Source of the DNA: Elusimicrobiota bacterium
GTDB taxonomy: Bacteria; Elusimicrobiota; Elusimicrobia; UBA1565; UBA9628
Assembly: GCA_003151975.1 (NCBI GenBank)
Contig: PLZD01000029.1
Span: 1 to 37,936, forward strand
DNA length: 37,936 nucleotides
Direction of reading: 5' to 3'
Below, piece after piece: positions 1 through 37,936 of this stretch. The translations under genes and the position numbers were made by a program. The first letter of the stretch is position 1; every line of letters starts with the position of its first letter. The notes below the pieces were generated by a model. It ran no database searches. It saw nothing but the letters and a program-made list of their open reading frames with translations, and was not told where the DNA came from.

Positions 1-2
1 TC

Positions 3-281
3 GACATCGCCAAGCAGATCGAGGAAGCCGCGCTCAAGGACGACTACTTCGTCTCGCGCAAGCTCTACCCGAACGTCGATTTTTATTCCGGCATCATCTA
101 CCGCGCCATCGGGATACCTACGAGCATGTTCACCGTCATGTTCGCCATCGGCCGCCTGCCGGGCTGGATCGCGCAGTGGAAGGAGATGACCGAGTCGCCG
201 AACTTCAAGATCGGGCGGCCGCGTCAGATCTACACCGGTCCCAAAGAGACGGCCTACACTCCCATCGGCCGCCGCAAGTAA
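3..281 (+). CDS. gltA: Citrate synthase, C-terminal fragment (cut by window start)
   Basis: The last 92 codons of a citrate synthase, the enzyme that condenses oxaloacetate and acetyl-CoA at the entry to the TCA cycle. The reading frame is open from the first bases and ends with TAA at 279-281. Visible family signatures are the segment [10 protein letters not shown] with [16 protein letters not shown], which carries the conserved Asp and surrounding helix of the active site, and the C-terminal stretch GWIAQWKEM followed by RPRQIYTG. These match the end of type I/II citrate synthases. It converges on the minus-strand methyltransferase, whose stop lies 21 bases further on. I see no strong terminator in that gap. 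Confidence 0.93.
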
Positions 282-302
282 ACCACCCGACCGACGGGGC
301 CG

Positions 303-947
303 CTAAAGACGGTCGGCGCGCACCACGCAATGCGCCATCGGAATGCGCAGCGCGCCGCGCAGGACCTTGCCTTCGGCCGAGAACGGCCGGTCCGAGAACA
401 GCCCCAGGTATTCAGCGGGTGTCCTGATGTGCCGGCCTCGGTCGCGGTCCATGAAGAAGCGGGCCAACGCCGACTGATCGTCGACCCGCGCGGCGTCGAC
501 GGTCACGAGCCGCCCCCCTTTGCCGAGAAGGGCCGCGGCAGTGTCGATCAGCGAGCGAGCCTCGTCGTCGCCGATGTGATGAAGGATGCCGAAGGCCATC
601 ACGACGTCGAAGCGCCCGAGCCGTTCGGGCGAGATCTCGCTGACGCGCTCGACGAAGAACCGGGAGCGCGGGTGGCGGCGGGCGGCAGCGTAGGCGATGT
701 AGCGGGGACTAATGTCGAAGCCGACGTGGTCGACGCCCTCGGGCAGGACGGAGACCAAGCTGCCCGTGCCGCAGCCGATGTCGAGTATCCGGATGCCGGA
801 CCTCTTGGGCATATAGTCCCGCACGATCGTCTCGAAAAGGCTCCGGTTCCCCATGAGCCGCTGGATTGAGTCGAAGACGGCTGGGTGCGAGAGGATGCTC
901 CAGAAACCGGTGTTCTCCTCGTCGTCACGAGACGGCGTCTTGTCCAT
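303..947 (-). CDS. Class I SAM-dependent methyltransferase
   Basis: A 214-residue protein with a Rossmann methyltransferase core. The SAM-binding motif I is ILDIGCGTGSL near residue 54, followed by an acidic end of strand 2 (VGFDIS), and a motif IV-like segment FDVVMAFGILHHIGD near residue 115. The substrate cannot be told from sequence; Methyltransf_11/25-like enzymes act on lipids, quinones, sugars or small molecules. The ATG lies one base after the TAG of the upstream membrane protein gene, so the two are probably co-transcribed and translationally coupled. I see no Shine-Dalgarno sequence. The neighbouring GT-C-like proteins hint at envelope glycan or lipid modification, but that is inference. 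Confidence 0.85.
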   Translation of the reverse strand: MDKTPSRDDEENTGFWSILSHPAVFDSIQRLMGNRSLFETIVRDYMPKRSGIRILDIGCGTGSLVSVLPEGVDHVGFDISPRYIAYAAARRHPRSRFFVERVSEISPERLGRFDVVMAFGILHHIGDDEARSLIDTAAALLGKGGRLVTVDAARVDDQSALARFFMDRDRGRHIRTPAEYLGLFSDRPFSAEGKVLRGALRIPMAHCVVRADRL

Positions 948-948
948 G

Positions 949-2577
949 CTATTGGGGCCGCCGTTTATAGAACAAGGTGTAGTTGCCGCGGGTGACGGTA
1001 TAAGCGAACGACTTCCGGACGGCCGCCTCTAACTCCGCGTTCTGAAGGTCGGGCCGCGCGCAATACTGGTTGATCGGCGGGCGATCCTCGAGCTTTACGA
1101 CGACGTCGGTGTCCGGGAGCCGCTCCTCGCAAGCTTTGGCGTTGGCCGGCGAGACCGCCCAAAGCGAAGGTCCCGACGGCCGCAGCGTCGACAAGAGATA
1201 GGCTCCCGGCAAAAGGTTGCTCGTCAGCAAGGTCCGATTCGAGATCGACGAGCGCTGAAGGTCGGCGGAGAGCTCCTCGATGAAGCGGGCCTTGGCGTCG
1301 TTGGTCAGCAGCCCTCGGTAAGGCCCGGCACGGATGCGGTGGCGCAGCTCGCCAATGGGCGGCTCGCAGTAGACTTGGGTCCCGAAGTGGAAAGAGATCA
1401 GCAAGACTAGCGCGGCCGGCACGATGGGCAGAGGACCCGCGGCGGGCCCGCCTAATTCCGAAAGCAGCTTCATGGTGAAAACCAAGGTCAGCAGCTGGGC
1501 CGCGATGAAGCCCCAGCCGATCTGAAAAATGCCGCAGCCGGAGAACCAGCCAAAGACCAGAGCCACGACGACGCTCGGCAGCCAGACGAGGATCAGCAGG
1601 CGTTTGACGAAAGCGTCGGCGCCCAGAAGCAGGAAGAACGGAGCGAGCATGCCGAGATGAAACGCGAAGCCCGCCAACTCGAAAGGGACGCCCCAGTCGA
1701 GAAACCGGGATACGAGAAAGGCGATCAAGGGCAACGCGGCAAGGAGTACGACCCGCAAGCCCTTGCTCCTGCGCATCGCCGCGAACGCTCCCAGCCAAAA
1801 TAGCCAAAGCCATGGAGGCATGCGTCCTGCGAGGATGAGGACGGGAAGCTCGCCGAAGCCGGCGGTCCGCGCGGCCGTGCCGGAGTTCCCCGCCAGCGAG
1901 AAGGCGGAGACCTTGGCGAGGTCGATACGCGAGCCGAGGTAGGCCAGTCCCAACGCCGCGAGCACGGCGCCGAGGCCGCCGAAATAGGCCGGCACGCGCC
2001 GGCGCTTGGCGGGAATTCCCCAGTAGAGAATTCCTCCGTATGAAAGAGCGAAGAGCAGCATGGGAGGGTAGGCGAACGCGGCGACGCCGGCCAGCAGTCC
2101 GGACACGAGGAAAAAGTCGCGGCCTTGAGTCAGGTTCAGAAATATCACGAGCGTCGTGCAGCCGATCGCCAGCGTGTTGTAGCTGAGGTTGGGCAGTCCA
2201 AACGGGATGAACAAGAAGAAAGACAGGGCCACGAAGACGGCAAGCCAGCGGTCCATGAGGGTCTTGACCGCCGAGAACACGGCGACAGCGCAGGCGCCCC
2301 AAAACAGGAAATAGAGCCCCCTGGTGAACAGCACGGCCCCATCCAGGTTTCCTTGCAGCGCGTAGAGAAGCTTGAGAAACGGCCAGACCAGGATTCCGGT
2401 GGGCTGTTGGCTGATGGAGAGATCGTCTATGAAGGGCCGGCCGCCGAGGATGAAGCGATACGGCGTGGCGACGTAGAAAGCCTCATCGTAGATGTCGACG
2501 CCGAAGAAGCACCGCGCGGCGACGAACGAGATGCCGCCGGCAAGCGCTGCGAGCGCGAAGCTCCTTCGCGAGACCAC
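949..2577 (-). CDS. Polytopic membrane protein, GT-C glycosyltransferase-like
   Basis: About 542 residues. The first membrane helix is followed by FFGVDIYDEAFYVATP, an acidic motif in the first outer loop as expected of GT-C (ArnT/PMT-like) lipid-linked sugar transferases. Some ten hydrophobic segments follow to about residue 400, then a soluble C-terminal domain of about 130 residues. I chose the GTG at 2575-2577 as start because a TTGACG-N17-CATACT promoter ends five bases upstream; the ATG five codons earlier overlaps the -10 hexamer itself. Specific sugar donor and acceptor are unknown. It leads a two-gene unit with the methyltransferase at 303-947. A plain membrane protein without transferase activity is also possible. 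Confidence 0.7.
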   Translation of the reverse strand: MVSRRSFALAALAGGISFVAARCFFGVDIYDEAFYVATPYRFILGGRPFIDDLSISQQPTGILVWPFLKLLYALQGNLDGAVLFTRGLYFLFWGACAVAVFSAVKTLMDRWLAVFVALSFFLFIPFGLPNLSYNTLAIGCTTLVIFLNLTQGRDFFLVSGLLAGVAAFAYPPMLLFALSYGGILYWGIPAKRRRVPAYFGGLGAVLAALGLAYLGSRIDLAKVSAFSLAGNSGTAARTAGFGELPVLILAGRMPPWLWLFWLGAFAAMRRSKGLRVVLLAALPLIAFLVSRFLDWGVPFELAGFAFHLGMLAPFFLLLGADAFVKRLLILVWLPSVVVALVFGWFSGCGIFQIGWGFIAAQLLTLVFTMKLLSELGGPAAGPLPIVPAALVLLISFHFGTQVYCEPPIGELRHRIRAGPYRGLLTNDAKARFIEELSADLQRSSISNRTLLTSNLLPGAYLLSTLRPSGPSLWAVSPANAKACEERLPDTDVVVKLEDRPPINQYCARPDLQNAELEAAVRKSFAYTVTRGNYTLFYKRRPQ

Positions 2578-2582
2578 GCCAG

Positions 2583-2611
2583 AGTATGGCACCCGGCCGG
2601 CCGCGCGTCAA
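2583..2611 (-). promoter_or_regulatory. Promoter of the 949-2577 gene
   Basis: On the minus strand, TTGACG (2606-2611), a 17-base spacer and CATACT (2583-2588) stand five bases before the GTG start. The hexamer pair and spacing match the other TTGACG-N17-CAnACT copies in this window. The initiation point would fall on or next to the GTG, implying a leaderless message. Confidence 0.6.
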
Positions 2612-2618
2612 GCCCCGA

Positions 2619-2649
2619 CGCTTGGTCGTTCACCCAGCGATTGTGGCGA
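2619..2649. repeat. Hairpin related to the end of the IS91-like remnant
   Basis: An imperfect hairpin at 2619-2639 (stem CGCTTGGT / ACCCAGCG with one mismatch, loop CGTTC). The segment 2626-2647 aligns without gaps to 23199-23220, which follows the transposase remnant; 17 of 22 bases are identical and all five mismatches are A/G transitions. Beyond this segment the two loci diverge. It may be the leftover tip of an IS91-like element. Confidence 0.4.
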
Positions 2650-2663
2650 TTCGATATGCGGCT

Positions 2664-2750
2664 TTGACGAGAGCCTGTTTTCAGGTCAAACTCTGGGGTG
2701 TGGAAGGCTCGGACAAACGGAAGCGGGCTAGAATTTCTTACGAGGTCGGC
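2664..2750 (+). repeat. Orphan gene-start element (promoter plus about 15 codons)
   Basis: TTGACG (2664-2669), 17-base spacer, CAAACT (2687-2692), 7 bases, then GTG GAA at 2700. The following codons read VEGSDKRKRARISYEVGS, similar to the true N-terminus of the gene starting at 25657 (VEGRADEKRSRTSCEV) and to another headless copy at 27387. Here the continuation runs antisense into the convergent gene 2738-4327, whose TAA lies inside the element. It therefore looks like the beheaded start of a lost gene, or a mobile promoter element, not a functional coding region. Confidence 0.55.
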
Positions 2751-4327
2751 TCGGCAAGGATCGCTCTCCATTTTTCGAGCTTGAGCCGGCAGAGTTCCGC
2801 GGCCGTCGGCAAGCCGAACGCGAATACGCTCAGGGATCCGGCGTCGCCGAGCCAATGGGCGACCTTCCCGAGCTTGGCCTTCGCGGCCGGCGAGCGCGCC
2901 ACGATCCAGCCGATCCCGTTCTCTTTGAAGCTTTGCGCAAGCCGCGCTTCCGGCAGGTCGAGGAGGGAAGGGTTCGCCCGCCCCAGCAGCAGGCCGGAGG
3001 GCGTGATCTCAAATCTTCTGTCGAATGCGAGGCGCTCGAACGCCGCGAATTCCAGGGGAATGTAGAACCAAAGATCTCCCTCTTGGCCGACATGCGCCTC
3101 GACCAGGAGCACCGGCCGCAGTCCCGTCGCCTCTTCGGTCTCGTGGATGGACCTGGCGGCCGCATAAGCCTCCCGCTGTTCCATGGTCGTCCAAAATATC
3201 CCGTCCTCGATGCGAGGGTAAGAGGCTCCGGCGGCGAGCAGGACCGCGGCCGCCGCCGCCAGTCCCAACCTCCAGGCGGGCCGGATGTTCGCCAGAGGCA
3301 TCATCAGCAGCCCGGCCGTGACGGGGGCCAGGAAAAGATGGAAGGAGACGAAGAGCCTTCCGGGATCGTCGGAGGTGCCGAAGACCTCCGAAACGAGCGT
3401 CATGCCGACAAAGGCGAGGCCCAGCCAGGCGATGTACCAGCGCCACGTCTTGCGTTGAAACCACAACAGCGCGACGGACCCCGTCTCCAGGAGGGATAAC
3501 AATGGATTCGGCATGAACCACGCCGTCAACGGCGTGAGGAACGAGCGCCGGACGCCGGGGCTGGGGCCGCGGAAATAGAGGCGAATGCCGCGCCAAGACA
3601 GAGGTAGGCCATTGAATGATTCGCGGGTAATCCCATGGAAATCGCGTTCTTGAAAATAAATGAAGAAAGCGATGTAGATCAAGGGCAGCAGGAGGAGCGC
3701 GGCCGGCAGGCGCTTGCGGTTGGTCTGGCCGCCGACTTCCAGGCTCACGATGAAAAGCAGCGCGCCGATGAAGATCCAGCTCTCGTAGCGTATGCCGGAG
3801 GCGAAAAAAAGCGCCGCGCCGCTGAGAGCGGCCCAGCGGACGGCGCCGCGCCGCCGATACAAGATCCATGCATAGGCCGCGGCGAGAAGAAAAAACCATA
3901 GCTCAACCTCGGCTCCCGCGGAGAAGGAGATCAGTTCGAAATAGGGAATCCGGCAGACGATCGCCGCGGCCAGCAGCCACGCGGCAGGCTCCTCGGGAAC
4001 CATCTCGCGGGCGATGAAGCCGACGAGGCCAAGGCAGATTCCAGCCAAAAGGCAGTGCCAGTAGAGGGGCAGGCCGTAAGGATCGGGACGAAGCGCGAGC
4101 AAAGCCCCCAGGATGTATTCGGGAAACGGGAGCCAATCGCCCCGAGGCTCGATGGCGCCGTTCCAAATCCTCGCGAGACCGATCCGGATGACGTCATCGC
4201 CGCGATAGTAATAGAACGTCCCGAGCCTGGAATGTATCCAATGGAAAGCGAAGACGATGTGCCCAAGGCAGAATAGAAGGAGCAGGTAGGAGGTTCTAGC
4301 CCGCTTCTCGCCGACACCGGCCTTCAT
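2738..4327 (-). CDS. Polytopic membrane protein, GT-C glycosyltransferase-like
   Basis: 529 residues with roughly ten membrane helices. After the first helix comes GTFYYYRGDDVIRIGLAR, an acidic DD motif in the first periplasmic loop as in GT-C lipid-linked sugar transferases, then a C-terminal soluble domain of about 150 residues. The ATG overlaps the TGA of the upstream GNAT gene by four bases (ATGA), so it is the second gene of an operon. Its N-terminus (GVGEKRARTSYLLLL) resembles the N-terminus of the gene at 25657 (DEKRSRTSC), and the DNA there shares 13 identical bases with the repeat at 2664-2750. Donor and acceptor cannot be inferred. The TAA stop lies within the orphan start element. 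Confidence 0.7.
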   Translation of the reverse strand: MKAGVGEKRARTSYLLLLFCLGHIVFAFHWIHSRLGTFYYYRGDDVIRIGLARIWNGAIEPRGDWLPFPEYILGALLALRPDPYGLPLYWHCLLAGICLGLVGFIAREMVPEEPAAWLLAAAIVCRIPYFELISFSAGAEVELWFFLLAAAYAWILYRRRGAVRWAALSGAALFFASGIRYESWIFIGALLFIVSLEVGGQTNRKRLPAALLLLPLIYIAFFIYFQERDFHGITRESFNGLPLSWRGIRLYFRGPSPGVRRSFLTPLTAWFMPNPLLSLLETGSVALLWFQRKTWRWYIAWLGLAFVGMTLVSEVFGTSDDPGRLFVSFHLFLAPVTAGLLMMPLANIRPAWRLGLAAAAAVLLAAGASYPRIEDGIFWTTMEQREAYAAARSIHETEEATGLRPVLLVEAHVGQEGDLWFYIPLEFAAFERLAFDRRFEITPSGLLLGRANPSLLDLPEARLAQSFKENGIGWIVARSPAAKAKLGKVAHWLGDAGSLSVFAFGLPTAAELCRLKLEKWRAILAEPTS

Positions 4328-4920
4328 CGCGTGAGCGCAGACCCACGCCGAATAAAAGTCCAGAACGGCGGGCGGACCGGGGAGGCTACTTCGGCCGCGC
4401 GCGCGAAGCCCCGCGCCTCATACCAAGCCACGTTTTTCGGCGTGAAAGTCTCGAGGTAGACGGAGCTGCCATCTTTGAGGACTTCGCGCACGAGCGCCGC
4501 GCCGACGCCGCGTCCTTGCGCGGCGGGGTGGACCGCGAGCACGTGCAGGTAGTCGGCGGAAGCCGGGCGCAAGCGTTCGACGGCGTCCGACAGCGCAAGA
4601 GCGCGCAAGATCGTCGAGGGCGACGCGGCCATCCAGGACAGCGAGCGCCAGTGCTTGAGCCAGTCCAGAACTCCCCGATGCGGCGCTCTAACCGGCACCG
4701 TCGCGACGATGCCGATTAGAGCGCAGTCGTCGAAAGCGCCCCGCACGCGGCCGCCGGACGCGGCGTCCACGCGGAACATCGCGTCGAGCAAGGAAGGAAG
4801 CCTCTTGCGCCGGTCCGCGTCGGCGGGAAGAATATGCGAAAACCCGGGATCCTCCTGGAACGCGGCGGCGGCCAGGAGTGCTGCCGGCGCGATTTCGTCT
4901 TCACTGAGTTCGCGGATCAC
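4324..4920 (-). CDS. GNAT-family N-acetyltransferase
   Basis: 198 residues when started at the GTG at 4918-4920, which begins VIRELSEDEIAPAALLAAAAF. The acetyl-CoA binding motif A is visible as LHVLAVHPAAQGRGVGAALVREVL (the Q/R-x-x-G-x-G/A core QGRGVGAAL near residue 140), followed by YLETFTPKNVAWYEARGFA, the usual strand 5 and helix region of GNAT enzymes. The substrate is unknown. A longer reading frame exists upstream, but a perfect TATAAT sits seven bases before this GTG, so the short form with a leaderless message is preferred. It is coupled by ATGA overlap to the downstream GT-C-like gene. Confidence 0.85.
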   Translation of the reverse strand: MIRELSEDEIAPAALLAAAAFQEDPGFSHILPADADRRKRLPSLLDAMFRVDAASGGRVRGAFDDCALIGIVATVPVRAPHRGVLDWLKHWRSLSWMAASPSTILRALALSDAVERLRPASADYLHVLAVHPAAQGRGVGAALVREVLKDGSSVYLETFTPKNVAWYEARGFARAAEVASPVRPPFWTFIRRGSALTR

Positions 4921-4927
4921 GCCAGCG

Positions 4928-4933
4928 ATTATA
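4928..4933 (-). promoter_or_regulatory. -10 box of the GNAT gene
   Basis: TATAAT on the minus strand, seven bases before the GTG at 4920. No good -35 hexamer is visible at 16-18 bases. The spacing predicts transcription starting at the GTG. Confidence 0.55.
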
Positions 4934-4946
4934 CCTCGGAGAGGGG

Positions 4947-4975
4947 TTGACGCGCGCGGGTTTGGGGGGCACACT
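4947..4975 (+). promoter_or_regulatory. Promoter of the YdcF/ElyC-like gene (TTGACG family)
   Basis: TTGACG (4947-4952), 17-base spacer containing TTTGGGGGG, then CACACT (4970-4975), eight bases before the ATG at 4984. The spacer is almost the same as in the copies at 10549 and 25621. It lies back to back with the GNAT promoter. Confidence 0.55.
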
Positions 4976-4983
4976 CTAATTCG

Positions 4984-5748
4984 ATGAGCTCTTTTGTCGC
5001 CGCTTCCAGCATGGTCAAAACGATCCTCTCGCCGCAGATTCACGTGTTTCTTTTGCCGCCGTTGATGATCCCCTGGCTGAGACGATGGAAGGGGAAGGCG
5101 TGGGGCATCGTCGGCAAGATTTCGTGTGCGTGGGGCGTCGCGCTTTTCTTGCCGTTCGGCAGTTGGGGCCTTCGCCGCTATGAGAACCGCGTCGCCAGGC
5201 CTTCGATCGAGGAATTGCGGGGGAAAACGGCGCTCGTGCTTATGGGGAGCACCGGATTATTCTATCGTCCCGCCGGACAAATGGTCTGGCTGGAGAACGC
5301 GGCCAGAGCGCAGGAAGTTCTCCGCCTTTACCGCGCGGGAGCGATCAGAAAAATAATCCTCTCCGGAAGCAGATCGGCCGACATAAACCAAGAATTGTAC
5401 CTGGATGAGCCGGTTTCCATAGCGCAATGGCTCCGCGAGATGGGAGTTCCGGCTGAGGCGATCGCCGTCGAAGGAAAATCCCGCAACACGTTTCAGAATA
5501 TTTCTTTTTCAAAACCGCTGCTGCCTCCGGGGCAGCCCTTCGTGCTGATCACCTCGGCGTTCCACATGCCGAGGGCCCTGGCGACCGCGAGGCAAGCCGG
5601 GCTGGGGCCCGTGATCGCCTATCCCGTCGATTACAAGGTCCGCGACAATCTTGATTGGTGGTCGTGGGAAAATCTCCTCAATTGGGAGCGGTTGATCTTC
5701 GAGGTCCTGGGGCGCGCGACATATCGAGCGTTGGGGTACAGCGCTTAA
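4984..5748 (+). CDS. YdcF/SanA/ElyC-family (DUF218) membrane-anchored protein
   Basis: 254 residues. An N-terminal hydrophobic region covers about residues 10-60. The DUF218 core follows: TALVLMGSTG near residue 82, then AGAIRKIILSGSRS, the acceptor region ADINQELYLDEPVSIAQWL, VEGKSRNTFQNISFSKPLL, and LITSAFHMPRALATARQAG. These match the conserved blocks of the YdcF/ElyC/SanA family (G-rich first strand, EgxSxNTxeN, TSxxHmpRa). Members are linked to peptidoglycan precursor and envelope homeostasis, but the enzymatic reaction is not settled. The start is supported by the promoter eight bases upstream. It is probably co-transcribed with the methyltransferase 18 bases downstream. Confidence 0.88.
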   Translation: MSSFVAASSMVKTILSPQIHVFLLPPLMIPWLRRWKGKAWGIVGKISCAWGVALFLPFGSWGLRRYENRVARPSIEELRGKTALVLMGSTGLFYRPAGQMVWLENAARAQEVLRLYRAGAIRKIILSGSRSADINQELYLDEPVSIAQWLREMGVPAEAIAVEGKSRNTFQNISFSKPLLPPGQPFVLITSAFHMPRALATARQAGLGPVIAYPVDYKVRDNLDWWSWENLLNWERLIFEVLGRATYRALGYSA

Positions 5749-5766
5749 AGCGTTTCGAGAAATCCC

Positions 5767-6789
5767 ATGACCGCGCAGCCGATTCAATTTTTGATGTGGG
5801 ACGAGCCGCACGCCAAAGAGCTGGCCGGCCGGATCGCTGCGGAAGCCGGATTCTCGCCCTCCGGCGAATGGCATCCCCGCGTGAAAAGCCTGCGTTGCGG
5901 CTCCCGCGAATATGGGTGCCAACGCCTGGGCGTGTGGCCGCGTCAGGATTTCGTCAGGGTCGGACCTCTATTTTTCCTGGAAGACTCTCACTACGGCCGG
6001 TTGAGCCCGGCGCTGCGGGAGAGTCTCGGCGCCAACGCCGTGCGCATCGCGGATTTGAACGGCAGCATACTCGCTCGATGGCTGGGCGACTTCACCATCG
6101 CGTCTGCGGCCTGCATGCTTGGCTGTGATTTCGCCGGCCGACATGTCGTCGACGCGGGCGCGGGCGACGGGATTCTGTCACTCGTCGCCCTCAAGCTCGG
6201 GGCTGCCTCGGCGGATTTAATCGATCTGGACCGCGAGGCTCTCGGCCGCGCGAAGATCAATTTGCGGCTCAACGGCTTCTCCGAACAAAAGCAATTTCAT
6301 TTGATCAACGGCGACCTTAAGAATCCCGACGCCGTCGCGGACCGTCTCACGCGGTCGTCTCTGCCGGCCGCCGTGGTCTCGAACATCGGCTGTTGGGAGT
6401 ACGACGTGACAAACGTTGACAGCATGCTGCTGATGGACCTGGTGCCTACCGCGGACCTCTTCATTGGCGGGGGCTACAGCACCAGGGCCTTGGGAGGGCT
6501 GCGGCACATGAAGAACGACGAGCGGCTGCTGGGACTCCTGGGCTTCGCCCCCAAGGCGGCGGCGGAACTTGATTTGGGCGCCGCGGTCTACTGGCCGATG
6601 CCGGAGAAGATCGCCGCGATGAGCGCGGCTCGGCCCAGCGGCGTAATTCCCAGCCGTCCGGAGATTAGGAAGGAATTAGAGGCGCAAAGAACGAAAGTCT
6701 CGAACAGGCTGCGCGTCCGATTCTACAAAGCGGCCCCGGCCGTAGTTATCGCGATCCTCATTCTCATGCTGTACGCCCTCTTCCGCTGA
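5767..6789 (+). CDS. PrmA-like SAM methyltransferase with C-terminal membrane anchor
   Basis: 340 residues. The methyltransferase core has motif I VVDAGAGDGILSLVALKLGAA near residue 130, then a motif II acid (LIDLDREALGRAKINLRLNG), arranged as in ribosomal protein L11 methyltransferases and related small-molecule enzymes. About 120 residues precede the core. The last 20 or so residues (PAVVIAILILMLYALF then R) form a single hydrophobic helix with no tail beyond it, so the enzyme appears tail-anchored in the inner membrane. That argues against simple PrmA function and for a membrane-associated substrate. No Shine-Dalgarno sequence is evident. Its TGA stop lies inside a hairpin shared with the convergent gene. 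Confidence 0.8.
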   Translation: MTAQPIQFLMWDEPHAKELAGRIAAEAGFSPSGEWHPRVKSLRCGSREYGCQRLGVWPRQDFVRVGPLFFLEDSHYGRLSPALRESLGANAVRIADLNGSILARWLGDFTIASAACMLGCDFAGRHVVDAGAGDGILSLVALKLGAASADLIDLDREALGRAKINLRLNGFSEQKQFHLINGDLKNPDAVADRLTRSSLPAAVVSNIGCWEYDVTNVDSMLLMDLVPTADLFIGGGYSTRALGGLRHMKNDERLLGLLGFAPKAAAELDLGAAVYWPMPEKIAAMSAARPSGVIPSRPEIRKELEAQRTKVSNRLRVRFYKAAPAVVIAILILMLYALFR

Positions 6790-6805
6790 CCTTGGCGAGT
6801 CAGCG
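6784..6805. terminator. Bidirectional stop-codon hairpin
   Basis: A perfect 7-base stem, CGCTGAC / GTCAGCG, with an 8-base loop lies between two convergent genes. Each arm holds the TGA of one gene (6787-6789 on plus; 6800-6802 on minus). There is no T-run on either side, so it may act as an RNA 3' end structure or roadblock more than as a classical intrinsic terminator. Confidence 0.45.
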
Positions 6806-7228
6806 CCGGATTGAGCGAGCCTGCTCGAGGGCCTCGATGCCCTCGCGGCGGACGGCTTCGGCCGTTGCCATGGCAGTCTTGAGCTCGGCGTTCATTCTTC
6901 GGCGCTCGTCCTCCTGCGCCGTCTTGAGACGAGCGAGCTCCTGCTCGGCCGTCTCGAGGCGCGACTGAAGCGCCGCGGCTTCGCGCCGCCAGGATTCCAG
7001 CTCGGCGCCTTGGCGCGCGATCACGGCCTCAAGCTTGCGGCGCGCGGTCTCCTGAACGCGCAAGGTCTCCTCGAGCTGGGCGATGAGCTGCGCGCCCGAG
7101 TCGGCCTCGCGCTGAAAAGCGCCGGTGCGCTCCTCGAGCTCGCGCAGCTGCGCGCTCAATTCGCGCACGCGGTCCTCGGAACCGGGAGAGGCGTCCTCCT
7201 TTCTCCGCGGAGCCATCGGCCTCGCCAT
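6800..7228 (-). CDS. Coiled-coil protein, third gene of operon
   Basis: 142 residues from the ATG at 7226-7228, almost wholly heptad-type charged helix (RVRELSAQLRELEERTGAF and onward), with no membrane segment or signal peptide. Its first half is paralogous to the N-terminal part of the upstream gene: both contain the pattern ELEERTGxFxREAxSGAxLIxxLExTLRxQ. The start codon overlaps the upstream TGA (TGATG), with AAGGAG just before it as a ribosome binding site; a GTG one codon earlier is an alternative. No catalytic motif is visible. A structural or scaffold role is inferred only from composition. Confidence 0.75.
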   Translation of the reverse strand: MARPMAPRRKEDASPGSEDRVRELSAQLRELEERTGAFQREADSGAQLIAQLEETLRVQETARRKLEAVIARQGAELESWRREAAALQSRLETAEQELARLKTAQEDERRRMNAELKTAMATAEAVRREGIEALEQARSIRR

Positions 7229-8304
7229 CACTCCTTGAAGGCCTTGCCGAGCCGGTTCCAGATTCCGGCTTCGTCGCGGCGGCCGTCAGCGGATGGCTGA
7301 GCCTTCGCGGGAGACCGCGGGGGCTCGGGCTCGGGGGCGGGCGCGGCTGCGATCGAGGAAAGCGCTTCCTCGGCGTTGGTGACCGCCGATTGGATCTCAG
7401 CCATGATGCGATGGCGCTCCTTTTCCTTGGCGGCATGAGACTCATGCCGCTGGGTCGAGAGCTTCGACTCGGCCTCCCAATGCGCGTACAAGCGCTGCTT
7501 CTCGGAAGCCAGCTGGGCGCGCGCCTGCTCCGCCGCGTCGTCGGCCGCCGCGGCCCTCTCGGCCTCCCGCTTAGCGGATTGGAACGACTGAGCCGCAGCC
7601 TTCTCGGACTGCTCCTGCGCGGCGGCGCTCTTGCGGGCCAGCTCGCCGGCAACGCGCGCCTCGGCCGCCGCGGTCGTGGCCTCCTCGCGGGCGGTCTTCA
7701 ACGCGACGCGCAGGGCCTCCGCCTCCGTATTGGTTTTCAGAAGGTTGTTTCTCAACGCGGTCAGCTGGGCTTCGGCGGCCTCCGCCGCGCTCTTGCCCTC
7801 CGCGCGGATGCGGTCGCGCTCGGCCGTCAGGCCGCGCAGCTCCTCGGCGAGGCGCTGGGCCTCGGCCTCTCGGCGGGCGGCTTCCTGCACGGAGGTCCGG
7901 TGCGATTCCTCGCGCAGGTGCTCGAGCTCCTGGATGTTCTCCTCGCGCGCGGAAAGCTTCTGCTCGGTCTTTTGCAGCCGGTCTTTTTGAAGCGTCGCCT
8001 CGCCGCGCCAGCGCTTGATTTCCTGCCTCTGCTTTTCGATGGCGGCCACGAGTTGGGCGCGCGCTTGGTCCTGAGCGCGCAGCGTCGCTTCGAGCTCCGT
8101 GATGAGCGCCGCGCCCGAGCTGGCCTCCCGGTGGAACTGGCCCGTGCGCTCCTCGAGTTCGAGGGCATGGCGCGTGAGATCGGCCAGCCGATCTTCGAGC
8201 TCCTTGACGGCGCGCTCGTCGCGCGGGGACGGCGGGTGCTTGCGCTCGGGCGGCGCTGCCGGTGAAGCGTCCTGCTTGTGATCCACGGCGAGTTCATCGT
8301 TCAT
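7228..8304 (-). CDS. Long coiled-coil protein, second gene of operon
   Basis: 358 residues, almost continuous alpha-helical coiled coil rich in Ala, Glu, Arg and Gln, from about residue 30 to 300, ending in a Pro/Ala-rich linker (APAPEPEPPRSPAKAQP) and a short tail (GIWNRLGKAFKE). The segment at about 40-75 is duplicated in the third gene of the operon. The ATG overlaps the TGA of the first gene by four bases (ATGA), indicating translational coupling. There is no signal peptide or membrane helix, so it is probably cytoplasmic. I do not recognise a named family; resemblance to tropomyosin- or SMC-like proteins would be compositional. Confidence 0.8.
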   Translation of the reverse strand: MNDELAVDHKQDASPAAPPERKHPPSPRDERAVKELEDRLADLTRHALELEERTGQFHREASSGAALITELEATLRAQDQARAQLVAAIEKQRQEIKRWRGEATLQKDRLQKTEQKLSAREENIQELEHLREESHRTSVQEAARREAEAQRLAEELRGLTAERDRIRAEGKSAAEAAEAQLTALRNNLLKTNTEAEALRVALKTAREEATTAAAEARVAGELARKSAAAQEQSEKAAAQSFQSAKREAERAAAADDAAEQARAQLASEKQRLYAHWEAESKLSTQRHESHAAKEKERHRIMAEIQSAVTNAEEALSSIAAAPAPEPEPPRSPAKAQPSADGRRDEAGIWNRLGKAFKE

Positions 8305-8981
8305 GATCGGTCCCCTTTGCTTTCCTCTTCTTCGTCAGTCATCGCCATCGCGGCTTGGCTATCCGTCAAAAGGCTTTGGTGGAGCTTCAGCGCGCCGGCC
8401 AGGCCGGCGCGCAGGCCCTGCAGATCGGTTCCAAGCTCCTTGGCCTTCGCTTCGTAATCGGCCTTCAGACGCTCATGAGCGGATGCGCGATCCTCTTCCT
8501 GTCGGTGGTACCAAGCTTCCTTCTCGCTCAGCTGTTCGAGCTTGAGCTGGGCGGCGGCCTCCCATTGGGTGAGCTTCTCGACGGTGAGGCGGGCTGCGGT
8601 CTCGTCCTGCCGCAGGCGTTCGAGAAGCAGCTGCGCCGACTCCTTGAGCTTAGCCGCCTCCAACTCGCGCGTCACGAGGCCGCCGATGTCGAGCTTGCCG
8701 GCCAAGGCGCGCAGGGCGTATTGTTCCGTGACTTCGTAGTAGCGCTTGCGCTCGTTGGGCTGCGGGGCAACGGCCTCGCCTTTGAGCTCACGGCATTCCC
8801 GTTCGATGTTCGCCCGGGCCTGCCGCTCGATCTCGAGCTTCTGGGTGAGCTCCTCGGTGAGCCGCTCGAGCGAGTGGAGCCGCTCCAGCGCCCAGCGCAA
8901 GGTCATGCGGGCGGTGTTGAGATTGTCGATCTCGTCGATCGCTTCGGGTTCCGTCGGGGCCCGGCCCCCCGATTTATCCAT
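8301..8981 (-). CDS. Coiled-coil protein, first gene of operon
   Basis: 226 residues from the ATG at 8979-8981 (MDKSGGRAPTEPEAIDEIDN). An acidic N-terminus is followed by coiled-coil segments from about residue 30 to 65 and 110 to 190, interrupted by a less helical stretch with NERKRYYEVTEQYALRALAG. No signal peptide or membrane segment. The shorter start is chosen because a well-formed promoter and a palindrome directly precede it; the upstream in-frame ATG at 9047 would place the promoter inside the gene. It leads a tightly coupled three-gene operon. Function unknown. Confidence 0.75.
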   Translation of the reverse strand: MDKSGGRAPTEPEAIDEIDNLNTARMTLRWALERLHSLERLTEELTQKLEIERQARANIERECRELKGEAVAPQPNERKRYYEVTEQYALRALAGKLDIGGLVTRELEAAKLKESAQLLLERLRQDETAARLTVEKLTQWEAAAQLKLEQLSEKEAWYHRQEEDRASAHERLKADYEAKAKELGTDLQGLRAGLAGALKLHQSLLTDSQAAMAMTDEEEESKGDRS

Positions 8982-9022
8982 AGGGATATCCCTTATATAA
9001 CCCTTGTGTGTTACATTTGCAA
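8982..9022 (-). promoter_or_regulatory. Promoter and palindromic operator of the coiled-coil operon
   Basis: On the minus strand: TTGCAA (9017-9022), 17-base spacer, TATATA (8994-8999), then the perfect 12-base palindrome AGGGATATCCCT (8982-8993), directly followed by ATG. The palindrome would span the transcription start, a position suited to repressor binding. This is the best sigma-70-type promoter in the window. Confidence 0.65.
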
Positions 9023-9129
9023 GCCCTAAACGGTCAGGAATTGTCAACCGGTACAGCCGGCCCTTGTCAAATCAGTTAAGAATGTTACCGAAGGATGGCG
9101 TTGATTGACCGGATGTCCTCCGTTTGTAG

Positions 9130-10443
9130 TTAGTTTGATCCTTGCGCGAGAAAAGCTTCCCGTGCGTTGATCCGTTCGTAGCGTTCGAAGGCCGGACGCG
9201 TCGCCGGCTCGAATTGCGGCCCTTCAAGAGTACGCCGTTTGTAGAACGGCGGGCGGCCAAAGGGCGATGGCGAGAGCCACGCGGGCTTAGGCGCCTTGGT
9301 GCGCATCAACCAGATTCGATTGAGCTCGCTTTCGATGGCGGCCGACAGCGCGAACGGATCCAGTTGCCGGCGCGCGTTGAGCAACTTCGCGCTTCGATCC
9401 GGAATCGTCAGCCGGTGCTTGGTGACGCGATCCAAAGGCGTCGCGGGAGCGTCGTAGCGGCGCTTGAGCTTTGATCCGACGCGCGTCTTGGACAGCAGCC
9501 TGACCGAAGGCTGGAACAAATTCTGGAACAACCGCAGCTCGCCGCGGTAGAGATTGTTGATCGCGCCCATCGCCTGCGCCGTGTCGTAGCGAGCGCAGCC
9601 GAGCAGCTTGCGCACATGCGTCCAGTTCTTCTGCTCGATATGGGCGTTGTCGTCTTTCTTGTAGGGCCGCCCGCGTGTGAATTGGATCTTGGGCTTTGTC
9701 TGGCAGTACTTCAGCAGATGAGCGTTGATGAATTCCGAGCCGTTGTCTGAATCGAGGCCGAGCAATGGGAATGGCAGTTCTCGACGGATATCGTCGATAG
9801 CTTGACAGATGCCGATCTGCCCCTTGCCCAGCACGCAGCGCCGCTCGACCCAGCCCGTAAAGATGTCGGTGAGGTTGAGGGTGTGAGCAAAAAGGCCCTC
9901 GGCGCAGTCGCCCGAATGGGAAACCAAGTCGACTTCCATGAACCCGGGACGGTCGACATCCCACGAGTCGGTCTTGATCGGGATTTGATGTTTGAGCAGC
10001 AAGCCGGGACGCGTCGTGCCGTAGATGCGGCGCCGGAGCAGGAACTTCTTCGGTTTGAGCCGGCGATCGATCGTCGGCGCGCTGATGTTGAGCAGGAGCT
10101 GTTCTTCTTGCGCGCTGAGCGTGAAGCGCTCGCGGATGGCGGGCAGCCAGAGAGCGATTGCCGGTTTGAGCCGTTGGCCGCACAGGTAGCCCGATGCCGA
10201 CCACGTCGCTTCGAGGATTTCGAGGAAGCGATGGTCGGCGTACGGCGAGGTCCTTGGCGCACGAGCCGGCTTGGCGTCGCCGGGTTTGGGCCCGTTAAGC
10301 AGGCGAAGCGCGTGTTTGCGGTGGCAGCGATACGTCTTGCAGAATTCGTCGAGTATTCGGCCCTTGTCGGCCTTGCTGGTCTTCAGCAAGTGATAGCGCT
10401 CGTAGACTGTTTTCATGTATTCCCACTTGGCCAACGGGCTCAT
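9130..10443 (-). CDS. DDE transposase, integrase-core type
   Basis: 437 residues. An N-terminal helix-turn-helix region (KADKGRILDEFCKTYRCHRKHALRLL, about 24-50) precedes a retroviral-integrase-like core. The catalytic triad is visible as D172 in MEVDLVSHSGD, D233 in LDSDNGSEFIN and E270 in NAHIEQKNW, with the D-35-E spacing typical of this fold. The motif LLKHQIPIKT before the first Asp is shared with a widespread group of bacterial integrase-catalytic-region transposases. No frameshift or internal stop is seen, so the enzyme may be active. A promoter inside the right end would read from 10535 leftwards. Confidence 0.92.
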   Translation of the reverse strand: MSPLAKWEYMKTVYERYHLLKTSKADKGRILDEFCKTYRCHRKHALRLLNGPKPGDAKPARAPRTSPYADHRFLEILEATWSASGYLCGQRLKPAIALWLPAIRERFTLSAQEEQLLLNISAPTIDRRLKPKKFLLRRRIYGTTRPGLLLKHQIPIKTDSWDVDRPGFMEVDLVSHSGDCAEGLFAHTLNLTDIFTGWVERRCVLGKGQIGICQAIDDIRRELPFPLLGLDSDNGSEFINAHLLKYCQTKPKIQFTRGRPYKKDDNAHIEQKNWTHVRKLLGCARYDTAQAMGAINNLYRGELRLFQNLFQPSVRLLSKTRVGSKLKRRYDAPATPLDRVTKHRLTIPDRSAKLLNARRQLDPFALSAAIESELNRIWLMRTKAPKPAWLSPSPFGRPPFYKRRTLEGPQFEPATRPAFERYERINAREAFLAQGSN

Positions 10444-10480
10444 CCAAGACGCCTCCCAAAGGCGCGTTATATCGCGCCGT

Positions 10481-10500
10481 TCGGTAACATCTTAAGTGAG
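10481..10500. repeat. Internal second copy of the IS terminal motif
   Basis: TCGGTAACATCTTAAGTGA repeats the right tip of the IS (TCGGTAACATTTTAAGTGA at 10516-10534) 35 bases further inside. It is probably a second transposase-binding site. The left end has only one copy. Confidence 0.6.
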
Positions 10501-10543
10501 TTAACGGCCCTTCGCTCGGTAACATTTTAAGTGATTCAATACG

Positions 10544-10577
10544 CGGCCTTGACGCGCCGCGGTTTGGGGGGCAAACT
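10544..10577 (+). promoter_or_regulatory. TTGACG-family promoter, shared word with 25616-25650
   Basis: TTGACG (10549-10554), 17-base spacer, CAAACT (10572-10577). The 35 bases at 10544-10578 are identical to 25616-25650, far more than two unrelated promoters would share. Seven bases downstream stands GTG (10585). The IS right end lies only nine bases upstream of this shared block. Confidence 0.55.
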
Positions 10578-10584
10578 CCCTGGC

Positions 10585-10602
10585 GTGAGGTGTACGAAAT
10601 GA
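10585..10602 (+). other. Possible leaderless 5-codon leader peptide
   Basis: GTG AGG TGT ACG AAA TGA starts seven bases after the -10 hexamer, the same distance at which other genes here begin. Its TGA overlaps the ATG of the next reading frame as ATGA (10599-10602), so ribosomes finishing it could restart on the downstream gene. It may equally be a remnant of an earlier gene start. Confidence 0.3.
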
Positions 10603-10865
10603 GCGGAGGTCGACTTGTTTTAGGCGGAGCTGCGGCCTTGATTTTGTCGGCGGCTTTGTACGCCGCGCACCTCGGCTGGGACGGCTTCTATGTCGACCCG
10701 CTCGACCATCGTCCGCACTTGACGCGCACCATCGTTTTCATGGTTCGGGGAGCCGACGGCGCTAACTACGTCGTGTTCCGAAAGTTGCGGTACGGCCCTT
10801 CCGGCAAAGATCTGCGAGATCGCACTGAACAGCAGCTGACTGGCGGAGGCTCTCCCGCGCCCTAG
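10599..10865 (+). CDS. Small membrane-anchored protein of unknown function
   Basis: 88 residues: one N-terminal hydrophobic helix (LVLGGAAALILSAALYAAHLG, about 6-26) followed by a short soluble domain of about 60 residues (DGFYVDPLDHRP, then TIVFMVRGADGANYVVFRKL). It could be an uncleaved signal anchor with a periplasmic domain. I do not recognise a family. The ATG is preferred because of its ATGA overlap with the mini-frame; GTG at 10590 is in the same frame and equally possible. Its TAG stop shares the CTAG palindrome at 10862-10865 with the stop of the convergent msrA. Confidence 0.55.
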   Translation: MSGGRLVLGGAAALILSAALYAAHLGWDGFYVDPLDHRPHLTRTIVFMVRGADGANYVVFRKLRYGPSGKDLRDRTEQQLTGGGSPAP

Positions 10866-11452
10866 TCGCCGAGGATGGACTCGGGCCGCAGCCAGTGGCA
10901 GGTGTAGCCGTGCGGATGCTTCTGGAGATAATCCTGGTGCTCTTCCTCGGCCTTCCACCAAGGCCCGGCCTTCACGATCTCGGTCACGATGGGCTTGCCG
11001 AATTTCCCGTGAGTCTGCAGGCGCGCCTTGAACGCCTCGGCCGTCTTGCGCTGGGCCTCGGTGTGGTAGAAGATCGCCGAGCGGTAAGAGGCGCCCATGT
11101 CGTTGCCTTGTTGATTCAAAGTCGTCGGGTCGTGCATGCGGAAATACCAGCGCAATAGGACCTCAAAGGAGATTTTCGTGGGATCATAGACGACCTGTAC
11201 GGTCTCCGCGTGGCCTTCGTGGTTTCGGTAGGTCGCGTGATCGACTTTTCCGCCCGTGTAGCCGGCCTCGGTGTGGATGACTCCGGGAATCGCGCGGAAA
11301 ATCTCCTGCATTCCCCAAAAGCAGCCCCCGGCCAGATCGACGACTTCGGTCTTATCCATTTTCTTGTTTCCTTTCTTTTCCGCCGCCCGCGCGGCCGGAG
11401 CCGCGAATGCGGTCAATGCTATCAAAATTCCCGTTATCATTTTCTTTTTCAT
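10862..11452 (-). CDS. msrA: Peptide methionine sulfoxide reductase MsrA, exported form
   Basis: 196 residues from the ATG at 11450-11452. A typical signal peptide (MKKKMITGILIALTAFAAPAARAA) precedes the MsrA domain, which opens VVDLAGGCFWGMQEIFRAIPGV: GGCFWG carries the catalytic Cys. Further landmarks are GYTGGKVDHATYRNHEGHAETVQVVYDP and AEEEHQDYLQKHPHGYTCHW. MsrA reduces methionine-S-sulfoxide in proteins; the signal peptide points to repair of envelope proteins. The reading frame stays open far upstream but overlaps the preceding gene out of frame, so the signal-peptide start is preferred. It follows the 11485-13326 gene by 32 bases and is probably co-transcribed. Confidence 0.93.
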   Translation of the reverse strand: MKKKMITGILIALTAFAAPAARAAEKKGNKKMDKTEVVDLAGGCFWGMQEIFRAIPGVIHTEAGYTGGKVDHATYRNHEGHAETVQVVYDPTKISFEVLLRWYFRMHDPTTLNQQGNDMGASYRSAIFYHTEAQRKTAEAFKARLQTHGKFGKPIVTEIVKAGPWWKAEEEHQDYLQKHPHGYTCHWLRPESILGD

Positions 11453-11484
11453 GTCGCAAATGAGTGCCGGAGGAGGCCGATCCG

Positions 11485-13326
11485 TTACAGCGCGTGCGCC
11501 TTGTCGAGCAAAGCCAGAGCCTGGGCATACGGCGGCGTCCAGGGTCCTTGGATGCGCGAGGACGCGGGGCTGATGGCCGCCCACTTCGCGCCGATCTCCT
11601 CCCAATCGCCGCCGTTGGCCAGGCCTTCGATCACCGCGATGACTGCGTCGTTGTTGACGTGGCCTTGACCCGTGCCGGTGTTGACGATGAAGGAACAGCT
11701 TGCGCAGGAACGTCGCAATGCCTGCAAGTCCCAAGCGCTGCGGCAGGCGCCGTCGAGGACGAGCTTGTGCTTCGTCACGCCCTTGCCGAAAAGGCGCCCG
11801 ATGTTGAACTGCGCGTGGTTGCGCAGGATGACGCCCTGGACGGCGGGATCGCGCAGGTCGCGCGCGACGTCGGCCAGGAACTTCTTGGCCACGGCGTCGT
11901 GCATGAAGCCCTCGTCGTCGCCTTCGTAGAGCCGGGCGACGAGGCGCACCGTCACGCCGCCGAAGGTCTTGGTCAGCGTCGCGCCGTCGGGATCGGTCTC
12001 CTGCGCGTAGCCGCGCGCGAGGAACCGCGACTTCCAGCCGTTGAAGCTCGTCGGGTTGGCGAACTGCATGACAAAGGTCCAGCGATCCGCCGGCCAAGAG
12101 TCGGTGGGATCCGTGGGGGACAGGCCGGCGTCCTCAAGCAGTCCCGGCGGCAGCCTTTGAGCGAGCATGTCGATGCGCGCGTGCAGCTTCTTCGGAAGGA
12201 TCGGCTCGTTGACCTTGGCAAATAACGCGATGCGTCGCGCCGTCGCGGGGTCGGCGGCCGCGGCGCGCGCCTCGAGCCCGTTGAAGAACGCCGTCAGAGC
12301 TCCCGAAGCTTTGCCTTGCGCCGCGAGCTGGGTCATGAGCCCCTCGAGCCGTGACGCCTTGAGTCTTGCCGCGGCGGCGCTCCCGTCGGGAAACAGGTAC
12401 GGGACGATCGCGCCGGCTTCGGACGGATGAGTCTTAAGATAGGGCAGCAACGCGTCGTAGGCGTGGGCGCGCAGCAGGAATTCCGCCGCGTCGCGTTCGT
12501 GCGGATCGACCTCGGCGATAAAAGAGGACAGCGTTCGCTCGTCGGCGGAAAGCAGTTCGGTCATGCGCCGAAAGTAGAGCTGCGAGTCGTACGAGTGCGC
12601 CGCGTGGCTGTTGGACAACGCGACATAAACGGTCAGAGGGCTTTTGAGCGAATTGGCGAACGCCTCTTTGCTGGACGGCTCAAGCCCCGCGACGAGCGCC
12701 AGCTCCCGGCGCAGCTCTCCGGTCATGCCCGCGCCGCCGCCGTCTTGGATCGCCGCGGTCAGCGCGCGCAGCGCCTCTGGAGCCGCGGCGGAGAGACCGG
12801 TCGCAGAATCCTCGTCGGCTTGAAAGCGCGCCGCCAGAGTCTTCAAAGCTTTGGCTCTCCGCTTGTCGTCGCGCAAGCCGGCGGCTATGCTGGCCCACGA
12901 TGAATCGAACGGCGGCTCGATGTAAGGCGGCTTGGGAGCCGGCGGAGCGGGCGGAGCCGGGGCGGGCGCTAAAACAGCGGAGAGAGCCAGATTCTGAAGG
13001 CCGTCGTTGAACGCGACGAGCGAGCGATACGCGCCGTCGATCTTGAGCGAGAGCGTCGCAGCGCTGCGCGCCGTCGCCTTTGACGGGTGATCGGAGGCCG
13101 CCAGGCCGAGCGCCGCGTCGAGCTCCTCGGGAGTCAGTCCCGGCGGGAGCGCGGATCCGTCCGCGCCCAAGTGAAAACAGCTTCCGTCCCGCAGGGCGAA
13201 GCCGCGCTCGTGCAAGCGAGCCTCATCGAGCGCGTGACGCGCTAGGACCTGCCGGTAGGCCGGCGCCGGCTGCGACGATGCGGAAGAGGCCAGCCATACG
13301 CTGAGGAGCAAGGTCAAAAGCGGCAT
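11485..13326 (-). CDS. Large secreted protein with possible caspase-like C-terminal domain
   Basis: 613 residues. A signal peptide (MPLLTLLLSVWLASSASS) is followed by a helical region, a Pro/Ala linker at about 117-135, and a long helical-repeat-like middle. The last 110 residues contain GVILRNHAQF, KHKLVLDGACRS and CASCSFIVNTGTGQGHVNNDAVIAVIEGL, then DWEEIGAKW. This His ... Gly-x-Cys-x-Ser layout resembles the C-terminal domains of some bacterial proteins with an H/C pair of caspase type, but I cannot prove the fold. The ATG is six bases after a TAAAAT hexamer, suggesting a leaderless start. It is followed by msrA, so an envelope stress or quality-control role is conceivable. Confidence 0.6.
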   Translation of the reverse strand: MPLLTLLLSVWLASSASSQPAPAYRQVLARHALDEARLHERGFALRDGSCFHLGADGSALPPGLTPEELDAALGLAASDHPSKATARSAATLSLKIDGAYRSLVAFNDGLQNLALSAVLAPAPAPPAPPAPKPPYIEPPFDSSWASIAAGLRDDKRRAKALKTLAARFQADEDSATGLSAAAPEALRALTAAIQDGGGAGMTGELRRELALVAGLEPSSKEAFANSLKSPLTVYVALSNSHAAHSYDSQLYFRRMTELLSADERTLSSFIAEVDPHERDAAEFLLRAHAYDALLPYLKTHPSEAGAIVPYLFPDGSAAAARLKASRLEGLMTQLAAQGKASGALTAFFNGLEARAAAADPATARRIALFAKVNEPILPKKLHARIDMLAQRLPPGLLEDAGLSPTDPTDSWPADRWTFVMQFANPTSFNGWKSRFLARGYAQETDPDGATLTKTFGGVTVRLVARLYEGDDEGFMHDAVAKKFLADVARDLRDPAVQGVILRNHAQFNIGRLFGKGVTKHKLVLDGACRSAWDLQALRRSCASCSFIVNTGTGQGHVNNDAVIAVIEGLANGGDWEEIGAKWAAISPASSRIQGPWTPPYAQALALLDKAHAL

Positions 13327-13332
13327 CCCTCC

Positions 13333-13338
13333 ATTTTA
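13333..13338 (-). promoter_or_regulatory. -10 box of the 11485-13326 gene
   Basis: TAAAAT on the minus strand, six bases before ATG. The intervening GGAGGG is too close to the ATG to serve as a normal Shine-Dalgarno sequence. Confidence 0.4.
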
Positions 13339-13369
13339 CCTCGGCGGGAGGAATCTGCTCTGAGACCAA

Positions 13370-13398
13370 AGGCCCAGCGGCGGCGGGACAATGGGCCT
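13370..13398 (-). terminator. Hairpin downstream of the phosphatase-superfamily gene
   Basis: A perfect 7-base stem AGGCCCA / TGGGCCT with a 15-base loop, 23 bases after the stop of the 13421-15769 gene (reading on minus). Only TTT follows the stem, so termination strength is uncertain. Confidence 0.4.
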
Positions 13399-13420
13399 GG
13401 AGTCTTCGTCTCCGGTCGGA

Positions 13421-15769
13421 CTATCGCTGGAAGGCAAGGCCCAGCAGCTTTCGCCAGTGCGCGGCAGCGAGGAGATTGCGCCAGTACGGGATCGGCCTGC
13501 CGTAGTCCGCGACGCGGCGCGGAGGATTTTCCGCCAGAACTCCCGGCGCGAAGGCCTCGGCGATCAGCGAGCCGTCCATATCGTCGGCCAGCGGCATCCC
13601 GAGGATGTAGAGCGCCGTCGGAGCGACGTCGGGCATATAGACATCCTGTCGGAGCTTGTGAGGACGTATCAGCGGACCCCGGATGGCCAGTATTCCAGGG
13701 CCCATGTGCGTTCCCTGAATGGGCGGGAAGTCGAAGAAGTCGAGGGCATGCAGGCTCATTCCCAGCGCCTCCACGGAAGAAATAGAGCCGCCGGTCGGAG
13801 CCTCTTGGTTGAAACCGACCGAGAACCGGCCGCCTTTGGAGGAAACACCGACCGCGGAGAACATCGGCTGCCCCTGGGGGACGTACCGCACCGACTTCAG
13901 AAAAGCCGCGAGCTGGGCGGCGAGGCGGTCATCCGCATCCGGGCCATTGAGGACGATGATTGAACGTCTGGCGTCGTCGCCGATTTCAAAATTGCAGGGA
14001 ACGGGCGCCGCGCGCCGCGACGCCCGCCGGAAGGCCTCGACGAGCTTTGGAAGGCTCAGGAGAAGGGTCGGCGCGTATTCAGGATCCGGCCCGAAGCCGT
14101 GGTCCGACATCACGATGAGATTCTCGCAGCTGCTCATGAGCTGGCCCACCATCCGGTCCGCTCTGCGGTACGCGTCGATGAAGTCGCGGCCGCTCGGGTT
14201 CCAGTGCCGTGCCATTTCGGCCCGGAGGGCGGGATCGGCGCGCTGCTCGGGGGACAGGGGCTGGGACGAGGGCTCGAATTGGATCCACCTCTGGTGGCTC
14301 AACGTATCGACCGACAGCAGCCACGCGCAGAAAAAGTCGAGAGAGCCCTTCGCTATGGTGCGCGCCGACGCTCGGATCACCTGTTCGTCCCAAGATTCAA
14401 TGATCGCCTTCACGTCGGCCTCGGCGCCCAGAGAGAACCGCGGGAGGACCTCGTCCAACTCGGCGGCCAACGCCGGGGGGGACGTGGTATCCGCCGCCGA
14501 TTGGATGGCGCCCAGCCGTTGGATCAAATTCCTGATGTCCGCCCTCGTGACTCCGAAGGTCGCCGCGAACTCGGCCGTCGTCGGGTCCTTCAATATCCGC
14601 TTCGCGTCCGGATCGCCCAGCGCGTTGAGCGCGAAATAGGCCGGAGAAATCAGCGCGCCGCGAACGGGCCCGGGGGGGAAGGTCTCCGGAATGTTGATGA
14701 CCGCGACGGTGCGGCCCAGGCCGGACGCGATCTCCCAGAGGGCGACGCTGCGGCGGCTCGACGGGTGAACCTCGTCTCCCGTGATGCCGTGGCGAAAAGG
14801 AAGCTTGCCCGTCAAGGCACTGTACCCGTTGGGGTAGCTCTGGTAATCGTGTCCCCAAAGCTTCGCGGCGGTCAGCGTCCCATAGGCCGATTCGTCCATG
14901 AGGCGAGCGAAATTGGGAAGCAGCCCGCGGCGGATGAGCGGGAGGAGGACGTGCCAGCTCGCGCCGTCGACGACGAGCAGCCCGAGACGCACCCTCGGCC
15001 GGTCTCCCGTCCGGGGCCTGTCCGGCGGTCCCTCGGAGGGGCTGGGCGAAATCGCGACGACGGTCGAAGGCCAGACCGAAAACGAGGCCGCCCCCAGCGC
15101 CTTGCCCTTGGGCCAGCGGTCGCTGCTGACGACGGCGTGATAGAGGTGCCGGAAACGGGTCGTCCTGAGGATCTGCCGGTAAGTCCATCGACCCGAGCCG
15201 CCGCTCATCTCGCGGGGAGTCCATCCGCCCAGATCGGACGGTTCCCCCGCGGCGTTCCAATCGCCGGAGACGAAGACCTTGCCGTTCCTCCCCGGCTTAC
15301 CCTTGAAGACGATCGTCACCGGGACGCTCTCGCGGAGGTGCTCCCAGTGCCTGCCGGAGGCCGCCGCCCCCCCGAGCTTGATCCAGTGCTCGAGGAGCTC
15401 CGCCTTCCACGCGGGCAGTTCCGCGTTCCAGGTCGCGACGTCGTCAAAGGCGGCGTCCACCAACCCGGTCAACTCCGGGACGCTCAGCGCGGCGGACCGA
15501 AGCAGCAGGACGGACAAGTCGCGCGCTCCCCGTTCATCTCCCTCGTCGTGGAGCTCGCGCAGCAGCGCGATGAGCCGGGCCCTCTCGGCCGGGCGCGCGA
15601 GCATCGAGCGCAGGGCGCCGGGGTCGGCGGTCACCGCGGCGCGCAGGGAGCGCTGCGTGCGCTCGTTCGCGGTCGGCCACGCGGCTTTGAGCGCGATCAG
15701 AGCCGCGCCGAAAGCCAAGAGGCCGCCGGCGAGGCGCAGGCCGCGCGGTCGGAGGAATCTGGGGCTCAC
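13421..15769 (-). CDS. Alkaline-phosphatase-superfamily hydrolase with starch-binding-like domain
   Basis: 782 residues: N-terminal membrane anchor (about 12-30), helical region to about 145, then a beta-rich module at 150-232 (KVFVSGDWNAAGEPSD, then GRWTYRQIL and HAVVSSDRWP) resembling CBM20/CBM48/AMPK-type glycan-binding domains. From about 258 comes an alkaline phosphatase/type I phosphodiesterase fold: LLVVDGASWH (first metal Asp), YQSYPNGYSALTGKLPFRHGITGD with Ser311 in the nucleophile position, SVDTLSHQRW, LIVMSDHGFGPD, and IQGTHMGPG. Expected activity is hydrolysis of a phosphoester, phosphonate or sulfate outside the membrane, possibly on a carbohydrate. GTG start, seven bases after TAGAAT. 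Confidence 0.8.
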   Translation of the reverse strand: MSPRFLRPRGLRLAGGLLAFGAALIALKAAWPTANERTQRSLRAAVTADPGALRSMLARPAERARLIALLRELHDEGDERGARDLSVLLLRSAALSVPELTGLVDAAFDDVATWNAELPAWKAELLEHWIKLGGAAASGRHWEHLRESVPVTIVFKGKPGRNGKVFVSGDWNAAGEPSDLGGWTPREMSGGSGRWTYRQILRTTRFRHLYHAVVSSDRWPKGKALGAASFSVWPSTVVAISPSPSEGPPDRPRTGDRPRVRLGLLVVDGASWHVLLPLIRRGLLPNFARLMDESAYGTLTAAKLWGHDYQSYPNGYSALTGKLPFRHGITGDEVHPSSRRSVALWEIASGLGRTVAVINIPETFPPGPVRGALISPAYFALNALGDPDAKRILKDPTTAEFAATFGVTRADIRNLIQRLGAIQSAADTTSPPALAAELDEVLPRFSLGAEADVKAIIESWDEQVIRASARTIAKGSLDFFCAWLLSVDTLSHQRWIQFEPSSQPLSPEQRADPALRAEMARHWNPSGRDFIDAYRRADRMVGQLMSSCENLIVMSDHGFGPDPEYAPTLLLSLPKLVEAFRRASRRAAPVPCNFEIGDDARRSIIVLNGPDADDRLAAQLAAFLKSVRYVPQGQPMFSAVGVSSKGGRFSVGFNQEAPTGGSISSVEALGMSLHALDFFDFPPIQGTHMGPGILAIRGPLIRPHKLRQDVYMPDVAPTALYILGMPLADDMDGSLIAEAFAPGVLAENPPRRVADYGRPIPYWRNLLAAAHWRKLLGLAFQR

Positions 15770-15776
15770 GAGCGAT

Positions 15777-15782
15777 ATTCTA
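15777..15782 (-). promoter_or_regulatory. -10 box of the phosphatase-superfamily gene
   Basis: TAGAAT on the minus strand, seven bases before the GTG at 15769. An inverted repeat GCGTC-ATC-GACGC lies about 10-22 bases upstream (15792-15804) in the spacer and -35 region. Confidence 0.45.
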
Positions 15783-15835
15783 CGATTGTTTGCGTCGATG
15801 ACGCAGGCCGCGAAGCGTTCCCGCTGAGCCGGCCT

Positions 15836-15864
15836 TTCGGAGCGCCTTCAAAGTTTCGTAAGAT
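15836..15864 (+). promoter_or_regulatory. Promoter of asnS
   Basis: TTCGGA (15836-15841), 17-base spacer, TAAGAT (15859-15864), nine bases before ATG. No Shine-Dalgarno sequence precedes the ATG, so a leaderless or very short-leader message is expected. It diverges from the promoter at 15777. Confidence 0.45.
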
Positions 15865-15873
15865 GGCTTTCGC

Positions 15874-17259
15874 ATGGAACGCACAGAGATCCGCGCCGTC
15901 CTCGAGAAGGGAAAGCCGGGCGAAGAAATCACGATCGCCGGCTGGATCAAGTCTCTTCGCCAAAGCAAGACGGTCGCGTTTTTGCACCTCAACGACGGAT
16001 CGACCTTCGACTCCGTGCAGGTCGTCGTCGGCGAGGGACTCGCCAATCGCGGCCAAGTCCTCAAGCAGATCACCGGCGCCGCCGTGCGCGTGCGCGGCAA
16101 GTTGATCGCCTCGCCCGCCAAAGGCCAGGCCGTCGAGGTCGAGCCCTCCGAGATCGAAGTGCTCGGAGAATGCGACGCGAGCTCGCCGGTGCAGAAGGCG
16201 GGCACCTCGCTTGAATTTCTGCGCACGGTGGCGCACATGCGCCCGCGGACGAATACTTTCGGCGCGGTCTTCCGCACGCGCGCGGAGCTCTCGTTTGCCG
16301 TGCACGAATTTTTCCGCAATCGCGGCTTCGTGATGTGCCACTCGCCGATTCTGACGACCTCGGACTGCGAAGGCGCCGGCGCGATGTTCCAGGTCAGCAC
16401 CATGGACCTCGAGAAAATGCCGCGGCGTCCCGACGGCAAGATCGACTTCGAGAAGGATTTCTTCGGCGAGAAGACCGCGCTGACCGTCTCCGGACAGCTC
16501 GAGGCCGAGATCCTCGCCTTGTCGCTCGGCAAGGTCTACACCTTCGGCCCGACCTTCCGCGCGGAAAACTCGACGACGCCGCGCCACGCCGCCGAATTTT
16601 GGATGATCGAGCCCGAGATCGCCTTCGCGGACCTTAAGGACGACATGGCGGTGGCCGAGGCCTTCGTCAAACACATGATCGAGCACGCCTTCAAGAACTG
16701 CGCGCGCGACCTGCAGTTCTTCGACGAGCGCATCGAGAAGGGCCTGCGAGGAAAGCTCGAGGCCGTGGCCAAGGCGGAGTTCGCGGTCATCGAGTACACA
16801 GAGGCCATCGAGATCCTGAAGAAGTCCGGCAAGAACTTCCAATATAAAGTCGAGTGGGGCACCGACCTGCAGACCGAGCACGAGCGCTACTTAACGGAAG
16901 AATACGCCAAGCGCCCGGCTTTCGTCATCAACTACCCGCTCTCGATCAAGCCGTTCTACATGTACTGCAACGACGACGGCAAGACGGTCGCTTGCATGGA
17001 CCTGCTCGTGCCGCGCGTCGGCGAGCTCATCGGCGGCTCGCAGCGCGAGCACCGGCTCGACCGGCTTGAGACGCGCATGAAGGCGCAGGGCCTGGACGTC
17101 GAGCACTACCGCTGGTACTGCGACCTGCGCCGCTACGGCACCGTGCCCCACGCGGGCTTCGGACTCGGCTTTGAGCGCATGCTGATGTACTGCACCGGCA
17201 TGGAGAACATCCGCGACGTGTCCTTGTGCCCGCGCGTGCCGGGCAACGCGAAGTTCTAA
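15874..17259 (+). CDS. asnS: Asparaginyl-tRNA synthetase
   Basis: 461 residues, normal full length. The N-terminal OB-fold anticodon-binding domain (ITIAGWIKSLRQSKTVAFLHLNDGS, about 13-110) is followed by the class IIb catalytic domain: AHMRPRTNTFGAVFRTRAEL, class II motif 2 TFRAENSTTPRHAAEFWMIEPEIAF, and motif 3 [22 protein letters not shown]. The motif 2 TFRAENSxTxRHxAEFWMIEPE pattern is typical of AsnRS and argues against AspRS. It charges tRNA-Asn with asparagine in the cytoplasm. Its last 300 bases are duplicated downstream at 23307-23606, and its last 31 at 25556-25586. The TAA overlaps the TAG of the convergent methyltransferase. Confidence 0.96.
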   Translation: MERTEIRAVLEKGKPGEEITIAGWIKSLRQSKTVAFLHLNDGSTFDSVQVVVGEGLANRGQVLKQITGAAVRVRGKLIASPAKGQAVEVEPSEIEVLGECDASSPVQKAGTSLEFLRTVAHMRPRTNTFGAVFRTRAELSFAVHEFFRNRGFVMCHSPILTTSDCEGAGAMFQVSTMDLEKMPRRPDGKIDFEKDFFGEKTALTVSGQLEAEILALSLGKVYTFGPTFRAENSTTPRHAAEFWMIEPEIAFADLKDDMAVAEAFVKHMIEHAFKNCARDLQFFDERIEKGLRGKLEAVAKAEFAVIEYTEAIEILKKSGKNFQYKVEWGTDLQTEHERYLTEEYAKRPAFVINYPLSIKPFYMYCNDDGKTVACMDLLVPRVGELIGGSQREHRLDRLETRMKAQGLDVEHYRWYCDLRRYGTVPHAGFGLGFERMLMYCTGMENIRDVSLCPRVPGNAKF

Positions 17260-17265
17260 GCCGCG
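16966..17265 (+). repeat. Direct repeat R1: asnS 3' end (native copy)
   Basis: The last 294 bases of asnS plus six beyond the stop recur in the same orientation at 23307-23606, without gaps and with 10 mismatches. The last 31 bases before the final A of the stop (17228-17258) recur exactly at 25556-25586. Confidence 0.95.
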
Positions 17266-18092
17266 CGCCGGCAGACGACGGTTTGCAGGTAGGTCCGGCC
17301 CAGCAGTTCACCCAGAGCGAACGCGCCCCTCACGCCGGCGCGGTAGACGGCGGCCTTCAAGGGAGACACCGCCGGCAAGTCCACGGCCGCCATCGGGATG
17401 TCGTGATGGAGGGTCTCGACGACCGCGAGGCCCTCGAGCTCGAGCAGGCGCCGCAGCGAGGCGGCGTTGAAGTGGTTGAGGTGATGACGCTCGTAGAGCC
17501 GGTCGAAGGGACCCGTCATCCCCAGCGCGCGCAGCCAGCGCGCCGCCGTGTAGAGCACGCTGCGGTCGTCGAGCGTCATGACGACGACGACGCCGCCCGG
17601 CGCGCAGAGATCGCGGAGCTTCTTAATGAAGGCGTGGATGTCGGCGATGTGCTCGATGACGGCGAGGCTGACCACCGCGTCGAAGGCCCGTTCCTCCGGC
17701 AGGCTGAGCGCGTCGCCTTGAAGAAACGAGATGCCCTCGCTGGGCGTTATCGGGGAAACGTCGATGCCGGTCAACGACAGTCTCGGGTCCTTGGCGCGCA
17801 GATACTTGAGAAAATCACCGCGGCCAGCGCCGACGTCGAGCACCGAGGCTCCGCTCTTCACGCGCCGGACGCGCTCGAGGATGAAGTCGAAAAGGGCGAT
17901 GTTCGGGTTCTCGAACCAGGCCCGGTGCTTATCCTCGTAATAGGCGTCGTCGTAGCGCTCCTGCTCGGGCATCGTCTCGACGCCGGAAAAGCAGTGGTCG
18001 CAGGCCGGGCAGCGGAAGAGGCTTCCCGACGCGCCCCAGGCCATGAGACGGCTCTGGGCGCCGCACACCGTGCACCGGAGTAGGTTCGCCAT
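17256..18092 (-). CDS. Zinc-ribbon SAM methyltransferase
   Basis: 278 residues from the ATG at 18090-18092. The N-terminus has paired cysteines (RCTVCGAQSRLM and FRCPACDHCFSG, within about residues 6-36), a zinc ribbon, then DDAYYEDKHRAWF and a Rossmann methyltransferase core: SVLDVGAGRGDFLKYL (motif I near 85), LTGIDVSP, and FDAVVSLAVIEHIADI. This architecture occurs in enzymes of antigen, capsule and natural-product sugar pathways. It lies next to a GT2 transferase and an epimerase on the other strand, supporting a glycan role. A TATAAT lies 10 bases before the ATG. Its stop overlaps the end of asnS by three bases. Confidence 0.85.
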   Translation of the reverse strand: MANLLRCTVCGAQSRLMAWGASGSLFRCPACDHCFSGVETMPEQERYDDAYYEDKHRAWFENPNIALFDFILERVRRVKSGASVLDVGAGRGDFLKYLRAKDPRLSLTGIDVSPITPSEGISFLQGDALSLPEERAFDAVVSLAVIEHIADIHAFIKKLRDLCAPGGVVVVMTLDDRSVLYTAARWLRALGMTGPFDRLYERHHLNHFNAASLRRLLELEGLAVVETLHHDIPMAAVDLPAVSPLKAAVYRAGVRGAFALGELLGRTYLQTVVCRRAA

Positions 18093-18102
18093 GGGGTAGA
18101 TT

Positions 18103-18112
18103 ATTATAGAAT
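18103..18112. promoter_or_regulatory. Overlapping divergent -10 boxes
   Basis: TATAAT on minus (18103-18108) serves the zinc-ribbon methyltransferase; TAGAAT on plus (18107-18112), eight bases before ATG 18121, serves the GT2 gene. The two -10 hexamers share two bases, so polymerase cannot occupy both at once and the units are likely mutually exclusive at initiation. Confidence 0.55.
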
Positions 18113-18120
18113 ATGACATT

Positions 18121-18888
18121 ATGGAGTCCGAGCTCTTCGTCGCCGAGCGCTCGCGCCAAGCCGCTCCCGCCAAGGAAGCCCCGCCCTTCTTGTCGCTCGC
18201 CGTCCTTTGCTACCGCTCCGAGGAGCGCATCGTTCACTTCGTCGAGAAGATGCACTCGGTCCTCTCCGACTACAACTTCCCGTGGGAGCTGGTCCTGGTC
18301 GCCAACTACGAGAAGGAGCGCGAGGACCGCACCCCGGAGATCGTCGCCAAGCTCGTTGAGCGGCTCCCCAAAACCAAGCTCGTCGCGCTCGAGAAGCGCG
18401 GCCGCATGGGGTGGGACATGGTCACGGGGCTGGCGGCTTGCGACGGCGAGTTCCTGGGCGTCGTCGACGGCGACGGACAGTTCCCGCACGAGGCCGTCAA
18501 CGCCTGCGTCGGCCGGCTCCTGCACGAGGACCTCGATCTTGTGAAGACGTACCGCGTGCTTCGCGGCGACGGGCCGGTGCGCTTCGCGCTCTCCTTCGCC
18601 TACAACGGCCTCTTCCGGCTCCTCTTTCCGGCCAGCCGGTATTTCGACATCAACTCAAAGCCAAAGTTCTTTCGCCGCTCGGCGTATGAAAAGCTCGCCA
18701 TCGAGAGCACCGATTGGTTCGCCGACGCCGAGATCATGATCAAGGCGGGCCGCTTGGGCTTGCGCGTCGCGGAGCTCCCGGTCCACTACCGGGAGCTCGA
18801 GGGACGCTATTCGTTCGTCGATGCGGGCACCATCCTCGAGTTCCTCCGCAATCTTTGGCGCTACCGTTTCGGCGATAAGAGATCGTGA
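18121..18888 (+). CDS. Glycosyltransferase family 2 (polyprenyl-phosphate sugar transferase-like)
   Basis: 255 residues, GT-A fold. FLSLAVLCYRSEERIVHFVEKM opens the first Rossmann strand; WELVLVANYEKERED and GWDMVTGLAACDGEFLGVVDGDGQFPHEAVNAC give the DxD-type metal site (DGDGQ). The later motif FFRRSAYEKL and the segment DWFADAEIMIKAGRLGLRVAELPVHYRELEGRYS fit dolichol-phosphate mannose synthase-like enzymes. It likely transfers a sugar from a nucleotide donor to a lipid phosphate or glycan. No C-terminal membrane helices. It starts the plus-strand glycan operon; its TGA overlaps the next ATG by one base. Confidence 0.9.
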   Translation: MESELFVAERSRQAAPAKEAPPFLSLAVLCYRSEERIVHFVEKMHSVLSDYNFPWELVLVANYEKEREDRTPEIVAKLVERLPKTKLVALEKRGRMGWDMVTGLAACDGEFLGVVDGDGQFPHEAVNACVGRLLHEDLDLVKTYRVLRGDGPVRFALSFAYNGLFRLLFPASRYFDINSKPKFFRRSAYEKLAIESTDWFADAEIMIKAGRLGLRVAELPVHYRELEGRYSFVDAGTILEFLRNLWRYRFGDKRS

Positions 18889-19757
18889 TGAGGCTCCTTC
18901 TGACCGGCGCGGGCTCCGAGCTCGGCCGCCGTCTCTACCGGCGCCTCAAGACCGACTCGCGGCTCTCCGGCGCGCGCTTCGTCCTGCTGAGGCACCGCGC
19001 GTCCCTTTCGCCGAAGCCCGGCGACGAGGTCGTCGACGCGTCTCTGCTCGCGCTGGCGCCCTTCGGCCCGCTCGACGGCGTGATCCACCTCGCGGGCGTC
19101 TCGCACGCCGCCGCCGCCGAGGACTACGAGCGCGTCAACGTCGAGGGGACCCGGCGGCTCATCCAGGCGGTGAGGCGCTCGGGGGTCAGACAGTTCATCT
19201 ACATGAGCAGCCGCTGCCTCGGCGCGTCAGGCGGCGCGTACAGCCGCTCGAAGGAGCTCGCGGAGCGCGCCGTGCGCGAGAGCGGTCTGCCCTGGACCGT
19301 GTTCCGGCCGGCCGAGATCATCGGAGAGCAATACGGTCGGGGCCTCACGCAATTCCTATCGCTGGCCGATCGCTGGGGAGTGTTCCCCGTTATCGTCTCG
19401 AAAGCGCGGGTCACGCTCGCGCCGATAAGTCTCGAGGCCGCCGTCGAGGCGGTCGCGCGCGCGGTCCTGGAGGAACGCTGCCTGGGCAAGACCTACACCC
19501 TCGCCGGCCCGCGTGACTACAGCTTCGCCGATATCTGGCGGCTTCTGCGGCGCGGCCCCCGCCGCGTGCTGCCTCTGCCCGTGCCGCTGGCGGCCCTGCG
19601 CGCCGCGTGCGCCGTCAACGCCGTCTATCCCGTTTTCGGCTCCTTGGCTCCGGATCAGGCGCGCCGGCTCGCGATGCCCAAGTCGAGCGATTCTTCGCAG
19701 GCGGCCCGCGACCTCGACTTCAAGCCGCTTCCCTTGGAGGAGCTCCTGCTTGGCTGA
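18888..19757 (+). CDS. NAD(P)-dependent epimerase/dehydratase (extended SDR)
   Basis: 289 residues. The Rossmann dinucleotide site is LLLTGAGSELGRRLYRRL (GxGxxxG-type, residues 3-20). DGVIHLAGVSHAAAAEDYERVNVEGTRRLIQAV is the classical SDR segment. The catalytic Tyr-x-x-x-Lys is YSRSKELAERAV near residue 118, and the region TVFRPAEIIGEQYGRGL follows. It probably modifies a nucleotide sugar; extended SDRs acting on other substrates cannot be excluded. ATG overlaps the preceding TGA (TGATG); the GTG one codon earlier is an alternative. It overlaps the next gene by eight bases. Confidence 0.88.
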   Translation: MRLLLTGAGSELGRRLYRRLKTDSRLSGARFVLLRHRASLSPKPGDEVVDASLLALAPFGPLDGVIHLAGVSHAAAAEDYERVNVEGTRRLIQAVRRSGVRQFIYMSSRCLGASGGAYSRSKELAERAVRESGLPWTVFRPAEIIGEQYGRGLTQFLSLADRWGVFPVIVSKARVTLAPISLEAAVEAVARAVLEERCLGKTYTLAGPRDYSFADIWRLLRRGPRRVLPLPVPLAALRAACAVNAVYPVFGSLAPDQARRLAMPKSSDSSQAARDLDFKPLPLEELLLG

Positions 19758-20511
19758 GCGCGCGCGGACCGCTCCCGCGGATTTCGACGAGATCCATTAT
19801 CACTACGAGGAGAGCATCGATCCCCTCGTCCAGTCCGTCGGGGGGGAACCCCATGATTACTATCTCCAGCTCAAAGCCAACGAGCTTCTCGCGCATCTGG
19901 GCCGCCTCGGGGCGGACCCGTCGCGGGCGCGTGCCCTCGACGTGGGCTGCGGGACGGGGCGCTTCGTCGAACTGCTTCACGGCCGGCTGCGGGAGATCAA
20001 GGGCGTCGAGCCCTCGCGAGGCATGCTGGAGGCGGCCCTGCGCCGCGGACTGCCCGAGGGCACCTTCCTGCGCGGTCACGCGGAGAGCGTCCCGTTCGCG
20101 GACGGCGCGTTCGACGCGGTGTTTTCGAGCTGCATCTTCCATCACACCCCGGCCGCAAGCCACGTCCGCATGGCCTCCGAGATGGCCCGGACGCTCAAGC
20201 CAGGGGGCTGGCTTTTCGCCTTCGAGCACAACCCGCTCAACCCGCTGACGCGCTGGATCGTCTCGCGCTGCGCCGTCGACGTGGGGGTGACCTTGCACCG
20301 CGGCGGGCGCCTGGAACGCGTGTTCCGCGACGCCGGGCTTTCGCGCGTGCACACGCGCTACATCGTTTTTTTTCCGAGCCTGCTCAAGGCCTTGCGGCCT
20401 CTCGAGCCTTTTCTACATAGCGTCCCGTTGGGCGGCCAGTACTACGTCTGCGCCCAAAAAGCCGCCCAAGCTCGATTCAGAACGCCGTTTTTCGATCCCG
20501 GAGCCGTTTGA
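19750..20511 (+). CDS. SAM-dependent methyltransferase, TTG start
   Basis: 253 residues. ARALDVGCGTGRFVELL (motif I near 60), IKGVEPSRGMLEAAL and FDAVFSSCIFHHTP show a Methyltransf_11-type enzyme. The TTG at 19750 is preferred because GGAGGAG lies seven bases upstream and it overlaps the end of the epimerase gene, consistent with coupling; the frame upstream of it is read through the epimerase and lacks homology. It belongs to the GT2-epimerase-methyltransferase operon. Its last 70 bases overlap the 3' end of the convergent membrane protein gene. Confidence 0.85.
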   Translation: MAERARTAPADFDEIHYHYEESIDPLVQSVGGEPHDYYLQLKANELLAHLGRLGADPSRARALDVGCGTGRFVELLHGRLREIKGVEPSRGMLEAALRRGLPEGTFLRGHAESVPFADGAFDAVFSSCIFHHTPAASHVRMASEMARTLKPGGWLFAFEHNPLNPLTRWIVSRCAVDVGVTLHRGGRLERVFRDAGLSRVHTRYIVFFPSLLKALRPLEPFLHSVPLGGQYYVCAQKAAQARFRTPFFDPGAV

Positions 20512-22910
20512 GATTTTCGGCGCAGCCAAAAATCCGCGCGCCGCAGGCGCAGCCAAAATAGGCCCGAAGCCGTCCACATGATCGCGGTGCAGGCGGCAAG
20601 CGCGCATAAGAGGAGATCCGAGATCGTGTGCGGGACGGGATAAGCCCACAGATTGGGCAGGGCCGCGAAGGGGAGCGCGCCCAGCAGGACGGCGGAGGGC
20701 AGGACCGCGTCCCCGGCCGCGAGGCCGAAGAGCTTGACGCAGAGCCCGGCGTGCGCGAACGCTCCCAGGAGGACGAGCAGCCAGACTCCGAGCGGGACCG
20801 CGGCGAGATACGAACCGATCATCGCGGCGATGGCCCACGGCTTGCGCGCGAGATAGAGCTCGGCCATGGCGAGCTTGTGGGACGAGGCCAGTTCCATGAA
20901 GACGCGGCGCATCACCTTGTCGTCGAGTCCCATGCGCCACTGGTTGGTCCAATGCGAAGTCGCCTCGCTCTCGCTGGCGATGACGTGATGGCGGATCAGG
21001 TAGTCGGCGGCCGCGGCGAAGCCGACTCCGTCTGGGGTGCGATGCATGTCGATGCCTTGGGCCTCGATGAGTCCGGGCAGGAACTCGTAGACGCCCAGAT
21101 ACGCGGAATGCCACAGAGAGTGGCCCGGAGTGATCTCGTCGGTGAAGTACGCGATGTTGAGGGCCGACTTCATGTATTGGGCGTGCGCGACCATCACGGC
21201 CAGGAGCGCGAGGACCGGCCAGGCGGCCGCGCGCTTAACGAGCGAGGGCCATTGGCGGGAGAGCGCCGCCAGGTCCGCCCGCCGCTCCCAGAGCGCGAGG
21301 CCGGCCGAGAGCGAGACGAGATAGAGCAGCATCCATGCCGCCGAGCCGCGGATCTTCATCGCGAAGACCAGAACCGCCGCCTGGAGCAGCGCCAGGAGCA
21401 CGCCCGTCGCCGTGGGACGGCGCCGCCGCGCCAGCAGAAAAGCGAAATGCAGAGCGGGGGTGAGGCCGAGCGCCGAGCCGTGGCGGATGCAGGAGAAGGT
21501 CGGCATGCCGTCGCTGAAGATCCCCGAGCGCAGCTCGAGCGAAAAGCAAAGAAGGCCGGCCAGCAGGGCGGCCTGCGCCGCGAGGTCGTCCTTGAAGGCG
21601 AGAAGGAAGGCCGCCGCGCTCGCGCCTAGAATCAGGAAGAACGTCCAATACATCGCCTCGAAGCGGAGGCCGAAGAGGCGGAACCCCGTCTCCACGAGGT
21701 CCGTGTAGCCGAGGTCCTGGTAGAGCGCGGTGACGATGCCTCCGTTGGAGAGGCTGCGGCCGCGCTGGTCGGGCCAGAGCTTGGACGCCGATGAGATCGC
21801 CGCGTTGAGCCGGTCCGCGTCGTGATCGTTCCTCGCGAGCTCGGGCTCGCGGAGGCCCGAGGCCCCCGTGTTCCAGACCTCGAGGAGGCGCGAGTGCACG
21901 CTCCCGTAGCCGATGTAGCCGTCGTTGAGCCCGTAGACGACATCGGAGAGGGCGATGGCGATCGCGTTCTGCTCGTCCTCGGGACCCGTGGTGCTCGCGT
22001 GGTCCAACCCCCGGCTCACTCCGGCCCAGAAGACGGCCAGGACCAGAGCCGCCGCCAGGACGGCCGCGAACGCCGATCGCGCCTCCCGCAGAAGGATGAA
22101 GGCGACGGCGGCGGACGCGAGGATGAAGAGATAGACCCAAAGCGCGGAACGAGCCGGGGCCGCGGGCTCGTCGCTCGCGGGAGCCGCGCTCGCGGCTGGA
22201 GTACTTGACCAGGACAGCAAGGGGCCGGAGACCGTGCGCACGCGCAACTCGAGGCGGCCGGGCGCGAACTTGGCGCTCTCGATGCCGTCGGGCAGAATGA
22301 TCGAGCGGCTGAAATCCTGGGGCGGCCGCTGCTGGCGGCCGACGAGCCGCAAGATGCTCTCGACGAGCGGCGCCGGCAGGGGGACGCCGTTGATCGCGGC
22401 GCGCTTGACGAGGATGGCGCCCTTGCCGTCGGCGGCGCGCAGCTCGCACTCGGCCGCGGCGGAATTCTCCACGGAGAGCAGACCCGCCCAGCGCTTAAGC
22501 GGCGAGGCGGCGCCGGCGCCCAGGGCCTTCCCCGCGCCGCCGCCAAGCCTCAGCACGGCGTCCACCGCCACGAGATTTCCCGCCTCGAGCCGGACCCGGG
22601 CCGATTTGAAGACCACCGGTTCGGTCGAGTTCTGCTTGTTTTCGATCCAGTCCCGCAGCGCCGCGTTGAGCTCGTCCTGGGTGAACGCGACGGTCTTCTC
22701 GACCGCGCGGGAGACAGCGGAGCCGGTCTTGTTGGCGCTCAGGGCCAGCAGTGCGCCGTCGACGCGCCGCGCCATCGCGGCTGCGGCCTCGTCCATGGGC
22801 CGCGACGGGGCGGCGATGCCTCCGCCGAGGGCTTTGAGAAGGCCCAGTGCGAAGAGCAGCGCGGCCAGCGCCGGCGGCAAGTTTCTGAGGATGGGCCAGC
22901 CCAGTTTCAT
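20442..22910 (-). CDS. DUF2993-like domain fused to a large polytopic membrane protein
   Basis: 822 residues from the ATG at 22908-22910. An N-terminal signal anchor (LPPALAALLFALGLLKAL) is followed by a domain at about 60-235 with FTQDELNAALRDWI, INGVPLPAPLVESILRLVG and DFSRSIILPDGIESAKFAPGRLELRV, resembling DUF2993/LmeA-like lipid-associated periplasmic proteins. An Ala/Pro linker leads to about ten membrane helices with large loops, GT-C-like or an uncharacterised membrane family. I see no frame disruption at the junction, so it is one fused gene as given. Function unknown; the neighbouring cluster suggests envelope glycolipid. It overlaps the convergent methyltransferase by 70 bases. Confidence 0.65.
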   Translation of the reverse strand: MKLGWPILRNLPPALAALLFALGLLKALGGGIAAPSRPMDEAAAAMARRVDGALLALSANKTGSAVSRAVEKTVAFTQDELNAALRDWIENKQNSTEPVVFKSARVRLEAGNLVAVDAVLRLGGGAGKALGAGAASPLKRWAGLLSVENSAAAECELRAADGKGAILVKRAAINGVPLPAPLVESILRLVGRQQRPPQDFSRSIILPDGIESAKFAPGRLELRVRTVSGPLLSWSSTPAASAAPASDEPAAPARSALWVYLFILASAAVAFILLREARSAFAAVLAAALVLAVFWAGVSRGLDHASTTGPEDEQNAIAIALSDVVYGLNDGYIGYGSVHSRLLEVWNTGASGLREPELARNDHDADRLNAAISSASKLWPDQRGRSLSNGGIVTALYQDLGYTDLVETGFRLFGLRFEAMYWTFFLILGASAAAFLLAFKDDLAAQAALLAGLLCFSLELRSGIFSDGMPTFSCIRHGSALGLTPALHFAFLLARRRRPTATGVLLALLQAAVLVFAMKIRGSAAWMLLYLVSLSAGLALWERRADLAALSRQWPSLVKRAAAWPVLALLAVMVAHAQYMKSALNIAYFTDEITPGHSLWHSAYLGVYEFLPGLIEAQGIDMHRTPDGVGFAAAADYLIRHHVIASESEATSHWTNQWRMGLDDKVMRRVFMELASSHKLAMAELYLARKPWAIAAMIGSYLAAVPLGVWLLVLLGAFAHAGLCVKLFGLAAGDAVLPSAVLLGALPFAALPNLWAYPVPHTISDLLLCALAACTAIMWTASGLFWLRLRRADFWLRRKSQTAPGSKNGVLNRAWAAFWAQT

Positions 22911-23219
22911 CGGTTCAGGGTATGCCGTCCATACTGTGGTGGCACGAAGATTGCCATCGCCTTGATCGTGGGTGACGGCAAGCTGAACCGACTGCTGAAG
23001 CACTTGGGATTGCCGGCGGATTTCCCGAAGACAAAGCCATCGAGGGCGCCTCCTGGCGGAAGCTTAGATGAAGAGGGGCAGCCTGATTCCGGCCTCGACG
23101 ACTGGGACGGCAACGACGAGATGCCGCAAGACCGAAGCGGCGTAGTGGCCGGCGTACGCCCGAGTCTTGCGAGGGCGATCCCTGGAACGGGGATTGGGTC
23201 ATTCACCCAACAATTATAG
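22908..23219 (+). pseudogene. IS91-like transposase, C-terminal remnant
   Basis: A reading frame with no start and truncated on the left, reading HRFRVCRPYCGGTKIAIALIVGDG, then LNRLLKHLGLPADFPKTKPSRAPP, ending at TAG 23217-23219. The Cys-x-x-x-CysGG zinc-ribbon end, the helix ending LGLPadxP and the PxRxPP tail are typical of the C-termini of IS91-type (Y2) transposases. Everything N-terminal is missing. It begins exactly where the minus-strand membrane protein starts, so the element end may have supplied part of that gene's upstream region. A hairpin follows within its last codons. Confidence 0.6.
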
Positions 23220-23220
23220 C
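23194..23220. repeat. Hairpin at the end of the transposase remnant
   Basis: Perfect stem TTGGGT / ACCCAA with loop CATTC at 23194-23210. The sequence 23199-23220 is shared with 2626-2647 (only A/G differences). A hairpin close to the 3' tip followed by CTTG (23220-23223) is what one expects of an IS91-type origin end, though the match is suggestive only. Confidence 0.4.
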
Positions 23221-23235
23221 TTGATCTGACCTTGA

Positions 23236-23292
23236 CGCGCGGGGCCGATCAAGGCCGCGGCCGCGATCGAGCCGATGCCGGAGAGCACGACC
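23236..23292 (-). pseudogene. Fragment of an MFS transporter paralogue
   Basis: About 56 bases align to 27866-27921 inside the MFS gene, in the same orientation, with five mismatches. In the minus frame it reads [19 protein letters not shown] against [19 protein letters not shown]; the only amino-acid change is S to G. It starts at TTGACGCG, where CGCG may have been the recombination microhomology. Confidence 0.75.
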
Positions 23293-23306
23293 TTGTCTGC
23301 ATTTGC

Positions 23307-23606
23307 TGCAACGACGACGGCAAGACGGTCGCTTGCATGGACCTGCTCGTGCCGCGCGTCGGCGAGCTCATCGGCGGCTCGCAGCGCGAGCACCGGCTAG
23401 ACAAGCTCGAGACCCGAATGAAAGCGCAGGGCTTGGACGTCGAGCACTACCGCTGGTACTGCGACCTGCGCCGCTACGGCACCGTGCCCCACGCGGGCTT
23501 CGGACTCGGCTTTGAGCGCATGCTGATGTACTGCACCGGCATGGAGAACATCCGCGACGTGTCGCTGTGCCCGCGCGTGCCGGGCAACGCGAAGTTCTAA
23601 GCCGCG
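23307..23606 (+). pseudogene. Direct repeat R2: duplicated asnS 3' end
   Basis: Headless 98-codon asnS terminus (from [14 protein letters not shown] to the stop) with 290 of 300 bases identical to 16966-17265. Eight of the ten mismatches fall within about 36 bases, and they change only one residue (Arg to Lys). It cannot make a functional synthetase because motifs 1 and 2 are missing. It abuts the 3' end of the secreted-protein gene at 23608. Confidence 0.95.
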
Positions 23607-23607
23607 G

Positions 23608-24345
23608 CTATTCGTTCGGAATCAGATCGACTTTGACCCGGGAATCGGCGGGCGGCGTGACCTTGGGCTTCGCGCCGTTGCCGAACACTTTGATTTCGAC
23701 GAGCTTGCGATGGACCGGCATCAAGACGCCGTTCTCCTTCGTGATGTCGATGGAGAAAGTGAGGATGGGGTAGCCCGGCGCGCCGTCTTTGCTCTCGGCG
23801 ATGACGACGTCCGGCGTCGCCTCAATCTTGAGCGAGCGGTTCCAGCCGACGCTCGGATTGGCGACAAGGTGCGCCCGGCTGATGTACTGCCTCGTGTCTT
23901 TGGCCACGGCGGGACCGCTCCCCGCGCCTGCGCAGGGAATCTTGTAATAATAGCTGAGGTTGAAGGGGATTTCGAACCCCAAGCCCTTCACGTTCTTTTC
24001 CTCCGGCTTGGCTCCAGAATCCTCGTGCATGTAATCCCAGAGACTCTGCTTCATCTTCACGTTGACAATGTACTGTTTGCTATTTTCCGGGTCGACCTCG
24101 GGCACGCAGTCCTTCGCGATCACGTCAAGGTTGCCGTTCACCACTACGACCTTGGCGTTCTTGGATTCAAGGTAACTGTTGATGTCCTTGATGATATCCA
24201 GTCCCGCGAGGATGACGGGCAGCGGCACTATCCGATTCGCCGGCTTGGGCGCTTCGGACGCCTGCGCGCGGCGCGGCGCCGCGAGCGGACTCGCCAAGAC
24301 GCAAAACAACGGGACGATCATCCAGCCACGCCATTCGATTTTCAT
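23608..24345 (-). CDS. Exported protein of unknown function
   Basis: 245 residues with a signal peptide (MKIEWRGWMIVPLFCVLASPLAAPRRAQA). The mature part contains IVPLPVILAGLDIIKDINSYLESKNAKVVVVNGNLDVIAKDCVPEVD, two or three cysteines (C in KDCVPE, IPCAGAG) and a beta-rich remainder ending KVDLIPNE. I recognise no family. ATG overlaps the TGA of the upstream gene (ATGA), and AGGAGG lies eight bases before it, so this operon-internal gene uses a normal ribosome binding site. Paired with the next gene, both extracytoplasmic, inside the R2-R3 block. Confidence 0.7.
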   Translation of the reverse strand: MKIEWRGWMIVPLFCVLASPLAAPRRAQASEAPKPANRIVPLPVILAGLDIIKDINSYLESKNAKVVVVNGNLDVIAKDCVPEVDPENSKQYIVNVKMKQSLWDYMHEDSGAKPEEKNVKGLGFEIPFNLSYYYKIPCAGAGSGPAVAKDTRQYISRAHLVANPSVGWNRSLKIEATPDVVIAESKDGAPGYPILTFSIDITKENGVLMPVHRKLVEIKVFGNGAKPKVTPPADSRVKVDLIPNE

Positions 24346-25517
24346 GAGTTCATCCTCCTTCGGATCATTACGCCAAGAATCAACGCAGCCGCCAGAATGC
24401 TGAAGATGAGCCAAGGGCGCTCTCGCGACGGCGGTGCCGCCGTCTCCACCGGGGCGCCGGGCTCTCTGCCGTCGAGCCGCGGGGCGCCGGGCGCCGAGCC
24501 TTCGGCGGCCGGCCGCGACGCGGCGCGGCCCGACGTTAGATCACCCTCGCGTCCCACTTCGGAAGTCTCGATCGGTGCGCCGCCCAGGATGTTCTCAAAC
24601 ATTCCTTTGATGCGTCCCAAGATGTCGTCGTAAGCGATGCGGTTGGCGGGCGCGGCGGGAAGCGGCGTCGTTTCTTGAAGGAATTGGGCGTCCGCCTCGG
24701 CTTCCAAGCGGTCCAGCTCTTCGGCGCTCGCCCCTTTGTGCCGAGGCTTCTGGTCCGCGAGCGCCCGCTCGACTCGGTTCAGGGTCTCCGGCGAGACCTC
24801 TTCTGTTTTCCGATACGTCGATTCCGCGGCGTAAGGATTGCAATCGCCCGAGACGCGGCTGCAGGAGGCCGACCAGACGAAGTCCCGGCCTCCCGGCGTC
24901 ATGGCGATGTCGGCAAACGCGGCGGCCCGAGTCTTTTCTTGCGCGGCATAGGCGCGCTTGAGCCCCTGGAATTTTTCTCGAGGCAGGACTTGGTAGAAGT
25001 CCGGGCGCCTCATGAGCGCGGCGGGCTCGGCCGCCTCGTGTCCGATCGGCCGGCGGTCTTGAGCCGCGGGCGCTTGCGTTCGGTTCGAAGCCGTTCCCGG
25101 AGGAGCCGGCCTAGGCATCGGATCCGCTCCGAGGTCGGGCATGGCGGTTTTGAGGCTTTGCGCGGCGCGCAGCGCGTTGGCCACGGCTTTGCGCCTTCCG
25201 GCGCCGGCCGGCGTTTCGGCGGCGGGAGGCGGGGCGTCGCTTCCCGCGCTCGCCGCGGGCGCCGCGGCGGCGGACCCGGAGGGCTCATCTCCGCCCGCGC
25301 CGCCGGCCTCGCCTTCAGGCGCGGCTCCGGTCTCGCCCTCGGCGGGAGGTACTGCCCGCGCTTTCGGGCCGACGCGCTCCGGAGGCGGCGCTTGTCCCGT
25401 ATCGTGATAATGCAAGTAGTCTCGCTCCGGCTGTTCGGAGGTCAGGGGAGCGTTCGGATCATCAGCCGCCGCGGCGAGCGACGCCGCCGCGATGGACCAA
25501 AGAAGCAGGAGCTTCAT
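24342..25517 (-). CDS. Exported Ala/Pro-rich protein with C-terminal membrane anchor
   Basis: 391 residues from the ATG at 25515-25517. A signal peptide (MKLLLLWSIAAASLAAAA) is followed by a low-complexity Ala/Pro/Gly/Glu region to about 165, then a more ordered part with YQVLPREKFQGLKRAYAAQ, DFVWSASCSRVSGDCNPYAAESTYRK and AYDDILGRIKGMFENILGG, then another disordered linker, and finally a helix PWLIFSILAAALILGVMIRRRMNS that anchors it. The topology suggests a membrane-tethered periplasmic or surface protein. No known family. Co-transcribed and coupled with the 23608-24345 gene; a clear promoter lies nine bases upstream. Confidence 0.7.
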   Translation of the reverse strand: MKLLLLWSIAAASLAAAADDPNAPLTSEQPERDYLHYHDTGQAPPPERVGPKARAVPPAEGETGAAPEGEAGGAGGDEPSGSAAAAPAASAGSDAPPPAAETPAGAGRRKAVANALRAAQSLKTAMPDLGADPMPRPAPPGTASNRTQAPAAQDRRPIGHEAAEPAALMRRPDFYQVLPREKFQGLKRAYAAQEKTRAAAFADIAMTPGGRDFVWSASCSRVSGDCNPYAAESTYRKTEEVSPETLNRVERALADQKPRHKGASAEELDRLEAEADAQFLQETTPLPAAPANRIAYDDILGRIKGMFENILGGAPIETSEVGREGDLTSGRAASRPAAEGSAPGAPRLDGREPGAPVETAAPPSRERPWLIFSILAAALILGVMIRRRMNS

Positions 25518-25526
25518 CCAGTCGAG

Positions 25527-25555
25527 AGTATAGGGCCAACATGCTGGAATTTCAA
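25527..25555 (-). promoter_or_regulatory. Promoter of the secreted-protein pair
   Basis: On minus: TTGAAA (25550-25555), 17-base spacer, TATACT (25527-25532), nine bases before ATG. The -35 directly abuts the asnS-derived repeat R3. Confidence 0.65.
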
Positions 25556-25586
25556 GCCCGCGCGTGCCGGGCAACGCGAAGTTCTA
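25556..25586 (+). repeat. Direct repeat R3: 31-base asnS 3' terminus
   Basis: Identical to 17228-17258 (codons for the last residues PRVPGNAKF and the first two bases of the stop). It has the same orientation as R1 and R2, and lies 1.95 kb after R2. It continues TTCTAG, so it would still provide an in-frame stop if joined to asnS. Confidence 0.9.
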
Positions 25587-25615
25587 GGACTGCCGCTCCT
25601 CGTCGGAGAGCGAGA

Positions 25616-25710
25616 CGGCCTTGACGCGCCGCGGTTTGGGGGGCAAACTCGGGGATGTGGAAGGACGCGCGGACGAAAAGCGGTCTAGAACTTCTTGCGA
25701 GGTCGTGGCG
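25616..25710 (+). repeat. Gene-start element with functional gene (promoter and first codons)
   Basis: TTGACG (25621-25626), 17-base spacer, CAAACT (25644-25649), seven bases, GTG GAA at 25657. The first 35 bases equal 10544-10578. The part after CAAACT resembles 2693-2750 and 27380-27430, in DNA and in translation. This is the only copy whose start leads into a long gene on the same strand. Confidence 0.65.
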
Positions 25711-27342
25711 AGAACTCGATGGCTGCTGTTCGCCGCATTGCTTATAGGTTCGGCCGGATTTCTTCAGCCGGTCGAATACGAGAACACCAAAAGCCGCTGG
25801 ATGCTGCTGCGCTCGATCGTCGACGAGGGCCGGCTCAATATCGATTCTTATCAACGATACACCACCGACAAATCGGTTTTTGGCGGTCACTATTATTCCG
25901 ACAAAGCGATCGGCTTGCCCCTGCTTGCCGCGCCGCTCTATTGGGCGTTGCGCCGCACGTTGTTCTCCAGGGAAGAATCCCTTTCCGCGGCCACCATACT
26001 GGCCGACCCGCGGGCTAGATACCTGGTCAGAGTCGCGACGGTCAGCTTGCCGTTCGCTTTGCTGGGCCTATTGATATTTGATCTTCTGATTTCACTCGCT
26101 GTCTCCGCGAGGCGGGCCCTCTGGTCGGTGCTGGCGTACGGTTTCGGCACAATCGCTTTGAGCAACGCCGTGCTCTTCAGCGGCCACCAGACGGCGGCCT
26201 TCTTTTCCTTTCTTTCGTTTGTCCTTCTTTATCGCTCGGCCCACGGAGACAAGGACCGCGGCCGCGCCATAGCCGTCGGATTCCTGGCGGGCCTTTGCGC
26301 CGGACTGGGCGTGCTGTGCGACTACATCGCGGTGTTCGCGGCGGTGCCGCTGACCGTCTATGCGCTGACGTCGCGAGTCGATCGCCGCGCCAAGCTCGCG
26401 TTTGTCTGCGGCGCCGCGCTTTGCGCCGGCGTTTTGGGAGCGTACAATCAAGCTTGCTTTGGTTCCCCACTGAGCCTCAGTTACGCGCACCTCGAGACCA
26501 GGCCCTATGACCCGACCGCCGAGCACGGAGACATGCTCTTCGGCCGGCCGAGACTTTCCATTATCCTGCTGCTCCTGGGCTCCGCCTCGAAAGGCCTCCT
26601 GTTCATTTCACCGGTCTTAATCTACGCCGTCATGGGCTTTCGACTGTTGCGGCGGAGAGCGGATCTGCGGCGGGAATTCAACCTGCTCTGCGTCGTCCCG
26701 GCGAGTGCCTTGCTTGTTTTGAGCGGCTTCGACGGTTGGCACGGCGGAGCATGCTTCGGACCTCGCTACTTGGTCGCGATATTGCCGTTCCTCGCCCTGC
26801 CCATGGCCTTCGCGGCCGACGGCGGGCCGTGGTTCCTGCTGCTGTTCGGACTATCGGCCTTCCAGGTCGGGTGCGCCCAATTGGGCTGCCCGCACTTGCA
26901 CGCGGACATTTATAATCCGATCGCAGATTTCATCCTGCCGCTCATGTCCCAAGGAGTCGTGGCATACACATGGCTGGGCAAGACCGGCATCGTCGGTCAT
27001 TTGGCCGGGGGAATGCTTCAATACGGCATCGCGGCGGTGTTGGCCGCGCTCGCTTTCAACGGCCTGCCGAGAATCGAGGGTATGAAGCTTCCGACAGGAT
27101 GGAAATGGTTCATGGGCGCGTTTGCGCTCTACATCATCGTCGTGCTCTGCCTCTTTCGAACCGAAAGCCGCAACGTGGTCCGTTGGCGCCGCGCCCAGGC
27201 GCTGCATGAATTCGCGTCCGCGACCTTATCTGCGGAGATGGAGAGAAAGGCGCGTCTGGAGGTGTCGTCGGACCGGGCCTCTTTTGGGTCTCCAGGGCTC
27301 ACCGACACGACCTCGAAAGTTTTCCCAGAACCCGGTCCTTGA
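25657..27342 (+). CDS. Polytopic membrane protein, GT-C glycosyltransferase-like
   Basis: 561 residues from GTG 25657, which stands seven bases after the -10. A charged N-terminus (VEGRADEKRSRTSCEVVART) precedes about eleven membrane helices. After helix 1 comes EYENTKSRWMLLRSIVDEGRLNIDSYQ, then DKSVFGGHYYSDKAIGLPLLAAPLY; the GHYYSDKAxGxxLLxxP block recurs in a family of PMT/ArnT-like putative glycosyltransferases. A second possible GTG start at 25705 would remove the leader. Donor and acceptor unknown. It is flanked by direct copies of the start element (25616 and 27351). Confidence 0.75.
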   Translation: MEGRADEKRSRTSCEVVARTRWLLFAALLIGSAGFLQPVEYENTKSRWMLLRSIVDEGRLNIDSYQRYTTDKSVFGGHYYSDKAIGLPLLAAPLYWALRRTLFSREESLSAATILADPRARYLVRVATVSLPFALLGLLIFDLLISLAVSARRALWSVLAYGFGTIALSNAVLFSGHQTAAFFSFLSFVLLYRSAHGDKDRGRAIAVGFLAGLCAGLGVLCDYIAVFAAVPLTVYALTSRVDRRAKLAFVCGAALCAGVLGAYNQACFGSPLSLSYAHLETRPYDPTAEHGDMLFGRPRLSIILLLLGSASKGLLFISPVLIYAVMGFRLLRRRADLRREFNLLCVVPASALLVLSGFDGWHGGACFGPRYLVAILPFLALPMAFAADGGPWFLLLFGLSAFQVGCAQLGCPHLHADIYNPIADFILPLMSQGVVAYTWLGKTGIVGHLAGGMLQYGIAAVLAALAFNGLPRIEGMKLPTGWKWFMGAFALYIIVVLCLFRTESRNVVRWRRAQALHEFASATLSAEMERKARLEVSSDRASFGSPGLTDTTSKVFPEPGP

Positions 27343-27350
27343 TCCCGCCC

Positions 27351-27430
27351 TCGACGCGTGCCGGTTCGGGCGGGAAACTCAGAGACGTGGAACGCGCGAA
27401 CGAACAAAGGAGCGCTAGAATGTTCTACGG
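27351..27430 (+). repeat. Orphan gene-start element
   Basis: TCGACG (27351-27356), 17-base spacer, GAAACT (27374-27379), seven bases, GTG GAA at 27387, then codons VERANEQRSARMFYG. It begins nine bases after the stop of the preceding gene and runs into the stop codon of the convergent MFS gene. No gene follows on its strand. Confidence 0.55.
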
Positions 27431-29578
27431 AGTCTTCGGCTCGCGCTTGCGCTGTTCCTTGGTGAAGGCGATCCAAGGAGAGATCAGACGGATGGCGGCC
27501 TGCACACTGATCGCGACCGCGGCGATGAACATCGCCGTCTTGATCGAGATGCCCGTCAGCACGAAGCCGTAGACGAGCGTGGAGATGATCGAGGCGATGA
27601 TCCCGACGAAAGACTCGGCGGCCAGAACCTTGTTGACGTCCTGGTCCTTGTACTCGCCCAAGGCCTTCTGCTGGAGTCCAGAGGCGGTCAGCGAGCCGAA
27701 GCCCGTCACCAACGCCTGCAGGCCGTAGAGCAGAAGCACTCCCGCCAGCGACGGCCACGCCATCATGACGAAGAAGAGCGGGGCCTCGAGCGCCGCCAAG
27801 ATGAAGAACGGCTTGAGCATCCCTTCTTCCGTCTTGAATCCGAACTTGGCCATCAATTTGCGCGCGGGGCCGATTAGGGCCGCGGCCGCGATCGAGCCGA
27901 TGCTGGAAAGCACGACCATGAAGGAGAAGTAGCCCATCGGCGTGCTGGTCAGGCCCTTGATGAACCAGCCGAGCACGGGTACGCCGAGCAGATGGTTGGC
28001 CGCGGGATGCGTCTGGATGATCTTCTCGGCGTAGTCGGGCAGGACGTTGAAGATCAGCGGGTCGGAGAAGAGCGAGTTGACCAGCGAGAGCAGGACCATC
28101 ACGCGGAGAAATTTGTTTTTCCAAAGCAGCTTGGTTCCTTCCACGAGAGCCGCGCCGAGTCCCTTGAGCGTGCCCTTGAAGCCCTTCTTCTCGGCCGGCG
28201 GGCCGGTCGTCGGCGCCGCGGCGTCGGCCTTGCGTCCGCCGAACATCCGCACCGTCGCCCAGATGAGGCCCGCCGTCGCGGCGGCGCCAGCGTAAATTCC
28301 GTAGATGACCGCGCCCCCGACGCCCGTCTTGCCGAAGAAATCGTGGATCAGCGAGATGTGGCCCGCGATCGCGGGCGCGATGATCGCGATCGCGCTGGCC
28401 AGGAAAGTGAGAATCGCGTTGGCGCGCGTGCGCTCTGCCGGCGTCACGCTGGGATCGCCCATGATCCGGGCCATGCCCTTGCCCTCCATCATGACCGAGA
28501 TGCCCTGGAAGTAGGATTGCGCGGCGAAGAGCAGGGCGAGAAGTCCCATCGAGACCGGCATGCTCATCACTCCGGTCGTGAAGAACACGACGGGCACCAG
28601 CGCGAGAGCTCCGGCGCGGAACAACATGCCGCGCGTCAACCAGCGCTTGGGGCCTTCCTCGGCTTTCTTGGCGAAGAACGGCAAGGTGAGGTAGCTGATG
28701 CCCTGCGCGGTCCAGTGCGCGATGCGCGCGATGGTGCGATTTTCTTTCACGAGCGCCGCGACGGCGGCCGCGTTATTGGCGCGGTTGTCTTTGTGCTCGT
28801 TGAGCGAGTTCTTGGTGAGCGACGAGATCAGGAACGGCAGGCCGACCATGTACATCTCGAAGCCGAAGAGGAAGAAGCCCTCGCCCAAGACGTAGCGCCA
28901 GAACGATTTGTTGCGCTCGGGCTCGGCGAAGACCTGCGTGAAGCCGCCCTTGGCGGCGGGGACATCTGCCGCGGGCTTGGAATCGCCCTGGGCGGCGGGC
29001 TTCTCGAGACTGGAGGACCGCGGCGTCGTCGCCACGGGCTCTTGAGGAACCGAGCCGAGAGATTCGGCCTTCTTCTCGCCGAACTCGGCCTTGAGCCCGG
29101 CGACTTCGCCGTTGACCTTGCCGAGGTCGGCGACGCGCGACGCTCTGGGTTCGGCTTGAAATCCTTTTTCGATGCCGCCGAACTCGGGCACAGAGGTCTG
29201 GGTTTGCGCCTGCGGCTGGGACGGAAGGATGAGATTGAGCGCCGAGTCATCGAGAGATGGGACCGCCGTCTCGACGATTCCCGCAGGAAGCTGGAGCGAG
29301 GCGGCCTGCGTCTGAAGCCCTTGCGCGCCGGGAATGACGCCCGGCAAATTGACCGCGAGCTGGCTTCCGGAAGGAAGTTTGAGCAGGCCGGTGACGTTGA
29401 TCCGGTCCGTGAGGCCCGTCAGCGATCCTATGTTGAGAGTCGGCGCGGAGGCCCGGATCGGAGAGGAAAGGTGAAGTTCTAGGACGCGCCCTTCGGCCGC
29501 GAAGGCCTCTGGTCCCGGCGAAACCCATATTAAGGAAAAGCAAACTAGCGCCGCCGCGGCACGCCGCGCGATTCTCAC
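27425..29578 (-). CDS. MFS transporter with secreted-type N-terminal extension
   Basis: 717 residues from GTG 29576-29578. A signal-peptide-like start (RRAAAALVCFSLIWVSPGPEAFAAEG) is followed by about 190 residues of Pro/Ser/Ala-rich sequence (LNIGSLTGLTDRINVTGLL and onward), and then an MFS fold of about twelve helices from FWRYVLGEGFFLFGFEMYMVGLPFLIS near residue 225. The central loop is the charged segment ADAAAPTTGPPAEKKGFKG. Substrate unknown. If the N-terminus is exported, the first MFS helix would enter from the outside, so the topology is unusual unless the first segment is not a cleaved signal. CATAAT lies six bases before GTG. A fragment of a paralogue lies at 23236-23292. Confidence 0.8.
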   Translation of the reverse strand: MRIARRAAAALVCFSLIWVSPGPEAFAAEGRVLELHLSSPIRASAPTLNIGSLTGLTDRINVTGLLKLPSGSQLAVNLPGVIPGAQGLQTQAASLQLPAGIVETAVPSLDDSALNLILPSQPQAQTQTSVPEFGGIEKGFQAEPRASRVADLGKVNGEVAGLKAEFGEKKAESLGSVPQEPVATTPRSSSLEKPAAQGDSKPAADVPAAKGGFTQVFAEPERNKSFWRYVLGEGFFLFGFEMYMVGLPFLISSLTKNSLNEHKDNRANNAAAVAALVKENRTIARIAHWTAQGISYLTLPFFAKKAEEGPKRWLTRGMLFRAGALALVPVVFFTTGVMSMPVSMGLLALLFAAQSYFQGISVMMEGKGMARIMGDPSVTPAERTRANAILTFLASAIAIIAPAIAGHISLIHDFFGKTGVGGAVIYGIYAGAAATAGLIWATVRMFGGRKADAAAPTTGPPAEKKGFKGTLKGLGAALVEGTKLLWKNKFLRVMVLLSLVNSLFSDPLIFNVLPDYAEKIIQTHPAANHLLGVPVLGWFIKGLTSTPMGYFSFMVVLSSIGSIAAAALIGPARKLMAKFGFKTEEGMLKPFFILAALEAPLFFVMMAWPSLAGVLLLYGLQALVTGFGSLTASGLQQKALGEYKDQDVNKVLAAESFVGIIASIISTLVYGFVLTGISIKTAMFIAAVAISVQAAIRLISPWIAFTKEQRKREPKTP

Positions 29579-29720
29579 GCATCCATTATGTCACGGACGC
29601 AGGGTTTCACTGCGGGCCGCTGGACAGGGACGATCGACGGCAATGGGCCTACGCCGATTTGGGCCATTCGGCTTCGGGCCTTCTCTGGAATCTCGCGAAA
29701 CGATTAAGCTATAACAAGGC
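29579..29720. promoter_or_regulatory. Divergent promoter region (MFS / dehydrogenase)
   Basis: 142 bases. CATAAT on minus (29585-29590) lies six bases before the MFS GTG. TATAAC on plus (29710-29715) lies five bases before the dehydrogenase ATG. GGGCC recurs four times between them without forming a perfect palindrome. No convincing -35 boxes. Confidence 0.4.
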
Positions 29721-31124
29721 ATGGACGAAGCCGAATACCGCGGCATCCGCGGCACCAATTTTTTTCTCCATGACCAGCCTCTTTTGGCCTGGCTCAAGCA
29801 TCGCAAAGCCCCCAAGGACGCCATTGAGCGCCTGACCGCGTTCGGGGAGCTTTGCGGCGGCCGGCTCGACGAGCTCATCGAAGCCGCGCACAAGGACGAG
29901 AAGCTGCCCCTTCTTGCGCGCTACGACCGCTGGGGAAAGCGCATCGACGAGATCCGCTATTGCCCTGAGCAGGTCGAGGCCCGGCGGCTCGTGCTGGAAT
30001 CCTCCGTGCTTCTTCCGACTCCGCTTTGGGAGCGGCTCGTGAAAGCCTACATCGTCAATCAATGCGGCGAGGGCGGCGTGACCTGCCCGCTCGCGATGAC
30101 CGACGGCCTGGCCTGGCTTTTGGAAGACCACGGCACACCCGCGCAGAAGAAGCGCTGGCTGCCGCTCGTCAACGATCCGAACACCCCGACGCCGCTGACC
30201 GGCGGGCAGTTCGTGACCGAGCGCCAAGGCGGCAGCGTGGTCTCGGAGAACGAGACGCGCGCCGTGCTGCAAAAAGACGGCAGCTGGCGCCTGACCGGTT
30301 TGAAATGGTTCTGCTCCAATCCCGGCGAGCTTTGGGTCACGACGGCCAAGCCCGAGGGCTCGGATACGGTCGCGCTGTTTCTCGTCCCACGCAGATTGCA
30401 GGATGGCAGTTTGAATGAAGCGCATATATTGAGACTCAAGGATCTGTGCGGCACGCGCGGCAAGGCGACCGCCGAGGTCGAGTACAAGGGCGCCTGGGCC
30501 GAGCTCATCGGTCGGCCGTCGCACGGCTTGGCGATCCTCATGAATGTCGTCATCGCGACCTCGCGCCGGCACGTGGCCGCGGGATCTCTCGGGATGATGC
30601 GACGGGCTTTGCTCGAGGCGCAGGCGTACGCGAAATCGCGCAAGATCATGGGCCGGCCGGCTTCCGAGATCCCCGAGGTCAGGCTCTCGCTGGCGCGCAT
30701 CGAGACGCTCTGGCGCGGAGCGCAGGCCGCGTTCTTCGAGATGATCCGCGCGCTCGAAGAGGAAGCTCCCGAGGCCGAGGCTCTGGTCCCCTTGCTCAAG
30801 ATCGGCGTCTCGAAGGCCGCCTCGGAAGCCGTGCGCGAGGCGCAGATGGTTTTCGCGGGCAACGGCATCCTGCGCGACTTCTCGATCCTGCCGCGCCTTT
30901 CCCAGGACACCGTGATCCAAGAAATCTGGGAGGGCACGCACGGCGTGCTCTCCGGCCACGTCGAGAAAGCCCTGCGCCGCAAGGACACGCGGCGCGCTTT
31001 CGAGGCGCTGCTCGGCCGCGCGCGCCTGCCCGAGCTTTCGGGCCTCGCGCTTTGCGAGGCCGCCTATACGGCCCTGACGAATGCTTTGCTGGCCCCAGGC
31101 CGCTCCGCGGCCAAAGTGTTATAA
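29721..31124 (+). CDS. Acyl-CoA dehydrogenase family protein, AidB-like
   Basis: 467 residues. Family landmarks: CPLAMTDGLAWLLEDHGTP, the FAD-binding segment GGQFVTERQGGSVVSENETRAVL, WRLTGLKWFCSNPGELWVTTAKPEG, LKDLCGTRGKATAEVEYKGAWAELIG, and the C-terminal VFAGNGILRDFSILPRLSQDTVIQEIWEGTHGVLSGHV. TERQGGSxxxxNxT and the IQEIWEGT block match the AidB/acyl-CoA dehydrogenase-like subgroup more than fatty-acid enzymes. AidB is a flavoprotein of the alkylation response, but its reaction is unsettled, and a fatty-acid or acyl-CoA role remains possible. It is slightly shorter than E. coli AidB (about 540). Its TAA stop lies in the -10 box of the next gene. Confidence 0.88.
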   Translation: MDEAEYRGIRGTNFFLHDQPLLAWLKHRKAPKDAIERLTAFGELCGGRLDELIEAAHKDEKLPLLARYDRWGKRIDEIRYCPEQVEARRLVLESSVLLPTPLWERLVKAYIVNQCGEGGVTCPLAMTDGLAWLLEDHGTPAQKKRWLPLVNDPNTPTPLTGGQFVTERQGGSVVSENETRAVLQKDGSWRLTGLKWFCSNPGELWVTTAKPEGSDTVALFLVPRRLQDGSLNEAHILRLKDLCGTRGKATAEVEYKGAWAELIGRPSHGLAILMNVVIATSRRHVAAGSLGMMRRALLEAQAYAKSRKIMGRPASEIPEVRLSLARIETLWRGAQAAFFEMIRALEEEAPEAEALVPLLKIGVSKAASEAVREAQMVFAGNGILRDFSILPRLSQDTVIQEIWEGTHGVLSGHVEKALRRKDTRRAFEALLGRARLPELSGLALCEAAYTALTNALLAPGRSAAKVL

Positions 31125-31125
31125 T
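31120..31125 (+). promoter_or_regulatory. -10 box of the PBP1A gene
   Basis: TATAAT, seven bases before the ATG at 31133; it contains the stop codon of the upstream gene. No Shine-Dalgarno sequence precedes the ATG. Confidence 0.6.
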
Positions 31126-31132
31126 CCCCTAA

Positions 31133-33418
31133 ATGTCGCGCTTCCGTTTTTATTTCAACATCCTGGCGGCTGCCTTCATGGTCTTCTGCGGCGCCTGGGT
31201 CCTGCGCAAGCTCGCGATGGGCTTGCCGGACATCACCACGCTCGAGAATTACGCGCCCTCGCTCTCCACGCGCGTCTTCGACGCCAAGGACACGGTGCTC
31301 GCCGAGCTCTCCATCGAGAAGCGCGCGCTGCTGACGCTCAATAAGATTCCGGTCGATATTCAGAACGCCGTCATCGCCGTCGAGGACGACAATTTCTTCC
31401 ATCATTGGGGCATCTCGCCCAAGGGCATTCTTCGCTCGGCGATCCGCAACTTCATCGCGCGGCGCGTGGTGCAGGGCGCCTCCACGATCACGCAGCAGCT
31501 CGCCAAGCAAATCTTCCTTAAACCCGAGCGCAAGATCACGCGCAAGATCCGCGAGATCCTGCTCGCCATGGAGATCGAGCGCAACTTCTCGAAGCCCGAG
31601 ATCCTGCAGCTCTACCTCAACCAGGTCTATTTCGGCGAGGGCGCCTACGGCGTGCAGGCCGCGGCCAAGATTTACTTCGGCAAGGAAGTCTCGCAGATGA
31701 CCTTGGCCGACTGCGCGATGCTGGCGGGCCTCGTGCGCGCGCCGCGCGCCAACTCGCCCTTCAACCATCCCGACCGGGCGCGCAAGCGCCGTGCCGTCGT
31801 GCTGGAGCGCATGTTCGAGGAGAAGATGATCACGGCGCAGGAGAAGGAGCTGGCCAACGCTTCCCCGATACCGCTGTCAAAACCTTTGGAAGTCGGGACG
31901 CAGGCGCCTTACTTCGTCGAGCACGTGCGCCACCGCCTCGAGCTCAAGTACGGCTACAACACGCTCTGGCGCGGCGGCTTGAAAATCCATACCACGCTGG
32001 ACCTCGACATGCAGAAGATCGCCGAAGGGGTCATGGAGAAGAGCTTGGCCGCGTTCGACGCCAAGGCGCTCGAGGAGTGGCAGCGCAAGCAGAAGGCCGG
32101 GGCCTTCTCGCAGGAGGGCGTCGACGTCTCCACGATGCCGCCCGCGAAGATCCAAGGCGCTTTCGTCGTGCTCGACGTCAAATCCGGCGCCGTGCGCGTC
32201 ATGATCGGCGGCCGAGACTCGATCTTTAATCGCGCCACGCAGGCCCACCGCCAGCCGGGCTCGACCTTCAAGGCTTTTGTGTGGGCCGCGGCGCTCGAGA
32301 ACGGCATGACCGCGGCCTCGCTGATCGACGACGCGCCGCTGGCCTACTATTTCGACGGCCGCGATTGGCGCCTTCTGGAAGGCGCGACCGATCAGTACGC
32401 GATCAGCTTGGCCACCGCGCCCTTCGCGCAATCGGCCGACTTCAAAATTTGGGTGCCCGGCAATTTCGACGGCAAGTTCCTCGGGACCATCACCTTGCGC
32501 AAGGCGCTGGCGCAATCGCGCAACATCGCCTCGGTCCGGCTCATCGAGAAAATCGGCCCGCCGCCGGTCGTCGAGCTCGCGCACAAGGCGGGCATCATCT
32601 CGGAGCTCGATCCCGTGCTCTCGCTGGGCCTGGGCTCATCGGTGGTGAGCCCGCTGGAACTTGCCTCGGCGTTCTCGACCTTCGCCAACGGCGGCGTGTA
32701 TGTTCAGCCCTACACCGTCGAGCGCGTCGAGGATCCCGCCGGGAAGGCCCTGGAATCCCACGTTCCCATCGAGAAAGAAGCCATGTCGCCTCAGCTCGCG
32801 TACCTCATGACGAATCTGCTGAAGGGCGTCGTGCAGAACGGCACGGGTGTCGCCGCCAAAGCCCTCAACCGGCCGCTGGCCGGCAAGACGGGCACGACCA
32901 ACGACAACCGCGACCTGTGGTTTGTCGGCTACACGCCGGATTTCGTGGCCGCCGCGTGGATGGGCTACGACGACTTCACTTCGCTCGGCCGCAAGGACTG
33001 GACCGGGGGATCTACCGTCGTGCCGTGGTGGACCGAGATCATGACGGCCATACTCAAGGACTATCCCAAGCGCGATTTCTCGGCGCCGGCTGGCATCGTG
33101 GTCTCGAAGATCGACTCCACGACGGGCATGCTGGCGCTGCCGACTTGCCCGCGCGGCAAGGTCATCCTCGAGGCGTTCAAGGAAGGCACCGAGCCCAAGC
33201 AGTTCTGCAACGTCGACCACAGCCGGCCTCTCGAGCCGCAGCTAAGCTCCGGAGTACAGGCCGGCTCCGTCAGCGGCGTCGCGCCGATCGGCGCTTCCAC
33301 GGCGGCGCCCTCGGGGCTCGGCCCTCCAGCCCTGCCTTCCGACGAGGATCTCGAGCGCAATGGGACGGACGCGCCGGCCCCTCAGCAGAAAACGAGCGAA
33401 CCCGTCATCATCGAGTAA
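31133..33418 (+). CDS. mrcA: Penicillin-binding protein 1A (bifunctional)
   Basis: 761 residues: N-terminal membrane anchor (FYFNILAAAFMVFCGAWVL), then the GT51 transglycosylase domain with VEDDNFFHHWGI (catalytic Glu), GASTITQQLAKQIFL and RKIREILLAMEIE, then the transpeptidase with SxxK as PGSTFKAFVWAAALE near residue 376, SxN as AQSRNIASVRL, and KTGTTNDNRDLWFVGYTPD near residue 584. Polymerises glycan strands and cross-links them in the periplasm. The C-terminus is a Pro/Ser/Ala-rich tail. Its own promoter lies seven bases upstream. It sits beside alanine racemase, the supplier of D-Ala for the same wall. Confidence 0.95.
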   Translation: MSRFRFYFNILAAAFMVFCGAWVLRKLAMGLPDITTLENYAPSLSTRVFDAKDTVLAELSIEKRALLTLNKIPVDIQNAVIAVEDDNFFHHWGISPKGILRSAIRNFIARRVVQGASTITQQLAKQIFLKPERKITRKIREILLAMEIERNFSKPEILQLYLNQVYFGEGAYGVQAAAKIYFGKEVSQMTLADCAMLAGLVRAPRANSPFNHPDRARKRRAVVLERMFEEKMITAQEKELANASPIPLSKPLEVGTQAPYFVEHVRHRLELKYGYNTLWRGGLKIHTTLDLDMQKIAEGVMEKSLAAFDAKALEEWQRKQKAGAFSQEGVDVSTMPPAKIQGAFVVLDVKSGAVRVMIGGRDSIFNRATQAHRQPGSTFKAFVWAAALENGMTAASLIDDAPLAYYFDGRDWRLLEGATDQYAISLATAPFAQSADFKIWVPGNFDGKFLGTITLRKALAQSRNIASVRLIEKIGPPPVVELAHKAGIISELDPVLSLGLGSSVVSPLELASAFSTFANGGVYVQPYTVERVEDPAGKALESHVPIEKEAMSPQLAYLMTNLLKGVVQNGTGVAAKALNRPLAGKTGTTNDNRDLWFVGYTPDFVAAAWMGYDDFTSLGRKDWTGGSTVVPWWTEIMTAILKDYPKRDFSAPAGIVVSKIDSTTGMLALPTCPRGKVILEAFKEGTEPKQFCNVDHSRPLEPQLSSGVQAGSVSGVAPIGASTAAPSGLGPPALPSDEDLERNGTDAPAPQQKTSEPVIIE

Positions 33419-33434
33419 GTTTGGGCCTTGAGCG

Positions 33435-34490
33435 CTACGCGCCCAGATAGAGCCTAGGCAGGTTCGAGTTGGCGGAAGTGCGCCTCACGGGCAAGGTCAC
33501 GGCTTCTCCGAGTTTGGGGTTCGGCACGTCGGTCACGTCGACGAGCAGGTGCGAGATGCCGCAGCGGCCGACAAACGGCGTCTTGATGCCGCGCAGCAAG
33601 CCCCAATATTGGAAGCCGGTCGAGAATCCGATCAGCCGCTCGGCGGGCTCCATCGTCAGCCCGTCGGAGTAGCCCGCCGGCAAGGTCGCCACGCGCATGC
33701 GCCGGGCGGCGACGTACTCGCTCGCGTAGCCGATCGACTGGCCGCGGGCCACGTCGTGCATCGAGATGATGCGGGCCTTGAAGCTCCAGACTTTCTTGAT
33801 GGGCACGATTTTAGACGAGGCCTTGTTGATCGCGTAGAGCAGGTTCCCAATTCGGACTTGATCGAACTGCCAGTGCGGGAAATCCATGAGCACCGAGCTG
33901 TTGGCCGCGTGGCAGACCAGTTTTGGGTACTCGCGCTTTATATTTTGCGCGATGCGGCTGAAGGCGGAGAGCTTCTCCTCGGCCTCGACGGAGTTCTTGC
34001 CGGGCGCGTAAGCGATGTGGGTCGAGAGGCCCGCGAGGCGCACGCGCTTGAGGCGCTTGAGGCCCGCCAGAAACTCGGGGACCTTCTTGGGGGGCAGCCC
34101 CCAACGCCCGAGGCCGAAGTCGATGTCGAGATGGACGTCGACCTTGCCCGCTTTATCGAGAGCGCGGGCTTGCGCGAGATCGTCGATGGTGGCGATCAGT
34201 TTTAAACGAGCGACATCCTTCGCGTTCTCGGGAAGAATCGGCGCCAGCAGTTGGATCGGCGCCTTGATCCCCGCGCGGCGCAGCACGGCGGCCTCGGTGG
34301 CCGTCAGCACGCCGAGGCAGGACGCGCCGCCTTTGAGCGCCTCGCGCGCGATCTCGATGGCGCCGTGGCCGTAGCCGTTGGCCTTGACGACGGCCATGAG
34401 CTTGACGCCCGGCTCGAGCAGAGATTTCACCCAGCGCTGGTTATGGCGCACGGCGGCCAGGTCGATCTCGATCCACTTGAGCTCTTTCAT
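33435..34490 (-). CDS. alr: Alanine racemase
   Basis: 351 residues from the ATG at 34488-34490 (MKELKWIEIDLAAVRHNQRW); the frame extends upstream but runs through the hemC 5' region and lacks homology. The PLP lysine is in MAVVKANGYGHGAIEIA near residue 35, and the C-terminal domain shows IGYASEYVA, ATLPAGYSDG and FVGRCGISHLLVDVTDVP with the usual active-site Tyr/Cys region. Racemises L-Ala to D-Ala for peptidoglycan. Length is near the family norm (about 360). TATAAT lies ten bases before ATG. It converges with the PBP1A gene, leaving 16 bases. Confidence 0.95.
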   Translation of the reverse strand: MKELKWIEIDLAAVRHNQRWVKSLLEPGVKLMAVVKANGYGHGAIEIAREALKGGASCLGVLTATEAAVLRRAGIKAPIQLLAPILPENAKDVARLKLIATIDDLAQARALDKAGKVDVHLDIDFGLGRWGLPPKKVPEFLAGLKRLKRVRLAGLSTHIAYAPGKNSVEAEEKLSAFSRIAQNIKREYPKLVCHAANSSVLMDFPHWQFDQVRIGNLLYAINKASSKIVPIKKVWSFKARIISMHDVARGQSIGYASEYVAARRMRVATLPAGYSDGLTMEPAERLIGFSTGFQYWGLLRGIKTPFVGRCGISHLLVDVTDVPNPKLGEAVTLPVRRTSANSNLPRLYLGA

Positions 34491-34527
34491 GCGGGCCAGG
34501 ATTATACCAATTGTGTAAAATACCTCC
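34491..34527. promoter_or_regulatory. Divergent alr/hemC promoter region
   Basis: Just 37 bases separate the two start codons. TATAAT on minus (34501-34506) serves alr at ten bases. TAAAAT on plus (34516-34521) serves hemC at six bases. The -35 regions must therefore lie inside the opposite genes' coding starts. Confidence 0.55.
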
Positions 34528-35424
34528 ATGAAGCTGAAGATGGGGACGCGCGGCTCGGCGCTGGCGCTGGCCCAATCGTCGTGGCTGGCGCGCGAGATCG
34601 AGAAGGCCAACCCCGGCCTGACGATCGAGACCGTCGTCATCAAGACGAGCGGCGACATGTTCCAGACGCTCTCGCCCAAGGACGCGGCCGCGGCCTCGAC
34701 GGGCACGAAGGGCCTCTTCGTGAAGGAAATCGAGGAAGCTCTTGTTAATGGAAGCATCGATTTCGCCGTCCATAGCGGCAAGGACCTTCCGGCCGAACTC
34801 GCGCCCGGCTGTTTCATCGCGGCCTACCCCATGCGCGAGGACCCGCGCGACGTCTTCATCGGCCGCGACGGGCTCAAGTGGAACGATCTCAAAGCGCCGG
34901 CCAAGGTCGCGACCTCCTCTTTACGCCGGCGCGTGCAGCTGCTCGCCGCCAAGCCTGGATTGGAACTTCTGGGGATGCGCGGCAACGTCGACACGCGCGT
35001 GCGCAAGCTCAACGAGGGCTTCTGCGATGGCATCATACTCGCGGCGGCAGGCTTGAACCGGCTTGGGAGAACGGACGTCAAGCGCGAGTCGATCCCCGAG
35101 GACGTACTCGTTCCCGCTCCCGCCCAGGGCGCGCTCGCGGCGGAAGCCAAAGCGGACCGCAAGGATGTCATTGAGATCATCGGCAAACTCGACGACGCCA
35201 AGACGCGCCTGTGCGTCGAGTTCGAGCGGGCCTTTCTCCTGAAGGTCGGCGGCGGCTGCTCGACTCCGTTGGGCGCTTACGCGACGGTGAAGGGCAAAGG
35301 CGTCGAGCTGTCCGTGTTCTGGTCGCGCGAGGATGGATCAAACGCCGTGCGCCTGAAGGATTCCTGCGCCGAGCCGTCGAAGCTAGAAGAGTTCGTCGCC
35401 GCCCTGGCCTCGAGACTCGGGTAA
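34528..35424 (+). CDS. hemC: Hydroxymethylbilane synthase (porphobilinogen deaminase)
   Basis: 298 residues, full length. Conserved blocks: MGTRGSALALAQSSWLAREIE, the catalytic region HSGKDLPAEL, TSSLRRRVQLLA, LGMRGNVDTRVRKL, and LKVGGGCSTPLGAYA with the cysteine that carries the dipyrromethane cofactor. It polymerises four porphobilinogens in tetrapyrrole (heme) synthesis. Its start is supported by TAAAAT six bases upstream. No other hem gene is nearby. TAATG overlap with mfd implies co-transcription. Confidence 0.95.
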   Translation: MKLKMGTRGSALALAQSSWLAREIEKANPGLTIETVVIKTSGDMFQTLSPKDAAAASTGTKGLFVKEIEEALVNGSIDFAVHSGKDLPAELAPGCFIAAYPMREDPRDVFIGRDGLKWNDLKAPAKVATSSLRRRVQLLAAKPGLELLGMRGNVDTRVRKLNEGFCDGIILAAAGLNRLGRTDVKRESIPEDVLVPAPAQGALAAEAKADRKDVIEIIGKLDDAKTRLCVEFERAFLLKVGGGCSTPLGAYATVKGKGVELSVFWSREDGSNAVRLKDSCAEPSKLEEFVAALASRLG

Positions 35425-37936
35425 TGAGGCTCGTCGGCCTGCCGGGCTCGGGCGCGTGGGCGGCGCTCGCGCGCTGCCTGCTTTCCGGTCGCGAGGTCCC
35501 GGGCTTCAACCCACCCGCGTTCAAGGGCCCGCTCGTGCTCGTCGTCAAGGATCAAGAGGAACTCGAGGACGTCTCCGACGCTTTCGCAGCCCTCTCTCCA
35601 TTCTTCGGCGGGGAGGTCATGCCCGCGGCCATTTTCGGCGAGGACGCGCGCTTGCGTCGCGCCTCGCTCGAGCTGCTGCGTCAGGGCGCGCGCTTGGCCG
35701 TCGCCTTGCCGGACGCTCTCAAGGAATGCGTGCCCTCGCGCGAGGAATTCGCCAAGGCCTCGGTCCGCCTCTCGATCGGTCTGCGCGTCAAGCGCGACGC
35801 CGTCATCGACCGGCTTTCGGCCATCGGCTACCAGCGCGTCGACTTCGTCGAGACTCCCGGAGAATTCGCGGTGCGCGGCTCGGTGCTCGATTTCTTCGGC
35901 CTCGAACCTTTGCAAGCCGTGCGCGTCCTGTTTGACGAGGACGAGGTCGCCTCCATTCGCACTTTTGAACCATCGACGCAGACCACGCTCGCGCTCATCC
36001 ACGAGGCCGCCGCGGTGCCGGCGGGAGAAGAAACGGCGGAGGCGACGGTCGCCGACTGGCTGAAAGACGACGCCCTTTGGGTCGTCGCCGAAGGCCTCGA
36101 AGTCCCGGCGCCGCAAGGCGCGCGCGTTTTGACGGCGGGGCGGCTGCTCGAGACATCGACGGACGATCTGGACTTCGGCGCGCGGCCTCTCGATCCCACC
36201 AACGGCGTCCCGTCGGTCGCGTGGAACCGCGCCCGCCGCGAGGCCGAGGGCGGAAATAAAGTCGCGCTGTTCTCGCTCAATCGCGGTGAAGACAGCCGCA
36301 TGCAGGAGCTTCTTGAAGGCGAGCTTCCTGCGGGAGCAATCCAGTTTCTAATCGGTCCATTGCGGCAGGGCTTCGCGCATCCGGGCCTCAAGCTTTGCGT
36401 GCTTGCGACCTCGGAAGTCTTCGCGCGGCATTACCGGCCCGCGTCGCGCTGGCGCCACTTTACCTCGAAGGGGGGACTCAGCTGGCGCGAGCTGCGCCAA
36501 GGCGACTACGTCGTGCATCAAGATTACGGCATCTCTCGCTACAAGGGCTTGAAGCCCGTGTCGTCGCCCGGCCACGGGACCATGGACTGCCTGCTGCTCG
36601 AGTTCCGCGGCGACGACCGGCTCTACGCGCCGATGACCGAGTTTGGACGAGTGCAAAAATACTCGGGCGCCGACGGCAAGCGGCCGCGGCTTTCCTCGCT
36701 CGACACGCGCAAATGGGACGAAATTAAGCGGCTGGTCAAAGAAGGCGTGCGGGAACTGGCCGAGCAGCTGCTCAAGACCCAGGCCGCGCGCGCGGCCCTT
36801 CCGGGCAACGCGTTTCCCGATGTGTCGACGATGGAGCGCGAGTTCGCCGAGGCGTTCCCATACGAAGAGACGCCGGATCAGACGCGCGCGATCGCGGAAG
36901 TGTTTACCGACATGATGAACCCGCACCCGATGGATCGCCTCGTCATCGGCGACGTCGGCTACGGCAAGACGGAAGTCGCCATGCGCGCGGCGTTCAAGTG
37001 CGCGGCGGGCTTCAAGCAGACGATGGTGCTCGTGCCGACGACGATCCTGGCCGACCAGCACTTCCGAACTTTCTCGGCGAGATTTGCCGACTATCCGGTC
37101 AAGCTCGGCCTGCTCACGCGCTTTCAGACGGCGGCCCAGCAGAAGGAGACGATCTCCGCGCTCCGGGCGGGCAAGCTCGACGTCGTCATCGGCACCGTGC
37201 GCCTGCTGCAGAAAGACATTCGATTCAAGGACCTCGGCCTCGTGATCGTTGATGAAGAGCACCGCTTCGGCGTTAAGGACAAGGAAAAGGTCAAGCAGAT
37301 GCGAAAATCCGTCGACCTCCTCTCGCTGTCGGCCACGCCTATACCGCGCACCTTAAACCAGGCCATGTCGGGCCTGCGCGGCATCTCGCTGATCGAGAGC
37401 GCTCCCACGGGCCGCCAGCCGATCGTGACCAAGGTCGGGCCGTGGAACGAGGAGGCCGTCAAAGCCGCGATCTCCGAGGAGCTCTCGCGCGGCGGGCAGG
37501 CCTACTACGTCCACAACCGCGTGCGCTCGATGAAGGACACAGTCGAGCGTTTAGGGAAGCTCCTTCCAGGCGTGCGCTTCGGTATGGTGCACGGCAAGAT
37601 GAAGGCCGACGAGCTCGAGCAGTCGATGTGGGAGTTCTTCAACCGCAAGTTCGACGTGCTCGTGGCCTCGACGATCATCGAGTCGGGGCTCGACATCCCG
37701 TGGGTGAACACCTTATTAGTGGAAGACGCGCACGAATTCGGCCTGGCCCAGCTCTATCAGCTGCGCGGGCGCATCGGCCGCGAGAAGCAGCGGGCGTACT
37801 GCTATTTCTTCTTCCCCGAGAGCCACGGCGACTTCTCGGCGCTTTCCGAGGACGCGCGCAAGCGTCTCGAAGCGCTCAAGGAATTCGGGGAGCTCGGCGC
37901 GGGCATCAAGCTTGCGATGCGCGACCTCGAGATCCG
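35424..37936 (+). CDS. mfd: Transcription-repair coupling factor Mfd (cut by window end)
   Basis: At least 837 codons in view. The order is a UvrB-like N-terminal region (GYQRVDFVETPGEFAVRGSVLDFF near 130), the RNA-polymerase-interacting CarD-like domain (LRQGDYVVHQDYGISRYKGL near 356), then the translocase: GDVGYGKTEVAMRAAF (Walker A near 508), VDEEHRFGVKDKEK (DEEH near 608), LSATPIPRTL, and LVASTIIESGLDIPWVNTLLVEDA with GLAQLYQLRGRIGR. Mfd removes stalled RNA polymerase and recruits UvrA. Walker A comes about 120 residues earlier than in E. coli, so the N-terminal UvrA-interacting part is shortened. The start overlaps the hemC stop. Confidence 0.95.
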   Translation, partial: MRLVGLPGSGAWAALARCLLSGREVPGFNPPAFKGPLVLVVKDQEELEDVSDAFAALSPFFGGEVMPAAIFGEDARLRRASLELLRQGARLAVALPDALKECVPSREEFAKASVRLSIGLRVKRDAVIDRLSAIGYQRVDFVETPGEFAVRGSVLDFFGLEPLQAVRVLFDEDEVASIRTFEPSTQTTLALIHEAAAVPAGEETAEATVADWLKDDALWVVAEGLEVPAPQGARVLTAGRLLETSTDDLDFGARPLDPTNGVPSVAWNRARREAEGGNKVALFSLNRGEDSRMQELLEGELPAGAIQFLIGPLRQGFAHPGLKLCVLATSEVFARHYRPASRWRHFTSKGGLSWRELRQGDYVVHQDYGISRYKGLKPVSSPGHGTMDCLLLEFRGDDRLYAPMTEFGRVQKYSGADGKRPRLSSLDTRKWDEIKRLVKEGVRELAEQLLKTQAARAALPGNAFPDVSTMEREFAEAFPYEETPDQTRAIAEVFTDMMNPHPMDRLVIGDVGYGKTEVAMRAAFKCAAGFKQTMVLVPTTILADQHFRTFSARFADYPVKLGLLTRFQTAAQQKETISALRAGKLDVVIGTVRLLQKDIRFKDLGLVIVDEEHRFGVKDKEKVKQMRKSVDLLSLSATPIPRTLNQAMSGLRGISLIESAPTGRQPIVTKVGPWNEEAVKAAISEELSRGGQAYYVHNRVRSMKDTVERLGKLLPGVRFGMVHGKMKADELEQSMWEFFNRKFDVLVASTIIESGLDIPWVNTLLVEDAHEFGLAQLYQLRGRIGREKQRAYCYFFFPESHGDFSALSEDARKRLEALKEFGELGAGIKLAMRDLEI

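Follow-up and report, generated by a model that had tools for sequence, protein, structure and literature searches.

Coiled-coil operon of an Elusimicrobiota genome as a possible membrane-held scaffold for envelope machinery

What use might a bacterium have for three overlapping genes that encode little but coiled coil? The question is raised by a 37,936-nucleotide stretch of Elusimicrobiota DNA (the window; contig PLZD01000029.1, our C63, from a source genome of 4.64 Mb in 68 contigs), in which three minus-strand genes run from 8981 to 6800 and neighbors overlap by a few bases, in ATGA and in GTGA/TGATG (Table 1). The initial annotation had described three overlapping genes, and re-reading of coordinates and overlaps bears this out; we regard the operon as real. 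Its further proposal, a hetero-oligomeric scaffold, is also our best guess. In the form that we favor, the three proteins of the operon would build a cytoplasmic coiled-coil scaffold, attached to the membrane, that may organize envelope machinery, most likely that for surface polysaccharide, a reading that we consider quite possible if a little short of probable.

Table 1. Features of the coiled-coil operon and its upstream region, in window coordinates
Feature	Position	Strand	Remarks
Gene 1	8301..8981	-	short protein (226 aa) of coiled-coil family A, starting at ATG 8981
Conserved A head of gene 1	8637..8981	-	about the first 115 residues
Gene 2	7228..8304	-	358 aa; long helix predicted, then a disordered linker and a short helix at the C terminus
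Motif C in gene 2	7951..8211	-	from sequence comparison
Amphipathic C-terminal tail of gene 2	7231..7266	-	from hydrophobic moment; kept in L062
Gene 3	6800..7231	-	143 aa from GTG 7231, or start at ATG 7228
Motif C in gene 3	6932..7183	-	from sequence comparison
Perfect 12-bp palindrome	8982..8993		touches the gene 1 ATG; no evidence of function
Promoter-like hexamers TTGCAA-17-TATATA, weak	8994..9022	-	8/12 consensus matches, own count

We take the three ORFs to be real genes because the set recurs with third-position-biased divergence in contig JACRDS010000092.1 of Elusimicrobia bacterium NC_groundwater_1678 (locus L062), which has the same three genes in the same order. Identities are 51% for gene 1 (193 aligned residues), 61% for gene 2 (353) and 58% for gene 3 (131), nucleotide differences are most frequent at third codon positions, and gene 2 has a dN of 0.28, a dS of 1.27 and thus a dN/dS of about 0.22. 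Genes 1 and 2 of L062 lie one base apart, genes 2 and 3 overlap, and the set adjoins a histidine ammonia-lyase-like protein (named by eye). The L062 homologue of gene 1 aligns from ATG 8981, so the upstream TTG at 9047 is unsupported as a start. A failure of the genes to stay together elsewhere would have spoken against the initial proposal; on examination, they are conserved together in a second genus. Since one further genome, G231, is apparently the same as that of L062 (same proteins), the full set has so far been seen in two genera, g1 and g12, of the same family, two genomes being a minimum because the 17 genomes with motif C (see below) were not each checked for an adjoining gene of family A, the family of gene 1.

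Genes 2 and 3, annotated as sharing a motif, are identical at 50 of 106 residues (47%, E 4e-21). Of 334 phylum genomes, 17 contain this motif C at E ≤ 1e-4; they belong to 4 of 98 genera, and every one of them to the family of the window. Gene 1 had been called unrelated in sequence, with which its best E value against gene 2, 1.1, agrees; a shared origin of the A and C heads was likewise considered and rejected at a profile–profile probability of 1.5%. A related arrangement is found in contig G000:C18, where a "D" protein of 624 aa has a short C protein of 133 aa as its partner. Gene 2 matches the former in its C-terminal part (33/82 residues, E 7e-6, partly low-complexity) and gene 3 the latter (38/123, E 3e-11, including a common C-terminal stretch), and because of these resemblances genes 2 and 3 look like a diverged D–C pair downstream of an A gene. 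D–C pairs or D–membrane–propeller fusions are also present in the family of the window at L201, L203–L207, L255–L257 and L266, often in the vicinity of rpsB-like genes and sometimes of gmd-like ones, an adjacency that we do not take as functional evidence because it may be plain synteny.

The coiled-coil character of the proteins is seen in their hydrophobic periodicity, which peaks at 3.5 residues in all three, with a power at this period of 0.36, 0.38 and 0.70 for genes 1, 2 and 3 compared to shuffle means of 0.17, 0.13 and 0.16; gene 1 is the weakest case, as the largest of 300 shuffles (0.40) exceeds its observed value. The structure model of gene 1 (mean pLDDT 88, 57-row alignment) has helices at residues 21–71, 75–93 and 99–225, and that of gene 2 (mean pLDDT 78, 4-row alignment) has one helix at 29–315, the linker, and a helix at 348–354, both models being helical nearly throughout, in support of the near-pure coiled coil first annotated. 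At 1.5 Å per residue the 287-residue helix of gene 2 would, by arithmetic, be about 43 nm long. By periodicity and by the gene 1 and 2 models these proteins are predicted extended coiled coils, one of the marks of filament-forming coiled-coil-rich proteins. Filament formation is not predictable from coiled-coil content alone (PMC7002697), and for this reason the fibre of the initial reading is no more than a candidate. A fold search with the gene 1 model gave no match at E values up to 10. The gene 2 tail has a hydrophobic moment of 0.65, which 2.4% of shuffles reach, is retained in L062, and from its sequence may bind membrane.

The region upstream of gene 1 had been read as a good promoter followed by a palindromic operator. 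The promoter fared poorly: the hexamers match the consensus only in part (Table 1), and a promoter scan with a threshold of 9/12 returned none; the corresponding region of L062 contains, as judged by eye, TTGAAA-16-TATAGT at about the same distance from the gene. The palindrome does exist and does abut the ATG, and it is control through it that finds no support. The window holds 24 perfect palindromes of at least 12 bp where 23.5 are expected, a search of the 4.64 Mb genome for this one yielded its single exact site and no other, and it is absent upstream of the gene 1 homologue in L062. We rejected the operator reading on these grounds. An insertion sequence (9081–10526) stops 100 bp upstream of the gene 1 ATG; it comprises a 437-aa transposase-like ORF and 18-nt inverted ends (9081–9098 and 10509–10526, 83% complementary), and one copy was found in the genome.

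The initial statement that no known family is recognized holds for Pfam and NCBIfam, where every match shown for the three genes lies below its curated cut-off (of the 33 Pfam matches of gene 3, 25 were displayed). Genes 1 and 2 have at most one such match each and gene 3 has many weak coiled-coil matches; weak SMC-type matches of genes 2 and 3 lie far under the cut-offs, and the same two databases revealed no ATPase, hinge or DNA-binding domain in the three proteins. Among PDB sequences the best match was to UPF0335 coils (E 0.012), viral contigs gave 31 and 4 pattern matches of which none is a relative, plasmids gave no match for genes 1 and 2, and among the open-licence full texts listed we recognized no account of this coiled-coil family. 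The family was seen here only in Elusimicrobiota, a phylum restriction that is provisional because occurrence outside was checked only by the viral scan, the plasmid scan (genes 1 and 2) and a one-pattern scan of contigs.

Judged by homology, gene 1 is no orphan; it is a short member of coiled-coil family A, which is linked to the envelope (see below) and which its profile detects at E ≤ 1e-5 in 117 of 340 phylum genomes and 42 of 100 genera, only the best candidates per genome having been scored. Gene 1 carries the A head, matching the profile with an E value of 5.1e-39 (the profile includes gene 1 itself), and on its own it matched 26 of 37 relatives at E ≤ 0.05. The head follows the pattern ..N.DTARM.LRWALERL.. 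and then ..YY...E......AGK.D...L..; among 17 members found by homology, M1, A24, L28, W30, E33 and D98 are invariant, and N20, T23, R29, A31, L32, R78, Y82, E86, G95 and L102 nearly so. Further relatives were collected with one peptide pattern, TA[RK][ML][AT]LRWA, across genome contigs (254 stretches, 122 relatives, best 80 listed), a scan that selects for these residues and makes their invariance in the resulting alignment, A4, one of construction. Most of the named ones among the best 80 of the 122 are Elusimicrobiota metagenome assemblies, and about 15 are titled only "bacterium". The A proteins called are between 194 aa (L062) and 2957 aa (L211) long, with a constant head and a variable rod, gene 1 being shorter than the other complete ones except its L062 homologue, and the window genome has at least two further A genes (L042, 1133 aa; L202, 1166 aa). 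A tree of 78 A heads, built on few columns, places the window and L062 together with support of 100/99. The A gene at L061:5092-7011 points away from two neighbors, a short gene and one that looks MreB-like by eye.

Paired coiled-coil genes are the rule in family A. A frequent partner, B, is a second coiled-coil protein of about 220–340 aa that reaches E ≤ 1e-12 in 59 of 334 genomes; the window genome has no match at this threshold, and genes 2 and 3 occupy its place. Among the best 80 of the 122 relatives, B (at least 50 bits) is present at 32 A loci and lies immediately downstream of A in 29 of the 55 with at least 1.5 kb after A, a position that is therefore not universal. Homology between A and B, at 56% in a profile comparison but over generic coil, was not accepted. 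Wzz or export genes are found at 26 of the same best 80 loci, in four gene orders: A-B-TM2-export-Wzz-Wzy (e.g. L099), export-Wzz-A-TM/CBM_48-Kelch (L111, L119), A-B-TM/propeller-B-x-Wzz (L072), and A-A′-AAA ATPase with divergent Wzz (L064, L065). The other 54 show no such gene, many contigs being short. At the export loci Poly_export/SLBB, GNVR, Wzz and AAA_22 score above their Pfam cut-offs and Wzy_C below, CBM_48 is above in L111 and at the cut-off in L119, and Kelch is above. In L111:7120-12125 and L119:10981-16303 a single-TM CBM_48 protein directly follows A and precedes a large protein, Kelch-repeat-rich in L111.

Wzz is a low-copy domain (found in 72 of 119 genomes, mostly with one or two matches). 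Of the 17 genomes for which both are listed, 9 have a Wzz within 15 kb of a listed A, for 0.31 expected by random placement, and the other 8 have the two apart, one of the 17 (G011) being scored as a miss because no A place was printed; these counts, like those of loci, are not independent since loci and genomes are related to one another. The A-head tree requires the export label to change 7 times or more on supported branches, a count that short contigs inflate, and the window's branch stands outside the export-linked ones. The window has no export, Wzz or B gene, its 18 proteins scanned with Pfam lack export and Wzz domains, and the genome's two Wzz loci lie on another contig (C53) with no A, B or C matches. 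Elsewhere in the window four ORFs with several predicted membrane helices (949–2592, 20442–23003, 25621–27342 and 27425–29578) have no Pfam match at E ≤ 1e-4, and 23296–23600 is a 305-bp near-copy (95.7%) of 16955–17259, 6 kb away, the 3′ end of a class II (Asp/Asn/Lys-type) tRNA synthetase gene at 15874–17259.

Other proteins join either the A head or motif C to one and the same module, a membrane helix plus a propeller-like part. A single 799-aa ORF, L263:920-3319 (G016:C95), combines an A head (56 bits, aa 1–81), coil, a membrane helix (533–553) and propeller matches of 17 and 32 bits within aa 569–759, weak but repeated, and by this predicted architecture ties family A to the membrane. L057 (G016) and L058 (G010) consist of motif C, coil, a membrane helix and the same propeller-like domain, and in L072 a stand-alone gene for one membrane helix and the propeller (matches of 18 and 42 bits) sits between the two B genes of an A-B operon. 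"Propeller" is our own reading of the repeats: the domain has no Pfam hit, and NCBIfam gives only a weak Vgb-type lyase match for L072. Its side would be periplasmic, as a single membrane helix follows the coil. Membrane ends recur in the C/D group as membrane helix plus propeller, as a C-terminal membrane helix (L203–L207) or as the amphipathic tail of gene 2.

What we observe is homology, gene order, fusion architectures and predicted helices; co-assembly of the three proteins, their membrane attachment, a scaffold role and any polysaccharide link of the window copy are what we infer. Gene 1 would supply a conserved head with a rod, and genes 2 and 3, paralogous rods with a common motif, are probable partners of one another and of gene 1. 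The assembly is probably kept at the cytoplasmic side of the inner membrane by the flexible linker and amphipathic tail of gene 2, and there it would organize envelope machinery, most likely for surface polysaccharide. The three genes standing together in two genera, and the pairing habit of family A, support a scaffold, and an envelope scaffold is favored because relatives adjoin or are fused to envelope parts. The link to polysaccharide is favored by the Wzz/export loci in their four gene orders, and for the window copy it is weakened by the lack of an adjoining export, Wzz or B gene and by the placement of the genome's Wzz elsewhere. Against the favored reading also stand the 54 A loci that show no Wzz or export gene, though often on short contigs, the 8 genomes in which Wzz and A lie apart, and the missing Pfam support for the propeller.

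A general intermediate-filament-like cytoskeleton that serves cell shape or division and is not specially connected with polysaccharide, its export neighbors reflecting gene order conserved within some clades, would account for long rods of such variable length behind a fixed head, for the many A loci that have no export genes and for the A gene of L061 that diverges from a neighborhood with an MreB-like protein (by eye). One inherited gene order does not, however, explain four export gene orders together with the membrane-helix/propeller fusions, and the repeated change of the export label on supported branches, if inflated by short contigs, points the same way; we judge this alternative somewhat unlikely.

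Two further explanations appear far less probable still. Several long coiled-coil families act on DNA, and together with the weak SMC-type matches of genes 2 and 3 this might suggest a set for chromosome or plasmid segregation, SMC- or KfrA-like; against it stand the lack of ATPase, hinge and DNA-binding domains among the Pfam and NCBIfam matches, the lack of plasmid relatives of genes 1 and 2 and the membrane helices of relatives, which make it very improbable. Equally doubtful is a decaying or mobile-element-borne remnant, a truncated A with diverged C genes beside an insertion sequence. The closeness of that element to gene 1, the shortness of gene 1 and the occurrence of the whole set in only two known genomes would fit; yet another genus, where the insertion sequence is absent, preserves both the short form and the complete set at 51–61% identity, gene 2 has the dN/dS given above, and viral contigs, and for genes 1 and 2 plasmids, hold no relatives.

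Beyond the membrane-held scaffold that we prefer, a broader proposal can be put forward that we rate as unlikely: Elusimicrobiota may own a cytoskeleton-like system of modular coiled-coil rods whose heads, A, B, C and a related D, can be exchanged. These rods would cluster polysaccharide-export complexes from inside and, by way of a membrane helix, be joined to a domain in the periplasm, propeller-like or carbohydrate-binding; the window operon would be a compact version that combines A and C heads. Should a scaffold of the favored kind exist, a phylum seen mainly through metagenomes would possess its own coiled-coil structure devoted to the envelope and tied to surface polysaccharide. The case would bear on the open question of how bacteria place polysaccharide-export machines, and heads A, B and C offer concrete handles for interaction and localization tests.

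Relatives of gene 1 occur in Wzx/Wzy-type export loci (Poly_export/SLBB, GNVR/Wzz with AAA domain, Wzy), unlike the window copy, which no export genes adjoin; A and B coiled coils are not known as standard parts of such loci. A functional parallel is HmpF of cyanobacterial motility, also a phylum-specific coiled coil tied to a surface machine whose activity is linked to polysaccharide production (PMC9239167); HmpF acts on type IV pilus motors, whereas we came across no pilus genes at those A loci that we looked through. Mad20/23/25/26 with MamK and Mad28 are likewise interacting coiled-coil proteins of one cluster, organizing magnetosome structure, again a functional parallel only; the same source describes magnetotactic Elusimicrobiota without the chain-formation Mad proteins (PMC12748827). 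Crescentin and the cyanobacterial CCRPs Fm7001 and Slr7083, compared by description, are likewise near-pure coiled coil, lineage-restricted and filament candidates (PMC7002697). From these the present family differs in having two to three different coiled-coil genes per operon, with heads that are found fused to membrane-helix/propeller modules.
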